From Planctomycetota bacterium (GTDB lineage: Bacteria > Planctomycetota > Planctomycetia > Pirellulales > Lacipirellulaceae), in assembly GCA_029781135.1 (NCBI GenBank), contig JAKOXH010000059.1:62001-126000 (forward strand): 64,000 nt of DNA. Direction: 5' to 3'. The notes below the pieces were generated by a model. The model had not been told where the DNA came from and made no database searches. It worked only from the letters and a program-made list of their open reading frames with translations. This document shows positions 1-64,000 of the stretch, piece by piece. A program made the translations under genes and the position numbers. Numbering within the stretch: the first letter of the stretch is position 1; every line of letters begins with the position of its first letter.

Positions 1-281
1 GCCTGATCGCGGGCCTTATCGGTGGCGGCCGGGTCTTCCTGCTCGAATTCGGTGCGGGCAACAATATCGCGCTGGGGCACATCGCCCAGATGATACGGCA
101 TCGGCGGCGCCCAACCGCGGGTGATCGCGAGCAACAGCAGTGCCGAAATGCTGCACATCGCGACGCGCACCAGCACATGCCCCCGGCGCAAATGCCCCAG
201 CAAGCTGCCCATCACACCAGGCGGCAACTCCACCGAGGTGACGCGATCAATGCGCCGTTTCTTTTTGCTGCCCGTACTCAT
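1..281 (-). CDS. 7TM-HD family phosphohydrolase, N-terminal part (gene runs off the window)
   Basis: Only the first 93 residues are visible, read from an ATG at 281 leftwards past base 1. The N-terminus is basic (KKKRR near residue 6), followed by a hydrophobic segment around residues 36-54 and then PPMPYHLGDVPQRDIVAR (59-76). That is the pattern at the start of the extracellular domain of the 7TM-HD proteins (PgpH/YqfF type), which in characterised members hydrolyse cyclic di-AMP through a C-terminal HD domain that lies outside this window. It follows phoH on the same strand, and a phoH-pgpH-ybeY order is common in bacteria, which supports the call. The HD residues cannot be checked here. 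Confidence 0.75.
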   Translation of the reverse strand, partial: MSTGSKKKRRIDRVTSVELPPGVMGSLLGHLRRGHVLVRVAMCSISALLLLAITRGWAPPMPYHLGDVPQRDIVARTEFEQEDPAATDKARDQ

Positions 282-300
282 GGCGGTTGTGAGAAGTATC

Positions 301-377
301 GTAGGTCAGGCTTTAGCCTGACTTCAATGCGTCAGGCTTTAGCCTGACTTCAATATGTCAGGCTGAAGCCTGACCTA
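301..377. repeat. Three 26-bp tandem palindromic units between phoH and the HD gene
   Basis: The core TCAGGCT-NN-AGCCTGA occurs three times at exact 26-bp spacing (starting near 305, 331 and 357). The outer ends, GTAGGTCAGGCT and AGCCTGACCTAC, are perfect reverse complements, so the whole element can fold on itself. A single copy of the same element lies at 5395-5417 after the amidohydrolase gene. It sits directly after the phoH stop codon and could act as a terminator or as an RNA-stabilising hairpin. Confidence 0.8.
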
Positions 378-378
378 C

Positions 379-1326
379 CTAGCGCTTCTTCTTTGGCCCC
401 TCCTCGTAAGCTTCCACAATTTCCTGTACCAGCCGATGCCGCACGATGTCGGCCCGGCCGAGCGTGATGCTGGCGAAGCCGTCGATATCCTTCAGCCGGT
501 TGAGCGCGTCGATGAGGCCACTCTTGGTATGCGGCGGCAAATCGACTTGCGACGTATCGCCCGACACCACGACTTTCGACTGCATGCCCATGCGCGTCAG
601 GAACATTTTCATTTGCGGGACGGTCGTGTTCTGCGCCTCGTCCATGATGATGAACGCGTTGTTCAGCGTGCGACCGCGCATGTAGGCGAGCGGCACGACT
701 TCGATCACATCGTCGGCCATGTAACGCTTCACTTGCTCGTAGTCCATCATGTCGCGCAGGGCATCGAGCAACGGCCGCAGGTAAGGATTGATTTTGGCCT
801 GCATGTCGCCGGGCAAGTAACCGAGACTCTCACCCGCTTCGACGGCCGGGCGCACGAGCACGATCTTGGCAATCTGTTTTTGCTTGAGTGATTCGACAGC
901 CGTTGCCACGGCCAGGTACGTCTTGCCGGTGCCCGCCGGGCCGTTGCAGAACACAAGGTCGTGCGTGCGGATGGCCTCAACGTACTCGGCTTGGCCTGGC
1001 GTGCGTGGCCGCACAACGCGACCGGCTTGCCGTACGTCGACAGGGGCGATCCGACCATTCGTCGGCACGCCGGTGACTTGCTTAATGATCTGCGAAACCT
1101 GGTCGGGCGAAACCTGGCCCTCGCGCGTCGCGGCACTCTTGATCTTCTCAATGATCTCGGTGGCCTGGAGCACGGCCTGCTCATCGCCGCTGACGTGAAT
1201 CTTGCCGTCGCGCGTCGAGATTTTGGCCGGCACCGAATCGCGAATTCGTCGCAGATGCTGGTCACTCGCGCCCAAGAGCGTGACCAACTCGTCGGCATTG
1301 CCGACCGGAATCGTCGCTTCGATCAT
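379..1326 (-). CDS. phoH: PhoH-family ATPase
   Basis: The 315-residue product is full length for the PhoH/YbeZ family. A KH-like N-terminal region (about residues 1-65) precedes the ATPase core. Walker A is GPAGTGKT at 129-136 and Walker B IIMDE at 226-230, followed by AQNTT and a GDTSQVDLP sensor-type motif. The C-terminus is lysine-rich (GPKKKR). The family is associated with RNA metabolism and ribosome maturation, often with YbeY; the exact reaction is not established. The gene lies 97 bp upstream of the 7TM-HD gene on the same strand, probably in one operon interrupted by palindromic repeats. A candidate sigma70-type promoter lies about 150 bp upstream. Confidence 0.95.
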   Translation of the reverse strand: MIEATIPVGNADELVTLLGASDQHLRRIRDSVPAKISTRDGKIHVSGDEQAVLQATEIIEKIKSAATREGQVSPDQVSQIIKQVTGVPTNGRIAPVDVRQAGRVVRPRTPGQAEYVEAIRTHDLVFCNGPAGTGKTYLAVATAVESLKQKQIAKIVLVRPAVEAGESLGYLPGDMQAKINPYLRPLLDALRDMMDYEQVKRYMADDVIEVVPLAYMRGRTLNNAFIIMDEAQNTTVPQMKMFLTRMGMQSKVVVSGDTSQVDLPPHTKSGLIDALNRLKDIDGFASITLGRADIVRHRLVQEIVEAYEEGPKKKR

Positions 1327-1476
1327 TAAAAGCCGTGGCGGCCGTCGTGCCGCCGCTCGCGTCCCCAGGTGAACTTACCACTTACAACTATACCCAATCC
1401 GTAAAATTCCGCACTAGCGAATTGCCAAGTCGCGGCGTAACCGATTGGCGTGAAAGCGTTTACAGACAAGCGAACA

Positions 1477-1504
1477 ATTATACGGACAGTTCTAGTTGTG
1501 CCAA
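1477..1504 (-). promoter_or_regulatory. Candidate sigma70-type promoter for phoH
   Basis: Read on the minus strand, TTGGCA (1504-1499) is followed after 16 bp by a perfect TATAAT (1482-1477). Transcription would run left into phoH, leaving a 5' leader of about 145 nt. This is a consensus match only. Confidence 0.4.
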
Positions 1505-1853
1505 TTGCTCTTGCGGGAAAGTGTCGGCGATCGGGCCGAACTGGCTAGAGAGGCCGATTCGGTGAATTCCCAACGTCGCGGGATTGCCCATATTGACGTG
1601 TTCATCTCCAAATCAGGGCCGGTCTACCTGCGAAAGGCAAACACATTACCACGTTTCCCTTTGGGAGATGGCCAGGGGGAAGGTGCCTAGGAAATGGTGT
1701 TGTTCCTGTTACAACGCATGAACGCCGCCTGGCAGGTGTTCGTCGGGTCTCGATGCCGTCCCGACAACGCGCTCGCGTCTTGTCACGATCGGGCGTGCCG
1801 CTATGTTGGTTGGTCGTGGCATCAAGCGTTAATCGATCAGGGCATCGCGACCC
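1505..1853. other. Intergenic region upstream of rdgB, nothing recognised
   Basis: Between the phoH promoter candidate and rdgB I see no convincing coding frame, RNA gene or repeat. A TTGACG-like hexamer near 1594 has no good partner -10. Confidence 0.5.
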
Positions 1854-2468
1854 ATGTCAGCCGATTCTCGACCTCCGATTGTCATTGGCACGCATAACCG
1901 CAAAAAGGGCGCGGAGCTGGCCGAATTACTTGCTCCGTGGGGCTTTCGTGTGCTCACGCTCGAGGACTTCCCGAACCCGCTCGATGTCGTCGAAGACGGC
2001 GATACTTTCGCAGCCAACGCGGCGCTCAAGGCCACTCGGCAGGCGAAGCACCTGCAACAGTGGGTGCTGGCCGATGACAGTGGTCTCGCGGTCGATGCGC
2101 TTGGCGGCGCGCCCGGTGTCTACTCGGCACGCTTCGCCGGCCCAGCTGCCACGGATGAAGACAACAACCGCCGGCTGCTGGAAGAACTCGGCCCGCTGCC
2201 GCTCGAAAAACGCACGGCCCATTATGTGTGCCATGTTACGGTGGCCGACCCGACAGGCGAGATCCGGGCTGAAAGTCATGACCTATGCCACGGCCGCATC
2301 CGCTTCGAGGCGGCCGGCGCGAACGGCTTTGGTTACGACCCGCTGTTCGAGTTGCCCGAATATCACTACACGTTTGGTGAACTCGGCCCACACGTCAAAC
2401 GAGTCCTCAGTCACCGTTCGCGCGCGCTGCGAGCGATCCTGCCGAGACTTGTGGCGCTATCCGCTTAG
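1854..2468 (+). CDS. rdgB: RdgB/HAM1 family non-canonical purine NTP pyrophosphatase
   Basis: The 204-residue product has the usual family length. It hydrolyses XTP/dITP/ITP to the monophosphate and pyrophosphate, keeping deaminated purines out of nucleic acids. Visible motifs are the N-terminal substrate loop IGTHNRKK (11-18), the metal and active-site block LADDSGLAVDALGGAPGVYS (72-91), the GFGYDPLF motif (158-165) and the C-terminal SHR (187-189). The ATG at 1854 is chosen because the IVIGTHN strand begins eight residues later, as in the family. The downstream side carries palindromic repeats that may end the transcript. Confidence 0.95.
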   Translation: MSADSRPPIVIGTHNRKKGAELAELLAPWGFRVLTLEDFPNPLDVVEDGDTFAANAALKATRQAKHLQQWVLADDSGLAVDALGGAPGVYSARFAGPAATDEDNNRRLLEELGPLPLEKRTAHYVCHVTVADPTGEIRAESHDLCHGRIRFEAAGANGFGYDPLFELPEYHYTFGELGPHVKRVLSHRSRALRAILPRLVALSA

Positions 2469-2554
2469 CGTCGGTCGCCAGACCGAATCTACCACCAATC
2501 AAACCGAACACCGGCACAGTACACTGTAGCCACCGTCGCCAGACGGTGGACGAA
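2464..2554. repeat. Two palindromic intergenic repeat families after rdgB
   Basis: The first element, GCGTCGGTCGCCAGACCGAA, contains a CGGTCGCCAGACCG hairpin and is followed by TCTACC. The second, CCACCGTCGCCAGACGGTGG, is a separate palindrome sharing the central GTCGCCAGAC. Both reappear as a pair at 3239-3376, so these are mobile or recurrent short families and not unique sequence. Confidence 0.8.
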
Positions 2555-2822
2555 CTATGAGGCAACTCTCCACGTTCAGGCGAGCGTGGCTACGTTCGAT
2601 ACGTTGCGGCGTCGGGTGCCACTGGCCCTGCCAGTGCTCTTCCTCGTCCACCAAACAGCAATCCACGTTTTCGAGTCGAGCATCAGCTTGCGCCGACCAT
2701 CAAAAGTTGGATCGTCGGTTCTTAGTATTAGCCACAAGCCACTAAGTGAAAACATACCGGCAAAGCCAGTGGCGCCCGGCGAGAGGAGCCAGATGCGTTG
2801 CAGCGCACGAGGCGACCTCGGT
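2555..2822. other. Non-coding region between rdgB repeats and tatA
   Basis: No supported gene. A small palindrome GCCACTGGCCCTGCCAGTGC lies near 2618-2638 and looks like another intergenic repeat. Frames here have no family resemblance. Confidence 0.5.
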
Positions 2823-2846
2823 AAGAAAATGTGGTCGCCCGACCAT
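2823..2846 (-). terminator. Candidate terminator of tatA
   Basis: On the minus strand, downstream of the tatA stop codon, TGGTC-GGGC-GACCA is followed by CATTTTCTTAC. The stem is only 5 bp and the T-run is interrupted, so this is a modest candidate. Confidence 0.4.
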
Positions 2847-2868
2847 ATCGGGGCGCCAGTTGCCCGAT

Positions 2869-3039
2869 TCAGCTGCGGGGAAATTTGTCGTCGGAGTGAT
2901 CCTCGAGCTCGCCCATGCCTTTCTTGAACTCGACGAGACTTTGCCCCAGCGAACGCGCAAGTTGCGGCAAGCGCCCGCCGAAGAGCAACACGATCACCAC
3001 CAACATAATTATCCAATGGCTGATGCTAAGCTCACCCAT
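2869..3039 (-). CDS. tatA: Sec-independent (Tat) translocase subunit TatA/TatE
   Basis: This 56-residue frame starts at ATG 3039 and stops at 2869. The N-terminal helix, MGELSISHWIIMLVVIVLLF, is the short membrane segment of TatA. It is followed by the FGG-RLPQLARSLGQSL amphipathic helix with the hallmark glycine hinge, then an acidic tail GELEDHSDD. TatA oligomers form the translocation element for folded twin-arginine substrates in the inner membrane. It is slightly shorter than the E. coli protein (about 89 aa) but within range for minimal TatA/E. No tatC is nearby. It stands alone, between repeat-rich spacers. Confidence 0.9.
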   Translation of the reverse strand: MGELSISHWIIMLVVIVLLFGGRLPQLARSLGQSLVEFKKGMGELEDHSDDKFPRS

Positions 3040-3238
3040 AGAACCAACTCCAAAACGCGGGGACGATTGAGACGCGGTGTTAGGAAATCATCTACCTTGA
3101 TCTTCGCTAAACCGGCTTCGTTCGTCAAATGAAGAAATGGACGAGGGCGGCGATTTGCCTGAATCCCGATAAATCCTCCTGTCGCGGGTGCCCACGAGAC
3201 ATTCCGTCGAGGAGGGCTAAACAGAACGACGTTACCCC

Positions 3239-3376
3239 TTAGCGTCGGTCGCCAGACCGAATCTACCGCCAACCAACCTAACCACGCCGCTACTTAGCGT
3301 CGGTCGCCAGACCGAATCTACTGCCAACCGACCCAAGCACTCCGGCCATAGCCACCGTCGCCAGACGGTCGACGTA
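3239..3376. repeat. Second cluster of the rdgB-type palindromic repeats
   Basis: Two copies of the TTAGCGTCGGTCGCCAGACC family (near 3239 and 3295), each ending TCTACNGCCAACC, are followed near 3351 by the GCCACCGTCGCCAGACGGT family. The first-family then second-family order seen after rdgB is preserved. Confidence 0.8.
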
Positions 3377-3870
3377 GCGGAATTCGTGCGAATTATGCCC
3401 TATTTCCAGCTACTGAAAACTTTTCCACTATTTCCTTGCTTTTGTGCCACCACCTGTGTTAGAGTCGCCTTCACAAATGACCGTGCGGGCGCAGTCTCTG
3501 CCAAGCAGACGTCTCGCCGGGACAATGTCAGTTGGCGACCTCTCGGATCGGAGCCGCAGCGCGGCCACCACCGCTGAAACCTCCGTCAGCCAGACACCCC
3601 GGTCCCGCGGAGCAGAGCCGCACTCGCCCGGGTGGAGAATCGGTCCGCAGCTCGTTGCCATCCGCCACCGGCGGATCATGCGCGCCAGCTCACCTATGAC
3701 CGACGCCCCAATGGGCCCATCATTTTTTTGGAAAGCTGTTAGTCGTTAGCTGTTAGCTGTTAGCCAGAAAGTCCGATGACCAAGCACCCCATGACCACTA
3801 TCTACTATCAACTATCTACTATCGAACCCCTGAACCCCGAACCCGATGCCCCCACGCTTTTCACTCGCCT
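3377..3870. other. Non-coding region with degenerate tandem repeats
   Basis: No convincing gene. Near 3690-3720 a GCCC-CAAT-GGGC hairpin followed by a T7 run could be a weak rightward terminator. From about 3735 to 3850 the DNA consists of short degenerate repeats of 7-8 bp (TTAGCTG units, then CTACTAT units, then GAACCCC units). This is the same style of sequence found inside several reading frames elsewhere in the window. Confidence 0.5.
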
Positions 3871-3950
3871 GCTAAAATAAAAGAGCCTGGAGGGCCGCGA
3901 TGATTGGCCGCTCCAGGCTCAATGAGAGAGTGAGAAATGAATGCGAGTAA
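3871..3950 (-). ncRNA. Candidate small RNA with strong leftward terminator
   Basis: On the minus strand GAGCCTGGAG...CTCCAGGCTC (3920-3883) forms a 10-bp stem extended by GGCC/GGCC, followed by TTTTATTTTA, an almost textbook rho-independent terminator. No leftward gene precedes it. Upstream on the same strand TTGCAA and TATGTT are separated by 17 bp (about 3977-3949), which would give an RNA of roughly 70 nt antisense to the leader of the amidohydrolase gene. The terminator is clearly visible. The promoter is a weak match and the RNA is inferred. Confidence 0.35.
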
Positions 3951-4002
3951 CATAGCGCGCGCTGGCCAACGTTGCAAGCCCTTTCAACGAGGAAATTTGA
4001 CC

Positions 4003-5394
4003 GTGAATTTGGCGCAGATTTGCTCGGCGGCCAGTGTCGCTCGGTGGCGTGCCTTCGTCATTCGCCGTTCGTCATTCGTCATTTGCATGCTGCTGGGCCT
4101 CATAATCATCGGTGGGTTCGCCCCCCTGCCCTGTGGGGCCGCGGAACAGGCAAAGGCCGGCGACGCGGCAGCGTGGGTCAAAGAGAACATGCCGAACCTG
4201 GGCGAGTTGTATCGCCATCTTCACCAGAACCCCGAACTTTCCAAGGAAGAGAAAGAGACATCGGGCCGGATGGCGAAGGAGCTGCACGACCTGGGCATCA
4301 AGGTGACGACGAACATCGGCGGTTACGGCGTCGTCGGCGTGTTGGAGAACGGTGCCGGCAAAGTGGTGATGCTCCGGTCAGATATGGACGCGCTCCCCGT
4401 GGTCGAGCAAACCGGGCTGCCGTACGCTTCCAAGGTTCGTGTTCCGGATGCGCGCGGAGCGACCGTGGGCGTGATGCACGCCTGCGGGCATGACTTGCAC
4501 ATGACGAACCTCGTCGGCGTGGCACGATATTTAGCCACCCATAAGGATGGATGGGCCGGCACGGTGTTGTTCGTGTTTCAGCCGGCCGAGGAACTGGGGG
4601 CGGGGGCCCAGGCAATGATCGGCGACGGTTTGTTCGCGAAGTTTCCGCGTCCCGATTTCGCCGTGGCACTGCACGATTCGGCCGACGCGCCGACCGGCGA
4701 AATCGATTACCTGGCCGGCTATGCCATGGCGAATGTGGATAGCGTCGACATTGTCATGAAAGGGCGCGGCGGCCACGGGGCGAGTCCGGAATCAACGATC
4801 GACCCGATCGTGATTGCCGCCAAGCTGGTGCTCGATTTACAGACGATTGTCAGCCGCGAAGTGAAGCCGACCGAACCTGCCGTCGTGACGGTGGGATCGA
4901 TTCACGCAGGGACGAAGCACAACATCATTTCCGACGAATGCCGGCTGCAACTGACGTTGCGGAGCCTATCGCCCGCCGTGCGTAAGCAATTGCAGGAAGC
5001 GGTGCGGCGGAAAGCATTGGCGGCCGCACAAAGCGCGGGCGCGCCGGAGCCGACGGTAACGATCAGCGAAGGAACGCCAGCGACGTTCAACGATCCGCAA
5101 CTCACGCAGCGGTTGGCGACGGCGCTCAAGAAACGGTTTGGCGAGGATAAGGTGAAAGAGGATGAGCCGGTGATGGGGGGCGAAGATTTTGGGCGGTTTG
5201 GCTCGACCGGTGTGCCGTGCTGCATGCTGCGGTTGGGCGCGGTCAGCCAAAAGCGGCTCGACGAGTTTGCCGCTCGCCACGTGCCGCCAAGCTCGTTACA
5301 TTCGTCGTTGTTCTACCCGGATTACGAGGAAGCGCTCGCGACCGGCGTGCCAGCAATGGTCGAGTGTGTACAGGAGTTGTTGCGGAAGCAATAA
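4003..5394 (+). CDS. Secreted M20 family amidohydrolase/carboxypeptidase
   Basis: I chose GTG 4003 because GAGGA lies 9 bp upstream; ATG 3937 and ATG 4087 are alternatives. The product is 463 residues. A hydrophobic export signal (MLLGLIIIGGFAPLPCGA, about 29-46) follows a basic segment. The mature part matches M20D peptidases such as HipO or IAA-amino-acid hydrolases: SDMDALP (126-132), the metal-binding HACGHDLH (159-166), the catalytic QPAEE (193-197) and MGGEDF near the C-terminus. Such enzymes remove acyl groups from N-acyl amino acids; the substrate is unknown here. The basic segment before the signal is encoded by degenerate tandem repeats (4054-4086). Confidence 0.88.
   Translation: MNLAQICSAASVARWRAFVIRRSSFVICMLLGLIIIGGFAPLPCGAAEQAKAGDAAAWVKENMPNLGELYRHLHQNPELSKEEKETSGRMAKELHDLGIKVTTNIGGYGVVGVLENGAGKVVMLRSDMDALPVVEQTGLPYASKVRVPDARGATVGVMHACGHDLHMTNLVGVARYLATHKDGWAGTVLFVFQPAEELGAGAQAMIGDGLFAKFPRPDFAVALHDSADAPTGEIDYLAGYAMANVDSVDIVMKGRGGHGASPESTIDPIVIAAKLVLDLQTIVSREVKPTEPAVVTVGSIHAGTKHNIISDECRLQLTLRSLSPAVRKQLQEAVRRKALAAAQSAGAPEPTVTISEGTPATFNDPQLTQRLATALKKRFGEDKVKEDEPVMGGEDFGRFGSTGVPCCMLRLGAVSQKRLDEFAARHVPPSSLHSSLFYPDYEEALATGVPAMVECVQELLRKQ
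4054..4086. repeat. Degenerate TTCGTCA tandem repeat inside the amidohydrolase signal region
   Basis: Units of about 8 bp (TTCGTCA, TTCGCCG, TTCGTCA, TTCGTCA) run through the codons for the residues just before the hydrophobic core of the signal peptide. The repeat stays in frame. Confidence 0.65.
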
Positions 5395-5417
5395 GTAGGT
5401 CAGGCTTTAGCCTGACC
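5395..5417. repeat. Single palindromic repeat after the amidohydrolase
   Basis: GTAGGTCAGGCT followed by TTAGCCTGACC, the same family as the triple element at 301-377, placed directly after the stop codon where it may act as a terminator. Confidence 0.7.
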
Positions 5418-5484
5418 TTTCGCCTGACCGATCTCGCGGAATTCGCCGGTTGAAAGCCAAACCTACCGAATAAGACCTTTCACG

Positions 5485-5841
5485 ATGTTAGCTAAATCGC
5501 GAAATAGATTGAACTGGTGGATCAGCGGCTACGCGATGTTGGTCGTGGGTATTATCGTCGTGATGTTCTGGCAACGGCAGAAGGTTTTGCAGGAGTATTC
5601 GACGCCAACTGCGCTAGCCGAGTGGAAGGCGTGGCGCGACGAGGTCGAGAAGGAACAGGCGAATCCTGGGCCGGTGTCACGGCGGGTGCCGAAGAGTGTT
5701 GAACCGCCGGCGTTGGTGCTGATGCGTGATTATTTTGGAGTGTCGCTCGTGGGAGCCGTTTTTTTTACGTCGATCTTGTATTGGATTATTGTGTGGTTCG
5801 TAAGTGGCGCGTTGCAGAGCGATTATCAATTTAAGACCTGA
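5485..5841 (+). CDS. Small membrane protein of unknown function
   Basis: The 118-residue protein has two predicted membrane helices: about residues 12-28 (WISGYAMLVVGIIVVMFW) and 84-106 (VSLVGAVFFTSILYWIIVWF). A charged central stretch rich in Glu, Arg and Lys connects them. I do not recognise a family. It lies between the secreted amidohydrolase and another small membrane protein in the same direction, with a 42-bp gap to the latter, so the two may be co-transcribed. No Shine-Dalgarno sequence is evident. Confidence 0.65.
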   Translation: MLAKSRNRLNWWISGYAMLVVGIIVVMFWQRQKVLQEYSTPTALAEWKAWRDEVEKEQANPGPVSRRVPKSVEPPALVLMRDYFGVSLVGAVFFTSILYWIIVWFVSGALQSDYQFKT

Positions 5842-5883
5842 CCCTACTCACCCACTCACCTACTCACAAAAACACCCTCAACC

Positions 5884-6399
5884 ATGAGTTCGACCATTCG
5901 CAGTACGACCCCGCCATTGCCGCCGCAGCCGGTGCCTGCGGGTACGTTGCGTTGGCGGAGTTGGCCCTTAGTGGATCAGCCGGCGTGGTCGTGGGTTGTG
6001 CCGCTAGCGATTCTGCTGGTTGGTGTGTGGGTTTATGTGGCCGATGGGGGGTGGCCATTGGCTATCGGCGCGGCCGCCGCGCTGGCTGTTTCGCTGCGGT
6101 CGTTTCTATTGCCCGCGACGTTTGAAGTGGCCACGTTAGGTTTGCGACGCCGTGCGCTGGGGCGCATTCGAATCCTTCCATGGCAGGCGATTCGGTCGTA
6201 CCAACGTCGGCCGAGCGGGGTGTTTCTATTTCAAAATGCCACACCCACGCCGTTCGATTGGCTGAATAGTTTGTTCGTGCCGTTTCCGCCTGATCCTGAG
6301 GAACTGCTAATCCCTTTACGGATGTATCTGCCGCATGCCGTGGAAGTGCGGCCCGAGGCGCGGGAATCGGACCGCGATTCGACGCCAACGCACCGCTGA
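5884..6399 (+). CDS. Membrane protein of unknown function (PH-like cytoplasmic part)
   Basis: The 171-residue protein has a proline-rich N-terminus, two adjacent hydrophobic helices (about 38-55 and 59-77) and a C-terminal domain beginning ATFEVATLGLRRRALGRIRI. The pattern of two helices followed by a short beta-rich domain with IPWQAIRSY-like segments resembles small bacterial PH-domain (YdbT/YcxB-like) membrane proteins, but I cannot confirm that. It converges with oppC, whose stop codon is 17 bp away. Confidence 0.6.
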   Translation: MSSTIRSTTPPLPPQPVPAGTLRWRSWPLVDQPAWSWVVPLAILLVGVWVYVADGGWPLAIGAAAALAVSLRSFLLPATFEVATLGLRRRALGRIRILPWQAIRSYQRRPSGVFLFQNATPTPFDWLNSLFVPFPPDPEELLIPLRMYLPHAVEVRPEARESDRDSTPTHR

Positions 6400-6415
6400 T
6401 GCGAACAGCGCTGAA

Positions 6416-7573
6416 TCATCCGTTGCGGCGGCCGGCCAATTTTGGGTCGAGGGCGTCGCGCAGGCCGTCGCCGAGGAAGTTGAGTGCGTACAATGTGATA
6501 CCCAGCGCCGCGCTGGGAAAAACGATGAGCCACCAGTAGATCTTCACAGGCGTGATCACCTTGATGCCTTCGTTGGCAAGCAGGCCCCAGGAGACGTCGG
6601 GCGGCTCGACGCCCAGGCCCAGGAAGGAAAGGAACGCCTCGAAGAGCATCACGCGTGGGATCGTGAGCGTGAGGTACACGATCACCACGCTCAGCAAATT
6701 GGGCAGAATATGCCGCCAAATGATCCGCGTGCGTCGCACGCCGATCGAGTGAGCGGCCTCGATGAACGGCTCCGTCCGCAGCGAAATCACCTGGCCGCGG
6801 ACGACGCGAGCCATCGTCAGCCAGTAAATTGCCCCCACCACGAAGTAGAAGATCGTGATGCGGTCGATGCCCATTTGTTCCAGGCGGGCCTTGGTGTGCT
6901 CCTCGCCAAGAATCGTGATAATGAAAATCACCAGAAAGATGAACGGCACGGAATACAAAATGTCGACGAAGCGCATCATCGCATCATCGACCCAGCCGCC
7001 AACGAACCCGGCAATGGCGCCATACGTTACGCCGATCAACAGCGAAACGAACGTGGCGACGATGCCGACGATGATCGAGATGCGGGCCCCCCAGAAGACA
7101 CGCGACAGCACATCGCGGCCGAATTCGTCGCGGCCTGCCAGGGAGCCAAGCGTCCACTCGCCGAAGAGGTGCGAACGGGTGCGGATCATCCAGCGGCTGA
7201 CGAGGCCGACATCCGGGAAGCCGGCTTCACGATAGGGCCGCAACAGAATATTGCGGCGTTCGTTCTTGTCTTGCACGCCGTCGAGCTGGGTCGAAGTTCG
7301 GTTAATGGCTGCCCAATCGAGTTGGAACGTTTTGCTGACGAGTGGTGATAACCGCGGCGGTTCGTATTGCAGGTCGGTGTGGTGGCGGTCCGGCGGTGCG
7401 AGCGGCAAAAGCGGCGTGAGGAACGCGAGAACGCCGATAATCACCAGCGTGATGAGCGAAGCCATCGCCGTGCGATTGCGGCGGAGGCGCCGCCAGGCAT
7501 CTTGGCCGAGCGACACGCCTTTGACGGGCGGTGGCGCGGTCAACTCAGTTTGTTGGGGGACGGCGGTGGGCAT
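6416..7573 (-). CDS. oppC: Oligopeptide-type ABC transporter permease OppC
   Basis: The 385-residue inner-membrane permease starts at ATG 7573 (MPTAVPQQTELT); the frame stays open further upstream into oppB but that extension has no membrane-protein character. The N-terminal OppC/DppC domain has one helix (about 41-58). A long periplasmic insertion follows, then GRDEFGRDVLSRVFWGAR, five further helices and the EAA signature EAAHSIGVRRTRIIWRHILPN-like loop near residue 275. It ends with a typical GDGLRDALDPKL. It pairs with OppB for dipeptide or oligopeptide uptake. The roughly 90-residue loop between helix 1 and the core is larger than in E. coli OppC. Confidence 0.93.
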   Translation of the reverse strand: MPTAVPQQTELTAPPPVKGVSLGQDAWRRLRRNRTAMASLITLVIIGVLAFLTPLLPLAPPDRHHTDLQYEPPRLSPLVSKTFQLDWAAINRTSTQLDGVQDKNERRNILLRPYREAGFPDVGLVSRWMIRTRSHLFGEWTLGSLAGRDEFGRDVLSRVFWGARISIIVGIVATFVSLLIGVTYGAIAGFVGGWVDDAMMRFVDILYSVPFIFLVIFIITILGEEHTKARLEQMGIDRITIFYFVVGAIYWLTMARVVRGQVISLRTEPFIEAAHSIGVRRTRIIWRHILPNLLSVVIVYLTLTIPRVMLFEAFLSFLGLGVEPPDVSWGLLANEGIKVITPVKIYWWLIVFPSAALGITLYALNFLGDGLRDALDPKLAGRRNG

Positions 7574-7617
7574 TTTGAACAGATAGCGAGGGCCGTAATT
7601 TATGCGTTGAGAGTTGC

Positions 7618-8535
7618 TTACTTGAGTTCCACCCGTGGGTCGAGGATTCCGTAGGAAAGGTCGACGAGGAAGTTCATCACGTAGAGCAGCAGTGTGTAGA
7701 GCAGTACGAGGCCCATGGCGAGTGTGTAGTCGCGTTGCAGGGCGGCTTGCACGAAGTGCCAACCAAGGCCGGGGATCGCAAAGATGCGTTCGATGACGAC
7801 CGAGCCGGTGAGAATGCCGGCAACCGCCGGTCCCAGGAAGGAAACCACGGGCAGCATCGCCGAGGGCAAGGCATGGCGCAGCGCAACCGCGAGGTGGCTG
7901 AGTCCTTTGGCTCGGGCCGTACGCACGAAGTCTTGCGAGAGGGCATCGAGCATGCCGGTGCGGGTGATCCGAGCGATTTCGGCGGCGTAGAGTGTGCCGA
8001 GACACATGGCGGGTAACACGAGTTGCCGCAGCGTGCCCCAGCCGGCAGCGGGAAACACGGGAATCGCGAACACGAACAACAAAATGGCCAGGCCCGCAAT
8101 CACGAAACTAGGCACGGCGATTCCCACGGTGGCGAGCGACATCAGCAGCCAATCGGCCCACGAACCGCGGTAAAGTGCCGAGACGATCCCCGCGCTCAAT
8201 CCCAGCACCAGGGCATAGGAAAGCGCAAAGATGCCGAGCGCGGCGGAGATCGGCAAGCCTTGCCCGATGACTTGATTCACGTTGAAATCGAGCAGCCGCA
8301 TGCTCAGGCCAAAATCGCCGTGGGCAACGTTGCCTAGCTCAATTAGGTATTGACGGTAGATGGGGAGATCGAGCTTATACCGATGCTTGATGTTCTCTTC
8401 AATTTCCGGCGGCAACTTGCGTTCGCCAGAATACGGGCCGCCCGGCACTGCCCGCATCAACAGAAACGACACCGTAAACACACACCACAGGGTGAGCACC
8501 AATCCCAAACAGCGCCGCGCGATAAACCAACTCAC
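7618..8535 (-). CDS. oppB: Oligopeptide ABC transporter permease OppB
   Basis: The 305-residue protein matches OppB along its whole length: N-terminal helix, GGPYSGERKLPPEIEENI, GDFGLSM, several membrane helices, the EAA loop FVRTARAKGLSHLAVALRHA and a C-terminal GILDPRVELK. It starts with GTG at 8535, and its first bases overlap the oppA stop codon (GTGA), a sign of translational coupling. It forms the translocation pore with OppC in the inner membrane. No ATPase gene (oppD or oppF) follows in this window. Confidence 0.95.
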   Translation of the reverse strand: MSWFIARRCLGLVLTLWCVFTVSFLLMRAVPGGPYSGERKLPPEIEENIKHRYKLDLPIYRQYLIELGNVAHGDFGLSMRLLDFNVNQVIGQGLPISAALGIFALSYALVLGLSAGIVSALYRGSWADWLLMSLATVGIAVPSFVIAGLAILLFVFAIPVFPAAGWGTLRQLVLPAMCLGTLYAAEIARITRTGMLDALSQDFVRTARAKGLSHLAVALRHALPSAMLPVVSFLGPAVAGILTGSVVIERIFAIPGLGWHFVQAALQRDYTLAMGLVLLYTLLLYVMNFLVDLSYGILDPRVELK

Positions 8536-10442
8536 TTGACCGGCTCCATGTATTCGTTGGGGCGAGGAGAACGGTCATCGACGTTCGGATCGAGCCACAG
8601 CGCATGCAGCGGGTGCGTATCCTGCAAGTTGTTGAAGAACCCGCGCACGCGCGGCCGCACCATGTTCCGCGAGACGTAGTAATACACGGGAATGATCGGC
8701 ATCTCATCCATCAACATGCGTTCGGCGCTTTCGAGGAGTTGGCGTCGTTTGGTTTGGTCGGGTTCCTTGGCGGCATCGGCAATGAGCTTGTCGTACTGTC
8801 GGTTGCTGAAGCCCGTGTTGTTGTTTTCGCCGTTCGTGACGTACATGTCGAGGTAGGTATTGGGATCGAGGTAATCGCCCACCCAGGCCCGGCGCGCGAC
8901 GAGGTAGTTGAGCTGTTGTTGGGAATCTTGAAACGAGCCCCATTCTTCGTTACGGAGCGAAGCCGTGATTCCCAGTTCACGCTGCCATTGTTTGCGGACG
9001 AGTTCGGCAATCGCTTGATGGGCTTGATCCGTGTTATAGAGGATTTCGAGTTTGGGGAAGCCGCGGCCATCGGGGAAGCCGGCCTCGGCAAGCAGCTTTC
9101 GGGCCGCGTCTGGGTTGAAAGGCCGGCAGGGTTGCTGGGTGTAATTGGGCATCGAGGGGGGCACGAGACTGAGGGCCGGAATCTCGCCCGCGCCCGTGGC
9201 GACGCGCGTAATTTCCTCCCGATCGAGAGCCAGGGCGAGTGCCTGGCGGACCCGTTTGTCATTGAGTGGTGGCCGGGTCGTGTTGAGCAGGAAGAAATAC
9301 GTGGTGAGTTGCGGCGCGGGATTGAGATCGTTGCGAGGCGGCTTGGTCTTGAGGAACTCGCGTAGCACCTCGGCCGGTGGCACGGTGACCCAATCCACCA
9401 TGCCGGTCAGGTACAGGTTCAACGCCGTGGTACGATTGTCGACCGAGAGGGCGTCGATCACGTTCAGTCGCACGTGGTCATGGTCCCAATAGTTTTCGTT
9501 GCGTCGTAGCCGAACGCGATCGCGAATCCGCCGGGCGACGAGTCGGTAGGCGCCGTTGGTGATGATGTTTTGCGGGAGCGTCCAAGCGGGTTTGCCGAAT
9601 TTCTCCACGCAGCCACGGTGGACGGGGGCAAACGGGTAGAAGCCCAAGAGCTCGAGGAAATACGGCGTGGGGTTCGTCAGCCGGATTTCCAGGGTTCGGT
9701 CATCAATGACACGCACGCCCACCTGCCGAAAATCGAGCAGCACTTGCCGGCAACGCTCGACGCCGTTCGCGACGGGCTGGGTCTCGTCGGCAGCTTGGAA
9801 GCGGTGTTCTTGGCCATCGATTTGGACGACGAACACGCGCTCGCGCGCCGTTTCTTTTTCGTCGTTCGCCTTCTCCTTTATTGCCGGCCCGTCGATGCGA
9901 ATGAGTTTGCCGTACAGCACTTCGCCACGCACCGTGTTCGTCGCGCCCGCGGGCGGATTGAGTTCGATCTCGACGGCGTCGCCCGGTTGGAGCGTGCTGC
10001 TGCCCAAGTTATAGCGTTTGGCGTTTTCGATGTACCACGCCTGGTAGGAATAGCGCGAAAACGTGAGCGGATCGATGAGCCGACGAATTGAATAGGCGAA
10101 GTCGTGGGCGGTCACCGGATCGCCGTTCGACCAGCGCGCATCCTTGCGGAGATGGAAGGTGTAGACGCGGCCGTCGGGCGAGATTTCCCATTTCTCGGCC
10201 GTTCCCGGTTCGGCCTTGGTGTCTTCGGCACGCAGTCGCGTGAGACCTTCGAACAACGCGTTGACGATACGGCCCTCCGGCTGGCCGGTGATGAGGGCCG
10301 GGTCGATCGAAGCCACTTCGGTTTCGTTGACAAACGTGAAATCGGCGGGCGGCAAGCGGCCACCGTAAATGGCATAGCCGACGGCGGCAAAACCGCCAGC
10401 GAGCATCACGATTAGGAACCAGACACGGCCAGGCATGAGCAT
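8532..10442 (-). CDS. oppA: Oligopeptide ABC transporter substrate-binding protein
   Basis: The 636-residue family 5 extracellular solute-binding protein has an uncleaved-looking or signal-type N-terminal helix (about 7-26, no lipobox). It then has the class start TEVASIDPALITGQPEGRIV, FEGLTRLRAEDTKAEPGTAE, the family signature around YTFHLRKDARWSNGDPVTAHDF and, near the C-terminus, RRQLLESAERMLMDEMPIIPVYY. The protein is about 90 residues longer than E. coli OppA because of an insertion around residues 155-240 that contains charged and beta-like segments. It is first in the oppABC transcription unit. Confidence 0.93.
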   Translation of the reverse strand: MLMPGRVWFLIVMLAGGFAAVGYAIYGGRLPPADFTFVNETEVASIDPALITGQPEGRIVNALFEGLTRLRAEDTKAEPGTAEKWEISPDGRVYTFHLRKDARWSNGDPVTAHDFAYSIRRLIDPLTFSRYSYQAWYIENAKRYNLGSSTLQPGDAVEIELNPPAGATNTVRGEVLYGKLIRIDGPAIKEKANDEKETARERVFVVQIDGQEHRFQAADETQPVANGVERCRQVLLDFRQVGVRVIDDRTLEIRLTNPTPYFLELLGFYPFAPVHRGCVEKFGKPAWTLPQNIITNGAYRLVARRIRDRVRLRRNENYWDHDHVRLNVIDALSVDNRTTALNLYLTGMVDWVTVPPAEVLREFLKTKPPRNDLNPAPQLTTYFFLLNTTRPPLNDKRVRQALALALDREEITRVATGAGEIPALSLVPPSMPNYTQQPCRPFNPDAARKLLAEAGFPDGRGFPKLEILYNTDQAHQAIAELVRKQWQRELGITASLRNEEWGSFQDSQQQLNYLVARRAWVGDYLDPNTYLDMYVTNGENNNTGFSNRQYDKLIADAAKEPDQTKRRQLLESAERMLMDEMPIIPVYYYVSRNMVRPRVRGFFNNLQDTHPLHALWLDPNVDDRSPRPNEYMEPVK

Positions 10443-10526
10443 AATTTAGCGGTAGGGAATGGATTGAGCCAACCACAATTCGATACGCACTGCCCAGAGT
10501 TTGGGTCGTGCGTTAGGCTAGGTGGG

Positions 10527-11027
10527 ATGAGTGATTTCGTCCATGAACGCCACAAGCCGCCGCGCCAACTCGACCGGCCACGCGAGTTGGTGCTTGTGTG
10601 CGCGCCGATGCGGAGCAACGTGAACCTATCGCGAATTGCCCGGGCTGCCGGATGTTGCGGGCTAACGCGACTGATTTGCTGTGGGCCGGGGCGGCTCGAT
10701 CGCAAAATTGCCCGAGACGCGGCCGATACGCTGGAGATTGAATCGCATCGCACGCTCGAGCCGGTGCTCAAGAAGCTGCGTGATGATGGCTTTCGACTCG
10801 TTGGTTTGGAACAGACGAGTCATTCGCACGATTTACATCAGTACAAGTTCGAACGACGCACGGCGCTTGTGATTGGGAATGAACGCACGGGACTGACCGA
10901 CGATTCATTGGCGTTGCTAGATGATGTCGTCGAAATTCCCGTGTGGGGGTTGCCGTACAGTTACAACGTGGCGACGGCGACGGCGATGGCGCTGTATGAA
11001 TATTGCCGGCAGTTTCCGGCGGGATGA
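10527..11027 (+). CDS. SpoU/TrmH family RNA 2'-O-methyltransferase
   Basis: Starting at ATG 10527 the product is 166 residues, the size of TrmJ/TrmL/LasT-type SPOUT enzymes. The SAM-binding knot is visible in motif 1 (APMRSNVNLSRIARAAGC), motif 2 (ALVIGNERTGLTDDSLALLD) and motif 3 (IPVWGLPYSYNVATATAMAL). In motif 3 the usual SLN is replaced by SYN. The target RNA is not evident. The gene is divergent from oppA with a short spacer. Confidence 0.9.
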   Translation: MSDFVHERHKPPRQLDRPRELVLVCAPMRSNVNLSRIARAAGCCGLTRLICCGPGRLDRKIARDAADTLEIESHRTLEPVLKKLRDDGFRLVGLEQTSHSHDLHQYKFERRTALVIGNERTGLTDDSLALLDDVVEIPVWGLPYSYNVATATAMALYEYCRQFPAG

Positions 11028-11050
11028 TCGTTGTCGTGCAAAGTGCAATT

Positions 11051-11123
11051 CAGCCCCCGGCTCTGCCGGGGGTATTTCCCAAGCAACGGTGAACTCGCTA
11101 ACCCCCGGCAGAGCCGGGGGCTG
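11051..11123. repeat. Pair of inverted 23-bp palindromic repeats
   Basis: CAGCCCCCGGCTCTGCCGGGGGT-type DNA at 11051-11073 is repeated as its exact reverse complement at 11101-11123. Each copy is itself a GC-rich hairpin (CCCCCGGC/GCCGGGGG). The pair sits between two convergent genes and could terminate both. Confidence 0.85.
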
Positions 11124-11151
11124 ACGGCATTTAGCGTCGTTGGGCTATCCT

Positions 11152-12165
11152 CTATTTCGTCGCAGTGCGTGGGGCAATGATGACGCGGCCGACGATTTTG
11201 CCGGCGAGGATTTTGGCGACACGGTCAGGAAGTTCGTCGAGCGTGATTTCGTCCGCAATGTCGTTGAGTTGGGAGATGTGCCACGGGCCGGAGAGCTTCT
11301 CCCACATTTCTAGCCGTTCGCGGCGCGGGCATTTGGCCGAGTCGATGCCAGCGAGCGTGGCCCCGCGCAAGATGAAAGGGTACACGGTAGTGTTCAAATC
11401 CGTGCCGGCGACCAAACCACAGGCCGCCACACAACCACGGTGATGCAATGAGCGCAGGATTGTCGCCAGCGGCTGGCCACCCACCGTATCGACGGCCGCG
11501 GCCCAGCGCGCGGAGAGTAAAGGCCGTGTGCTCGTGTCGAGCACGTCGTTACGGTCAAGCAACTTCGTGGCGCCCAGGTTTCGCAGCCAGTCGTGTTGTT
11601 CCGGCTTGCCGGTTACTGCTTCGACTTCATATCCAATTTTGGCCAGAATGGCGACGGCGAGGCAACCCACGCCGCCAGTGGCACCCGTCACAACGACCGG
11701 TCCGTTGGCTGGCTCGATGCCGCGGTCCACGATGGCAGTGACACACTGGGCGGCCGTGAATCCGGCGGTGCCGTAGATCATGGCGTCGCGCAGCGTGAAA
11801 CCGTGGGGTAATGGCACAATCCAGTCGGCCGGCACTCGGGCATAGGCCGCGAAGCCGCCCCAATGCCCGGCCCCGAACTCGTAGCCGGTCACCAGGACTT
11901 CATCGCCGGGATGAAAATTAGGTGAGCCGCTTTCGACGACGGTGCCAGAGCAATCGACGCCCGGCACATGCGGCAGCGAACGCACAACACCGGGATGGCC
12001 TTGGGCTGCCAAACCGTCTTTGTAGTTGAGTGATGAGTACGCAACGCGAATCAGCACGTCGCCTGCCGGCAAGTCGGACGCTGCGATTGATTCGATGTCG
12101 GCGGCGACCCTTCCGTCCGCGTCCTTGCGCACCAAATAACATGGGAACCGTTCGTTTGGAGACAT
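11152..12165 (-). CDS. AcuI/YhdH family quinone oxidoreductase (acryloyl-CoA reductase type)
   Basis: Taking ATG 12165, the product is 337 residues, the standard length. The medium-chain reductase fold shows the YhdH/YhfP/AcuI signature SSLNYKDGLAAQG near residue 44, PGVDCSGTV near 68, and a Rossmann motif VVTGATGGVGCLAVAIL near 160. Zinc ligands of alcohol dehydrogenases are absent, as expected. Characterised AcuI reduces acryloyl-CoA with NADPH; the substrate here is an inference from family only. Its partner on the minus strand, the zinc-ribbon protein gene, ends 60 bp upstream. Confidence 0.9.
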   Translation of the reverse strand: MSPNERFPCYLVRKDADGRVAADIESIAASDLPAGDVLIRVAYSSLNYKDGLAAQGHPGVVRSLPHVPGVDCSGTVVESGSPNFHPGDEVLVTGYEFGAGHWGGFAAYARVPADWIVPLPHGFTLRDAMIYGTAGFTAAQCVTAIVDRGIEPANGPVVVTGATGGVGCLAVAILAKIGYEVEAVTGKPEQHDWLRNLGATKLLDRNDVLDTSTRPLLSARWAAAVDTVGGQPLATILRSLHHRGCVAACGLVAGTDLNTTVYPFILRGATLAGIDSAKCPRRERLEMWEKLSGPWHISQLNDIADEITLDELPDRVAKILAGKIVGRVIIAPRTATK

Positions 12166-12224
12166 CGTATCACCCTTTACGCTTGGCTGCCGTTTGGCAC
12201 GGCAACAACTTGAACGGCATCCGA

Positions 12225-12884
12225 TTATTCTTTTTTGGGTGGAGCGGATTCCACCGGAGCGACAGCATCCGTTGGGACGGTAGTTGGCGTGGTGGCCTGT
12301 TTGGTAGTGGTATTTTGAGCTGCCGCCTTTGAAGTTGCGGAGTTTGGTGGCTCGGCTGTCGTGGACGCGGTACTCGGCGTTGTCGCCTCCGCGGGTGCCG
12401 GCGGCGTTGGCGAAATGTGCCGATTCAGCACCCAATACAACGCGAAAGCTAACAGAATCACGATCAGCAGCAGAACGACCGACACAATTAATTGGTTGCG
12501 GCGACCGCGTGTATGATGAGCTTGTGCCGAGGATTCCGCGGGACTTTTGGCAGGTTCAACTCCCAAACTATGGACCGTTGTCGGCAAGATCGATTCTGGC
12601 AAGGTATCGGCCGTCCCCGAAGAGATTTGGACATGCTCGGCGGCCGTGTGGGGAAGAATCGACGACGGCAATAAATCGATACTGCCCAATTCAAGCGCGG
12701 GCACCGCGGCCGTTGGCAAGGAGCGAGTGCCGGGACTTTTGGCGGATGCCGGCGCTTCTGTTTGAGCAGGTGGTTCGGGAACTACGACTTTTGAGCCGCA
12801 GTGCGGACAAATGGCGCGCTTCCCCGCCAAGTGCGCTTTGACGTTCAGTTTATGTCCGTTGGGACAGGAAAAACGAATACCCAT
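12225..12884 (-). CDS. Zinc-ribbon protein with one membrane helix
   Basis: The product is 219 residues from ATG 12884. The N-terminus GIRFSCPNGHKLNVKAHLAG followed by CPHCGSKVVVPEP is a small zinc ribbon (Cys7 and His11 paired with CPHC). I know this form as a recurrent planctomycete N-terminal module. After a long low-complexity linker comes a single hydrophobic helix (about 145-168, LIVSVVLLLIVILLAFALYW) and a Thr/Ala/Pro-rich tail. The likely topology is cytoplasmic zinc ribbon, one crossing, outside tail. The function is unknown. Confidence 0.8.
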   Translation of the reverse strand: MGIRFSCPNGHKLNVKAHLAGKRAICPHCGSKVVVPEPPAQTEAPASAKSPGTRSLPTAAVPALELGSIDLLPSSILPHTAAEHVQISSGTADTLPESILPTTVHSLGVEPAKSPAESSAQAHHTRGRRNQLIVSVVLLLIVILLAFALYWVLNRHISPTPPAPAEATTPSTASTTAEPPNSATSKAAAQNTTTKQATTPTTVPTDAVAPVESAPPKKE

Positions 12885-13255
12885 GGGAAGCGAATGGCGG
12901 TGGTCGGTTGGCACTTCGCGCAAGCGTGAGATACCGCCATTATAGACGGTTTGTGGGCTGCGAAGTAATTGCCTGCACCGGTTGGGTGGCTTCCCGCGTT
13001 GCGGCTGCCCGCAGTAGCAGCCAATCTTACTAAATATCGTGGGAAGTTGCTCGCCAAGATACTCGGTTTTTCGAGTTGTGCATGTTATGCTGCTTGTGAC
13101 ACTTATCGGGAATGCGGGAATTAATCGGGGAGGAATCAGCGCAGCGCCGGCAAAAACCGGGGCTAAAAACTGGCACGTTTTCCGCGACTTTTCTAAAATG
13201 GAAAGCGTGCCCCGAGGCAGTGGGACGGCTGAGATCATTATCGGGTTGAAACAAC
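12885..13255. other. Divergent intergenic region, nothing recognised
   Basis: This 371-bp region separates the leftward zinc-ribbon gene from the rightward ClpP-like gene and must hold both promoters. I could not identify confident -35/-10 pairs, RNA genes or repeats. Confidence 0.5.
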
Positions 13256-13903
13256 ATGAACGACCGCGCAGAAGAAGATGAGGGCCCCGTTGAAATCGCG
13301 ATCGTGGGCGATTTGACGGATACCGAGGGCGAGTTGACCGATCGGTTGCTCGGCGTGGAACCGGGCGGCGAGTGTACGATCTATTTTGACTCGCCGGGCG
13401 GCAGCCCATATTGCGCGGTGTCGCTGATGACGTTGATCAAGCTGCGTCGGCTGCGGGCGACCGGAATCGTCACGGGTGAGTGCTCATCGGCGACGTTGTG
13501 GCCGTTTGCCGCTTGTCGTCGCCGGATTGTTACGCCTTACAGCGTGATGCTGTTCCACCCCATGCGTTGGCAGAGTGAAGAAAACGTGGGGTTGGCGGAA
13601 GCCTCGGAATGGGCGCGGCATTTCGGCCAATTGGAACGCGATATGGATACGCTGCTCGCTCATTTGTTCGGCGTTCCGGCCGACATGATGCGGAAGTGGA
13701 TCATGCCGGGGAAGTATGTTTCCGGCCGCGAATTGGCCGAGGCCGGCATGGCCGAACTGGTTGAATTGGATGAGTTGCATTTGATCTCGCTCAACGGCGA
13801 AGCGTCTGAGAAGAATGCGAAGTTGGCGAACGGCCGGGAGGAGGTGGCGAAACCTCTTCGTCCGGTAAAGGTGCCCGCCCGGCGGCGTTCGCGCAAGCGG
13901 TAA
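13256..13903 (+). CDS. ClpP-like serine protease variant
   Basis: The 215-residue product has the ClpP/crotonase fold. The first motif is IYFDSPGGSPYCAVSLM (oxyanion-hole glycines). The nucleophile lies in TGECSSATLW (Ser78 by alignment) and the histidine in MLFHPMRW (His101). The C-terminal motif that normally carries the catalytic Asp (AVEYGLVD in E. coli) reads AEAGMAEL here, placing Glu167 at that position. The C-terminus is a basic tail rich in Arg. It may be a divergent proteolytic subunit or an inactive paralogue; no Clp ATPase gene is adjacent. Confidence 0.8.
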   Translation: MNDRAEEDEGPVEIAIVGDLTDTEGELTDRLLGVEPGGECTIYFDSPGGSPYCAVSLMTLIKLRRLRATGIVTGECSSATLWPFAACRRRIVTPYSVMLFHPMRWQSEENVGLAEASEWARHFGQLERDMDTLLAHLFGVPADMMRKWIMPGKYVSGRELAEAGMAELVELDELHLISLNGEASEKNAKLANGREEVAKPLRPVKVPARRRSRKR

Positions 13904-13907
13904 TCGG

Positions 13908-14678
13908 TTATGCGGTCAGTGGAAGCGGAACTTGTTCGAGCGCCGCACAGCATTCGGCAGCGAGTTCGATATCGTTCTTGCGCGGCAATATCGCTGCATG
14001 AATCCGCGCGCGGCGAATCACGCCCTTCTCCAGAAACTCGGCAAAGAGTTGCCACACCAGTTGGGAGTGGCCCGGAGACTTTGTGGCCAACTGTGCCTTG
14101 CGGAAGTCCGTTGTGGGCACGATTTCCAGGTAGCTCAAACCGTTGTTGAGCCGTCGAAGTACGCCGCACATGGTTCCCCGCGGATCGATGGTGCCGTTCG
14201 GTTCGAACGGCACGACTTCACTTCGTTCGCCATCGGCCCAAAAGAAACGGAGTTGCTCTTGGCAATCCACTTCGGTGCCGACACAGATCCGCGGATGGGT
14301 ATCGAGCAAGTGCGTTTGTACCGAGATCAAGAACGATAGTGATGCACAAACGCCGTCGATAACTGTCAGCGGATTCGCTTGCCAATAAATGATCGGTGCA
14401 TACGGCCAGTCGTCCGTCGGTCCGTAGCTCGCGACCAGGTCTGGGCCGCGGGTGTAAACATCGGTTAGCGGGAGGGGCCATTCGTTCTTGGCGAGGCCGT
14501 TACTCGCACGGGTCGCGCGGAACGGTCGAGCGCCAATTACCGTGCGTTCGTGCGTAAGTTGTTGCAGCCCCAAATTTGGGTGCGCGACATCAACGTGTCC
14601 GGTTAGTGGGCCGCAGTGGAGCTGTGCAAGGGTGCCGCTGAGAGCCCAGAGCGACGGCTGATCATGAGTGTCGTCCAT
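13908..14678 (-). CDS. Conserved-looking protein of unknown function
   Basis: Starting at ATG 14678 (MDDTHDQPSLWALSG) the product is 256 residues; an upstream ATG at 14738 is also in frame but overlaps a terminator. No signal peptide or membrane segment is visible. Segments such as PIIYWQANPLTVIDGVCASL and RICVGTEVDCQEQLRFFWAD look like an ordered globular domain. I recognise no family. The stop is 4 bp from the end of the convergent ClpP-like gene. The start lies 42 nt downstream of the terminator of a candidate structured RNA, so this gene may be regulated by attenuation. Confidence 0.7.
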   Translation of the reverse strand: MDDTHDQPSLWALSGTLAQLHCGPLTGHVDVAHPNLGLQQLTHERTVIGARPFRATRASNGLAKNEWPLPLTDVYTRGPDLVASYGPTDDWPYAPIIYWQANPLTVIDGVCASLSFLISVQTHLLDTHPRICVGTEVDCQEQLRFFWADGERSEVVPFEPNGTIDPRGTMCGVLRRLNNGLSYLEIVPTTDFRKAQLATKSPGHSQLVWQLFAEFLEKGVIRRARIHAAILPRKNDIELAAECCAALEQVPLPLTA

Positions 14679-14719
14679 GATGACAAGCGCGTGATAACGA
14701 GTGATCGCGTCAGGCCAAT

Positions 14720-14759
14720 AAAAAACCCCGTCGAACACCGCAAGGATGTTGCGACGGGG
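14720..14759 (-). terminator. Strong rho-independent terminator
   Basis: On the minus strand CCCCGTCG (14759-14752 side) pairs perfectly with CGACGGGG (14733-14726), extended by AACAT/GTGTT, and is followed by T6. It ends the candidate RNA directly upstream of the gene at 14678. Confidence 0.8.
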
Positions 14760-14878
14760 CCGGAACAGAGAAGAGGCCGATGTTTCCGAGTGAGGGGATA
14801 AAAAAAATCAGGCAATCGCCGCCCGCGAACGCGGTTGTCACTGTCTCGGTACACACCAAGCGAGGACTGTTGTTCCAC
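14720..14878 (-). ncRNA. Candidate structured RNA (independent sRNA or cis attenuator)
   Basis: The roughly 160-nt transcript would begin near 14878 and end at the terminator. A closing stem pairs GGAACA near the 5' end with TGTTCC just before the terminator hairpin. Inside a bulge of about 20 nt on each side, CCGAG pairs with CTCGG and TGA with TCA. The apex holds CCGCG/CGCGG and a GGC-GATT-GCC hairpin followed by T8. A promoter-like pair precedes it. The size, closing stem and large internal bulge recall 6S RNA, but I see no sequence identity to known 6S RNAs. An attenuator for the downstream gene is equally possible. Confidence 0.45.
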
Positions 14879-14883
14879 TACCG

Positions 14884-14921
14884 ATGATACCTATTTTGGC
14901 TGTCGTGTCCATAGTTTGGAC
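14884..14921 (-). promoter_or_regulatory. Promoter and overlapping inverted repeat of the candidate RNA
   Basis: On the minus strand TGGACA (14911-14906) and TATCAT (14889-14884) are separated by 16 bp, five of six matches each to the sigma70 consensus. GTCCA-N5-TGGAC (14907-14921) is a perfect inverted repeat covering the -35 element and could be an operator. Confidence 0.45.
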
Positions 14922-15107
14922 AAAAAAAGTTCGATCTATTTTCGCCCGAAGTCGCTATTTTGGCGTTAATCCTTACAGATTAGCAGTTTACGTCGAGACC
15001 GGAAAGACTCTGCAAATCAGGCAAAATTTTCCTACCGGAAGAGGGAAAGTCGTTCGCATCCCAGTTGGTTGAAAGTCGCTATCGGCGCACTTCTCAACCC
15101 GATCCTG

Positions 15108-15152
15108 GGCTGCCATAACTGGCATTTCCAGAGCGGCTTATGACTGGCAGCC
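15108..15152. repeat. Inverted repeat upstream of the inositol monophosphatase gene
   Basis: GGCTGCCA (15108) pairs with TGGCAGCC (15145-15152), with a second CATAA/TTATG pairing inside. It lies about 130 bp upstream of the gene start, in a 600-bp stretch that otherwise contains only the candidate RNA and its promoter. Confidence 0.55.
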
Positions 15153-15278
15153 TATCACGCTTATCGTGCCGATGTTCTCATTCTTGTTGCGGAATAGTGC
15201 TCGGCAGAATCGCGGCTGCGAGCGATAGCGGTTTGCGGTTGGGTTGCGTTGCGAAGCGTGTCTCGGAAGGTTGAAGCA

Positions 15279-16091
15279 ATGGCCGACGAACCACTCAAGA
15301 GTTGGCTCGAAACTTGTGAGGTTGCCGCGCGCGCTGGCGGAAAACAATTGTTGGAATGGCGTGGCCGGTTTCGAACGCGCGAAAAAGGTGCGTGCGACTT
15401 AGTGACGGATGCCGATCTTGCCTCGCAACAAGCCATTCGTGCGTTGATTTCCGAGCGATTTCCGGACCACGAATTTCTTGGCGAGGAGCGCACGGATCAT
15501 GAGTTCGTGAAGCGCCCGGATCAACCGGATCAATTCGTGTGGATCGCGGATCCACTGGACGGCACGACCAATTACGTGCATGGCTACCCGCTGTACGCGG
15601 TGTCGTTAGCGTTAACGCGGGGTCAACAGGTTTTGGTGGGCGTCATTTACGACCCGTTGCGCGATGAGTGCTATTCAGCGGCGCAGGGTGGCGGTGCTTG
15701 GTGCAATGGCCGGCGGCTCAAGACAAGCGAAACGACGCACCTTGCCGAGGCGCTCATTGGTGTAAGCCTGCCGCCGCGAGTGCATGGCGACTCAGCGGAC
15801 CTGCGCGACTTCGTGGAGTTGGCGCAGGTAAGTCAGGCCCTGCGTCGCTCGGGCTCAGCAGCGCTCAACATGGCCCACGTGGCCAATGGCACGCTCGACG
15901 CGTTTTGGGCCACGCATATTTATCCCTGGGATGTGGCGGCAGGCGTGCTGCTCATCCGGGAGGCGGGGGGCGTCGTGACGGCCCGCGATGGGGGCGAATT
16001 TGATCTGTGGAAACCACATTTGGTGGTTGCGGGCCAGGCTGGGTTGCATCAAGAAATGTTGGCGGCAATGCTGCCTTTTGAGCGCAAATAA
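15279..16091 (+). CDS. suhB: Inositol monophosphatase family protein
   Basis: The 270-residue product starts at ATG 15279 behind a GGAAGG Shine-Dalgarno. The lithium-sensitive phosphatase motifs are intact: GEERTDHE (metal Glu), WIADPLDGTTNYVHGYPLYA (two metal Asp residues and the DGT loop) and IYPWDVAAGVLLIREAGG (third metal Asp). It hydrolyses myo-inositol monophosphates or related sugar phosphates in the cytoplasm; SuhB proteins can also bind RNA polymerase/NusA, which cannot be judged here. Confidence 0.93.
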   Translation: MADEPLKSWLETCEVAARAGGKQLLEWRGRFRTREKGACDLVTDADLASQQAIRALISERFPDHEFLGEERTDHEFVKRPDQPDQFVWIADPLDGTTNYVHGYPLYAVSLALTRGQQVLVGVIYDPLRDECYSAAQGGGAWCNGRRLKTSETTHLAEALIGVSLPPRVHGDSADLRDFVELAQVSQALRRSGSAALNMAHVANGTLDAFWATHIYPWDVAAGVLLIREAGGVVTARDGGEFDLWKPHLVVAGQAGLHQEMLAAMLPFERK

Positions 16092-16350
16092 CTCTCTGGT
16101 TTGCGAAAAACAAGACGAGATATCGCACCTCGCCACGGTGCGGCGCACTTTGTCGGGCCAGCATTCCTTGTTTTGCCGCAGGTCGTGGCTGAGTAGAATA
16201 GATCTTGAGTTCGGAAGGCTAAACCGGCGTGATGGAATTCACACGTTTTCACGCGTGGGCGTGCCAAGCTCTTCTCTGCTTCTTTTCCAGATGTATTTTG
16301 ATTCCCTTGGGAACTGCCAACAGGCACGCGAGGGGATTCTTGCCGGAACG

Positions 16351-19300
16351 ATGAGTCTTTGCCCTAAAACACGCGCGAGTCGCCCCGGGCGTCCGAATTG
16401 GGCGACCTGGGCGAAGATCGTGGTGTTGGTAATCCTGTGGCATGGGGCGGTGCCGGTTGTTCGCGGACAACAGCCGTCGGCCCCTAAAGATCCGACGGCC
16501 AGTAAGCAAGATGAGGCCAAGCCTGAGCCGCAGACCGAAGCGGAGAAGGCCTCGAATAAGCCGGCCGCCGAGCAAGGAATGCCAATGGTTGGGCCGGATA
16601 CTTATATCCTGCTTGATGCCGAGGGGCATCCCCAGCCCGTGCCCGGAATGACATACGAAGATTTCATGGCGGCATGGAAACGGCTCAATCAACTGGGGAC
16701 TACCGATGAACAGCCGAGTTATGCCATCGAAGACATGACGTTTCGCGGCCAGGTCATTGGGCAGCGCGCGGAGTTGGAAGGCCGCATCGCAGTGCGCCTC
16801 ATTAGAAACGGGCCGATCCGCGTGCCGCTCGGATTAGTAGGCGCAATCGTGCAAGGCGAGCCGAAATTCTCGGCGTTGCCGACGAGTGCCGACGCGAAGT
16901 TACCATCTGCTGAAGTATCAAAGAACAATGGCGAGCCGGAATTTCTGACATCGGACCCAGAACACGGCGGATATGTTGCGCAAGTTCGCGGAACCGCTGG
17001 GGAACGACGATTGCTGACGATCAACATACTGGTGCCGTTGGCACATGATGGACCAGAAACTTCCTTGCCAATCAATTGTCCGCATGCCGTTTCATCTCAG
17101 CTTGAGCTCGACATTGATTCCCAAATTGGCGAGGCGCGCGTGAATGCCGGTTCGCTGGTAACTCAAGAGCCAAATACCAAGGGTGGCACGCGGGTGAAGG
17201 TGGCTGGACTGAGCGGTATGTTCCGGCTCGCTTGGCAGAATGCGACGAAAGAATCGTCGGCCATGGCATCGGTGCTAAGTGCGTTGGGAACGATTCATGT
17301 GACGCTCGACGGGCGAGGTATTCGCAGCGATGCACGGTTGACGGTGCGAAGTTATGGAGGGGCGTTCGATCAGTTTCGTGTGCGGTTGCCTGTGGGTTCC
17401 CAACTCGTGCAAGCCAAACCCGATACGTCTCAATCTCCCCATGTGCAGTACCGCATTCGCTTAGAGAATAAACCATCGGCACCAGCGGAAAAGAACGCTG
17501 ACAGCCGGCCGATTGTCGTGGTGGAACTGGCGGAGAAGCAGCAGGGGCCGGTGATCGTGGACTTAGCCATTGAGCATCTTGGCAATCCAGAAAATCGTCG
17601 TCAAGACATCGATGTTGGCGGCTTCGAGGTATTAGGCGCCGTGCGGCAATTCGGAGATGTCGCGCTGAACATCGCGGATGATTGGCAAGCGCGCTGGGAA
17701 ATGGGCGCTTTTGTCCGGCAGGTGGACCCGAACGAACTCGACTCGGCATTGCAGTCGTTCAATCCGACGGCGGCGTTTCAATACGATCGACAGCCATGGT
17801 CGCTGAATGTGCGATTGGCACGCCGACAGTTGCAGGTTCATGTCACGCCAAAATTTGAGATGGAGTGTTTGCCAGACGAGGCGCGGTTAACGGTCAAATT
17901 GAATTATCAGACCTTTGGCGCCCGAGCGTTTGAGTATCGTGTCGCGCTGAATGGTTGGGAGTTGACGGGCGATCCGGTCGAGTCGGCTTCGTTGGTGGAT
18001 ACAGACCGCATCTCGGTTACGTCTGAAGGCACGTTGCTGCTGCCTTTAGTTCAGGCGTCGGCCCGACGGGCGGAAGTAACCTTTTCCTTGCGTCGGCCAT
18101 TGGTTCGTGAGGCGCGGCAACTGCAAGTGCCATTGCCCGTGCCCGTGGCGGAATCGATCGGCACGGGCGAGTTAGTCGTGCGTGCCGCACCGGAAGTCAG
18201 TCTATTGCCCGACCTGACAAAATCGACGGGTCTAACGCCCGTGACCACGATCGCCGGCGGTGAGAACCAAACCAGCGATGGGGCGACGGAATTGCGCTAC
18301 CGGACCTTGCTTCCGGCGGCGGTTTTCGCGGCCGATCGAACGAGGCGTTCACGCGACATTGCAACGCAATCGCTCATGCAGATCGAAGTTGGGGAAAGCG
18401 ATGCCAAGATCGAGCGACGTTTTGATTACTCGGTGCGGTTCGAGCCGATTAGTGAACTGACCTTTGAGGTGGCAGACGATTTTCCCAGCGATGCGGTTGG
18501 CGTGACTGCTCGCTTGGCGACTGGGAATGGCGCCGATGCCAAGCCGAATGAACAAGCGATACCGCTCCAGGCCAGTTTGATTGACGCAGCGGATGCCGGC
18601 TCGGTCGACGAGTCGTCGCGATTGCTGCGCTTGACGTTGCCGCGCCCCCTGATGGGCAAGTTCTCGGTTTCGATTCGCTATCGTGCGGATCTGCCGTCAC
18701 GTGGGTCGAGGGATCTGCATTGGGAAGTGCCGACGATGCGTTGCACCGAGGGGCGGTTAAGTTCTGAATCGTCGAGAATTCACTGGACCGATCAATTATC
18801 CGTCGTACTCGATGAGGGGGCGGCGAATCAGTCGTGGAGATTGGCCGCGTCGACCAAGCCGCATGAGGAGGGGTTGGCGCTCGACAATGCGGGTGAACAT
18901 TTGGGCTCATCGCTGCCGCTAATTATCCGTTCTGCCGCGCCGCAACCGCCAGCGGCGACGGTCGTTGAGCGGGCTTGGCTGCAGACATGGTTGTCCAAGG
19001 GGATCATCCAAAATCGGGCGGCGTTTCGCATTCGCACGGCGGGAAGTCAAGCGACCATTGAGTTACCTCCCGATACGACGGGAGCCGAAACGGAAATACT
19101 GGTGAACCATGAGCCGGCGCGAATCCTGTCCCAGGCACCGGGCCGCGTCGTGATTCAACTAAGTGGTGGCGGAGATGCGGTGGCCGGCGATCGGACGGCA
19201 CTGCGTTCGATTTACACGATTGAGCTGCGAACGCGACAAGAGTATCGGCCCAGTCTGGTCACGCTGCATCGCTTGACGCCACCGCAGATCGAGGGTTCGA

Positions 19301-19926
19301 TTGTGCTGTCCCAGGTTTATTGGCAATTCATTTTGCCCAGTGACGAGCATGTCATTAGCGAGCCTGCGCAACTGACATCGGCCAGTGAATGGCAGTGGCT
19401 GGGAGCGTTCTGGGGGCGACAGCCACTCAAGTCGCAGGGGGAGTTGGAAGAGTGGTCGGGGGCATCGCAACAGGTAGCACCCACGGCATCGCAGAATCAG
19501 TATTTGTTTTCGGGGATCACGCCCGTGTCATCGATCGAGTTAACGACGGCGCCTCGTTGGCTCATTGTGCTCGTTGCCTCGGCATGCGTACTCGCTGTGA
19601 CGATTATGTACAGGTGCGTTCCGCAGGCGCGGCGAATGTGGCTTTTGGCGGTGCTGGCAACGGTGCTCGTGTTGGCGGCCATTACCTATCCGGGAGTCAC
19701 GCTGTTGTTGGCACAGGCATCCGTGCTGGGCCTATTGCTAGCGGGGGTGTCGTTGATCATCTCGCGCGTTACGGCCAATGTGCCCGGCTATCGCGCGGCG
19801 CCAGCAGTTATCTCGCCGAGTTCCCAGCGGATCGTAACGCCGCGCTCGGAACCGCTGCTGATGACGCCCCTGGCGGGCGTGGCGAGCACGGCGCCAACCG
19901 CATCGCTGCGCGTGTCGGAGTCTTAG
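16351..19926 (+). CDS. Very large secreted/membrane protein, module 1 of a three-module family
   Basis: The 1,191-residue protein starts at ATG 16351. A signal segment (about 21-43, WAKIVVLVILWHGAVPVVRG) precedes a charged linker rich in Pro, Lys and Glu, then PDTYILLDAEGHPQPVPGMT-like sequence and about 900 residues of alternating beta-type sequence without cysteines in pairs. Near the C-terminus are two or three membrane helices (nt 19552-19780). I recognise no named domain. The architecture and several landmark segments recur twice more in the next gene, which begins 2 bp after this stop codon. It is probably an envelope protein of planctomycetes; its function is unknown. Confidence 0.8.
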   Translation: MSLCPKTRASRPGRPNWATWAKIVVLVILWHGAVPVVRGQQPSAPKDPTASKQDEAKPEPQTEAEKASNKPAAEQGMPMVGPDTYILLDAEGHPQPVPGMTYEDFMAAWKRLNQLGTTDEQPSYAIEDMTFRGQVIGQRAELEGRIAVRLIRNGPIRVPLGLVGAIVQGEPKFSALPTSADAKLPSAEVSKNNGEPEFLTSDPEHGGYVAQVRGTAGERRLLTINILVPLAHDGPETSLPINCPHAVSSQLELDIDSQIGEARVNAGSLVTQEPNTKGGTRVKVAGLSGMFRLAWQNATKESSAMASVLSALGTIHVTLDGRGIRSDARLTVRSYGGAFDQFRVRLPVGSQLVQAKPDTSQSPHVQYRIRLENKPSAPAEKNADSRPIVVVELAEKQQGPVIVDLAIEHLGNPENRRQDIDVGGFEVLGAVRQFGDVALNIADDWQARWEMGAFVRQVDPNELDSALQSFNPTAAFQYDRQPWSLNVRLARRQLQVHVTPKFEMECLPDEARLTVKLNYQTFGARAFEYRVALNGWELTGDPVESASLVDTDRISVTSEGTLLLPLVQASARRAEVTFSLRRPLVREARQLQVPLPVPVAESIGTGELVVRAAPEVSLLPDLTKSTGLTPVTTIAGGENQTSDGATELRYRTLLPAAVFAADRTRRSRDIATQSLMQIEVGESDAKIERRFDYSVRFEPISELTFEVADDFPSDAVGVTARLATGNGADAKPNEQAIPLQASLIDAADAGSVDESSRLLRLTLPRPLMGKFSVSIRYRADLPSRGSRDLHWEVPTMRCTEGRLSSESSRIHWTDQLSVVLDEGAANQSWRLAASTKPHEEGLALDNAGEHLGSSLPLIIRSAAPQPPAATVVERAWLQTWLSKGIIQNRAAFRIRTAGSQATIELPPDTTGAETEILVNHEPARILSQAPGRVVIQLSGGGDAVAGDRTALRSIYTIELRTRQEYRPSLVTLHRLTPPQIEGSIVLSQVYWQFILPSDEHVISEPAQLTSASEWQWLGAFWGRQPLKSQGELEEWSGASQQVAPTASQNQYLFSGITPVSSIELTTAPRWLIVLVASACVLAVTIMYRCVPQARRMWLLAVLATVLVLAAITYPGVTLLLAQASVLGLLLAGVSLIISRVTANVPGYRAAPAVISPSSQRIVTPRSEPLLMTPLAGVASTAPTASLRVSES

Positions 19927-19928
19927 CG

Positions 19929-22900
19929 ATGAGAACCCGGCAGACTCGCTTGTGGATTGGCGCCCGCACCGCCGCGCGGCACCTGGTAATGATCATGGTT
20001 GGGGCTATGTCCGTTGGTGTGGGGGCATGTCGGGGGTGGTGCGATCCGCCGCCAGCGCACACTTCCGCCCAGGAGCAATCTCCCAACGACACGCGGCGGG
20101 CCTATCGCCGGATTTTCGTGCCAGCGGATCACGTTGATATTTGGCCGCGCGAGGGCCAAAAATACATCCCGGTTGAGGAGAAGGACTTTGCGAACTGGGT
20201 GGCGGCGGTAGACAACAACACCAACAGGCTGCAACCGTCGGTTACGATCGACGAAGCCACTTACCAGGGTGGATTGGGCGACGCCGACCAACTTGCCGGA
20301 CACGGTGCCTGGAAGATATCGGTTCGCGGGTCAGGCTCCGCGTTTGTGCCGCTTCCAGGCGAATCGCTGGCGATTCGGAATATTCGGTGGAAAGATCGTG
20401 GTGACGAACCGGTGCGACTCGGTACCTGGGGAACGGACGACGGCGCTCCGAGAGCATATGGGCTTATGGTATCGCATTCGGGATGGCTGGAATTCGACTG
20501 GAGCGTTCGCCGGCTACCAAGAGAAAGGTCGTTTGACGTTCCCTGGGATGTGCCAATCGCACTTAGCACGCGCCTCACACTGGAACTGCCTGAAGGCCAA
20601 ACGCCGAGTCTCGACGACGGTGCGATCGTTGAGTCAACTGTTCTGGCGCGGAATAGCGGCGTAGCCAGCGGCCTTTCGCCGCAACGAAGGTGGGTGTTCG
20701 CCCACGGGCCGGCGGTGGGGCCCCGAGTCTTGCACATTTCCAGCGGTGCCGAGTCGCGCGTCGGGCAACCGGAACGCCTCGAGCTGCGAGGCAAACTGAC
20801 CTACCAGGTTGAGCAACGAGGAGTCGAAATTCAGGCCGAATGGAAGCTGGAAGGTCAGTATCGCGAGCAGCGTGAATTAGCCGTGCCATTGCCGGCTGGA
20901 CTTCAGTTGCTGTCGGCCGCAGCCGAAGGCCAAGAACTGAGTTGGCGAATGGTGCGAAGCACTTCGCCCAAGGCGGATCAAGCTTTGATCTCCTTGCCGC
21001 GCGACAGTGACAGCCGATTGCTGAATCTCAAAGTGGCCCTCTGGCAGCCGACAACTTTTGACGAGCCCTGGCAGCTGCCGAATGTAGGGCCGGACAATGT
21101 CTCTTGGCGAGCGACGGAGTTAGTCCTTTCCATCGCTCCAGAGTTAGAGCTGCGGCGCCTCGAGCCAGTCGATTGCCAGCAAACGGGTGTTGCACATTTG
21201 GGCGTGGATTCCACAGAACCGGAAGTGTTTTCTTTCGCAGCGTTTGCGCCTACGTCGGCCATACGAGTCGTTGTCGGCCGACGTGCGGCTGATGTGCGCG
21301 TGCGGACAGGTACTTCGTTGGCCCTGACAGACCCGGACGTCATCGGAAGACACGTCGCTCGTTGGAGCGTTTCGCGTGGCCAGGTGCATCAACTATCCGG
21401 CGCGTTGGGCCGGGGGTGGACGATTGAAACCGTGGAAACGATTCCCGCGGATGCCGTGGCCGAATGGTTTATCGAGCGACACGATGATCGTCGAAACCTG
21501 GAAGTCAGGTTAACCGATGCCGTGACACCGACACGTGAGATTTCCGTAGTCATCACCGGCCGACTCCAGCGTTTCAACGCGGCAGAGCCAATGTCGGCGG
21601 ACATGCTGCGCATGGTGGACTGGAAGGCGGCTCGTGCGACCAGGCAATTGCTTTCGTTGCAATCATCCGAGCCGTACATTGTCGAAACAAGCGGCGGCGC
21701 CGTTGCTGTGCCCCGCGACGCTCTGGATGGAAGCGACCTGGCGCTGCTGGATGAAACGGCTGAAAAGGCTGGGATCTTCGACCTGGCAAATGCCGGTAAA
21801 GGCACGAGCGTACGACTCGTGGCCAAGGGCGGGCAGTATTCGGCTGAAATCGAATATGAAGCCGAATGGTCGGGGGAAGGCCTGAAGCACTCGTGGCAGA
21901 TTGCTGCGCAGCCGCGTTCGAACACGATCGATCGGTTACTTGTGTATGCGACGGCGCCGCTGGGAAGTTCGGCGCGTTGGAGCGAAAAGGCCACCGATTT
22001 GCCCATATCGGCGGAGTTGTTATCTGCCGATGCCCCGCTGCGGAAGAACCTTCCACGAGAAGGGGAAGTATGGTTGCTGCGGTTACCACGATCCGCGAGT
22101 AAACCGGTGACGATATTGCTCTCGCTCGGCGGATCGTTACCAAGCCGCTCGACGGTACCGCTACTCGCTCTACCCGAAGCGGTTGACCAAAGCGGACTAA
22201 TCACGGTGCGAACGCCGCCGGACGTCATGCCGACGGTGGAGGCAACGGGACTACAAGCGTTGCCATTAGCCTTGGAAACCGGGGATTCGAGCGAGCGGCC
22301 GCCACCGGCGGCGCGATTGACCTACCGTTATACGCCGCAAGATTGCTTTGAGCCCTCGCGCGCACCGCGGCTTGAGTTGGGCGCCGTCGCCAAGTCTGGC
22401 ATGCCGCTACTCACGATTCGGCGGTTGAATATCGAATCGTTTTGCCTTGCCGGGGATCGCACGCGACATCGGGTCAGTTACGAACTGCAAAACCTTGGGG
22501 CATCCGAGTTTAAAGCGATGTTCAACGAGGATGCCAAAGTTACCGCGGTATATGTCGATGGAGTGCCCGTTCCGCTCGCGACAAGTACCTCGCCGACGCT
22601 GTCGGTTCCATTATTGTCGCGCGTGTCATCGCCGAATGTGACTTTCTTTCTTGAGACGCCCGAACGACGCCTCTCGGTTTACTCGACGCTTGTACCCCCG
22701 ATCACCCAAGAACCCTATCCAATTCTCGCATCGGAATGGCTGACGTGGCTGCCGCAGGATTTGGCTGCGGCGGAGGACGAAGGATCGGAAGGATCGTTCA
22801 ATTGGCGACAACGAATTTTTGGTTTTCTTGCGCCCGAGGGGCGTCCGCGTGCGCTCGAATTTTCGAAGTTGGCGAGTTGGACGGGCCTTGGTAACGAGTC

Positions 22901-25900
22901 GGTCGAGCGTGGCGCAGGTGGAATGGTCGTTCGGGAAGCCGCGGATCGTGATGTAACCGACAACCCATTCGCGGGTACGCTATTTTCAATTCCTATGCCG
23001 AGCGCTCCCGCGGTCAATTTAATACCGGTCTGGATGATTGCGCCCCAGAGTGGCACTCATGCCGCGATATCGAACTCGGAGTTATTGGGTTGGACCCCGG
23101 TCGTTCGCCACTTTGTGGGAAGTGGCCCGCACGGTGTGATCGCGATCAGCCGGCCCGCGACCATTCGAACTTGGGCGATTGCCTGTCTATTGATGAGTTT
23201 CCTCATTAATCTCTCGAGTCGAGTTGGATGGCGCTTCCGAATTATTGAGATCTTCGCGGCGTGCTGTTTGGCGTTAATCCTACCAACGGCGATGGCGCCC
23301 CTGGCCACTGGATTTATTTGGGGGGCAGTGCTTTCTCAACTTTGGAAGGGGTGCATGCGGTCGGAGCAGACGATGGCGTCCGCGCAGTTGGGTGTGCCGC
23401 TGCCAGCTCCGACATTGTTGGCACTCGTGCTGTTCACGTTCAGTGGCAATCGGTTGATCGCTGCCGAGGCCGGGGGCAAAACTGTTCCGCATGCCGACGG
23501 GCAAACTGTGCCGACGCAGATTGAAACCGTATTAATTCCCGTCGATGCGCATAGAAAACCGGTGGGAACGAAAGTATTTCTGAGTGAACAGTTCCTGCGG
23601 GAATTATTGGGGAAATCACCGGGCTCGACTTCTAACAGTCATCCTTGGTTGATTACGACCGCGTCGTACTCAGGTGAGTTAACCGAGGCGCGACGATCGT
23701 CCGATTTCGCTGCTAGCGACTGGACACTGGCTTTCGATTTGGAAACGTCGGCGCGCCAAACGCGTGTTCGATTGCCGCTCGTTCGCGAGGAAGCGAGATG
23801 GCAGCCGACCGCCATGCTGGATGGGGTGCCGCAACCGATCGATTGGGCGCAGGATGGTCGATCGTGTGTCGTAACGATTTCCGAACCTGGCCGTTACGTC
23901 CTGTCCATTTTCTGTGCCCCCAAAATCAATCAAGCAGTTGGGCGAGGACAAATAAGATTATCGGTTCCACAGTTACCACTTGCCAAACTCACGCTGCAAC
24001 TTGCGCCCGGGCTTGGGGGCGTTCAGTTTCCGAACGCGATCTTGTCACCGCCAGCCAAAGATCGTGCCGGTTTCCTGACCGGTGAGCTGTTTCATAGTGA
24101 TCGCATTGATCTAAGTTGGGACATGGCTGCTGCGAGGGAAGCAGGTGCTCAACGGCTGAACATCTCGGAGTTGAGTTGGCTAAACGTCGGCGAGCGGGGT
24201 ATTGAATTAACCACGAAGTTCATTGTGGAAGGCGGCGCGCGCCGGCCGGATGCAATGACCGTTCGCTATGACGATCGTTGGACTTTACTCACCGAGGGCA
24301 GGCAACTTATCAAGGAATCGCGACCGGCGAAGACGGACCATTTTCTTTTCCTGCAGCTCCCCTTTCCGCCCGACAAAGCAGATCGTCAAGAACTTGTCGT
24401 TCGTTGGCGACTCAGCAATGCAGCGGAGATCGGCAACATGCGGGTCGATCCGATTGCCATTTCGCCGACGCCGACAACACAACGCTGGTTCGCGGTATCG
24501 GCCGACGCGCGCTTCGATTGCGCCTTGTTAGATAACTCGACGGCGACAGCAACGGCCAAAGAGTTTCAGAGTAAGTGGGGGGAACCCGCGGAACTGCCGG
24601 CACCGCAAATCGCGTTGGCAAATGTGCCGGACGACAAGGTCTTGACGTTTTCGATTCGACCGCGCGAACAAACGACGGCGGTTCGGGAACAGCTGCAGAT
24701 CGCGGCCGGAATTCCTGTGACCCGTGTGCTCTATCAGGCGGATATCGCGTCCGGTCCGGCAGACGGATTCCAGTTTCGACTAAATATTTTACCCGCTCTG
24801 AACATCGATCGGATCACACTATTGGCCGGTGACCAACAAGTGCCCATCCGTTGGACTCGCGACGAGGCATCGCGAATTACGGTGTTTTTCGGCGGGCCGG
24901 TAAAAAACGATTATCGGCTGGCTGTTAGCGGCAGTATTCCGGTCGCCGCGGGCCAGCCGTTTGCCGTGCCGCGCGTATCCGCGTTGCAAAACGGGGCATT
25001 GTCGCAAACGGTGCAGCTGTATCGCGACGATGATGTGAACCTCAAGTTGCCGGGTTTTCCCGAGCCAAATGGTGTTAAACCCGGAATCTCGAGCGCACCG
25101 CCGATTGAATGGCTCGTGCGACCTGCGGGGGTGTTCACACTAAACGAAACAGCGCTTCAGGCGGGCCAAATAGTCGTCGAAGCGAATCGGCCGGTGGTTC
25201 AAGGCAATTCACTGACTCAGCTTTCGTTTCAGGACGGCAAATGGTGGGCAGAATTGCGCACGCGCCTAGTGGTCGAACAGGGCAATCTCGATGTGCTGCA
25301 ACTGAGCGTGCCGAGCAGTTGTCCAGGACCATTTGAAATTGAAGCAAGCGTTCCCGTCGCGACCGACGCGAAGCGCCCAAAGGATGGCCGACAGGTGTTG
25401 GCAGTGCGCCTCGGAACATCGCTTGCGAAAGGCAAAGAAATGGTCCTGCGGCTACGCACGGTGCTGACACCGCCCGCCGGTGCCGCTCCCGCGGCACCAG
25501 ACATTCAAATCGCGCCATTTAACGGTCGGCGATTGATCGGTGTTCCAAGATCCTCGAATGCGCAATCGCTTGGTTGGACCAGCGTGGGAGCTAAACCGGC
25601 CGAGATTTTGGATGAGTGGCGGCGGACAATTCCCGATACTGCGGCCTATTTATTTTTCGAGACGGCAGACAGTCCCTTCACGATTGAGTTACAATCGCCA
25701 ACCGTCCGCCAGCCAACTCCCGGCATCCGTCTGGCCGAGACCTATGCGGCCCTAGATCAAGATGGTGGGCAACTTCTTGTTTCCCAATTTGCCATAGTAC
25801 CGGACGGCATCGCACAATGTATTTTGACGCTACCCGCCGATCAGCAGTTGATATCGGCGGTCCTGGATAGCCAACCCGCTGTCGCCGTGCCAACAAGTGC

Positions 25901-26843
25901 GACGGAGTGGAAGGTCACTTTGGAGTCGGCGAATTTGCCGCAAATGCTCACGGTAGTTTCGCGAGCGTCCGATGCAACGTCGCCTCGGCGAGCGACGTTG
26001 GAGCGACCAACGTTGCGAACCGAGGCCGGGCCGCTGCCGATCGATATCAGTCTCTGGTCGTTGATGCAGTCCGAGGGCTCGGCGCCAGTCGTGGCGGAAA
26101 CAGCGGCGTCAGTGAGCTCGGTTGATTTTGCCGCGTTGAGATTCGATCGGTTGGTCGGCCTTGTGGAGAGAGTTGCCTCTTCGCTCGACGGTGTACCTCG
26201 TGCCAACGCTGCACGTTGGCGGCACGAATGGGACACGATCGTGCGCGAAGCTCAGGCAGTGGCCGTGCGCGCCGACAACATGTCCACAACAGTTCCGACG
26301 ATTGCTCCGCCTTCGTATTCCGCCTCAGAGCAGATTCAACTTGCCGCCAAACGACTGGAAGCGTGGAGCAAAACGTTGGATGCGAACATGATTTCGTCTC
26401 AATCTGCGCCGTCAGGAGCGGTTTCGTGGACCGAGTTGACGCGGCGTTTTGATGTTTCGGCCGAAGAAGGACGGCGGAACGCGGACGTTACCCATTACGT
26501 GTTTGACGGCGATAAGAAGAGCCTCTTGCTCGAAACGCCGGGAATCGTTGCCGAGACGAATAAGCTGCGCTTGCTGGCCATTGGGATCGTCGTCGCAATT
26601 GGGGGGCTACTTATTTGGTTGGTGTCGAATGCCGATGCGGTCGATTTCGTATGCCGTTGGCCTCAGGCAATTGGCATAGTGAGCGGCATATTTTATTGGA
26701 CGTTTTTATGGCCGAGCTGGCTTGGGTTGGTCATCGTTGCGGCAGGTTTATGGTTAAGCTTGCGCAGTCCTTGGCCAGGAAGTGAGATTCGACCAGAGGC
26801 CAGCACCGTACTTCGTTCGACGCGAACTCTGCCCACGCAATAG
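19929..26843 (+). CDS. Giant 2,304-residue envelope protein, modules 2 and 3 fused
   Basis: It starts at ATG 19929 with a secretion segment (about 18-34), 2 bp after the previous stop, so translation is likely coupled. Residues 1-1150 form module 2: RRIFVPADHVDIWP opening, long beta-rich ectodomain, membrane helices at nt 23160-23350. At about residue 1155 a signal-like helix (TLLALVLFTFSGNRLIAAEA) begins module 3, opening ETVLIPVDAHRKPVG and ending with membrane helices (nt 26560-26770). Module lengths (about 1,150 each) equal that of the upstream gene. The internal helices must be even in number if both ectodomains face outside. No stop or frameshift is seen. The function is unknown. Confidence 0.8.
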   Translation: MRTRQTRLWIGARTAARHLVMIMVGAMSVGVGACRGWCDPPPAHTSAQEQSPNDTRRAYRRIFVPADHVDIWPREGQKYIPVEEKDFANWVAAVDNNTNRLQPSVTIDEATYQGGLGDADQLAGHGAWKISVRGSGSAFVPLPGESLAIRNIRWKDRGDEPVRLGTWGTDDGAPRAYGLMVSHSGWLEFDWSVRRLPRERSFDVPWDVPIALSTRLTLELPEGQTPSLDDGAIVESTVLARNSGVASGLSPQRRWVFAHGPAVGPRVLHISSGAESRVGQPERLELRGKLTYQVEQRGVEIQAEWKLEGQYREQRELAVPLPAGLQLLSAAAEGQELSWRMVRSTSPKADQALISLPRDSDSRLLNLKVALWQPTTFDEPWQLPNVGPDNVSWRATELVLSIAPELELRRLEPVDCQQTGVAHLGVDSTEPEVFSFAAFAPTSAIRVVVGRRAADVRVRTGTSLALTDPDVIGRHVARWSVSRGQVHQLSGALGRGWTIETVETIPADAVAEWFIERHDDRRNLEVRLTDAVTPTREISVVITGRLQRFNAAEPMSADMLRMVDWKAARATRQLLSLQSSEPYIVETSGGAVAVPRDALDGSDLALLDETAEKAGIFDLANAGKGTSVRLVAKGGQYSAEIEYEAEWSGEGLKHSWQIAAQPRSNTIDRLLVYATAPLGSSARWSEKATDLPISAELLSADAPLRKNLPREGEVWLLRLPRSASKPVTILLSLGGSLPSRSTVPLLALPEAVDQSGLITVRTPPDVMPTVEATGLQALPLALETGDSSERPPPAARLTYRYTPQDCFEPSRAPRLELGAVAKSGMPLLTIRRLNIESFCLAGDRTRHRVSYELQNLGASEFKAMFNEDAKVTAVYVDGVPVPLATSTSPTLSVPLLSRVSSPNVTFFLETPERRLSVYSTLVPPITQEPYPILASEWLTWLPQDLAAAEDEGSEGSFNWRQRIFGFLAPEGRPRALEFSKLASWTGLGNESVERGAGGMVVREAADRDVTDNPFAGTLFSIPMPSAPAVNLIPVWMIAPQSGTHAAISNSELLGWTPVVRHFVGSGPHGVIAISRPATIRTWAIACLLMSFLINLSSRVGWRFRIIEIFAACCLALILPTAMAPLATGFIWGAVLSQLWKGCMRSEQTMASAQLGVPLPAPTLLALVLFTFSGNRLIAAEAGGKTVPHADGQTVPTQIETVLIPVDAHRKPVGTKVFLSEQFLRELLGKSPGSTSNSHPWLITTASYSGELTEARRSSDFAASDWTLAFDLETSARQTRVRLPLVREEARWQPTAMLDGVPQPIDWAQDGRSCVVTISEPGRYVLSIFCAPKINQAVGRGQIRLSVPQLPLAKLTLQLAPGLGGVQFPNAILSPPAKDRAGFLTGELFHSDRIDLSWDMAAAREAGAQRLNISELSWLNVGERGIELTTKFIVEGGARRPDAMTVRYDDRWTLLTEGRQLIKESRPAKTDHFLFLQLPFPPDKADRQELVVRWRLSNAAEIGNMRVDPIAISPTPTTQRWFAVSADARFDCALLDNSTATATAKEFQSKWGEPAELPAPQIALANVPDDKVLTFSIRPREQTTAVREQLQIAAGIPVTRVLYQADIASGPADGFQFRLNILPALNIDRITLLAGDQQVPIRWTRDEASRITVFFGGPVKNDYRLAVSGSIPVAAGQPFAVPRVSALQNGALSQTVQLYRDDDVNLKLPGFPEPNGVKPGISSAPPIEWLVRPAGVFTLNETALQAGQIVVEANRPVVQGNSLTQLSFQDGKWWAELRTRLVVEQGNLDVLQLSVPSSCPGPFEIEASVPVATDAKRPKDGRQVLAVRLGTSLAKGKEMVLRLRTVLTPPAGAAPAAPDIQIAPFNGRRLIGVPRSSNAQSLGWTSVGAKPAEILDEWRRTIPDTAAYLFFETADSPFTIELQSPTVRQPTPGIRLAETYAALDQDGGQLLVSQFAIVPDGIAQCILTLPADQQLISAVLDSQPAVAVPTSATEWKVTLESANLPQMLTVVSRASDATSPRRATLERPTLRTEAGPLPIDISLWSLMQSEGSAPVVAETAASVSSVDFAALRFDRLVGLVERVASSLDGVPRANAARWRHEWDTIVREAQAVAVRADNMSTTVPTIAPPSYSASEQIQLAAKRLEAWSKTLDANMISSQSAPSGAVSWTELTRRFDVSAEEGRRNADVTHYVFDGDKKSLLLETPGIVAETNKLRLLAIGIVVAIGGLLIWLVSNADAVDFVCRWPQAIGIVSGIFYWTFLWPSWLGLVIVAAGLWLSLRSPWPGSEIRPEASTVLRSTRTLPTQ

Positions 26844-27188
26844 GCTCGATTGCGGCGGCCTAGGCGGCGAACTTCGAGGCCGAAATTGGCGTAGGCGTTT
26901 CACGTCGAGGCAGCGCTCTCACGACCATCGTGAGTCGTTGGCCCAGTTGCGGCCGGCAGAATCAAGCAACCAAGGCACGTGCGTTCGCAACTGGCGGAGT
27001 GGAGGAAATGGAAGGCCCTTTGCTGTCGCGTCACCGAATGAATCATTTCCGTGCCGACTACCGCGCTCACTACTAGCAGCATGCCCTGGTCTGGCTTGAA
27101 GGAAACTCGTTCGTGTACTTGGAACGGCACCAAAACCGTCGCTGGGCCGCCCTCGTCCCCGGCCGTCTTCCAAGGGGAGAGCGAGTTC
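26844..27188. other. Intergenic region after the giant gene, nothing recognised
   Basis: This 345-bp spacer lies between the convergent giant gene and XRE gene. I see no terminator, repeat family or coding frame with recognisable content. Confidence 0.5.
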
Positions 27189-27725
27189 CTAAGTCGAATA
27201 ATCACCGAAGAACGAATCGGGCAATGGCCGTTCGGCAATCCGTCCTAATTCGTTGGGGGCTCGTCGCTGACCAATCGAGTGCCAGGCAGATACGTCTTTC
27301 AGTTCCGGCATGACTTCGACCAGTTGGTCTTCGAGCATCGTGGCAAAACGTTGAATGGCACTGCTCGTGGCCGATTCGTGGATCGCCTTGACGGTCTTCA
27401 TGATTCGCAAGAGCCGCGCGCGCGTCAGCACGGGTTCGGAAAGCGGCGATTCGCTTTCCACCAGCAAATCGGCAACCGGTACCTCGAGGGCTTGCTGCCA
27501 CCGCAAGAGATCGGAAAGCATCAAGTCGCATTCCGGTTCTTCCTGCTGGCGAACTTGATCGATCGATGTGTGCATTCGTCGCGCGACGCTGCGCACGGAA
27601 AGGCCCTGTCGTTTGCGCACGTCGGCAAGGCGATGGAGCGGACGCTTGGCTTCTGGGGGGGCCGCTTGCGGCAAAGGCAAGTGGCCCAAACTGGCGTCCA
27701 ACGAAATGTCATGAGCGATACTCAT
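27189..27725 (-). CDS. XRE-type helix-turn-helix regulator
   Basis: The 178-residue product starts at ATG 27725 behind a perfect AGGAGG (27738-27733). Residues about 30-85 form the DNA-binding domain (RLADVRKRQGLSVRSVARRM, then a second segment ending LEVPVADLLVE). The C-terminal half is helical (TRARLLRIMKTVKAIHESAT and AIQRFATMLEDQLVEVMPEL) and may mediate dimerisation. Targets are not evident. It stands alone between two gene-poor spacers. Confidence 0.85.
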   Translation of the reverse strand: MSIAHDISLDASLGHLPLPQAAPPEAKRPLHRLADVRKRQGLSVRSVARRMHTSIDQVRQQEEPECDLMLSDLLRWQQALEVPVADLLVESESPLSEPVLTRARLLRIMKTVKAIHESATSSAIQRFATMLEDQLVEVMPELKDVSAWHSIGQRRAPNELGRIAERPLPDSFFGDYST

Positions 27726-28297
27726 CGAAATGCCTCCTGTTGTTCACTGAGGGGTGAACGCGACCATGAAAGATGAGAATGGTCAAAACTGTTCCGAGAA
27801 GAGAGAAACTGCGCACGAAATATCCATACTGGCGGCTACCGTTCCGTGCGAAGAATCGCGGGTAGTCAGCAGATACTCACCACCGCGCCGCGTTCCCACG
27901 CGTCGTGCGTAAGAAACATCCTGCCGCGCGAAAAACCACTAGTGAATAATTCGCTAGTGACTTTTCAACCCCATTGTTCCGGCTACATAGAAGTCAAGCT
28001 GAAAAGATTGGCCCTTGCCGGTCGCAAGCATGGCCACGACGACAGCGTTTCCTGCTTGGACGTTCTCATACTATGCAGCGTTTTCGAGCGATGCAAGGTC
28101 TTGCGAGCGAATTTTCTGGAGTGTGGAGATTACGGCGAATGAAACCAAATTGCCTGTAGCAGGCCGCAACAAAATCGAGGTCACTGTAAAACACTTGAAC
28201 GGCCAAATGCTCAATTCTGCGCGTGGAATTGCCGCGATTTGCTACATGCAAAAATTTTTTCTGCTGGCCCCCGATAGCGGACCAAATGACAGCGATT
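27726..28297. other. Intergenic region, nothing recognised
   Basis: This 572-bp stretch between the XRE gene and the end of a methyltransferase gene has no supported coding frame, palindrome family or RNA. It is AT-richer than its neighbours around 27930-28280. Confidence 0.5.
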
Positions 28298-29110
28298 TCA
28301 TTGCTGTCTAGTTCGCTGCCGCAGTGCTTCGTAGAACAACACGGCGGCCGTGGTGGAGACGTTGAGGCTATCGGCAATGCCGTGCATCGGCAATCGGATG
28401 GGTACGATTTCGGCCGCGCGCCAAGCATCACTCAAGCCGTGCGCTTCACTTCCCAAAATAATCACTGCGCCGCCGCGCAGATCGACCGCCGAGTAAAGCA
28501 ACTCGGCTTCGGGACGAGTGGCATAGAAGGCCAGCGATCGCTCCCGGAGCCAAGTGATTGTGGCCCTCGTTGTTGCGGCGCAAACGTTCGGCTGAAACAC
28601 GGTGCCCAAGCTGGCGCGGATTGTGTTCGGGTTGAACAGATCGGTGCCGCCATCGGCGACGATAACCGCGTCGACGCCGGCCGCATCGGCACTCCGCAGA
28701 ATTGCTCCCACATTGCCGGGTTTTTCGATGCCCTCGAGCACCGCAATTAAAGGACGTTCGGGCAATGTAAGAGCATTCAAATCGCGCTGGGGTGTTTTGG
28801 CGACCACGATCACTCCGTCATTGCGGTCGCCGTAGGCTAACTTGGCGAATACCTCGGGCGAGACCCGGAAGACCTCGGCTGGATTCCTTTCAATCTGCTG
28901 GATGGCTTGCCGGCAATCGCTTGAATCAGCGAACGTGTCGCAGATGAACGCTTCGATCGGCACAATTCCCGCTTGCAGAGCGCGCAAGATTTCGCGGGCA
29001 CCATCGACGATGAATCGGCCAGTTTGCTGCCGCTCGCGACCCGCGCGCAGCCGCACCACTTGCTTGACGCGTGGATTCTGGCGGCTAGTAATTCGTAGCG
29101 GTTCGCCCAT
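28298..29110 (-). CDS. SpoU/TrmH family rRNA or tRNA 2'-O-methyltransferase
   Basis: The product is 270 residues from ATG 29110 (MGEPLRITSRQNPRVKQVVR); an ATG at 29167 would add 19 residues that overlap a pseudogene region. The N-terminal substrate-binding domain (to about residue 110) has FIVDGAREILRALQAGI. The SPOUT knot carries GIEKPGNVGAILRSADAAGV, VIILGSEAHGLSDAW and IRLPMHGIADSLNVSTTAAV, the three conserved motifs including the SLNVS loop. Family members methylate 23S rRNA or tRNA ribose; the position cannot be assigned. Confidence 0.92.
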   Translation of the reverse strand: MGEPLRITSRQNPRVKQVVRLRAGRERQQTGRFIVDGAREILRALQAGIVPIEAFICDTFADSSDCRQAIQQIERNPAEVFRVSPEVFAKLAYGDRNDGVIVVAKTPQRDLNALTLPERPLIAVLEGIEKPGNVGAILRSADAAGVDAVIVADGGTDLFNPNTIRASLGTVFQPNVCAATTRATITWLRERSLAFYATRPEAELLYSAVDLRGGAVIILGSEAHGLSDAWRAAEIVPIRLPMHGIADSLNVSTTAAVLFYEALRQRTRQQ

Positions 29111-29123
29111 TGTTCCATCATCA

Positions 29124-29245
29124 CTTGAGACACCTCGCACGGTCAACTCGCGATACATGGCAAGCATGGCTGACAGCGACTATGATCCGAGGACGCATGG
29201 TCTTTACCTACGGCTCATTGATGGCGCCCGAAAATTGGCGCGACG
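29124..29245. repeat. Left copy of a ~120-bp imperfect direct repeat
   Basis: This stretch aligns with 30189-30305: GCACGGTCAACTCG, then GACATG-like DNA, an ATG, AGCGAC, TATGATCCG, ATGCATG, then CTACGGCTC and GATTTGGCG-like segments. Similarity starts upstream of the start codon and fades after the first 30 codons. The left copy carries one extra G in its coding part. Confidence 0.75.
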
Positions 29246-29334
29246 AAAAACGACGGAAAAGGCTTCGGGCACCGATAGGGCGCAACCAACTCGAACGCTG
29301 CTACGACGCGGACGGCCAGTTCGACCAGGCGTAA
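29167..29334 (+). pseudogene. Broken copy of the gamma-glutamylcyclotransferase-like gene
   Basis: ATG GCT GAC AGC GAC TAT GAT CCG encodes the same start as the intact gene at 30231 (SDYDP versus DEYDP). A one-base insertion near 29199 then shifts the frame; in the shifted frame VFTYGSLMAPENWRDE matches VFTYGSLMFPEIWRVV of the intact copy. After that the sequence is unrelated and the remaining roughly 110 codons of the family are missing. I read this as a duplicated and decayed 5' end. A 45-codon frame from ATG 29197 survives but lacks most of the fold. Confidence 0.75.
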
Positions 29335-29371
29335 CGCAGCGTCAATCCCGTACGTTCAGCCCGAACCGAAC

Positions 29372-29411
29372 TTGACGTGTGTTCGCAAATATGCGAACAT
29401 TGTGTAGGAGG
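29372..29411 (+). promoter_or_regulatory. Toxin-antitoxin promoter, palindromic operator and ribosome site
   Basis: TTGACG (29372-29377) is followed by a perfect palindrome GTTCGCA-AATA-TGCGAAC (29381-29398) that would cover the spacer and -10 region, and then by AGGAGG (29406-29411) six bases before the toxin ATG. This is a typical layout for autoregulation by the XRE antitoxin. Confidence 0.6.
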
Positions 29412-29416
29412 CGTGG

Positions 29417-29785
29417 ATGCCAGCCACGAAGGTAGTTTTCTTTCAGGATGATGACGGCGGAGTTCCGCTCCTGGAGTGGCTCGACTCCCTGCCCAAGAAG
29501 CCAAGGGCCAAATGCGTTGCACGCATTGAGCGGCTTCGCGACTTGGGACATGAGCTTCGTCGCCCCGAGGCAGATTTGTTGCGTGACGGCATCTACGAAC
29601 TTCGCGTCGGCTTGGGCGGGGTGAACTACCGTATGTTGTACTTCTTTCACGGTCAGACGGCTGCCGTCGTATCCCACGGCTGCACGAAAGAGCGGGGCGT
29701 TCCGGTCCGCGAAATCGACCTGGCCATCCAACGGAAGCACAAGTTCGAACGTGCCCCGATACGGCACACCTATGAGGAGGAATAG
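29417..29785 (+). CDS. Type II toxin, RelE/HigB (phage Gp49-like) family
   Basis: The 122-residue product matches the Gp49-like HigB-type toxins: VVFFQDDDGGVPLLEWLDSL at the N-terminus, the basic helix region KPRAKCVARIERLRDLGHEL, then DGIYELRVGLGGVNYRMLYF and the C-terminal ARQRKHKF-like segment (AIQRKHKFERAP). Such toxins cleave mRNA on the ribosome. The toxin precedes its antitoxin, as in higBA, and a Shine-Dalgarno AGGAGG precedes it. It lies between the broken and intact copies of a cyclotransferase gene, which suggests insertion at that locus. Confidence 0.9.
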   Translation: MPATKVVFFQDDDGGVPLLEWLDSLPKKPRAKCVARIERLRDLGHELRRPEADLLRDGIYELRVGLGGVNYRMLYFFHGQTAAVVSHGCTKERGVPVREIDLAIQRKHKFERAPIRHTYEEE

Positions 29786-30136
29786 ATGGCAAAAACCAAG
29801 AAGGCCAAGTCAACGGTTCGCAAATCGACGAGCGACGCAGTCGAGATTCTCCATCGCCGCTACGTCGACAATGACCCCGACATGGCTCGCCTTGTCGCGG
29901 AGGAGGTTGCCAACCTGCAAATCGCTCGGAAAATCTATGACCTGCGAACCAAGGCCGAACTGTCCCAACGTGCCCTGGCGAAACTGATTGGTACAACCGC
30001 GTCGGTCATCTGCCGTCTGGAAGACGCCGACTATGACGGACACTCGTTGGCCATGCTCACGCGAATCGCCGCCGCGTTGAACAAGCGCGTTGACATCCGC
30101 TTCCTGTCCGTCAAGGGCACGCCCCAACACGCATAG
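29786..30136 (+). CDS. XRE-family antitoxin
   Basis: The 116-residue product begins immediately after the toxin stop codon (TAG then ATG), with AGGAGG inside the toxin 3' end. The HTH lies at about residues 54-105: KIYDLRTKAELSQRALAKLI, GTTASVICRLEDADYDGHSL, AMLTRIAAALNKRVDIRFL. The N-terminal Lys/Ser-rich segment and RYVDNDPDMARLVAEEVANL helix probably contact the toxin. Expected to repress the operon through the palindrome at 29381-29398. Confidence 0.9.
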   Translation: MAKTKKAKSTVRKSTSDAVEILHRRYVDNDPDMARLVAEEVANLQIARKIYDLRTKAELSQRALAKLIGTTASVICRLEDADYDGHSLAMLTRIAAALNKRVDIRFLSVKGTPQHA

Positions 30137-30188
30137 CGGCGCCCGACTGCCGGCAATCACCTTGGTAAATTCGATGCTCTCGTCGACT

Positions 30189-30305
30189 CTTGCGACACGT
30201 TGCACGGTCAACTCGGGACATGTGGAAATCATGGAGAGCGACGAGTATGATCCGGAGATGCATGTCTTCACCTACGGCTCTTTGATGTTTCCCGAGATTT
30301 GGCGG
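30189..30305. repeat. Right copy of the ~120-bp direct repeat
   Basis: This copy contains the upstream region and first 25 codons of the intact cyclotransferase-like gene. See the left copy at 29124-29245. The toxin-antitoxin pair lies between the two. Confidence 0.75.
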
Positions 30306-30686
30306 GTTGTCGTGGGGCGAGAATCTGCAACCATCGAGGGAACGGTGAGCGGGTATTCGGTGTATCGGGTGCGTCGCGGTGCCTACCCGGGGATGATCGC
30401 GTCGGTTGCCGAGGACGTGGTGTGCGGGCTGGTGTATTTAGACGTCGATAGCGATTCGATTGCTCGACTCGATCGCTTCGAGGGACGTTTTTACGAACGC
30501 CACACAGTAGAAGTGACCTGTATGGACGGTCAACCGAGAGTGGCCGACGCGTACGTGGTGCCCAAGCGGCACACCTATCGGTTAACCTTGGAGCCTTGGT
30601 CCGCGGAAGAGTTCGTGGCTCGAGGCGGAATCATCGACTTCACGCGGCGATTTCAAGGATTCTCGCGGCTCGAAGCAGAAGGCTGA
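30231..30686 (+). CDS. Gamma-glutamylcyclotransferase (AIG2/GGCT-like) family protein
   Basis: The 151-residue product has the AIG2-like signature VFTYGSLMFPEIWRVV near the N-terminus, the substrate loop GYSVYRVRRGAYPGMI, CGLVYLDVDSDSIARLDRFE with the conserved glutamate expected to act as general base, and a C-terminal DAYVVPKR segment. The family releases 5-oxoproline from gamma-glutamyl compounds or resolves gamma-glutamylamines; the substrate is unknown. ATG 30231 is used because a duplicated copy shares it; ATG 30261 is an alternative. The last 34 bp overlap the convergent DedA gene. Confidence 0.88.
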   Translation: MESDEYDPEMHVFTYGSLMFPEIWRVVVGRESATIEGTVSGYSVYRVRRGAYPGMIASVAEDVVCGLVYLDVDSDSIARLDRFEGRFYERHTVEVTCMDGQPRVADAYVVPKRHTYRLTLEPWSAEEFVARGGIIDFTRRFQGFSRLEAEG

Positions 30687-31309
30687 CGGTCGGCCGACGT
30701 CGCTTCGCTGCCGAAAATGAAGTCGATCACTTGTTGGCGGTGGCGATAGTAGATGATACCGCCGATGATGGCCAGTACGCCGACGACGATGAGCGTCGCC
30801 ATGAATTCGGCATGGCGGACCCATTCGCGGACGTTGTCGCCAAACACATACGCCAACCAGAAAACGGCACTAACGACGGCAGTGGCACTGATCACGTCGT
30901 AGACCAGGAAGCGGCGGTAGGGCATCCGCACCACGCCGGTCATCACGTACACCGGGGCGCGAATGCCGACCAGGAAGCGGGCGAGAAACATTACCTTCAA
31001 GGCATGACTATCGATCGCTCGTTGGAAATGTTCCTCGTTTTCCGGGGAGAGCAACTTGGCAAAGCGCGGATGCGATGTGAAGATGCCGTGGCCCCAGTGG
31101 TAGCCGATCGCGTACATGAAGCTATCGCCCACGAGAGCGCCGGCCAGGCAGGCGGCAAAAGCAAGGCCGGTTATCAAGTGTCCCTGCGCACTCAGCACGC
31201 CAGCCACGACGATGGCGGCCTCTTCGGGAATCGGCAATCCACAACCGGTGGCGGCGATGAACAGGAAGATGCCCAGATAGCTGCTGGGGTGGAAGAGTGA
31301 GGCAAGCAT
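30653..31309 (-). CDS. DedA family (SNARE-associated) membrane protein
   Basis: The 218-residue protein has the DedA/VTT-domain features: N-terminal re-entrant region FIAATGCGLPIPEEAAIVVA with the acidic E-E pair, GDSFMYAIGYHWG, and RFLVGIRAPVYVMTGVVRMP with the conserved Arg, Gly and Pro, plus two C-terminal helices. The family includes lipid scramblases and undecaprenyl-phosphate translocases. Its C-terminal tail codons overlap the end of the cyclotransferase gene on the other strand. Confidence 0.92.
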   Translation of the reverse strand: MLASLFHPSSYLGIFLFIAATGCGLPIPEEAAIVVAGVLSAQGHLITGLAFAACLAGALVGDSFMYAIGYHWGHGIFTSHPRFAKLLSPENEEHFQRAIDSHALKVMFLARFLVGIRAPVYVMTGVVRMPYRRFLVYDVISATAVVSAVFWLAYVFGDNVREWVRHAEFMATLIVVGVLAIIGGIIYYRHRQQVIDFIFGSEATSADRQPSASSRENP

Positions 31310-31333
31310 GCGTAACCAATCGGGACATCGAGT

Positions 31334-32413
31334 TCAGTTGTCAGCCAATCGTAGCCAACTGCTGGTATCTTGGCCAAGTGCGATTAGCTGGACATCGCCG
31401 GCGCGACCGCCCGGGGCGACGAGGAGGGCGGCGATTTCCGGTCGGACGGCGCAGTAGTCTGCCGCCTTTTGCGGCCCCATCACGTAGAAGGCCGTGGACA
31501 GCCCCTCGGCTTCGGTGGCGGTGGGGGCAATTACGGTTACCGAGTGTAGGCCGTCGGCAGGTCGGCCGGTGCGGGGATCGAGAATATGCCCGTAGCGTCG
31601 GCCTTTGCGGATGAAGAACTGGGTGCCGGCGCCCGAGGTTGAAAGGGCTTGATTGCGCAGCGTAAGCTCGGCCAACTGTTCGCTGGTTCGCAGGGGATGC
31701 CGCACACCGACGCGCCAGCCGCCTTCGGCAACGCCAGGCTGGGTGCCGCGGGCGAGCACGCTGCTCTTGCCGCCTTGCAATAGGATGTCATCAACGTCGT
31801 GGACTTCAAAAAGTTCGGCCATGCGGTCGAGCGCGTAACCTTTCCCCAGACTATTGAAGTTGACCGTCATACCAGGCCGCAGGAACCTGATCGTATGCCC
31901 AGCCGCATCGAGTGCGATGAATTGCATGCCGACGCGCTGCCGCGCGGCTTCGATTTTCTCATCGCTGGGCACTCGACCCTCGCGCCGCGAGAATCCCCAA
32001 ACTTCCGAGAGAGGGCCACTCGTAATATCGAGCGCACCCTCGGTTTGATGCCACAATTGTTGAGCTAGTTCGAAAAGACCAAACAGCCGCGCCTCCACGG
32101 CAACTGGTTCCGTCGCTGCGAGCTGATTCAAGTGGCTGACTTCGCTGTCGTCGCGATAGACGGTCAACTGGGCGTCGAGGGCTTCCACCAGATCGAGCGC
32201 GGCAAATACCTGCTCCATCGAGTTGTCGTTGCGTGAGGCGGCAAGCTGCACTTCAAATTCGCACGCCATCGCTCGACGGCGAACGCTGACAATCAACTGG
32301 CGACGGGCGGCAACGACAGCCGGGTCATCGATTCGCGCAACACGACCCGCGAGCTCGCGTGAGACAGCCTCACCCTGCAAGAAACTGCGGCGTGTGTGGC
32401 GCTCTGGATTCAT
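31334..32413 (-). CDS. apbE: FAD:protein FMN transferase ApbE
   Basis: The 359-residue product transfers FMN from FAD to Thr/Ser of target proteins such as Rnf/Nqr subunits. Visible motifs: AMACEFEVQL (the usual MGT..F position), RDDSEVSHLNQ, NFNSLGKGYALDR and GHILDPRTGRPADG near the C-terminus. From ATG 32413 the N-terminus reads MNPERHTRRSFLQGEAVSRE, which contains a twin-arginine-like RRSFLQG but no hydrophobic stretch after it, so it is probably not exported as such. No flavoprotein target is nearby. Confidence 0.92.
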   Translation of the reverse strand: MNPERHTRRSFLQGEAVSRELAGRVARIDDPAVVAARRQLIVSVRRRAMACEFEVQLAASRNDNSMEQVFAALDLVEALDAQLTVYRDDSEVSHLNQLAATEPVAVEARLFGLFELAQQLWHQTEGALDITSGPLSEVWGFSRREGRVPSDEKIEAARQRVGMQFIALDAAGHTIRFLRPGMTVNFNSLGKGYALDRMAELFEVHDVDDILLQGGKSSVLARGTQPGVAEGGWRVGVRHPLRTSEQLAELTLRNQALSTSGAGTQFFIRKGRRYGHILDPRTGRPADGLHSVTVIAPTATEAEGLSTAFYVMGPQKAADYCAVRPEIAALLVAPGGRAGDVQLIALGQDTSSWLRLADN

Positions 32414-32526
32414 GCCAATCTTAATTGTAGTCCGGACGCCGGCGGGCGACACGGCCTGCTATCGTAGGATTTCGCCGGTCCGCATATACTGCGACAAACA
32501 AATAAGCTGGGAGTTTTGCAACCGTG

Positions 32527-33933
32527 ATGGAACCAATCATTAGCGTTTCTGGTTTACGAGGCGTAGTAGGCGATACGCTGACTCCCACGGTTGCATTTCG
32601 CTACGCTGCCGCGTTCGCCGCGACATTACCGCCGGGGTCCGTGGTCATCACGAGAGATGGCCGGGCGAACGGGCCGCCGCTTGTGGAACCGATTGTCCAG
32701 GGGCTCTCCCAGAATGGTGCGCGGCAGGTGTTCGATGGTGGCATTGCGGCGACGCCGACGACCGGCGTACTGGTGCGACAACTGGCGTGTGCAGGGGGGA
32801 TTCAAATTTCCGCGAGCCATAATCCGGCCGAGTACAACGGCATGAAACTCTTTTCGGCCGTGGGACGCGTGGTGCCGGCGATGGTCGGGGCAGCGGTGCT
32901 CGAGAAGTACCGAACGCTTGATGTGGGAAATCCAAATGGGAGCGAGGAGCGAGGAGCGAGCGAGGCGCGAGGCGCGAGGCGCGAGGCGCGAGGAACGCGG
33001 AGTGAATACGTCGGCGATACGGTGTCGGCACATCTTGCGCTTGTGGAACGCGCGGTTGATGTCGAGCGAATTCGCGCGCGGCGATTTCGAGTGCTGCTGG
33101 ATGCGAATCATGGGGCGGGCAGCGTGCTCGGGCAGCCGCTACTCGAGCGATTGGGTTGCGAGGTCACACTGCTGGGCGACAAGCCGGACGGGCAGTTCGC
33201 ACATCCGCCAGAGCCGACGGAAGAGAACTTGGCGACGGTCTTACAACAAGTTACCAAGGTGGGGGCCGACGTCGGTTTTTGTCAGGATCCGGATGCCGAT
33301 CGATTGGCGCTCATTGACGAGCGTGGCCGTTACATCGGCGAGGAGTATACGCTGGCGATTTGTGCCGACCATGTGCTGCGTGCAACGCCCGGGCCTGTTG
33401 TAACAAATTGCTCGACGAGCCGGATGACCGAGGATTTGGCGCGCAAGTACCGTGTGCCGTTTTATCGCTCGGCGGTGGGCGAGGCCCACGTCGTCGATGA
33501 GATGCTGAAGCGCGGCGCGATCCTTGGCGGCGAAGGCAACGGCGGTGTGATCGATCCTCGGGTGGTACTGGTGCGCGATAGCTTCGTGAGCATGGCCTTG
33601 GTGCTTGCGGCGATGGCCGAACGACGACTGCCCCTGAGTGCGCTGGCCGACGAACTGCCGCGATACGCGATTTACAAGACCAAGGTGAGCGTCGCTCGAG
33701 AGCGCATCGTCCCCGCGTTGGATGCGCTCGAACAGCATTTTGGCGACGCGGCGGTCGACCGCCTGGATGGACTGCGACTCGATTTTACGCGCGCCGATGG
33801 CAACCGGAGTTGGTTATTAGTGAGGGCCAGTAATACTGAACCGATCGTGCGGATTATCGCCGAGGCGGCCACGGAAGCGGAGTCGCGCGAACTCAGTACG
33901 GCTGCGGCTAAGGCAATTTCCGGCCTCGACTAG
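32527..33933 (+). CDS. glmM: Phosphoglucosamine mutase / phosphomannomutase family
   Basis: The 468-residue alpha-D-phosphohexomutase has the N-terminal FGxSGLRGVVG-type loop (VSGLRGVVGDTLTP), the phosphoserine loop ISASHNPAEYNGMK (about Ser97), the metal loop CQDPDADRLALID, the sugar loop GEGNGGVIDP and the C-terminal phosphate site RASNTEPIVRII. These support GlmM/ManB activity, converting the 6- to the 1-phosphate; GlmM is the more likely role. ATG 32527 follows an in-frame GTG at 32524. A repeat-derived insertion of about 20 residues (GSEERGASEARGARREARG) sits between domains 1 and 2. Confidence 0.9.
   Translation: MEPIISVSGLRGVVGDTLTPTVAFRYAAAFAATLPPGSVVITRDGRANGPPLVEPIVQGLSQNGARQVFDGGIAATPTTGVLVRQLACAGGIQISASHNPAEYNGMKLFSAVGRVVPAMVGAAVLEKYRTLDVGNPNGSEERGASEARGARREARGTRSEYVGDTVSAHLALVERAVDVERIRARRFRVLLDANHGAGSVLGQPLLERLGCEVTLLGDKPDGQFAHPPEPTEENLATVLQQVTKVGADVGFCQDPDADRLALIDERGRYIGEEYTLAICADHVLRATPGPVVTNCSTSRMTEDLARKYRVPFYRSAVGEAHVVDEMLKRGAILGGEGNGGVIDPRVVLVRDSFVSMALVLAAMAERRLPLSALADELPRYAIYKTKVSVARERIVPALDALEQHFGDAAVDRLDGLRLDFTRADGNRSWLLVRASNTEPIVRIIAEAATEAESRELSTAAAKAISGLD
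32938..33004. repeat. GCGAGG-type tandem repeat inside glmM
   Basis: Degenerate units of 7-8 bp (GAGCGAG, GAGCGAG, GCGCGAG and so on) run for about 65 bp in frame and encode a charged Glu/Arg/Ala stretch not expected in this enzyme family. The same kind of repeat occurs in intergenic DNA of this window. Confidence 0.8.
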
Positions 33934-34441
33934 CGGTGGGCAAGGCGCGGGCCACCTAGACGGAATCGACGAGCCTCAAGCGCGACCGATGGCTTGCCAG
34001 CGGGTGGAAATGGGTGCACCGTGAATTTCGGCCTCGGGCCTACTTCGGAAGCGTGCCTTGTCAATACCACCTAAGTATTAGCGCGAGCTTCTAAACGGTT
34101 GGCACTATTTGGTGCTATCGCGCGCTAACTACTTCGGGTGGTAAGCGCGCTTCATACATGTTCCGCACAGCACAGTAAGTGTGCGTTTCGAATCAGTTGG
34201 ACAGACGATGATAACACGCGCAAAGAAATAAATTGGCTAATAACCGCAAGTTGCGATAGTCCGGTCGTTTTGGCGCAGTTATTGCATTCGTGACGCCCAG
34301 TTGTTTTTATGCGCAAACAGTAGTCGGAGGCGACCTGGCATTGCTGGGAACATGCTGGCGGGTACGTTGCCGCTGGCGAGGCCGTAGGGACGATTGCTGC
34401 AAGTTGCAACTTTTGAATTCATCAACGAAAGGGTGATGCTC
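33934..34441. other. Intergenic region upstream of the PEP-CTERM pair, nothing recognised
   Basis: About 500 bp without a supported gene. It should hold the promoter of the tandem PEP-CTERM genes, but I cannot assign one. A short GCGCGCTAACTAC-like motif near 34120 has no partner. Confidence 0.5.
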
Positions 34442-35089
34442 ATGAGGTTTCTAACTTTAGGATTGGCCGCAGGGCTGGCCGTAATCCTGGCAACGCAAGT
34501 TGCTCAGGCCACTCCAAGTCGGGCGGGCAACTGCTCGTATTGCCATACGATTAGTGCTGGCACACTCGATGTTACGGGCAATCAAACGGAAGAGACTGTT
34601 ACCTCGGGAAGTACCTCGACGACCTATAAGACCTATGTCGTCGAACCAGGTGGAACAACGCAGTTTTCGATTGTGGCCACGGCCGGGCTGACTAGCAGCT
34701 TTACGATCATCTTGAATCGGCTCGATTTGCTCAACGAGACAATCCAATACTCGCCGCGCCTGTATACTCCCGATTCAACTTGGAGGTCGGCAAATACGAG
34801 CGGTACTTCCCAGTATTTGAGTAATCAAGGCCGGTATTACACCAAGTCGGCCACTGGGGACGGAACGTACCTGTTTAACCTGACGCTTGATCCGACGGTC
34901 AAGACGGGCTTCTACACGATTCAGCTCCGCTCGGCAGCTGGTAATCCGGACGCCGACCCAGCCACGGGCTGGAATGCGACCTACACGTTTGGTTTGCGAG
35001 TGGGTTCAGTTCCAATTCCGGAACCGGCTACCGCAGGGCTGTTGATGCTGGGCTTCGTGCCGCTGTTCACACGGCGGTTCGGCCGATAA
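34442..35089 (+). CDS. PEP-CTERM protein with CxxCH motif, copy 1
   Basis: The 215-residue product starts at ATG 34442 (AAAGGG eight bases upstream; an ATG at 34436 is closer). Signal peptide MRFLTLGLAAGLAVILATQV is cleaved near AQA. CSYCH at about residues 31-35 is a single c-type-haem-like motif, followed by a beta-rich domain (TFVVEPGG-like, ILNRLDLLNETIQYSPRLYT, NPDADPATGWN). The C-terminus has the sorting signal PEPATAGLLMLGFVPLFTRR, in which a PEP motif, a hydrophobic helix and a basic end target the protein to an exosortase. No exosortase gene is in the window. Confidence 0.88.
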   Translation: MRFLTLGLAAGLAVILATQVAQATPSRAGNCSYCHTISAGTLDVTGNQTEETVTSGSTSTTYKTYVVEPGGTTQFSIVATAGLTSSFTIILNRLDLLNETIQYSPRLYTPDSTWRSANTSGTSQYLSNQGRYYTKSATGDGTYLFNLTLDPTVKTGFYTIQLRSAAGNPDADPATGWNATYTFGLRVGSVPIPEPATAGLLMLGFVPLFTRRFGR

Positions 35090-35102
35090 GCACGAGAGTT
35101 TG

Positions 35103-35147
35103 GGTTGGTTCCGTCATGCGCGGTGACGGAACCGACCATCGTTTTTG
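35103..35147 (+). terminator. Rho-independent terminator after PEP-CTERM copy 1
   Basis: GGTTGGTTCCGTCA (35103-35116) pairs with TGACGGAACCGACC (35124-35137, one G-T pair), followed by ATCGTTTTT. A strong stem directly after the gene. Confidence 0.8.
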
Positions 35148-35225
35148 GGCACGCGATCCGTTACAGCGGGTCGTTTTCGAGCCAGCAATGAAAGTCCAAG
35201 ACACATCAACGAAAGGGTGATGCTC

Positions 35226-35849
35226 ATGAGATTCCTAACATTAGGATTGGCCGCAGGCTTGGCCGTAATCCTGGCAACGCAAGTTGCTCAAGGCTTCCCG
35301 AGCCGGGCGGGAAATTGCTCGTATTGTCATACGGCTGCCCAAGGCGAGCTTTCCATTACAGGCAATCAGACGGAGGAAACGGTCGGCAGCGATACGCTAA
35401 AAACCTTCGTCGTGGAACCGGGCGGCAGCACCAAATTCACGCTCACGGCGGTTTCCAAGGGCGATGGCCGTTATGCGATCATCTTGAATCGCCTCGATTT
35501 GTTGAATGAAACCGTTCAATACTCACCGCGACTCTACACACCGGATGCGACTTGGAGTTCGAGTCGCCCCACTGGCGAGCAATACCTTGGCAATCAAGGT
35601 CGCTATTACTCCACCGCTGTGACCGACGTTCTCAACACCTATATGTTCAATTTGGGAGTCGGCCCATTGGTCAAGCCGGGCTTTTACACGATCCAGGCCC
35701 GGATGGCTGGCGGAAATCCGGATGCGGACCCGGCCACGGGCTGGAACGTGCTGAGCACGTTTGGTTTGCGGGTGATTCCGGAACCGGCCACGGCCTCGCT
35801 GCTGATGCTGGGCTTCGTGCCGCTGTTCACACGGCGGTTCGGCCGGTAG
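35226..35849 (+). CDS. PEP-CTERM protein with CxxCH motif, copy 2
   Basis: The 207-residue paralogue of the preceding gene has the same leader (MRFLTLGLAAGLAVILATQV), the CSYCH motif, the ILNRLDLLNETVQYSPRLYT and NPDADPATGWN landmarks, and IPEPATASLLMLGFVPLFTR at the C-terminus. The middle differs considerably (SITGNQTEETVGSDTLKTFV instead of a Thr/Ser-rich version). Upstream 25 bp, including the ribosome site, are also duplicated. It is probably secreted, haem-linked or redox-active if CxxCH is used, and anchored by exosortase; this is inferred from motifs. Confidence 0.88.
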   Translation: MRFLTLGLAAGLAVILATQVAQGFPSRAGNCSYCHTAAQGELSITGNQTEETVGSDTLKTFVVEPGGSTKFTLTAVSKGDGRYAIILNRLDLLNETVQYSPRLYTPDATWSSSRPTGEQYLGNQGRYYSTAVTDVLNTYMFNLGVGPLVKPGFYTIQARMAGGNPDADPATGWNVLSTFGLRVIPEPATASLLMLGFVPLFTRRFGR

Positions 35850-35860
35850 CGCGATTGGTT

Positions 35861-35910
35861 GAATGTTCCTGGTTCCGGACATTTACGTGGCGGAACCAGG
35901 ATTCAATTTT
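35861..35910 (+). terminator. Rho-independent terminator after PEP-CTERM copy 2
   Basis: CCTGGTTCCG pairs with CGGAACCAGG, extended by GAAT/ATTC, followed by AATTTTGATT. Sequence differs from the terminator of copy 1, so it was not duplicated with the gene. Confidence 0.7.
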
Positions 35911-35973
35911 GATTGAGAACAGGCGGAGAATGGGCGCCGTTTCGACGGGGCCGGCAGAGAAAGTGCTAAACAC

Positions 35974-36016
35974 AACGCCCGATGCGAACGCAAGCGTTCG
36001 CATTGGGCGTTTCTTG
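35974..36016. terminator. Bidirectional terminator between PEP-CTERM copy 2 and lptB
   Basis: AACGCCCGATGCGAACGC and GCGTTCGCATTGGGCGTT form an 18-bp near-perfect stem with an AA loop, followed rightward by TCTTGTT and leftward (minus strand) by GTGTTTAGC. It suits both convergent units. Confidence 0.8.
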
Positions 36017-36024
36017 TTGCGCCC

Positions 36025-36783
36025 TCACGCGGCGCCGCCGAGGCCGACGTGCAGGCCTTCGCCGAAATAATGCTTGCGGGCTTCCGGGTGATTGAGAACT
36101 TCGTTGCGGCGGCCGTGGCACAGCACCTGGCCGGCGCGAATGACATAGCTGCGGTCGGTGATTTCAAGTGTCTCACGCACCTGGTGGTCGGTGATGAGAA
36201 TGGCGATGCCGCGATCGCGGAGGTCGCGAATAATGGCTTGAATGCTGTCGATCGTTACGGGGTCGATGCCCGTGAACGGTTCATCGAGCAGGATGATCTG
36301 CGGGTCGGAGACAAGTGCCCGGGCGATTTCCAAGCGCCGGCGTTCGCCGCCGGAAAGAGACATGGCCCGGCTGCGACGGAGCTTGGTGATGCCGAACTGT
36401 TCCATGAGTTGTTCGGCGCGGTGCTTGCGCAGCTTGCGATTCATGCCGAGGAGTTCCATGACTCCGAGCAGATTCTTCTCAACGGAGAGCTTGCGAAACA
36501 CACTCGATTCCTGGGCGAGGTAGCCCATGCCGCCTTCTTTGGCGCGGCGATACATGGGCCAGCGCGTGACTTCCTGGCCAGCAAGGGTGACTTGGCCGGC
36601 GTCGGGGTCAATCATGCCGCAGGCCATGCGGAAGGTGGTCGTCTTGCCGGCGCCGTTGGGGCCGAGGAGGCCGACGATCTCGCCCGGATTGACTTCAAAA
36701 TCGACGCCATCGACGACGCGGCGTCGGCCATACGACTTCACCAAGCCGCGAACTTGTAAAAGTGCCACTGGGGTGTCCTCCAT
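36025..36783 (-). CDS. lptB: LPS export ABC transporter ATPase LptB
   Basis: The 252-residue product starts at ATG 36783. It has Walker A GPNGAGKT (41-48), the LptB-type switch region PMYRRAKEGGMGYLAQESSV, signature LSGGERRRLEIARAL, Walker B IILLDEPFTGIDPV and the H-loop LITDHQVRETLEI. LptB2 powers extraction of lipopolysaccharide from the inner membrane with LptFG, which are not in this window. It lies downstream of the signal peptidase gene on the same strand. The frame remains open upstream through a repeat, but ATG 36783 gives the usual family start. Confidence 0.95.
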   Translation of the reverse strand: MEDTPVALLQVRGLVKSYGRRRVVDGVDFEVNPGEIVGLLGPNGAGKTTTFRMACGMIDPDAGQVTLAGQEVTRWPMYRRAKEGGMGYLAQESSVFRKLSVEKNLLGVMELLGMNRKLRKHRAEQLMEQFGITKLRRSRAMSLSGGERRRLEIARALVSDPQIILLDEPFTGIDPVTIDSIQAIIRDLRDRGIAILITDHQVRETLEITDRSYVIRAGQVLCHGRRNEVLNHPEARKHYFGEGLHVGLGGAA

Positions 36784-36788
36784 GACTG

Positions 36789-36869
36789 CGTGGTCGAGGG
36801 CTGAGGGTCTAGGGTCGAGAGCCAAACGATGATTCTGGCCCTCGACTCTCGACCCTAGTCCCTCGACCA
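36789..36869. repeat. Inverted CTCGACC/GGTCGAG repeat between lptB and lepB
   Basis: GGTCGAGGG, CTAGGGTCGAGAG and GGCC-type units on one side are matched by GGCCCTCGAC, CTCTCGACCCTAG and CCCTCGACC on the other, around a short AAACGATGATTCT centre. Both arms are built from degenerate 7-8 bp units and could form a long hairpin. Confidence 0.75.
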
Positions 36870-36872
36870 TCC

Positions 36873-38753
36873 TCATCTCACCAACCTCATGTCCATGACG
36901 TTGGGGAAGAGCGGGAAGGGGATCGGGGTGCCGGGAATTTGATTCCAGGAATGGGGCCAATAGACGCATAGCGCTTTGCCGATGAGCAAGCGGCGATCGA
37001 GATACGCGCCGCCGGGGCGGCCACGATCGCTGTTGAGCCACAGGCGGGCATCGGAGCTTTCGGCGCTGTTATCTCCCATGACGAACAGTTGATCTGGCGT
37101 GAGCGAGAATTCAACCGTTTGTCGTTCGCTCCAGCGGCTCCAGGTCGATGGGTCGCTGGGCAGCCGCAACAGACTCAGGTCGAATGGATGACGGAAATCG
37201 GTGACGACGCCGTCGCCCATGCCGCTGCGCAGCGAGCTGTCGGCGATGTAATAGAGATCGCGCCACAGCTGCAATCTGGTAACCACGAGCTTGGCACCGC
37301 GAGCGCCGATTCCGGCCGGCGCCAGGTCGCCCAAATCCTCGCTGCTGGTTTGCGGTAGAATATTCTTGCGATCGCCGAAGATCTTGTTCACGTCAAACGC
37401 GGTGCCGCCATCGAAGGCAATCGATTTGCCGCCGACCCAAACGAGCAGTTGATCGTCGACGTTCGCGAACGTGACATGGTATTTGCCAGGGCCAGTGATC
37501 GACGTCTTGGCCGTGGGTGCGTAATCGGTCAGGCCGGCCGCGCTGAGCTTGGCTTCACCCGTTTTGACATCGATCGTGCAGGTAAAATGTTTGCCGCCCT
37601 CAACGAGATCAAGGAGCAGTTGCCCGTCGGCAGATTGCACGTCGACGTCGGCTTCGAGCATCAGATCGCCGACCCAGTGCAAACCCTGCCGAAGCTGGTC
37701 GATTTCCAACTTGTCGCGCGCGCTGACGACGCGACAGCCGGAGTTCAAACGCAGGCGGTCTTCGCGGCCGTTATAGGGATTTGAGTCGGTAATTAGCCGG
37801 CGGAGTTTGCTGCGATCGACATTGGCAAAGGGCGGCGCAGTTTGGCCGGTCGTGCCGCCAGAGCCGGCGACTTTTTCCCAAGTATCATACTGCGGCACCA
37901 AGTGTTCGTAGCGCAGCCAGGTTGTGGTGTCGGCCTTGGCAGCAACGCTGTACCGTTGGTTCACAAGCGTTCCGACAACTGATTTTTCCAGTTGCCAGGC
38001 ATTCGGATCTCCTAGTGGGGCGTGCCAACGGAGCGGCCAACCAGCCGCCTCGAGTTGGGCCGGGTCGTGGTCCGTATCGTGCACGAGTTGGCGTACCGCC
38101 AACACTTTTTCCGGCGGCTTGCGTTCAATTGCAAAGCTCGCGTTCTTATCATCTCCTGGCGGACGGATGAAGATGTCACCCTGAAAAATGCGCAGCGTTT
38201 CGCCGGGCAGACCGACAAGCCGTTTGATGTAATTCGTCTTCGCATCGCCAGGGAACTTGAAGACCACCACATCCCAGCGTTTGGGATCGGTGAACGAATA
38301 AAGGTATTTGTTCACGAGAATGCGATCGCCGTTGTAGGAGGGTTGCTTCTTGATGTCGGCGCGTTGGCCTTCAAGAATGCCAAGCGGCAGGTCGGGCCGC
38401 ATCGGTATTACATAACGACAGAGCGGACACATGCCGGCAATGCATTCGGAAGTCTGCCGACGAGGGTCTTCGCTTTCCTCTTCGCTGGCGCTTACTTGAA
38501 AGCGATGTCCACACTTCGGGCAGACGACATCCTTGTGACGGCCCATGAGCGTGGGGGCCATCGAGCCGGTGGGGATGACGAATGCTTCCGCTTCGAACGT
38601 GCGGAATAAGAACGCCAATACGAAGGCGATGACGATCGACTCGACCGTTTCGCGGAACGCGTGGGTTTCGGTCTTGGGTGAATCGGCCGCCTTGCGGTCT
38701 GGTGCCTTCACGGGGGCCGCGGCAGATTTGGGAATGTTCTTGTATTTGGACAT
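36873..38753 (-). CDS. lepB: Signal peptidase I with zinc ribbon and large insertion
   Basis: The 626-residue protein is far longer than LepB of E. coli (324). N-terminal helix (about 37-51), then the catalytic Ser64 in VIPTGSMAPTLMG. Immediately after comes a zinc ribbon (CPKC at 78-81 and CPLC at 109-112). The box with the general base follows: NYIKRLVGLPGE, Lys177. Residues about 200-550 are an insertion with beta-rich, LamG-like character (for example DNSIVGTLVNQRYSVAAKAD-type segments). Box E, FVMGDNSAESSDAR, appears at 557-570 and completes the enzyme. It cleaves signal peptides of Sec substrates outside the inner membrane. All catalytic boxes are intact. Confidence 0.9.
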   Translation of the reverse strand: MSKYKNIPKSAAAPVKAPDRKAADSPKTETHAFRETVESIVIAFVLAFLFRTFEAEAFVIPTGSMAPTLMGRHKDVVCPKCGHRFQVSASEEESEDPRRQTSECIAGMCPLCRYVIPMRPDLPLGILEGQRADIKKQPSYNGDRILVNKYLYSFTDPKRWDVVVFKFPGDAKTNYIKRLVGLPGETLRIFQGDIFIRPPGDDKNASFAIERKPPEKVLAVRQLVHDTDHDPAQLEAAGWPLRWHAPLGDPNAWQLEKSVVGTLVNQRYSVAAKADTTTWLRYEHLVPQYDTWEKVAGSGGTTGQTAPPFANVDRSKLRRLITDSNPYNGREDRLRLNSGCRVVSARDKLEIDQLRQGLHWVGDLMLEADVDVQSADGQLLLDLVEGGKHFTCTIDVKTGEAKLSAAGLTDYAPTAKTSITGPGKYHVTFANVDDQLLVWVGGKSIAFDGGTAFDVNKIFGDRKNILPQTSSEDLGDLAPAGIGARGAKLVVTRLQLWRDLYYIADSSLRSGMGDGVVTDFRHPFDLSLLRLPSDPSTWSRWSERQTVEFSLTPDQLFVMGDNSAESSDARLWLNSDRGRPGGAYLDRRLLIGKALCVYWPHSWNQIPGTPIPFPLFPNVMDMRLVR

Positions 38754-38787
38754 GGTATGAATTCGCGCCCGGCAGTGAGGAATTCCA

Positions 38788-38880
38788 GTGGGGTGGCACA
38801 TCCTGAGTCTTCGAAGGGTGTGGCGATTTTGAGAACAGCCAACCACGCCCGTCGCAAACCCTCCGGGCGTGCCACCCGGC
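38788..38880. repeat. Inverted GGGTGGCAC/GTGCCACCC repeat upstream of lepB
   Basis: GGGGTGGCAC (about 38791) and CGTGCCACCC (about 38867) flank some 65 bp. The same pair of words recurs at 59828-59935, so this is another recurrent intergenic family. Confidence 0.65.
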
Positions 38881-38950
38881 CTAAATCTCAGCGGCTCGCG
38901 GCCGCACAAGGGTATTCGCTAGCGGGCTGTAAATATAGGCCAACTCGGGC

Positions 38951-39679
38951 CTAATTCCCAGCTTCCGGAGCGGCGGCGACACCGTCGCGGCTTGCTAGCA
39001 ATGAATTTTCGCGTTTGGGCGGCAGAAAACCAGCCGTCCGCGGGGCCGTCTGTAGCTCGCGGCGGGTGGCGGCGAGAGACTGCGAAATACGCTTCGTGAC
39101 CAGAGCCACCAGCTCGTCATCCGAGAGTTTGGCGTACTGCGACGGCGAAATCGGTGGGCCGAACGTCAGGCCGATCGAGTGGGGACGAACAAGAACGCTG
39201 CCACGGGGCAGCGCAGCGAATGCGCCTTCGATGGCCAGCGGCACGATCGTGGCCTGGCTGCGGCGGGCCAACAGGCAGAAGCCTGAGAAGATTTCGTGGA
39301 GCTGGCCATCGGGCGTCCGCGATCCTTCCGGAAACACGAGAACCGCGTTGTCTTCCTTGAGCAGGCCAAGCGTCGTTCGCAGGCCGGCGAGCGCACTGCC
39401 TTCCTGATTGATCGGCACGGCACCCAGGGCGCGAATCCACAAATTGAAAGGGAAGAAAAATAGCCCATGCCGCGCGAGAAACTTCAATTGCCGTGGGCAG
39501 GCGAGTCCCACCAGCACTGGATCAAGATGGCTTTGATGATTCGATAGCAATAACACCGGGCCGTTCAATGGAACATTGCCCTTGCCCGAGTATTGAAAAC
39601 GGAACAAGAGTTGGCTCAGCGCGTAGCAGGGGCACCAAAGGATGGAATACCAAAGTCGGGCTGCCAGGTTGTTTTGCAT
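38951..39679 (-). CDS. plsC: 1-acyl-sn-glycerol-3-phosphate acyltransferase
   Basis: The 242-residue product starts at ATG 39679 (MQNNLAARLWYSILWCP). The acyltransferase motifs are NHQSHLDP (HX4D, His48 and Asp53), a RHGLFFFPFNLWIRALGAVP segment, FPEGSRTPDG and VPLAIEGAF. It transfers an acyl group to lysophosphatidate in phospholipid synthesis at the inner membrane. It lies upstream of the signal peptidase and lptB genes on the same strand, so these envelope functions may be expressed together. Confidence 0.93.
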   Translation of the reverse strand: MQNNLAARLWYSILWCPCYALSQLLFRFQYSGKGNVPLNGPVLLLSNHQSHLDPVLVGLACPRQLKFLARHGLFFFPFNLWIRALGAVPINQEGSALAGLRTTLGLLKEDNAVLVFPEGSRTPDGQLHEIFSGFCLLARRSQATIVPLAIEGAFAALPRGSVLVRPHSIGLTFGPPISPSQYAKLSDDELVALVTKRISQSLAATRRELQTAPRTAGFLPPKRENSLLASRDGVAAAPEAGN

Positions 39680-40154
39680 TGTGCTACGGATTCTGGATGC
39701 CTGGTGGGCATGGTCCACCGTTGCCGTACGTGATGAAACTGTAGCACAGCAAACCAACCGCTTCCATGACTATTTCTGGAGCCGTGCTCGTTCGCGCTGC
39801 AGAGTGTTCCGGCGCAAATGGCGCCACGTCATGTATCACTTTTTGGCATCCCGGGTCGGGGCGAAGCGAAGGACAATCAATTTTTCTAAGAAGTTCAGGC
39901 ACGAGACATCGTCTAACCCGGTTGGTTGTTTTTGTATGTCGAAGTCGTCGCTGACCGCCATCGCCACTTGTGCAGTTCGCGCATGTTCCGGTCCGTTGAT
40001 CGCGCAGCGCTCAATGTGGTAAACGTGACTACAAGGGCGCTTCCTCGCTAGCTGTGTCCCATGCAATTCAGATGATGAAATATATTTGCAGCCAAGTGAC
40101 GAACATGTTACGGTCAAGGCGCAAGAGCAATGCGCATCTATAAGTGAAAGAGTC
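39680..40154. other. Intergenic region, nothing recognised
   Basis: This divergent spacer between plsC and the next rightward unit has no supported gene or known RNA. AT-rich DNA near 40070-40090 may hold a promoter for the secreted-protein/subtilase unit, but no confident pair was found. Confidence 0.5.
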
Positions 40155-40820
40155 ATGAAACGCTATCTATTCAACACGGGTTTTGTGCTCGCACTAAGTG
40201 CATGCGTCCTCACACGCGCTGACGCTGATGACACAAAGCCAAAAATAATTCCGCTAACGGACGTCTGGACTTATGAAATGCCAGGTACCAAAAATGTCCG
40301 CGAGCTTGAACCGAAGCTCGACGTACACGATCCGAAGTTCAAAGAAAAATGGGAGCGCTCCTTAGTTCGGCAAATTGTTTCGTATTTGTCGTCCCCGGCC
40401 CCGCGGGAGCGGGAGAAGCCGCGTCGCGGCTTTGTTGTTATTGGTACGGGCGGAGAAGCCCTGACGAATGCCCACGCCACATTAAAGGGTAAGAACAACG
40501 TGGAGGGGCAGCAGCAAGTGCCGCAGAATGCGGACCTTTCCTTAGTCTTCTTCCATTACGTCACCGGTTGGCACCCGCAGCTGACCTCCATTCAACAATC
40601 GCCTGATGCGATTGTTGTGAAGTACAAGTTTATTCGACCAGAGGAGCCATCATTTGGGGCTGCGCGATTTGCGCTTATCCCGCTGGTAAAGTTGTCGCGG
40701 GGCACGGTAAACGTGAAGTATGAACAAGAGCAACCAGTCGATTACCGAGGGCTGCGATTGAATCAAGAAACCAATGCGGAACGGTTAGTATGTGGTTCGT
40801 TTTCATTTGAAGTCAGATGA
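40155..40820 (+). CDS. Secreted protein of unknown function
   Basis: The 221-residue product has a signal peptide (MKRYLFNTGFVLALSACVLT, cleavage near ADA). The mature part is mixed and shows no recognised family. A stretch around residue 80 (SSPAPREREKPRRG) is encoded by GC-rich palindromic DNA (AAGCCGCG-T-CGCGGCTT, 40416-40432) and looks like another repeat-derived insertion. The stop codon overlaps an ATG of the following subtilase region (ATGA), so the two genes are probably one transcription unit; it might assist or inhibit the protease, which is only a guess. Confidence 0.7.
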   Translation: MKRYLFNTGFVLALSACVLTRADADDTKPKIIPLTDVWTYEMPGTKNVRELEPKLDVHDPKFKEKWERSLVRQIVSYLSSPAPREREKPRRGFVVIGTGGEALTNAHATLKGKNNVEGQQQVPQNADLSLVFFHYVTGWHPQLTSIQQSPDAIVVKYKFIRPEEPSFGAARFALIPLVKLSRGTVNVKYEQEQPVDYRGLRLNQETNAERLVCGSFSFEVR

Positions 40821-40831
40821 AGGAGCATGCC

Positions 40832-41497
40832 ATGCGCTACACTGCCATATTACTTATGCTTGTCGCCAGAGTTGTATTTGGTGATGCGAGAACGATTGGC
40901 CCCGAAGGCATTGACTCTAAAGCAACCGGGCTTGATGGTAGTACCGCGGAGACGGACGCGCCAGGAATTGAAATTGGTCAGGTCGAACCAGGACGGTCTG
41001 GAAAACCAAATTATGGCGTGCCACCCGAACCAGCAGCATCTAACACGAAACCAGCGGGAGTCTACTTCAGGGCAGCAGCCGGAATGGCGAATCCTAACGA
41101 AGCTGATGGTGATCATGCCACGCAAGTGGCGGGGATAATGATTGGCGACAACACAGTGGGTGGCGGCGCATTTGAAGGCGTAGCGCCGAAAGCAAACCTT
41201 CACTCAGGAGCGATCGGTCAGGGCAGTGCTGATGATGTTCCGGCGGCGGCGGACGTAGATTTTGATTTGACCGCTAACAAGATTGCCCATCTCAGCGGGC
41301 CAGGTGTTCGTGTGCGAGCAATCAACTTAAGTGCGACGAGAGGCTTACAAGATTTCGTTGAGCAATTGGACGGAAACACTCACATGACGAAGTTCGTCGA
41401 TTGGTCAGCACGACAGCACGATATTCTGTACGCCATTGCCTGGGGAAATGACAGTCGACCAGCAAAACAACACCTACTGATAACTTTAACGGGATGA
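40832..41497 (+). CDS. Subtilase (S8) N-terminal part, interrupted by frameshift
   Basis: Starts at ATG 40832 behind AAGGAG. A signal peptide (MRYTAILLMLVARVVFG) is followed by IEIGQVEPGRSG, where the catalytic Asp of the S8 family is expected; here it is Glu52. The His motif DGDHATQVAGIMIG (His95) is good. IAWGND near the end supplies the oxyanion Asn. Translation then stops at 41497. The missing continuation, DNFNGMTIAASEQG, is found in the minus-one frame just before ATG 41494, so one base has been gained or lost between 41452 and 41495. Confidence 0.8.
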   Translation: MRYTAILLMLVARVVFGDARTIGPEGIDSKATGLDGSTAETDAPGIEIGQVEPGRSGKPNYGVPPEPAASNTKPAGVYFRAAAGMANPNEADGDHATQVAGIMIGDNTVGGGAFEGVAPKANLHSGAIGQGSADDVPAAADVDFDLTANKIAHLSGPGVRVRAINLSATRGLQDFVEQLDGNTHMTKFVDWSARQHDILYAIAWGNDSRPAKQHLLITLTG

Positions 41498-42681
41498 CGA
41501 TTGCAGCTTCCGAACAAGGCGATCCAACGAATGGCGATCACGTCTATCGAAAGTTCGGCAGCATCAATAACCTGCAAGGGCAACCAGACTTCCCCCGCAC
41601 TGCTATAAGCCTAATAGCCCCAGGCCAAGACGTTGCGGTATTGGGTCACGGCGACATGGCAACTCTTGGAAATGGCACGAGTGCTGCAACTCCCCACGTC
41701 ACGGCGACTGTCGCTCTGCTGCAACAATACATGGTGCAACAAATGTCGCTGCCGACGCCTAATCCGCGCTTCGGTCCCAACTCACAGCGGCACGAAGTAA
41801 TGAAAGCTGTCATGATGAACGCGGCCGACAAACTCAATGGTGTTCATGGCTCGACACGTGACATTCTAAGCTTGAATGGGATGAATTGGTTGTCGTCTCC
41901 CGCGGCCACCGATGATTCCGTTCCATTAGACCCCTATATAGGTGCCGGTCACTTGAATGCAAAGCGGTCGGTCCAGCAATATAAGCCTGGCGAATACGAC
42001 CCCGGAACAGTCCCACCGATTGCGTGGGACTACCACAGCGTCGGAGGCAGCTCAACACAAGAATACATATTCAATCAACAAATCGGCGGTGGCTACATCG
42101 CTGCCACGCTAGCTTGGGACCGAAGAGTTGTGAAAGTAGGTTCACCGAGTCAAACGAACTACTTGGAAGGTGATGAGTTCGTAAACAATGATCTTATGCA
42201 CAGCCTAAATAATCTCGACCTCTATTTGATGCCGGCAACGTCTAATGATTTGTCTCAGGCGGTCGCTAAATCAATTTCGACAGTGATGAGTGTGGAGCAT
42301 ATTTTCTTTGACATTCCGTCCGCTGGAAATTACAAGCTGGTTGTCCATAACAATCTGACTGGCGGCATTGGGGACTCACAAAATTACGCAATTGCGTGGT
42401 GGTTCGGTAATGCTCCACCGCTCTTTTCGCCGGGGGATTACAATAAGAACGGTTCGGTTGGTCCTGAAGACTATGAAGTTTGGCGGCAGAATTTTGGAGC
42501 ATCGAATTCCGAAGCCGACGGCAATGGGAACGGTGTCATCGACGCGGGCGATTACGTCGTGTGGAGAAACAACCTGGCTGGCGTGGGAACCGCCGCGAAT
42601 GTTCCAGAACCAACTTGGTGGTTGGTGGTGGCACCAGTCATTGCGGGTATGACACTTTTTAGGCGTCATTCCCTGAAATGA
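41494..42681 (+). CDS. Subtilase C-terminal part with dockerin-like and PEP-CTERM ends
   Basis: The 395-residue continuation begins in frame at about 41452 or at ATG 41494. It holds the catalytic Ser motif GNGTSAATPHVTATVALL, then a beta-rich region, two EF-hand-like dockerin repeats (GDYNKNGSVGPEDYEVWRQN and DGNGNGVIDAGDYVVWRNNL), and a PEP-CTERM sorting signal (VPEPTWWLVVAPVIAGMTLF, basic end RRHSLK). With the upstream frame it would make a 615-residue surface protease. Separate translation by ATGA coupling would leave Asp/His and Ser on different chains, so a single-gene frameshift or sequencing error is more likely. Confidence 0.82.
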   Translation: MTIAASEQGDPTNGDHVYRKFGSINNLQGQPDFPRTAISLIAPGQDVAVLGHGDMATLGNGTSAATPHVTATVALLQQYMVQQMSLPTPNPRFGPNSQRHEVMKAVMMNAADKLNGVHGSTRDILSLNGMNWLSSPAATDDSVPLDPYIGAGHLNAKRSVQQYKPGEYDPGTVPPIAWDYHSVGGSSTQEYIFNQQIGGGYIAATLAWDRRVVKVGSPSQTNYLEGDEFVNNDLMHSLNNLDLYLMPATSNDLSQAVAKSISTVMSVEHIFFDIPSAGNYKLVVHNNLTGGIGDSQNYAIAWWFGNAPPLFSPGDYNKNGSVGPEDYEVWRQNFGASNSEADGNGNGVIDAGDYVVWRNNLAGVGTAANVPEPTWWLVVAPVIAGMTLFRRHSLK

Positions 42682-42768
42682 TTTCAGTAATTCGCAGCGG
42701 CGACGTAGTGCCTTAATTTAGGTTGTTCGCCACCACGCAGGAGAAGTGCAAACGAACTTTTCCAAGGC

Positions 42769-42838
42769 ACCCTCACCCCGGCCCTCTCCCCAAGGGAGAG
42801 GGAGTTTCGTTACCCCGGCCCTCTCCCAGAGAGAGAGG
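42769..42838. repeat. Repeated CCCCGGCCCTCTCCC element
   Basis: CCCCGGCCCTCTCCC occurs twice (about 42776 and 42813), each partly paired with GGGAGAGGG or GAGAGAGG, giving hairpins in the spacer between the convergent subtilase and cmk genes. This element type is widespread in bacterial intergenic DNA. Confidence 0.75.
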
Positions 42839-42849
42839 AAATTGGTCTC

Positions 42850-43503
42850 CTAGTTGTTTTGCTTTGACCGCACGATTTGTTCGAGGCGAGTGACGACTTC
42901 GTTGGGCGACAGGCCGTCGGTGGAGACTTCGATGGCGTCGGCGGCTTTGCGTAGCGCACCCACTGGGCGCGATTCGTCGCGATGATCGCGCAGCCGCTGG
43001 TTGGCGAGCACTTCGTTGAAGGGGATGTTTTCGCCGCGGTTGAGCAGGTCGGCGTGACGGCGGCGGGCGCGTTCTTCCTCGGCGGCCGTCAAGAAAATCT
43101 TGCATTCGGCGTGGGGAAACACGACGGTGCCCTGATCGCGGCCTTCGGTGACGACATCGTCGTTGGCGGCGGCAGCGCGCTGCCAGGCGACGAGTTCCTG
43201 CCGCACGGCCGGGTTATCGGCCGCGTAATGAATCGCGGTCGTCACGTCGAACTTGCGGATCGCGGTGGTGACATCGCGACCATCGAGTAGCACACGATCG
43301 CCGTTGAGTTCGACGCGAATTTCGCGGGCGAGTTCGGCCAGTCGTTGGCCGTTGGGCAGGTCGTAACCGCGCTCGATGCCAGCCAGCGTTACCGCGCGGT
43401 ACATGGCCCCGGTATCCAGGAAGCGGAATCCCAGGCGCCGCGCCAGCTCGCGAGCGGCACTGCTCTTTCCGGCGCCAGCAGGTCCATCGATGGTGACGAT
43501 CAT
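42850..43503 (-). CDS. cmk: Cytidylate kinase
   Basis: The 217-residue product phosphorylates CMP and dCMP with ATP. The P-loop GPAGAGKS is at 8-15, followed by FRFLDTGAMYRAVTLAG (NMP-binding), RKFDVTTAIHYAADNPAVR and the family signature EGRDQGTVVFPHAECKIFLT. The LID-region Arg residues (ERARRRHADLL) are present. The ATG at 43503 is preceded on the coding strand by a C-rich leader without a Shine-Dalgarno (see the G-tract entry). Confidence 0.95.
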   Translation of the reverse strand: MIVTIDGPAGAGKSSAARELARRLGFRFLDTGAMYRAVTLAGIERGYDLPNGQRLAELAREIRVELNGDRVLLDGRDVTTAIRKFDVTTAIHYAADNPAVRQELVAWQRAAAANDDVVTEGRDQGTVVFPHAECKIFLTAAEEERARRRHADLLNRGENIPFNEVLANQRLRDHRDESRPVGALRKAADAIEVSTDGLSPNEVVTRLEQIVRSKQNN

Positions 43504-43541
43504 GGGAGGGGAGGGGCTGGGGGCTGGGGGCTGGGGGGACA
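43504..43541. repeat. G-rich tract abutting the cmk start
   Basis: The + strand reads GGGAGGGGAGGGG followed by three CTGGGGG units. At least five runs of three or more G lie within 38 bp, which fits a G-quadruplex motif. For cmk (minus strand) this is the template strand. Confidence 0.7.
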
Positions 43542-43624
43542 GTTAAAAACAGGTGCGTTAACAACTCTGGTTCATTTGCACACGTTTCTGGCCATCGACC
43601 CTCAACCCTCGACCCTCGACCCAC

Positions 43625-46249
43625 TCACCATTCGGCTTCGATTTGCAGCCAGCGGTTGGGGCCGAGATCGAGTTGGGCCGCGCCATCGACTACTGATAAT
43701 ACTTCAAGCGGCTGGCCGCGAAAATCGGTGAGGTTGGCCGTGCGGAAGGGGTGGAAAGCACTGACGGTGGTGCGGGTATCGCGGCCTGCGATTTCGAGAA
43801 TGCGCAATCGCACACCGTTTGGTGGGGTGCCCAGTGGTTCGATATGCGTGATGATCGCGTTCTTTGCACCGACGTGCAGGAACCAGCCCTTGGGTGCACT
43901 TGCCGCGCCGGGCATCTCCGCGATAACCGGCCGACTTGCGGATAACAAAGCACAGGCTGCTTGAGCCGGTGTCGGCACCTCTAGCCCGACTGCGAACTGG
44001 AAACGGCGACGTTCCTCGCCAGCCGGTAGCAGCAACGTATCGAGCCAAGTCGTTGACGATCGCCGGTGAAAGGGTAGCCCCAGCGGAAATATGGTGATTC
44101 GCCCAATGAGATCATCGATTTCGACCCACTCGGGCGACTCGATTTGTTCGCGTTCGGTTTCGCGGCCCGACCATTGAGCGCCCACACGAATGCTCAGCGC
44201 ATCCTCGGCCCAGGCCACGCGGCTAGCAAAGTAGGAGGTCCACAGGTTGCCTTCGGGCAATTGCTGCGGGTCCAGTTCGACCTCAATGATAATGGGTACG
44301 AGTCCTCTGACAACACGCACACGTTGCGTGTAGTTGGCGAGTGGTCGACTCTTGGCGTCGAGAATCCGCCCCATCGATGTGATTTCGCCGACGAGCTCGT
44401 CGTTGCGGGTAATTTCAACTCGCCCGGCGACCATTTGTGAATCGCCCACGGGCCCACGCGGTTGATGAAACACGAGCCGCTGAGAAACGCGTGTGCTGCG
44501 ATCGCGGTGCAATCGCAACGATTGAATGCCGCCCGTCTTTTTGTTGACGGTGAGTTCGAAGCGTTCATTGCGAAGCACGAGTCCTTCTGCCAAAGCCACG
44601 GGGTTGATTTGCACCGCTGGGTTAATTGCCCGATAGCCGCAGCCGAGGACATCGGGCACAAGTGAACCGCCGGCATTGTTTGAGGAATGTGCGGTAGTCG
44701 CCGTTTCCGCGAGCGGGTCAACACCGATGAGGTAATTTAACGGAAAATTCCAGCCGTTAATTGCAATTTGAGAGTCGGAAGTGGGATTCAATTGGTCGGC
44801 AACCGATAAGGACGCCGTTTGCGCTAGACCTTCACCGAGTTGACGATGTGTGGCCAGAAGTTCCTCGCGATAGGCGTTCACGGCTAGCGAAATCGCATTG
44901 GCGGCCACGGCAAACTGCGAACGATTGGGATAAGCGCGCGGATTGAAGTGGACCCAGTCGTCGGTTTGGCGCGACACTTCAAAATACTCGTCGAGCGTGA
45001 TCAGTTTTCCCAACACGGTTCCAAAGCGTGCGGCGCGCCGCAAATCGTCGAAATACTCGCATTCGGCACCAGGCCAACTTGCCAGCAATAGGGTGGCCAC
45101 GTGGTCGCGGGCCAGCGTATCGCCGATGCGCTCGGCGAGTTTTAGCCAGGTTTCCGGCTGCGCGGCATCGAGCGGCGGAGCGGTGAGCGCTTCAATCGCC
45201 GTCGACTTATCGGCTCCCCAATTGGTTTTCCGTTGTTCGGCCCGGGGAAGTTTGGCGCCATCGAACGACGTATGCAATGCACCGCGAAACCCTAAATTTC
45301 GCAGTGCTTCTGGCAGCAGCGGCGTGAAGGTGGAATCGAACTGGCCAAAAATTTGGTACTCGCGTCCCAGGTGCTGTTGGGCAGTCGCCTGGCCACGGCG
45401 GAGTTCCGCCAAGAGCCCTTCCGGTCCGGGAAATGTGGACGTGGCCCGATGGAACTTCCCACCAATGATCGCCGCCGAGCCGGCCGCAACTGCCCGTTTC
45501 AGTTCGGCAAACGTTTCCGGATGATCGTGGGCCAGCCGTTCGATCTGCTCGCCAGCGATCAGCAAATTGGCGGGACTTCCGGCGGCGAGCTTGGCTCGAA
45601 GTGGTTCACCCAAGGTGCTGTCGGCGAGTAGCGTGAGATCGACGACGTAGAAATCGACCGAGTAGACATGATGCCGCGCATCGGCCAATAAGTCGAAAGC
45701 ACGAGTTAATTCATCGTGGGCTTCCGTGAGATTTCCAGCGACAGTCGCCTTGGCGGCGGCAACAGCCGCATTCTGGAACTGGGCCGTATCCAACACCGAA
45801 CTGTAGCGCATGGCCCGAGTGAGCAGTTCGACCACCAAATAGGCGTACCCCAACGCGAGAAAGTCGGCGGCCGTATCGGCATCGACTCCTAGCGGAGCTT
45901 TGCCGGCCGCGGCGAGAGCGATCGCGAGCGTATCCACGCGCGAAGCTGTGGTTTCGACCGGCGGCGGATTGCCGGGGGCCGTTGCCCGCAACCGGTCGCA
46001 CCAATCCGCTGGCATGCGATCTCGGCTCGGCCGCGGAATCAGAATCAACTCGTTGGCGAGCGAAGCGGGGTCGGGCGGTTCTTCCGCCTGGTGCCAACCG
46101 GGGAGGCAGCCGGTGTCGGCCAGAAACGAGGGATGCCAAGCCGCCGTCCAAGCTGTGAGCAGCTCGGCGGCGGCCTCATTGCCGAGGTGGGTCGGGAATT
46201 CGTCCCACCCTTTACCGGGCAGGAGGACGGAAATGCGTGTTAGGGTCAT
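43625..46249 (-). CDS. Glycoside hydrolase family 38-like protein
   Basis: The 874-residue product has no signal peptide. The N-terminal half resembles the GH38 alpha-mannosidase catalytic domain in pattern: FAELKRAVAAGSAAIIGGKF, ELRRGQATAQQHLGREYQIF, GQFDSTFTPLLPEALRNLGF, where Asp in GQFD would fill the nucleophile position. The typical HxD start motif of the family is not evident. The C-terminal half is beta-rich as in GH38 (LTVNKKTGGIQSLRLHRDRS; VAWAEDALSIRVGAQWSGRE). The substrate is unknown and the assignment rests on pattern only, so it may be a non-catalytic relative. Confidence 0.6.
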   Translation of the reverse strand: MTLTRISVLLPGKGWDEFPTHLGNEAAAELLTAWTAAWHPSFLADTGCLPGWHQAEEPPDPASLANELILIPRPSRDRMPADWCDRLRATAPGNPPPVETTASRVDTLAIALAAAGKAPLGVDADTAADFLALGYAYLVVELLTRAMRYSSVLDTAQFQNAAVAAAKATVAGNLTEAHDELTRAFDLLADARHHVYSVDFYVVDLTLLADSTLGEPLRAKLAAGSPANLLIAGEQIERLAHDHPETFAELKRAVAAGSAAIIGGKFHRATSTFPGPEGLLAELRRGQATAQQHLGREYQIFGQFDSTFTPLLPEALRNLGFRGALHTSFDGAKLPRAEQRKTNWGADKSTAIEALTAPPLDAAQPETWLKLAERIGDTLARDHVATLLLASWPGAECEYFDDLRRAARFGTVLGKLITLDEYFEVSRQTDDWVHFNPRAYPNRSQFAVAANAISLAVNAYREELLATHRQLGEGLAQTASLSVADQLNPTSDSQIAINGWNFPLNYLIGVDPLAETATTAHSSNNAGGSLVPDVLGCGYRAINPAVQINPVALAEGLVLRNERFELTVNKKTGGIQSLRLHRDRSTRVSQRLVFHQPRGPVGDSQMVAGRVEITRNDELVGEITSMGRILDAKSRPLANYTQRVRVVRGLVPIIIEVELDPQQLPEGNLWTSYFASRVAWAEDALSIRVGAQWSGRETEREQIESPEWVEIDDLIGRITIFPLGLPFHRRSSTTWLDTLLLPAGEERRRFQFAVGLEVPTPAQAACALLSASRPVIAEMPGAASAPKGWFLHVGAKNAIITHIEPLGTPPNGVRLRILEIAGRDTRTTVSAFHPFRTANLTDFRGQPLEVLSVVDGAAQLDLGPNRWLQIEAEW

Positions 46250-46631
46250 AATCGTAACATAATATCTCGCCGGAATTTAAGGCGAAAGTGAGGCGACACC
46301 GCTGTTGGGAAGAGTTTCCCGCCCTAGAAGCGAATGATGGGGGGAAGCAACAATTCCGAATTGCGGGCCAGCCGTTGCTACCCAAGACGAGATCGACGAG
46401 TAAAATGAAAGTTGCCGGGGTATCGGTTGTTTCGAGAGAGTTCTTGTTCGGACGGCCGGCAAGTTCGTAACGTCTTTTCCTTACGAGTGTTGGGGATTGG
46501 GGCCGCCGCCGCGGCGATTGGCCGGCGGGGCCACGATTGCGTCCAATCACCGACAATGTAATTCATCAAACCAGCGAGAGGCAGCCGGCGATGCGTGGCA
46601 GCGTCGCGGCGATCGGGATAGAGGTTCTGAC
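46250..46631. other. Leader region of the pilus operon
   Basis: This 382-bp divergent spacer separates the GH38-like gene from pilM. A GATTGGCC..CCACGATTG-like stretch near 46515 is unusually GC-rich. I could not assign a promoter or RNA. Confidence 0.5.
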
Positions 46632-49178
46632 ATGGCGAAGAGTGACGCCGTTTGGGGAATCGACATTGGGCAGTGCGCGCTCAAAGCGTTGCGCTGTCGG
46701 CCGCACGACACCGAAAGCAAGATGGTGGTCGAGGCCTTCGATTACATCGAGTATCCCAAGATCCTCACGCAGCCCGAGGCCAATCGCGAGGAATTGATTC
46801 GCGAGGCATTACAGCAGTTTGTATCGCGAAACGACATCGCCGGGGAAAGTGTGGCGATTGCAGTTCCCGGCCAGAGCGGTTTGGCCCGCTTCATCAAGTT
46901 GCCGCCCGTCGAACGGAAGAAGATTCCCGATATCGTCAAGTACGAAGCTCGTCAGCAAATTCCGTTCGCTTTGGAAGATGTCGTCTGGGATTACCAGCCG
47001 CTCGTCGGCAGTGAAGAAGAGGGATATGCACTGGAAACCGAGGTCGGGTTGTTTGCGATGAAGCGCGACCAGGTTTCCCGCTCGCTCAAGCCGCTCGAAG
47101 AAGCCGGCATACCGGTCGATTACATTCAGCTTGCGCCGCTGTCGATTTACAACTTCATTTGTTACGACCGGCTCGATGTTTCGGGGCCGTACGATGCGGC
47201 AAATCCGCCGAAGTCGACGGTGGTGATTTCGCTCGGCACGGATACGACGGACCTGGTGATTACGAACGGTTATCGGGTTTGGCAGCGGAGTATCCCGATC
47301 GGCGGCAATCACTTTACGAAAGCGCTCACCAAGGAACTTAAGCTCACGTTTGCCAAGGCGGAGCACCTCAAGCGGAACGCCATGAAGGCGGAGAACCCGA
47401 AGGCGGTGTTCCAGGCGATGCGACCGGTGTTCAGCGATTTGGTGGCCGAAATTCAGCGCTCGATCGGCTTTTTCACAAGCAATAATCGCAACGCCAAATT
47501 GGGTGATATGGTGGCGCTGGGCAACCCCATGAAGTTGCCGGGTTTGCAGCGATTTTTGACGCAGAATCTTGATCAAGAAGTCAAACTGATCGATCAGTTC
47601 AACAACCTCGTCGGCGGCACGGCGACGGCAGGACCCCAGTACAAAGAAAACCAGCTGACGTTTGGCGTGGCCTATGGCTTGTGTGTGCAAGCGCTCGGTA
47701 AAGCGCAGTTGCACACGAATTTGCTGCCGGAAGAGATTGTCACCAAGCGGCTCGTCAAGGCGAAGAAGCCCTGGGCCGTGGCCGCGGCGGCACTACTTTT
47801 GGTTGGGCTGACGATCAACTATTTCGGTTATTACGCGACGCTCGCCTCGGCAAATATCGACGGGCAAATGAAGCAGCAACTGGCCGCCGCGACAAGCGCT
47901 GCCACAGCGGCGAAGGGTTTCGCGAGCGAGTTGGCCACGCTGAAGACCGACTTTGAAGGCTACTTGAAGACCGGCAGTGAATTGCAGAGCAACGTGGACG
48001 GCCGCTTACTTTGGCTGGAGTTGCTGAAAGCGGTCGATGCCGCCATGCCGAAAGACACCCGTAAGCCGGAAGAACGTAAAGCCGATGAGGCCGACGTTGC
48101 GAAGCGGCCGGAACTGCACATCCAAACGATGGATTGCGAGTACTTTGCGGATTTAGCGCCGTGGCGGGCGAGCATCGCCGCCTATTTACCGGCGGCGGCC
48201 CCGGCGAACGGAGCGGCACCGGCAACGGGCGATGCGGCGACGACCGGCGGTGGCGCTGCGCCACAAGCTCCGCCCGCGGCGGATGGTACCGCTGCAACGC
48301 CGGGGGCGCCGGCGGCACCCGCACCAACGGCCGAAGCTTCATCCACACCAGCTGCGGCGGGAACACCAACTTCTCCGGATTCGTCGGCGGCCCCAGCGGA
48401 GGGCGCGGCGGGAGCGGGCGCAGGTGGCTGGGTTATCGAATTGCGTGGTTATCACCTGCACAATAATCCACCCGATAAGAAGGATGTCAATGTCGGCGAC
48501 GAAGGCGGTCAGTTTGTAAAGAATACGCTGATCAAGAATTTGAAATCGGGCAAAGTCACGCTGCCGGATGGTCCGAACGGGGCACCGATTGAGGTCTCCA
48601 TGGCCGACCTGGGCATTAGCGATCCGGTGATCGTCACGAGTGAGAAAGTGAAGGCCGTCACCTATTTGGCCGAACCGGTCGAATCGGCGGATGGATCAAC
48701 GCCGATGATGCCGATGGCTCCCATGCCGACCGCGGTGCCGGAAGGGGGCGTTGCCCAGCCTGGAGCAACTCCTGCGGAACAGTTGCCCAAGACGCTAAAG
48801 CTGCGGCAGTACGATTTTATTGTGCAATTCTGTTGGCAACCGAAGCCGCGGGGAGACCGTCTAAAGGCCCTGGCCAGCAAGGCGCCTGTGCCTGGTGGCG
48901 CAACCGCGGCCGAGAGCGCTCCGGCACCGCCGGCTGCTGCTGGTGGAACTCCGCCAGAAGCCAGTTCGACCGCCGCCGCGGGCGCGCCGCCAGCGGCACC
49001 CGTACCGGCTGCGGCCGCAACTCCGGCCGCGCCACCTGCGGCACCTGCTTCGCCGGCCGCGCCGGCAGCAACGCCCGTGTCGGCGCCGGCCCCCGCTCCC
49101 ACACCACCGCCGGCTGCACCTTCCGCAGGTGCGGCGGCAACCGGTGGCGAGACAACCACTCCCAAACCAAGCTCTTAG
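46632..49178 (+). CDS. pilM: Type IV pilus assembly protein PilM fused to a PilN-like domain
   Basis: The 848-residue protein starts at ATG 46632 behind AGAGG. Residues 1-365 are the actin-like PilM domain: WGIDIGQCALKALRCR (phosphate 1), STVVISLGTDTTDLVITNGY (phosphate 2) and MVALGNPMKLPGLQRFL (adenosine motif). A membrane helix (about 379-404, WAVAAAALLLVGLTINYFGY) and a periplasmic helical part follow, as in PilN, which in other bacteria is a separate partner. The remaining region is dominated by Ala/Pro/Gly linkers (about 515-600 and 760-848) around a small domain. PilM/N organise the inner-membrane platform for the pilus. Confidence 0.88.
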   Translation: MAKSDAVWGIDIGQCALKALRCRPHDTESKMVVEAFDYIEYPKILTQPEANREELIREALQQFVSRNDIAGESVAIAVPGQSGLARFIKLPPVERKKIPDIVKYEARQQIPFALEDVVWDYQPLVGSEEEGYALETEVGLFAMKRDQVSRSLKPLEEAGIPVDYIQLAPLSIYNFICYDRLDVSGPYDAANPPKSTVVISLGTDTTDLVITNGYRVWQRSIPIGGNHFTKALTKELKLTFAKAEHLKRNAMKAENPKAVFQAMRPVFSDLVAEIQRSIGFFTSNNRNAKLGDMVALGNPMKLPGLQRFLTQNLDQEVKLIDQFNNLVGGTATAGPQYKENQLTFGVAYGLCVQALGKAQLHTNLLPEEIVTKRLVKAKKPWAVAAAALLLVGLTINYFGYYATLASANIDGQMKQQLAAATSAATAAKGFASELATLKTDFEGYLKTGSELQSNVDGRLLWLELLKAVDAAMPKDTRKPEERKADEADVAKRPELHIQTMDCEYFADLAPWRASIAAYLPAAAPANGAAPATGDAATTGGGAAPQAPPAADGTAATPGAPAAPAPTAEASSTPAAAGTPTSPDSSAAPAEGAAGAGAGGWVIELRGYHLHNNPPDKKDVNVGDEGGQFVKNTLIKNLKSGKVTLPDGPNGAPIEVSMADLGISDPVIVTSEKVKAVTYLAEPVESADGSTPMMPMAPMPTAVPEGGVAQPGATPAEQLPKTLKLRQYDFIVQFCWQPKPRGDRLKALASKAPVPGGATAAESAPAPPAAAGGTPPEASSTAAAGAPPAAPVPAAAATPAAPPAAPASPAAPAATPVSAPAPAPTPPPAAPSAGAAATGGETTTPKPSS

Positions 49179-49199
49179 TATTTTTAGGAACAGAAGACA

Positions 49200-50777
49200 A
49201 TGGACAAGGTCCGGATGGTTCTCGGTTGGCTGAAACGTCACCATTTTTGGCTGCTGCTCGTCCTCGTTGCGCTCATTGCCGTGGTTTGTTGGTGGAGTGC
49301 GTCGGGTAAGGCAATTGCCGGATTCAACACGGCCAAGTCAACGATCACGGCGGGTTTCAGTGAAATCGAATCGGTGCAGAGTGCGTCTTTTCATCCCAAT
49401 AGTGAGATCAATAAACGGCAGACGGAAGAAAACGCCAAACAGCAAGAGAGCGTGCAGAAGCTGTGGCAATTTCTCTACGAGAAGCAACGCGCCGACGTAC
49501 TCAAGTGGCCGGTTGCCCTGAGCCAGGCGTTCCGCGATTTTGTGGAGAAGAAGCAATTCGGCGATAATATTCCGGAAGACCTGCGCGACAACTATCAAAA
49601 CTACATCGAGCAGCACTTTCCCAAACTGCCGGAAAAAATCAACGCACGGGCGTTGGATATCAATAACACGTCGGGTGCCGGTGCTGGTGCTTACGGTGGG
49701 GGAGAGTATTCGCGTGGTCCGGGAGCGTATGGGCCCGGCGCATACGGTGCGGCCGGTGCCACGGGAATGCCGGACGACGATGATTATATTTGCGAATGGT
49801 CGTTCGCCGATCAGCAGGTCATTCGCGACGAATTGAATTTTCCGCAACGTCCGTCGGCACTTCGCATTTGGGTGACGCAGGAAGACCTGTGGGTCTATCA
49901 CACGCTACTGAATGTGATTGCGAAGACGAATCAGGCCGTGAATGCAACGCGGAAGTCCAATGCTGCCATTCAAGCGGTTTCGTCGATTGAAGTGGGAAGT
50001 CGGGCGGCCCAATATAGTCGGAGCCCAGGCCGACTGCTCGTTGCGCCGGTCACTGCTGCGGGCGGCGGTGTGGAAGGTCCGGGAGCTGGCGCAAGGGGAC
50101 CGGGCCCGGGCATGGGGATGGCGCCTGGCGGCCGCGGCGAAGAACGCGGCATGGGAATGGGGCCGGGAATGGGAATGTCGCTCGCGCCCGGAAGTGTTCT
50201 GACTCCGGCGCAAGAGCAGGGGATGCTGATGTCTGGGCGCTATATCGACGACAAGGGGCAGCCGATCGCGGTCGGCGGCGGCGATGCAGCAGCAGGCGCA
50301 CCAGCGCCCGAGGCGAGTGCTCCGGCGGCCGCGGAAGCACCGCCACTTGATATGTCGCAATTTGGCGCTGGCTACAAGCGGCTTCCGATTCGCATGGTGT
50401 TGCGAATGGATGTGCGAAAGTTACCGATTTTGATCACCGCTTGTGCCAACGAGCCACTACGGGTGGAGGTGCAGGAAGTGCGCATCAATCCGTCGGACGC
50501 TTCGGCGACAAACGGTGGGATGATGGGGGGAATGATGGGCGGTTATGGCGGCGAGCGGGGTGGTCCTGGCGGTGGCGGAGGGTACCGCCCGAGCGGCATG
50601 ATGGGTGGCGGCTCGCCGGGGGCTTCGTTGTTTCCCGATCGGACCGGCATCCAGACGTTTTTGGCTCGCCCGTACGAAGCCACGGTGGTAGTCCAAGGCA
50701 TCATCTACATCTTCAAGAAACCGGAACTGAATAAAGCGAAGCCCGCTGGCGAACAACCAGTGGCGACTGCGAATTGA
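49200..50777 (+). CDS. Pilus-operon membrane protein with glycine-rich segments (PilO-like position)
   Basis: The 525-residue product has one N-terminal helix (about 15-33, HFWLLLVLVALIAVVCWWSA) followed by a helical stalk rich in Gln, Lys and Glu. Low-complexity Gly/Met/Pro stretches occur at about 160-185, 285-335 and 440-480. The C-terminal domain includes PIRMVLRMDVRKLPILITAC, a pattern suited to the ferredoxin-like fold of PilO/PilN. Its place between PilM/N and the secretin supports that role, but sequence similarity is not certain. Spacing to pilM is 21 bp. Confidence 0.7.
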   Translation: MDKVRMVLGWLKRHHFWLLLVLVALIAVVCWWSASGKAIAGFNTAKSTITAGFSEIESVQSASFHPNSEINKRQTEENAKQQESVQKLWQFLYEKQRADVLKWPVALSQAFRDFVEKKQFGDNIPEDLRDNYQNYIEQHFPKLPEKINARALDINNTSGAGAGAYGGGEYSRGPGAYGPGAYGAAGATGMPDDDDYICEWSFADQQVIRDELNFPQRPSALRIWVTQEDLWVYHTLLNVIAKTNQAVNATRKSNAAIQAVSSIEVGSRAAQYSRSPGRLLVAPVTAAGGGVEGPGAGARGPGPGMGMAPGGRGEERGMGMGPGMGMSLAPGSVLTPAQEQGMLMSGRYIDDKGQPIAVGGGDAAAGAPAPEASAPAAAEAPPLDMSQFGAGYKRLPIRMVLRMDVRKLPILITACANEPLRVEVQEVRINPSDASATNGGMMGGMMGGYGGERGGPGGGGGYRPSGMMGGGSPGASLFPDRTGIQTFLARPYEATVVVQGIIYIFKKPELNKAKPAGEQPVATAN

Positions 50778-50803
50778 TTCCGATAGGTTTGCAGGAGTTT
50801 TTC

Positions 50804-53116
50804 ATGGCAGGCAATCTCAAGGGTTTGAATGGCGTGAAGGGGCTCGCATTGCGGCATGGCGAGAAGGTCGCAATTGCGCTGGTGGGGCTTGTGGCCTTAT
50901 GGCTGGTATACAAATCGACCTCCTTGCCGCGGTTGGAAGACAAGTACCAGGCCGGCGAATTGGCCAAGAAGATCACGGCCACGAATGCCGCCGTGAATGA
51001 TGCCAAATGGCCAGAGCCGACGAGCGAGTCGGCGAAAGAGGTGTATCATTCCCAGCCAATCGATGCCAAGGCGGACAATTCGGTGAATCTTCGCGCGTAT
51101 CAGCCGCCTACGGCCCAAGGGATGGATTCGCCGATCGTGACGCCCACCATTCCGCGCGATGATCCGAAATTGCTGAACCCAGTCGCAGTGCGAGCAACTG
51201 GCGGGGTCGGACTGTTTGCATTCTTGGATGAGAAGATTCGCAAAGAGCAGCAGCTAAAGCTGGCGGCGGAAGCGGAAGCGGCTGCGAAGAAGCAAGCCGA
51301 TGAGGTGGCGAAGCAGGCAAAAAACAATGCCGGTGCGAATGGGCCTGGCGAGAGCGGTCGCCGGAATCGAGGTGTCGAGCCGGGATATAGCACATTACCG
51401 GTGGATCCGAAGCATCCGAAGCGGCGGATGATCGAAGGGATGACGCGCCCCGTGGGAATTCCACTGCAGGGCGGCGAACGTATCGAACAAGCGTACTGGG
51501 CATGCGTCGTCGCCAAAGTGCCCATTCGCGAGCAATTGAAGCTGTACCAGGACGCTTTCGAAAAGTCCAAAACGGGTTTCGACATGGCCCGCGACATGCC
51601 TCAGTACAAAGGCTTTTTGGTACAGCGCGCCGATGTCATTCCCGGAAAGGAAATCAAAGAAGAAGACTGGAAGCCGGTGCCCGTTTATGACGGCCAACAT
51701 AAGTCGATTATCGCGAAAACGCCGCTGCATCCGAGCGTGATGGCAATGAGCGTCATGGCCCAGCTTTATACGGCGGCTCAAAGTTTTTGGGCGGGTATGT
51801 CTCCCGATGTGATTGATCCGCGCTTTGTCGATTACGTGCTGACATCGCCGTTGCCGCCGCTCGTGGGGCGCGACTGGGGAGCCGAGGCTTCGCATCCCGA
51901 TTTCCCCACGTTGGCAAACACACCACCGCTCGAGCAGGAAATGGTGCCCACGCCGGGTACTCCGCCGGCGACAACCCCCAAGAAACCAGCGAATACGGAC
52001 GAGAATTCGGCGTTATCGGCCGCGGGCGATCCGAACGCCGCGGGGGTGCCCGGTGCCAATCCGGCGATGGGAGGATATGGCGGAGCGGGCCGCTACGGCC
52101 CAGGGCCGGGTGGTGGTCGAATGGGAGAGTATGGAGGAGGTGGCTACGGTCCGGGAATGGGTATGGGTACGGGTATGGCCCCTGTCGGTATGGGCCGCTA
52201 CGGTAGCGAAGGCGAGGGTCGTCGCGGCGGATATGGTGGCGGCTACGGCGGGCCGGGGGGTGGCGAAGGTCGCTACGGCGGTGGCTACGGTGGAGGTGGT
52301 GGCTATAGTGGCGCCATGCCGACGATGGGAACTCAGCGGACAAGTCTGGCCAAAGGCGTCGATTACTTGCTGCTGCGTTTCTTTGATTACACGGTCGAGC
52401 CGGGCAAGAAATACCGTTACCGCGTGAAACTGGTGCTTGCCGACCCGAATTACCAGATGCCGGAAAATGTGGTCGCCGCGTCGGTACTGGAGCGACGCAA
52501 GAAAGAAGCCCAGGAGGCGAAGGCCCAGAACCGTCAGCGTCCCGATTTTCGCCGCACGGAAGGCTGGAGCGATCCGAGCCCGGTGGTGGGTATTCCGCTG
52601 GCGGGCGGGGCTAAATTGGCCGACGTAAAAGCTCCTTCGGGCGACAAAATTGGCGATGAGCCGGTCATCAAGTTGCTCGTCGATTCGTTTGACAAAGACA
52701 GCGATGGCAACGCGATTCAAGCGGCCACCGAGAAAGAATTTCGTCGGGGAAATATCGCGAACTTCACGGACGATGTCGAGTATGTGGTGGCGGTGCCGCC
52801 GTCAATCGATACACATCAGGGCTTCAAGTTCGCCACGGGCATCACGGTGGTCGATGCGGAAGGGGGCAAGAAGTTGGGGAAAGACCTGGCCTCGCCAGGA
52901 CGCGTGATGTTAATGGGGCCTGCCGGCGAGCTGTTCATTCGCAAAGAGTTGGATGATAAAGCGGCCGTCGAGTATCGAAAAATGTTGTTTGCCAAGAATC
53001 CGCTGGGGGCCACAGGCTACGGTGGGGAAGGGCCTGGATCCGGTCGAGGGCGGGGTCCCGGTCCTGGCGGCGGGCCGGGTCCTGGCGGGCCCGGTGCTGG
53101 ACGAGGGCGTCTGTAA
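50804..53116 (+). CDS. Pilus-operon protein with one membrane helix and long Gly-rich regions
   Basis: The 770-residue product starts at ATG 50804 behind AGGAG. A helix at about 24-37 (VAIALVGLVALWLVYK) is followed by a KE-rich coiled-coil-like stretch and an ordered region including RMIEGMTRPVGIPLQGGERI. An extreme Gly/Tyr-rich region (about 420-505, GGYGGGYGGPGGGEGRYGGG-type repeats), a second ordered domain (YLLLRFFDYTVEPGKKYRYR) and a C-terminal GRGRGPGPGGG tail complete it. It occupies the place of pilP between the inner-membrane platform and secretin. The Gly-rich blocks are unusual for pilus proteins. No family was recognised. Confidence 0.7.
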   Translation: MAGNLKGLNGVKGLALRHGEKVAIALVGLVALWLVYKSTSLPRLEDKYQAGELAKKITATNAAVNDAKWPEPTSESAKEVYHSQPIDAKADNSVNLRAYQPPTAQGMDSPIVTPTIPRDDPKLLNPVAVRATGGVGLFAFLDEKIRKEQQLKLAAEAEAAAKKQADEVAKQAKNNAGANGPGESGRRNRGVEPGYSTLPVDPKHPKRRMIEGMTRPVGIPLQGGERIEQAYWACVVAKVPIREQLKLYQDAFEKSKTGFDMARDMPQYKGFLVQRADVIPGKEIKEEDWKPVPVYDGQHKSIIAKTPLHPSVMAMSVMAQLYTAAQSFWAGMSPDVIDPRFVDYVLTSPLPPLVGRDWGAEASHPDFPTLANTPPLEQEMVPTPGTPPATTPKKPANTDENSALSAAGDPNAAGVPGANPAMGGYGGAGRYGPGPGGGRMGEYGGGGYGPGMGMGTGMAPVGMGRYGSEGEGRRGGYGGGYGGPGGGEGRYGGGYGGGGGYSGAMPTMGTQRTSLAKGVDYLLLRFFDYTVEPGKKYRYRVKLVLADPNYQMPENVVAASVLERRKKEAQEAKAQNRQRPDFRRTEGWSDPSPVVGIPLAGGAKLADVKAPSGDKIGDEPVIKLLVDSFDKDSDGNAIQAATEKEFRRGNIANFTDDVEYVVAVPPSIDTHQGFKFATGITVVDAEGGKKLGKDLASPGRVMLMGPAGELFIRKELDDKAAVEYRKMLFAKNPLGATGYGGEGPGSGRGRGPGPGGGPGPGGPGAGRGRL

Positions 53117-53773
53117 GATCGCGCGCCGAAACGACGCTTTCGTGGCGTGGTTATTTCGCCTTGAAATAGCAGTATTTGCGGGTACTATCGGCAGAATCTC
53201 TGCTTCGCGAGCGCCAACTGGCGTCCAGCATGCCGATGGTCGCCGAATTCTTTCCGCGGCATTAGTAACAGTTTGGCCGTAGGAAGTGGTGACGTGTTTT
53301 CAAGTGAGTAGGTGAGTAAGTGAGTAGGTGCGCAGGGATCGGCAAGCGGTCTGGTCGTTTCCCAAGTTCTGGGACCTACTCACCTACTCACCCAAGATAT
53401 TGCCCGACGTTAATCGGCTAAACTGTTACCGGCATTTGTCATTCGCGACGGTACTTTACAGGCTGTGCTGCTAGCACAGCCTGTTCTAAATTTCTTGGAC
53501 GACGGCAAAAGCGGCCTTGACGCGGTTTTGTGCTGCCGTTAATTTCCCGCTCCTCATCTGCCGGGAACAGGCTGCCCCAAGACTTTTCACTAGTTTTGAC
53601 ACGATGCGTCAAACCGTTACTGGTCACCACGCGGTCGGTTCCCACGAATCCTAACTCGACGCGTTTTTAGCACGGTTACCTGTATTTGGCCGACATGTGA
53701 ACGCGATGGGGTGTTGCGCTTGGAACGAGCGCCACATGGGCCGACGCGAACCGTCGCTAGAAGGAGAAGCGAG
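53117..53773. other. Leader region of the secretin gene with repeats
   Basis: This spacer contains a GTGAGTAGGT-type tandem repeat (53302-53330) with its reverse complement CCTACTCACC at 53375-53393, a hairpin-forming palindrome (53459-53483), and near 53596 a TTGACA hexamer without a clear -10. No gene was found. AAGGAG at 53761-53766 serves the secretin. Confidence 0.6.
53459..53483. repeat. Perfect CAGGCTGTGCT/AGCACAGCCTG palindrome
   Basis: An 11-bp perfect inverted repeat with a 3-base loop, followed by TTCTAAATTTCTT. It may end transcription of the preceding genes. Confidence 0.8.
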
Positions 53774-56700
53774 TTGAGCGCGAAACTTACTCGACACGTT
53801 TTATGTCTGACCCTGACACCAATCGCCTGGCTGGGCAGCACGTCCCTGCTGTGCGCGTCTACGCCGGCCATGGGCGCCGCCACGGCTGCGTCTTCCGCGC
53901 CGACGGTGGCGCTGAAGCCGATGACGCGCGAAGAAGCTGAGTTGATGCTCAAGCAAGCGCGCAGCGCTATTGCCGAGGGCCGCTTGGAAGAAGCCGACAA
54001 GATTTTGACGCGCGTGGAAAACGCGCATATCAACTTCTCGGTCTTTCATGTGGGGCCAACTCCGGCAACGGTTCGCCGCGAGTGGACGCGCGCCAAGGGC
54101 GCGGCCAAACCAGGAAGCTACGGGAAGTCGCCGGACGCGAGTGCTGGCGGCACGGCGCGGTCGCCATTTACCCGGCCGGGCACGAGCCAAACCAAACCAG
54201 TGACCGATCCGTTTGCGGCCCAGAATGCGGCGACTTTACCTGCGAATGCCGATACCACCAATCGAACGGCGGCCGCACGCAGTCGAACTCTAGCGCCAAT
54301 TTCGGCGCCGGGCGAAACTCCGCCCGCCACAACCCTGGCAACTGCGCGTACCGCGTCCGATCAGCGCTATCCGGTCGTTCAGACATCCGCGGAATCGAAT
54401 CCATTTGCGGCTCCCTCGGCGAACGGTTCAAGCCGGTCGGCGGCCGCCTCGCCGGCTACCGATGACCCTTATGCGGTAGATGGAGCGGCCAACGATCCGA
54501 TTAGCCCAGTGCAAGGCACTGCCGGCGCACCGGCTCAAAGCAAGACGATGGACGGCAACGTCTCGCGGCCGACACCGAAGTCGCAGGCGAAGGCCAAGCT
54601 CGCGGAAGCACGACAGGCGCTGGCCAAAGGCGACCTGGACCTGGCTGAGGTGCTGACACAATCGGCCAATGCGATGGGGGTGCCCGAATCGCAGTATTTG
54701 CCGGATGAGGATCGTCCGTCGATCGTCGCCTGGGAAATCGCAAAGGCCAAGCAAAAGCAATCGAGGAGTGCGAGCAAAGCGCCGGTGATCGAGCGTTTGC
54801 CGGCGACGACTGCCTCGCGTTATCAGGCGCCGGCGGCGCAACAGGCCGATGCCGCCGTAGCCGCCGCGCCGCCGAGCGGCAACGATTCGCCAGCCGGCTA
54901 TCGTTTGGATGGTAATCGTTTGGCGGAAGATCCGGTGCCGTTAACGATTTCACCGGCGTCGAAGCAAGCAGCGTCGACCATGGCAAACCCGGTGGCGCTG
55001 CCCGGCGAGTCGTCCGCAATTACGGAAGCAACGGCGTCTCCGAGCGGTCCCGATGCGCAAATGCTCGCGGCTGCCGAACCCGGCGCCAATCAACTTGCGG
55101 AAGCGTCAACGCCACCGGCGGCCACGCCTCCGGCCGCGGCGCCAATCGCAGAAAACCTGCCGGCACCGGCGACGAAACCCGCGTCTGCCAAACCACTGGC
55201 GGCAGGTACCGCGCCGGCCGATCCATCCACGAAGAACAAGACTTCGTTGATCGATACTGCCGACGCGAAGCAGCAAGTTCTGGCGCGTCAGCTTTCGGCG
55301 GAGGTCGGCAAGCGGCAATCGGAAGCCCAGCGCTTGCAAGAAAAGGACCCCGAGCGAGCCATTGCCACGCTGCACGAAGCGCAGCAATTGGTGAAGGACT
55401 CAAAACTTTCCGACTCGCTGCAACGCGAGCTGCTGGCGCGGATTCAAATCACGCTCGGCAAGGCCGAGCAGTACTCGAAAGATCACAAGTCGGAAATCGA
55501 TCTCGACAAGCACAATCAAGCGGTGCTGGCCGATGTGAATCGCGACCGCGAGATGAAGCTCAAAACGAAGCAGAAGATCGCCGAGATGTTGAACGAGTTC
55601 AACCGGCTGCGCGATGAACAGCGCTTTGCCGAAATGGAGATCATTGCCCGCCGCATGAACGAGATGGCGCCGGATGACCCGGTCGTGCAACAAGTATGGC
55701 AGAACGCCAAGTTCATTCGCCGCGAGATGATGAACCGGCAGCTTGCCGACAACAAGGAAAACAGCTATTGGGAACAGATGTACGCGACCGAGACGTCGGC
55801 CGTCAACCCAGTGGCGAAGGATGGTCGCGAGTTAGCATTCAACGAAAAGTATTGGAAGGACTTCGCACAGAACCGCAAAGGCTCGCGCGAACGCACGGAG
55901 CGCCGCACGCCGCGTGAGATTGAAATCGAACAGAAGCTCAAGACGCCGGTGCTCCTGAAGTACGAGAATACGCCGCTGAGCGAAGTGGTTTCAGGCCTTT
56001 CGGAATTGGCGGGCGTGAATATCCACCTCGACCCGCGCGGTCTCACGCAGGAAGGTGTGAACAGCGATACGCCGGTGACGATTACGCTCACCAAGGAAGT
56101 AACGCTGAAGAGCGCGCTCAACTTGATTCTGGAGCCGCTCCATTTGAGCTACGTCATCAATGATGAGGTGCTCAAAATCACCAGCGAGCAATTGCGCGAT
56201 GGTCAGCTCATTACCAAGCCGTACAACGTCGCCGACCTGGTGACGCCCATTCCGAACTTCGTGCCCAGCAGCAACATGGGTTTGCAGGGCTTGATCAATG
56301 ATTCGATGGCCGCTGCCGGCCAGGGAAAAATTGGTTTCGGTAGCACCGGGCCAACGGTGTTGGTCAACGATCGCCATCCCAAGGCGGCCGGGGCTAATGG
56401 CAATGTGCTAGCTCAACAGTTCAATGCCGCAACGCCTACTAACGGAAGTCCGTCGTCGGCCGTGCCCATCGGCGCGGGCCCCGGCGGCATGGGTGGCGCC
56501 GCAAATGCCGACTTCGATTCGCTCATCGACTTGATTGTGTCGACGGTCGAGACCGATACCTGGGCCGAAAATGGCGGCGGGCAGGCGGAAATCCGCCCGT
56601 TCCCCACCAATTTGAGCCTGGTGATCAGCCAGACACAGGCCGTGCATGAAGAAATCGCCGATCTCTTGCAGCAGCTGCGCAAGCTCCAAGACCTGCAAGT

Positions 56701-57697
56701 TACCATCGAAGTGCGCTTCATCCGTCTCAACGATCGTTTCTTCGAGCGGATCGGCATCGACTTCGATATGAACATCAAGGATGTCGGCGTGAACACCGCG
56801 AACGCCGACCAGTTCCAGCCCAACAATGCCACTGGTCACAGCAACACGGTGGGCCTGTTGCCCGCAGCGGGCACCAATACGTTCCCGAACTTCACGAGTG
56901 ACCTGAGTATTCCGTTCCGTCAGGGCAGCTTCGATTCGGCGATTCCACCGGCATTTTCCGGCTTCGATCCGAATACGGCCGCCACGATGGGCTTCGCAAT
57001 CCTCAGCGACATCGAAGCCTACTTCCTGATTCAAGCGGCCCAGGGCGACGCTCGCACCAATGTGCTGAACGCTCCCAAGGTGACACTCTTCAACGGCCAG
57101 CAAGCGTTCGTGGCGGATACGACGCAGCGACCGTTCGTCGTGGGTGTCATCCCGGTCGTCGGCGAGTTCGCCGCGGCCCAACAGCCGGTGATCGTCGTGC
57201 TCAATGAAGGGACGATGATGACGATTCAGGCCGTTGTATCGGATGACCGCCGCTACGTGCGGATGACGATTGTGCCGTTCTTTACGCAGATCGGCAACGT
57301 GGACACCTTCACGTTCGAAGGTTCGACGTCTTCGACAAGTTCCAGTAGCGCCACCGACAACAACAACGACGGCAAGAATGAATCGAAAAACACCAACGAC
57401 GCGAAATCGAGTAGCGGCGTCACGGTGCAGTTGCCTTCGTTCTCCTTTGTTTCGGTGGTGACAACCGTGAGCGTGCCCGATGGCGGCACGGTGCTGCTGG
57501 GCGGTATCAAACGGCTCTCGGAAGGTCGCAACGAATTTGGCGTACCGCTCCTCTCCAAGGTGCCGTACATCAATCGGCTGTTCCGCAATGTTGGTATCGG
57601 CCGCGAGACCGACAGCCTGATGATGATGGTGACGCCACGGATCATCATCCAGGAAGAGGAAGAAGAACGGCTGGGCGTGCCACCCACGAGCGGCTAA
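53774..57697 (+). CDS. pilQ: Type IV pilus/type II secretion secretin
   Basis: I take TTG 53774 as the start because AAGGAG lies seven bases before it. The product is 1,307 residues, longer than PilQ or GspD. A signal region (about 10-27, VLCLTLTPIAWLGSTSLL) precedes two TPR-like helical repeats (around 50-100 and 270-330) separated by Ala/Pro-rich linkers, then a secretin N-domain (about 725-800, VLLKYENTPLSEVVSGLSEL), a GspD-type N domain and the C-terminal secretin beta-barrel domain with VPDGGTVLLGGIKR and VPLLSKVPYINRLF. It forms the outer-membrane channel for the pilus or secreted proteins. Confidence 0.9.
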   Translation: MSAKLTRHVLCLTLTPIAWLGSTSLLCASTPAMGAATAASSAPTVALKPMTREEAELMLKQARSAIAEGRLEEADKILTRVENAHINFSVFHVGPTPATVRREWTRAKGAAKPGSYGKSPDASAGGTARSPFTRPGTSQTKPVTDPFAAQNAATLPANADTTNRTAAARSRTLAPISAPGETPPATTLATARTASDQRYPVVQTSAESNPFAAPSANGSSRSAAASPATDDPYAVDGAANDPISPVQGTAGAPAQSKTMDGNVSRPTPKSQAKAKLAEARQALAKGDLDLAEVLTQSANAMGVPESQYLPDEDRPSIVAWEIAKAKQKQSRSASKAPVIERLPATTASRYQAPAAQQADAAVAAAPPSGNDSPAGYRLDGNRLAEDPVPLTISPASKQAASTMANPVALPGESSAITEATASPSGPDAQMLAAAEPGANQLAEASTPPAATPPAAAPIAENLPAPATKPASAKPLAAGTAPADPSTKNKTSLIDTADAKQQVLARQLSAEVGKRQSEAQRLQEKDPERAIATLHEAQQLVKDSKLSDSLQRELLARIQITLGKAEQYSKDHKSEIDLDKHNQAVLADVNRDREMKLKTKQKIAEMLNEFNRLRDEQRFAEMEIIARRMNEMAPDDPVVQQVWQNAKFIRREMMNRQLADNKENSYWEQMYATETSAVNPVAKDGRELAFNEKYWKDFAQNRKGSRERTERRTPREIEIEQKLKTPVLLKYENTPLSEVVSGLSELAGVNIHLDPRGLTQEGVNSDTPVTITLTKEVTLKSALNLILEPLHLSYVINDEVLKITSEQLRDGQLITKPYNVADLVTPIPNFVPSSNMGLQGLINDSMAAAGQGKIGFGSTGPTVLVNDRHPKAAGANGNVLAQQFNAATPTNGSPSSAVPIGAGPGGMGGAANADFDSLIDLIVSTVETDTWAENGGGQAEIRPFPTNLSLVISQTQAVHEEIADLLQQLRKLQDLQVTIEVRFIRLNDRFFERIGIDFDMNIKDVGVNTANADQFQPNNATGHSNTVGLLPAAGTNTFPNFTSDLSIPFRQGSFDSAIPPAFSGFDPNTAATMGFAILSDIEAYFLIQAAQGDARTNVLNAPKVTLFNGQQAFVADTTQRPFVVGVIPVVGEFAAAQQPVIVVLNEGTMMTIQAVVSDDRRYVRMTIVPFFTQIGNVDTFTFEGSTSSTSSSSATDNNNDGKNESKNTNDAKSSSGVTVQLPSFSFVSVVTTVSVPDGGTVLLGGIKRLSEGRNEFGVPLLSKVPYINRLFRNVGIGRETDSLMMMVTPRIIIQEEEEERLGVPPTSG

Positions 57698-57708
57698 ACT
57701 ACACGCTG

Positions 57709-57745
57709 AACAGCGAGCGGCACTCCCGGCCGCTTGCTGTTCGGC
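57709..57745 (+). terminator. Candidate terminator after the secretin
   Basis: AACAGCGAGCGG pairs with CCGCTTGCTGTT (one G-T pair), followed by CGGCTGTTCTT. The stem is strong but the T-run is weak. Confidence 0.5.
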
Positions 57746-57781
57746 TGTTCTTGCCGGGTGTTCGCTGTAAGCCTTGCTGCC

Positions 57782-58192
57782 ATGTCTTCGTTGTCTCGCC
57801 GCTGGATCACAATCGGCGCCGTGCTGGGCGGGTTGGGTGTCGCGTTTGGCGCCTATGGCGCCCATGGTCTGAGCGGATTCTTAGAACGCAGCGGTTACTC
57901 GGGCGACGATCTCCACCGTCGCGTCGCCATTTTCGAAACGGCGGTGCGCTATCAAATGCTGCACGCGATCGCGCTGGTGCTGGTCGGCCTGGGATTGCAG
58001 CTTAGAGACTCTTCTTGGTGGCGAATGGCCGCCTGGGCGTTCCTGTTCGGCGTGCTTATTTTCAGCGGATTGCTAAAGGTGCTGGCGTTTGCCGGCCCGC
58101 AATGGAATTGGCTGGGGGCGATTGTTCCGATTGGCGGAGTTCTCATGATCGTCGGTTGGGCATTGCTGGCCGGGGGCGCGCTTCGCGAGTGA
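57782..58192 (+). CDS. DUF423 (YgdD/TMEM256) family membrane protein
   Basis: The 136-residue product starts at ATG 57782. It has four predicted helices and the family landmarks GAVLGGLGVAFGAYGAHGL at the N-terminus, RYQMLHAIALVLVG with the conserved His, GVLIFSGLLKVLAFAG and PIGGVLMIVGW. Its biological role is unknown. It follows the secretin after a terminator-like hairpin, so is probably separate. Confidence 0.9.
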   Translation: MSSLSRRWITIGAVLGGLGVAFGAYGAHGLSGFLERSGYSGDDLHRRVAIFETAVRYQMLHAIALVLVGLGLQLRDSSWWRMAAWAFLFGVLIFSGLLKVLAFAGPQWNWLGAIVPIGGVLMIVGWALLAGGALRE

Positions 58193-58492
58193 TCGCGAAT
58201 TCCCGTTCCATGAACGCTAAGGACGGCAAGGCGGACGCCGGGTTCGACAGGGCGATTGGCGAAGTAGCACGCTATTTGCCGAAGGAAGACGGCACGCCCA
58301 CCAGATCGGGGCGTGCGACTCGTGCCGGTCGTAACAAATTGTGCTGCCAACGCACCCGCAATGTCGGTTGATGAATTCAGCCGGTTCTTTCTCGGGTCGT
58401 CGGCCGGCACGCGGCACGAATCTGTACGCTACATTTGCTCACTCCCTTTTGCAGAACCATGTTCCACATCTCGATCCCCGTTGGATGACCGA
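58193..58492. other. Spacer with a possible short frame
   Basis: An open frame from ATG 58210 (53 codons, MNAKDGKADAGFDRA...) has no recognisable features and no ribosome site, so I do not call it a gene. Nothing else was recognised. Confidence 0.45.
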
Positions 58493-59785
58493 ATGACCGC
58501 AGCCACACTGGCCACGCCGGAAATCAAAGCCACCATGCGCGCGATTCGCGGAAACACGTCGCCGGCGCTTGTCGAGTTCGACGACGAAGCAGTGCGCAAC
58601 TCGTTGATTCAGGCCGCGGCCCGCGAGTTATCAATGGTGGCCGATTCGGCTCAAGGGTCGCTGGAGGACCAAACTTCGGCCATTTCGCAGACCACCGTCG
58701 ATTTCGACGCGATCATCGCGCGCATGACTTCCATGATGAGCTCGGCCCACGACGTGGAAACGTCGGTGAGCGAAGTGGTACGCGATTCGGAAGACACCTC
58801 ACAAGAGCTAGAGAACGTCAGCACACGGATGCTTTCACTGGAAACGCAGTTCGGCGCGATCGACCGCTTGGTGGGCACGATCAACAAGGTGGCCGACCAA
58901 TCGCGGCTGTTGGCGCTGAACGCGACGATCGAAGCGGCTCGGGCCGGTGAAATGGGAAAAGGCTTTGGTGTGGTGGCTCACGAAGTCAAGGAACTTGCCG
59001 CGACGACGAAGGAAGTCAACGAAAAGGTCCGCGGCACGTTAACGCAAATCAATTCGGCGTTGCGCGACTTGTCGAACTCGGTCGGCAAGAGCGTGAAGGT
59101 CATGCAGCGGACGATTGACACCGTCAACTTGGCGCGTGAGAAGGCTGCGAGCATCGAACAGGAAACGACGCACTTTAACGACCAATTGCATGTCTCGCTG
59201 GAGCACTTCCATCGGCTTTCGAGCTCGTCGGCCAAGGTCAACAACGAGTTGAACGAGGTCAATACGATTGGCGAGACATTCCGCTGCCTGTTGGAGCTGA
59301 TGGAAGCGCGGGGCGCCTTTGGCATGGGCCTCGATCCACTCGAACGGCTTGGTCCGCTCGTGGAACAGAGCACGTTCTATGATCCCACGCGGTTTAACGG
59401 CGTGGAACCGGAGTATCTGCTGACCGATAACGACATTCTGATATCGGCGACCGATGCCAAGGGTATCATCACCTTTGCGAACAACAAGTTCTACGAAATC
59501 GCCGAGTATGAACCCGGCGAACTGGTGGGGCGTCCGCACAACATCATCCGACATCCGGACATGCCCAAAACGGCCTTTGCCGACTTATGGGCTGTCATTC
59601 AAACCGGCAAAACCTGGCAAGGCTACGTTAAGAACCGGGCGAAGAGCGGGCGAATTTACTGGGTCAAGGCGAACGTCTTCCCGTGTTACGAGAATGGCCG
59701 CATCGTCGGTTATATCTCCATCCGCACGAAGCCCGACCGCAATCGCATCAAGCAGGCGATGGAAGCCTACCGCCGCGTGCCCTGA
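58493..59785 (+). CDS. Soluble MCP-type sensor with C-terminal PAS domain
   Basis: The 430-residue protein starts at ATG 58493 and has no membrane segment. Residues about 40-280 form a chemoreceptor signalling coiled coil with the tip [20 protein letters not shown] and [20 protein letters not shown], the site that contacts CheA/CheW. A PAS domain follows at about 310-420 ([56 protein letters not shown]), of the Aer-like FAD or redox-binding type. In Aer the PAS domain comes first, so the order is reversed here. It is probably a cytoplasmic taxis receptor. No che genes are nearby. Confidence 0.85.
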
Positions 59786-59792
59786 TGCGGTT

Positions 59793-59955
59793 GGGTGGTA
59801 AAGCAGGGCCGATCAGTGATTCACACTACGCAAATGGGTGGCACGCCCAGAGGCATTGCGATGGGCGTGGAGTCAGCGCTGATGGCCGCTTCACCAGGCC
59901 CTTCGCCGACTCCGGGAGTGCCACCCAAATGCAACAATTAATCGGCCCTGGGTGG
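59793..59955. repeat. Nested inverted repeat before the acyltransferase gene
   Basis: CAGGGCCGAT (59804-59813) is matched by ATCGGCCCTG (59941-59950). Inside, GGGTGGCAC (about 59832) pairs with GTGCCACCC (about 59918-59927), and GGGTGGTAAAGC occurs directly outside both ends. The arrangement resembles a short nested palindromic element about 160 bp long. Confidence 0.65.
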
Positions 59956-60076
59956 TAAAGCCACCGTCGGTGCGGACATTGCGTCCCACGCTACATGCAT
60001 GCCACCCATCTTACTGGTTATTTCCAGCGCGTGGGGATAGGTGTCACCAGGGTCGCCGTGTATATTGGCGGTTCCA

Positions 60077-61288
60077 ATGGTCGGCACGCCAATACCTTCG
60101 TCAGTGGGTTCCAACGCCAGTAAATCTGGCGGCCGGTTGCTTTCTCTAGATGCTTTTCGCGGCCTCACGATTCTGGCCATGGTGCTGGTGAATAACCCCG
60201 GCAAGTGGGGCGGCGACTATCAGTACTGGCCGCTGGAACATGCGGCTTGGCATGGGTGGACGCCGACCGACCTCATCTTTCCGTTTTTTTTGTTCATCGT
60301 CGGCACGTCGCTCGCGTATTCATTGCGGAAATACACGAACCCTCCCCTCGCCCCTCCCTACGAGGGAGGGGAAACGCGTGTCGACCCGGCCGTTTATTGG
60401 CGGATCGGGCGGCGCACCGCCATCCTTATTTTGCTTGGCTGGGCACCGTTCCTGATCATCCAAATATCGAGCTTGCTGCGCGGCGAAGGATTTGATTTGA
60501 GCCATTTACGCATTTATGGCGTGCTTGTGCGCATCGCGCTGGTGTACTTCTCCGCTGCGCTGATCGTGCTGATGGTTCCGCTACGTGGCCAGATCGCAAT
60601 CGCGGCGACGATACTTTTGGGCTACTGGGCCCTCTTGGCTTTTTTGCCGAATCCGCACGACTATCAGAGTAATCTCAGCAACAAAGGAAACATCGTCGTA
60701 GCGTTCGATCGGGCGACCGTTGGGGCGTGGAAGATGTATCGCGGCGATCCGCCGACCGATCCGGAAGGATTCCTGAGCACATTTCCGGCGATTGTGAATG
60801 CGCTACTGGGCTATTGGACTGGTTTGTTCATTCAGCGCAGTGGGGCGACGTATCGCACCGTCGCAATTATGGCTGCCTGCGGTTTGGCACTGGCCGTGAT
60901 AGGCCAAAGTTGGCACTTCGCCTTTCCCATCAACAAGAAGATTTGGACCAGCAGTTTCGTACTGCTTACCAGTGGCCTGGCGATGGTCGTGCTTGCAGGC
61001 TGTTTGATGAAGTTCGACATTTGGGGCTGGCGCCGCATCGCCCGCCCGTACGAGATCGTTGGCATCAATGCAATTTTCGTGTTTGTCGGCTCGGGCTTGA
61101 TGGCGATCTTGCTGAGCCGCATCCAAATCGGCCAAGAATCGGCGCATGAGTGGTTGTTCCACACATGTTTTGCTTCGTGGATCACCGATCCGAAACTGGC
61201 GTCCCTAAGTATGGCGCTGGCGACGGTCGCGTTTTGGTGGTTCGTGTGCTGGGTGATGTCGCGCTTCGGTTGGGCAATTCGAGTGTGA
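60077..61288 (+). CDS. HGSNAT-like / DUF5009 acyltransferase family membrane protein
   Basis: The 403-residue polytopic protein uses ATG 60077; ATG 60041 is possible. The family start is SLDAFRGLTILAMVLVNNPG, then HAAWHGWTPTDLIFPFFLFI with the conserved histidine, and about ten helices. Related proteins include heparan-alpha-glucosaminide N-acetyltransferase; the acceptor here is unknown, probably a cell-envelope sugar. After the second helix an in-frame stretch NPPLAPPYEGGETR is encoded by a palindromic repeat (60341-60371) and is not part of the family core. Confidence 0.85.
   Translation: MVGTPIPSSVGSNASKSGGRLLSLDAFRGLTILAMVLVNNPGKWGGDYQYWPLEHAAWHGWTPTDLIFPFFLFIVGTSLAYSLRKYTNPPLAPPYEGGETRVDPAVYWRIGRRTAILILLGWAPFLIIQISSLLRGEGFDLSHLRIYGVLVRIALVYFSAALIVLMVPLRGQIAIAATILLGYWALLAFLPNPHDYQSNLSNKGNIVVAFDRATVGAWKMYRGDPPTDPEGFLSTFPAIVNALLGYWTGLFIQRSGATYRTVAIMAACGLALAVIGQSWHFAFPINKKIWTSSFVLLTSGLAMVVLAGCLMKFDIWGWRRIARPYEIVGINAIFVFVGSGLMAILLSRIQIGQESAHEWLFHTCFASWITDPKLASLSMALATVAFWWFVCWVMSRFGWAIRV
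60341..60376. repeat. Palindromic CCCCTCCCT/AGGGAGGGG element inside a coding gene
   Basis: CCCCTCCCT (60351-60359), ACG, AGGGAGGGG (60363-60371) form a perfect 9-bp stem. Its translation NPPLAPPYEGGE is a form known from repeats in other bacterial genomes. The frame is kept. Confidence 0.75.
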
Positions 61289-61342
61289 CGCCGCGTTTGA
61301 AATAAGATGGCGAATTTATACTGCACACGGGTGCGACTGAAT

Positions 61343-61415
61343 CGTTTAACCCGGAGCCAACGGCGACGGCGTTGTACGCAAAATGCTTCCGTCGCCGTCG
61401 GCTCCGGGTTAAACG
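61343..61415. repeat. Long palindrome after the acyltransferase gene
   Basis: CGTTTAACCCGGAGCC and ACGGCGACGG (left arm) are matched by CCGTCGCCGT and GGCTCCGGGTTAAACG (right arm) with only one mismatch, around a 19-base loop. The stem is more than 25 bp, a strong hairpin that can end both convergent or tandem transcripts. Confidence 0.85.
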
Positions 61416-61486
61416 AAAACGTCTCGATTCGGGCCGCGAAAGGTGTAGCTTCCGGTCAATGACTGGGGGCTAAGTATGAGAGTTCG

Positions 61487-62110
61487 ATGCCCCGCAAGCG
61501 TCTAGTCGATGTCGCACTTCAATCGCACGACATCGCGGTTCCCCGGGAAGTTGCCGCCCTGCTGGCGGATGCCCATGAACGCATCGAGGCGATGGATAAT
61601 TCCATGCGGGTGGAAATCCCCGCGTTCGTGCCGAGCAATTTCGAAGTCGTCTACCACGCGCTCGCCGAAATTCAGGCCGCGAATCTCGCGACCGGTCGGC
61701 GGTTCGTCGAGTGGGGCAGCGGCATCGGCATGGTGGCCTGTTTGGCATCTTGCGTGGGGTTCGATGCGGTCGGCATCGAGATTGAACGCAAGTTAGTCGA
61801 CATCGCCCATGAGATTGCGGACGACCATGACATAAGCGTGGAATTTGTATGCGGTAGTTTCGTGCCGGCCGGCATTGTGCCCCGCGTTGATTGGGTCGAT
61901 GGCGTTGCCTGGCTCACGACCGAAGGCGACGACGGCCATGATGAACTCGAACTCGATCCCGACGATTTCGACGTGGTATTTGCCTATCCCTGGCCTGGTG
62001 AGGAACAGGTCATTTTCGACCTCTTCGCCGATGTCGCGGCGGTTGGGGCGCTGTTGCTGACCTTTCACGGTATGGAAGGGGTCAAACTGCAACGGAAGGT
62101 GAAGAGGTAG
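61487..62110 (+). CDS. Class I SAM-dependent methyltransferase-like protein
   Basis: The 207-residue product has a Rossmann motif I, FVEWGSGIGMVACLASCVGF, followed by AVGIEIERKLVDIAHEIADD (acidic residue at the end of strand 2), and later DFDVVFAYPWPGEEQVIFDL, which suits strand 4 and its catalytic loop. This is the order of a class I methyltransferase. The N-terminal 60 residues are helical. The substrate is unknown. A start at ATG 61487 is used; no ribosome site is seen. Confidence 0.75.
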   Translation: MPRKRLVDVALQSHDIAVPREVAALLADAHERIEAMDNSMRVEIPAFVPSNFEVVYHALAEIQAANLATGRRFVEWGSGIGMVACLASCVGFDAVGIEIERKLVDIAHEIADDHDISVEFVCGSFVPAGIVPRVDWVDGVAWLTTEGDDGHDELELDPDDFDVVFAYPWPGEEQVIFDLFADVAAVGALLLTFHGMEGVKLQRKVKR

Positions 62111-62240
62111 TCCGTCCAAACCGACAACGCGAATCAACTGCATAATTGTTTACCCAGCAATCTCCTTGTCTCCCCCTCTCCCCCTCTCCTTGTCTTCGAC
62201 AACCCTGCCCCCTGTATCCCGCATCCTGTATCCTTTCATC

Positions 62241-64000
62241 ATGGGCTATCGGACTCTACGCGACTGCATCGTCGATCTGGAACGTCACGGTCACCTCGTG
62301 CGCCTGGATGCGGAGGTCGATGCGCGTTTGGAAATCGCGGAGATTCAGCGGCGGGTGTATGCGGCGGGTGGGCCGGCGCTATTGTTTGCACGCGTTAAGG
62401 GCTGCCGATTCCCGGTCGCCTGCAACTTATTTGGTACGATCGAGCGGGCGCGGTTCATGTTCCGCGATACGCTCGAGCGAGTACGCCGGCTCATCGAGTT
62501 GCAGATCGAACCGACGGCCGGGTTTCGGCATCCGCTGCGATATGTGGGTGCGCCGCTGAGCGCCCTTTACACGCTGCCAAAATTCGTGCGGCGGGGCGAT
62601 GTGATCGCAAATGAGACGACGATTTCGCAGTTGCCGCAACAGGTCAGTTGGCCGGCCGACGGGGGGGCCTTTATCACGTTGCCGCAAGTTTATACCGAGG
62701 ACGTCCATCGGCCGGGCTGGAAAGGCTCGAACCTCGGCATGTACCGCGTGCAACTTTCGGGTGACCAGTATGAACGCGACCAGGAAATCGGGCTACATTA
62801 TCAATTGCACCGTTCGATTGGTGTACATCATGCGGCCGCGATTCGGGCCGGCAAACCGTTTCGTGTGAACGTTTTTGTCGGTGGTTCGCCGGCCATGATG
62901 TTGGCGGCCGTGATGCCGCTGCCGGAAGGGATGAGTGAGCTCACGTTTGCCGGCGCGCTGGGCGGGCATCGCATCCGGATGCTGCCGCGAGCCGACGGCC
63001 TGCCCATTCACGCCGACACCGACTTCGCGATTTGCGGAACGGTCATTCCCGGTAAGTTGCTGCCCGAAGGGCCGTTCGGCGATCATCTGGGGTACTACAG
63101 TTTGCAGCATGATTTTCCAGTGCTGCGCGTTGAGCACGTGTACCACCGCAGCGACGCCGTCTGGCCGATCACGGTCGTGGGGCGACCGCCGCAGGAAGAT
63201 ACGATATTTGGCCAGCTCATTCATGAGCTTACGGGGCCGGTGATTCCGACAGTGCTGGCCGGCGTTCATGGCGTGCATGCCGTGGATGCAGCGGGCGTCC
63301 ATCCGCTGCTGTTGGCCATTGGCAGTGAACGGTACTTGCCGTTTCTCGAATCGCCGCGGCCACAGGAATTGTTGACGCAAGCGAATGCAATCTTGGGTCA
63401 GGGGCAACTCTCGCTCGCGAAGTTCTTGCTGATTGCCAATCACGCGGATGATCCGAAGCTGGATCTCAACGACGTCGCCGCGTTCCTACGCCACATTTTG
63501 CAGCGGGCCGATTGGACACGCGACCTGCACTTCCAAACGCAAACCACAATCGACACGCTCGATTATTCGGGCAGCGGCTTCAACGCTGGTTCGAAAGTTG
63601 TGATTGCCGCCGTCGGTCCAGCCCGGTTTGCACTGGCGGCTGAACTGCCCGGCGACTTGCGATTGCCGGACGGGTTTCGCAACCCGCGTGTCGTGCTGCC
63701 GGGCGTACTGGCGGTGGAAGGGCCACCGCGTGAGAAACCGAGTTTCGAGCGCAATCCGAAATCCGCAATCCGAAATCCGAAATCATCAAATACGACAACG
63801 GCTGGCGACATCGAACGGTTCTGCTCGGCATACAAATCGGACGCGCCAATCTCGCGGTTCCGTTGGATCGTGGTGGTGGACGACAGCCAATTTGTTGCCG
63901 AGTCGCTACGCAACTTTTTGTGGGTAACGTTCACACGCTCGAATCCGGCGGCGGACATCCAGGGTATCGACGCGTTCATTGAAGAAAAGCATTGGGGGTG
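62241..64000 (+). CDS. ubiD: UbiD family decarboxylase, truncated by the window end
   Basis: The frame starts at ATG 62241 (MGYRTLRDCIVDLERHGHLV) and is open to base 64000, 586 codons so far, which is already near the full family length. Motifs: ACNLFGTIERARFMF, YQLHRSIGVHHAAAIRAGKP, LPEGPFGDHLGYYSLQ (catalytic Glu loop, about 275-290) and ITVVGRPPQEDTIFG (about 310). Such enzymes use prenylated FMN to decarboxylate aromatic acids, in many bacteria in ubiquinone or menaquinone synthesis. Upstream are degenerate CCTGTATCC repeats. At 63750 an in-frame repeat encodes NPKSAIRNPKSS. Confidence 0.88.
   Translation, partial: MGYRTLRDCIVDLERHGHLVRLDAEVDARLEIAEIQRRVYAAGGPALLFARVKGCRFPVACNLFGTIERARFMFRDTLERVRRLIELQIEPTAGFRHPLRYVGAPLSALYTLPKFVRRGDVIANETTISQLPQQVSWPADGGAFITLPQVYTEDVHRPGWKGSNLGMYRVQLSGDQYERDQEIGLHYQLHRSIGVHHAAAIRAGKPFRVNVFVGGSPAMMLAAVMPLPEGMSELTFAGALGGHRIRMLPRADGLPIHADTDFAICGTVIPGKLLPEGPFGDHLGYYSLQHDFPVLRVEHVYHRSDAVWPITVVGRPPQEDTIFGQLIHELTGPVIPTVLAGVHGVHAVDAAGVHPLLLAIGSERYLPFLESPRPQELLTQANAILGQGQLSLAKFLLIANHADDPKLDLNDVAAFLRHILQRADWTRDLHFQTQTTIDTLDYSGSGFNAGSKVVIAAVGPARFALAAELPGDLRLPDGFRNPRVVLPGVLAVEGPPREKPSFERNPKSAIRNPKSSNTTTAGDIERFCSAYKSDAPISRFRWIVVVDDSQFVAESLRNFLWVTFTRSNPAADIQGIDAFIEEKHWG
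63750..63786. repeat. AATCCGAA-type tandem repeat inside the UbiD gene
   Basis: Units CAATCCGAAATC, CGCAATCCGAAATC and CGAAATC are repeated in frame with an 8-bp style period, adding about 12 residues between two conserved regions. Confidence 0.75.

Follow-up and report, generated by a model that had tools for sequence, protein, structure and literature searches.

The minus strand of the window (the whole 64,000-nucleotide stretch of planctomycete DNA analysed here) very probably carries a small-RNA gene that stands alone, with a promoter and an intrinsic terminator of its own. The predicted RNA is about 157 nt long in this genome (from about 14877 to 14720) and would come down to about 60 nt in other orders. 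Judged from sequence comparison, we favour with moderate confidence the overall reading that it represents a new family of stand-alone trans-acting small RNAs, with the core as the predicted contact site and antisense pairing as the best guess for its action. The functional core, GCCUCUUCUCUGUUCCGGCCCC, and the terminator that follows it occupy positions 14777-14720. The features of the locus and the genes on either side of it are as follows.

14906..14911, minus strand: -35 element TGGACA; the pattern T[GA]GAC[AT]-16-TA...T is kept upstream in order-level relatives
14884..14889, minus strand: -10 element TATCAT, with a 16-nt spacer to the -35 element; most relatives have TATCAT, TATGAT or TAGGAT
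near 14877, minus strand: inferred transcription start
14921-14917 and 14911-14907, minus strand: inverted repeat GTCCA-N5-TGGAC lying over the promoter
14779..14877, minus strand: 5' arm of about 100 nt with a purine-rich strand, the P2 stem, and CCGC...GCGG and GGCGAUUGCC hairpins; this form is seen in Pirellulales-type relatives
14762..14876, minus strand: P1, GGAACA (14876-14871) with UGUUCC (14767-14762) inside the core; an equivalent arm/core pairing occurs in relatives
14786..14849, minus strand: P2, CCGAG (14849-14845) with CUCGG (14790-14786)
14808-14801, minus strand: T8 run that follows a small hairpin
14755..14778, minus strand: core GGCCUCUUCUCUGUUCCGGCCCCG, its last 21-22 nt invariant in BLAST-derived relatives across the order
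14720..14759, minus strand: intrinsic terminator CCCCGTCG...CGACGGGG (14759-14726) with T6 (14725-14720); the stem covaries
13908..14678, minus strand: downstream gene of 256 aa without a Pfam match, outside the RNA
15249..16091, plus strand: divergent gene of the inositol monophosphatase family (PF00459, E = 3.9e-66)

A first-pass annotation of the window had described a sigma70-like pair (TGGACA-16-TATCAT), a hairpin terminator with T6 and a small hairpin with T8, and all three are present on the minus strand as claimed. The GGAACA/TGTTCC and CCGAG/CTCGG pairings were also found, and they are the window's versions of the first and second stems. On the window alone these elements are unremarkable. 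One promoter-like site was observed against 0.8 expected from shuffling, the 121-nt body without the terminator folded no better than shuffled sequences (z = 0.27), and the body with the terminator folded slightly better (z = -1.94). It is conservation that raises the reported elements above chance.

In a BLAST search of 40 relatives, the locus turned up in the majority of the family's genomes and across many families of the order, and in the alignment of these relatives GCCUCUUCUCUGUUCCGGCCCC was invariant next to the terminator. The 22-letter core is almost invariant across three orders of Planctomycetota and lies beside the terminator. When up to 3 mismatches were allowed in a search of 392 genomes of the phylum, the matches in the window's order that belonged to the RNA all had 0 mismatches, so the invariance of the core is not an artefact of exact matching. 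An exact-pattern scan of the named collection placed the block in Pirellulales, Gemmatales (Gemmataceae) and Isosphaerales (Paludisphaera, Singulisphaera), these being the orders among the matches listed. At E 0.01 a covariance model of core and terminator matched 105 of the 149 class genomes; its weakest matches covered the terminator only, and in one large family of the class (f18) all matches were of this weak kind. Outside the class this model found nothing convincing. Both the matches listed and the model gave two or three copies of the RNA in several Gemmatales-type genomes. Diverged copies had compensated stem changes and, in Isosphaerales-type genomes, some change in the CU stretch. 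Five Isosphaerales-type loci (L305-L309) have a degenerate CU stretch after a CCGAGGC...GCCTCG hairpin and ATCATYC; these copies are possibly a clade-specific variant.

The promoter type is kept together with the RNA. Among 36 order-level, BLAST-derived loci, which include the window's own copy, 33 had a TGGACA-16-TATNAT-type promoter within 200 nt upstream, compared with 0 of 35 in the downstream control and about 0 in shuffled sequences, and many Gemmatales-type loci had a TTGACA-type promoter. The proposal of an overlapping operator fared less well: the inverted repeat over the promoter does exist in the window, but it occurred in just 1 of the 36 relatives (the window's copy being in the set) and in 0 of 115 further loci. 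The terminator stem showed changes on both sides in 7 of its 11 pairs, and its covariation score of 0.316 exceeded both the 0.175 of shuffled sequences and the maximum of 0.148 obtained by sliding the pairing; the core, the first CCCC of the stem included, served to choose the sequences for this test, and the remaining stem did not. The first four pairs of the stem were invariant. Its own promoter, its intrinsic terminator and its intergenic position are genomic features expected of a trans-encoded small RNA. Comparison among the relatives showed that selection is strongest on the pyrimidine-rich block and the terminator. The idea that selection acts on the terminator and its flank alone, in the role of a signal in DNA or for termination and not of a regulatory RNA, draws on the contact between core and terminator and on those four unvarying pairs. 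It is highly improbable, since a dedicated promoter lies directly upstream even where the predicted transcript is about 60 nt, and since the block recurs, without that terminator, in a longer element described below.

The genes around the RNA change from one group to another. The gene neighbourhood is conserved within Pirellulales only, and the downstream gene is often missing even there. The 256-aa gene, which in the window starts 42 nt past the terminator, directly follows the RNA in about a third of the loci, and its protein (13908-14678) has no Pfam match. Many relatives have no such gene or have a gene on the other strand, with the promoter, core and terminator of the RNA persisting. The inositol monophosphatase family gene adjoins the RNA in many Pirellulales and not elsewhere, and Gemmatales- and Isosphaerales-type loci have different, unrelated neighbours. 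An attenuator or riboswitch in front of the gene at 14678-13908 had been offered as the alternative, and the closeness of that gene and its recurrence in a third of the loci speak for it. Nevertheless, the RNA is very unlikely to be a leader because its neighbouring genes change: the downstream genes differ or face the opposite way in most loci, and neither the window nor the relatives' loci gave an Rfam riboswitch match. The leader class was rejected.

In the window's order, a 5' arm of 70-120 nt folds back on the core to give a rod. Minimum-energy folds from Pirellulales, the window's family included, commonly had this rod, made of the purine strand paired with the core, a second stem and hairpins. 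The second stem is kept with different letters in relatives (GUUUACC/GGUAAAC, GUUUGCCG/CGGCAGAC and GUCUGU/ACAGAC). Chimera tests showed that the 5' arm and the 3' part co-evolve. Swapping arms between species cost 3.14 kcal/mol beyond the additive expectation among 28 family sequences and 2.68 kcal/mol among 50 sequences from other Pirellulales-type loci, both with permutation p < 2e-4 by statistics that ignore the relatedness of the sequences. A simple duplex test of the 5' arm against the core was no stronger than shuffles (mean z -0.37, 85 sequences). Owing to the poor alignment of the arms, RNAalifold on the family alignment gave few pairs in the 5' arm. A candidate mini-hairpin, GGCC/GGCC, would close the core; it was found by eye and had some compensated variants and some C-A mismatches. 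In other orders the arm can be absent. The distance from promoter to block ranges from about 7 to 190 nt across loci, and in Gemmataceae and some others it is 7-23 nt, which means that forms of the RNA can lack the 5' arm but not the block. Comparison with relatives supported the earlier description, in which a structured RNA combines its own promoter with a long, interrupted stem and a strong terminator.

The rod with internal loops resembles 6S RNA (RF00013), and membership in that family had been suggested. As their 6S RNA it would mimic a promoter and bind RNA polymerase in these bacteria, and in the window's own family 6S RNA indeed went undetected in the majority of genomes. However, the present RNA has no 6S sequence. 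RF00013 gave no match in the window at the gathering score or at E up to 10, and none at the relatives' loci. Rfam as a whole gave no match in the window or at those loci, and a lowered threshold returned weak matches far below the family cut-offs. The planctomycete 6S RNA has the form CCUCUGCCAUGUUCGU...GCCACGGCAUUGCGGUGGAGG. It was detected in three genomes by RF00013 (one over the cut-off) and in eleven by a planctomycete model built here, three of the eleven (G013, G026 and G030) having been left out of model building. Most planctomycete 6S RNAs are thus missed by the standard Rfam model. Nine genomes (G013, G025, G026, G027, G028, G032, G033, G035 and G039) carry both a separate 6S gene and the present RNA, the two being at different loci; G013 among them belongs to the window's own family. 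In addition, the rod is absent in other orders, and the block stays. A 6S identity was rejected on these grounds and is extremely improbable.

The pyrimidine-rich block is probably the contact site of the small RNA, because it is the one part found in every form and, in the shortest, sits close to the 5' end. The RNA would act in trans through this block, which may pair antisense with stretches rich in purines (GGAACAGAGAAGAGGC-like) in one specific RNA or a few of them. Among Pirellulales, the arm folded on the block may hold it partly shut until it is opened by a partner; Gemmatales have the block close to the 5' end, where it is predicted to be free. Complements of the block just upstream of ATGs numbered 66, against 67 for the reversed control (6-mers at 831 ATG starts, from crude start calls), and the lack of an excess speaks against a general anti-Shine-Dalgarno role. 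When 31 genomes were scanned for complementary targets, the matches fell mainly in the RNA's own locus and in the longer element. The chances that the block pairs with RNA rather than with protein appear evenly balanced, and protein binding would explain the invariance of the block equally well.

In most family genomes, near-copies of the block are part of a second conserved RNA-like element. This element measures about 250-270 nt, carries a 5' hairpin (AGGCGAGCC...GGCUCGCCU) and at least two CU motifs, and ends in GCAA...GUGCCAA. It has 2-4 copies of GCCUCUUC, usually followed by CCGRCCC, and the small RNA has one. No evident terminator followed the GCAA...GTGCCAA end, and the loci tested gave no Rfam match. 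The element is seen at L213-L230, L180-L181, L241-L256 and L351-L374 (for example L215:2809-3064:+), and a near-palindrome, TGTTGCAAAATTGAACACGTGTTCAATTTTGCAACAC, precedes it. A model of the longer element matched 24 of the 149 class genomes, four of them as partial matches in a Gemmataceae-type family, and had no match in the window's genome. In the window's family a divergent gene encoding about 600 aa lies beside the element. Three viral contigs (L375, L376 and L377) also carry the block together with a terminator hairpin. One of them has an integrase and another has adjacent genes that by eye are terminase-like, and the block in these contigs may be a phage-borne copy or an attachment site. 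Plasmid sequences gave no match.

The block could instead be a protein-binding site, with the small RNA and the longer element titrating or recruiting an RNA-binding protein as CsrB-type decoys do. The block is common to two unlike RNA-like elements and more invariant than the remainder of either, the longer element has several copies of a short motif, and complementary sites near starts are not enriched, all of which fit such a site. Several copies of one short motif are also what the longer element shares with CsrB/RsmY-type decoys. The CsrA motif is GGA, whereas the motif here is CU-rich and stands as a single copy in the small RNA. No candidate protein emerged, and 20 invariant letters are long for a single protein site. 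We consider protein binding possible and distinctly less than probable. More doubtful still is a wider scheme in which the 20-nt CU block would serve as recognition module for a riboregulatory hub specific to planctomycetes. One partner (a protein or a central RNA) would be common to the small RNA and the longer multi-site RNA, and phages of these bacteria would carry their own copy to tap the hub.

The preferred reading, a trans-acting small RNA with antisense pairing as the best guess, has parallels in other phyla. The alpha-r14 family (NfeR1 and relatives) of alphaproteobacteria carries the anti-Shine-Dalgarno motif CCUCCUCCC, and like the present RNA it combines an ultraconserved pyrimidine-rich motif with stems that vary in sequence (PMC10746234). 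The present RNA differs from it in motif and phylum, has one copy of the motif beside the terminator, and shows no enrichment of complements at start sites. The LhrC small RNAs of Listeria have a CU-rich contact motif (a predicted one in the present RNA) in unpaired regions and, in some genomes, several gene copies (PMC4132741), but their short UCCC motif occurs repeatedly in the RNA, and they belong to another phylum. No sequence relation of the present RNA to alpha-r14 or LhrC was seen. The Rhodopirellula-1 motif is likewise a candidate planctomycete RNA, described as probably cis-regulatory and as occurring in Proteobacteria too (PMC2864571). No conserved regulatory RNA of the present kind in Planctomycetota was found in the open-access papers searched. 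The RNA is present in most sampled genomes of its order and in two further orders, and its core hardly changes between orders. Since its promoter, ends and core are known, it can readily be tested.
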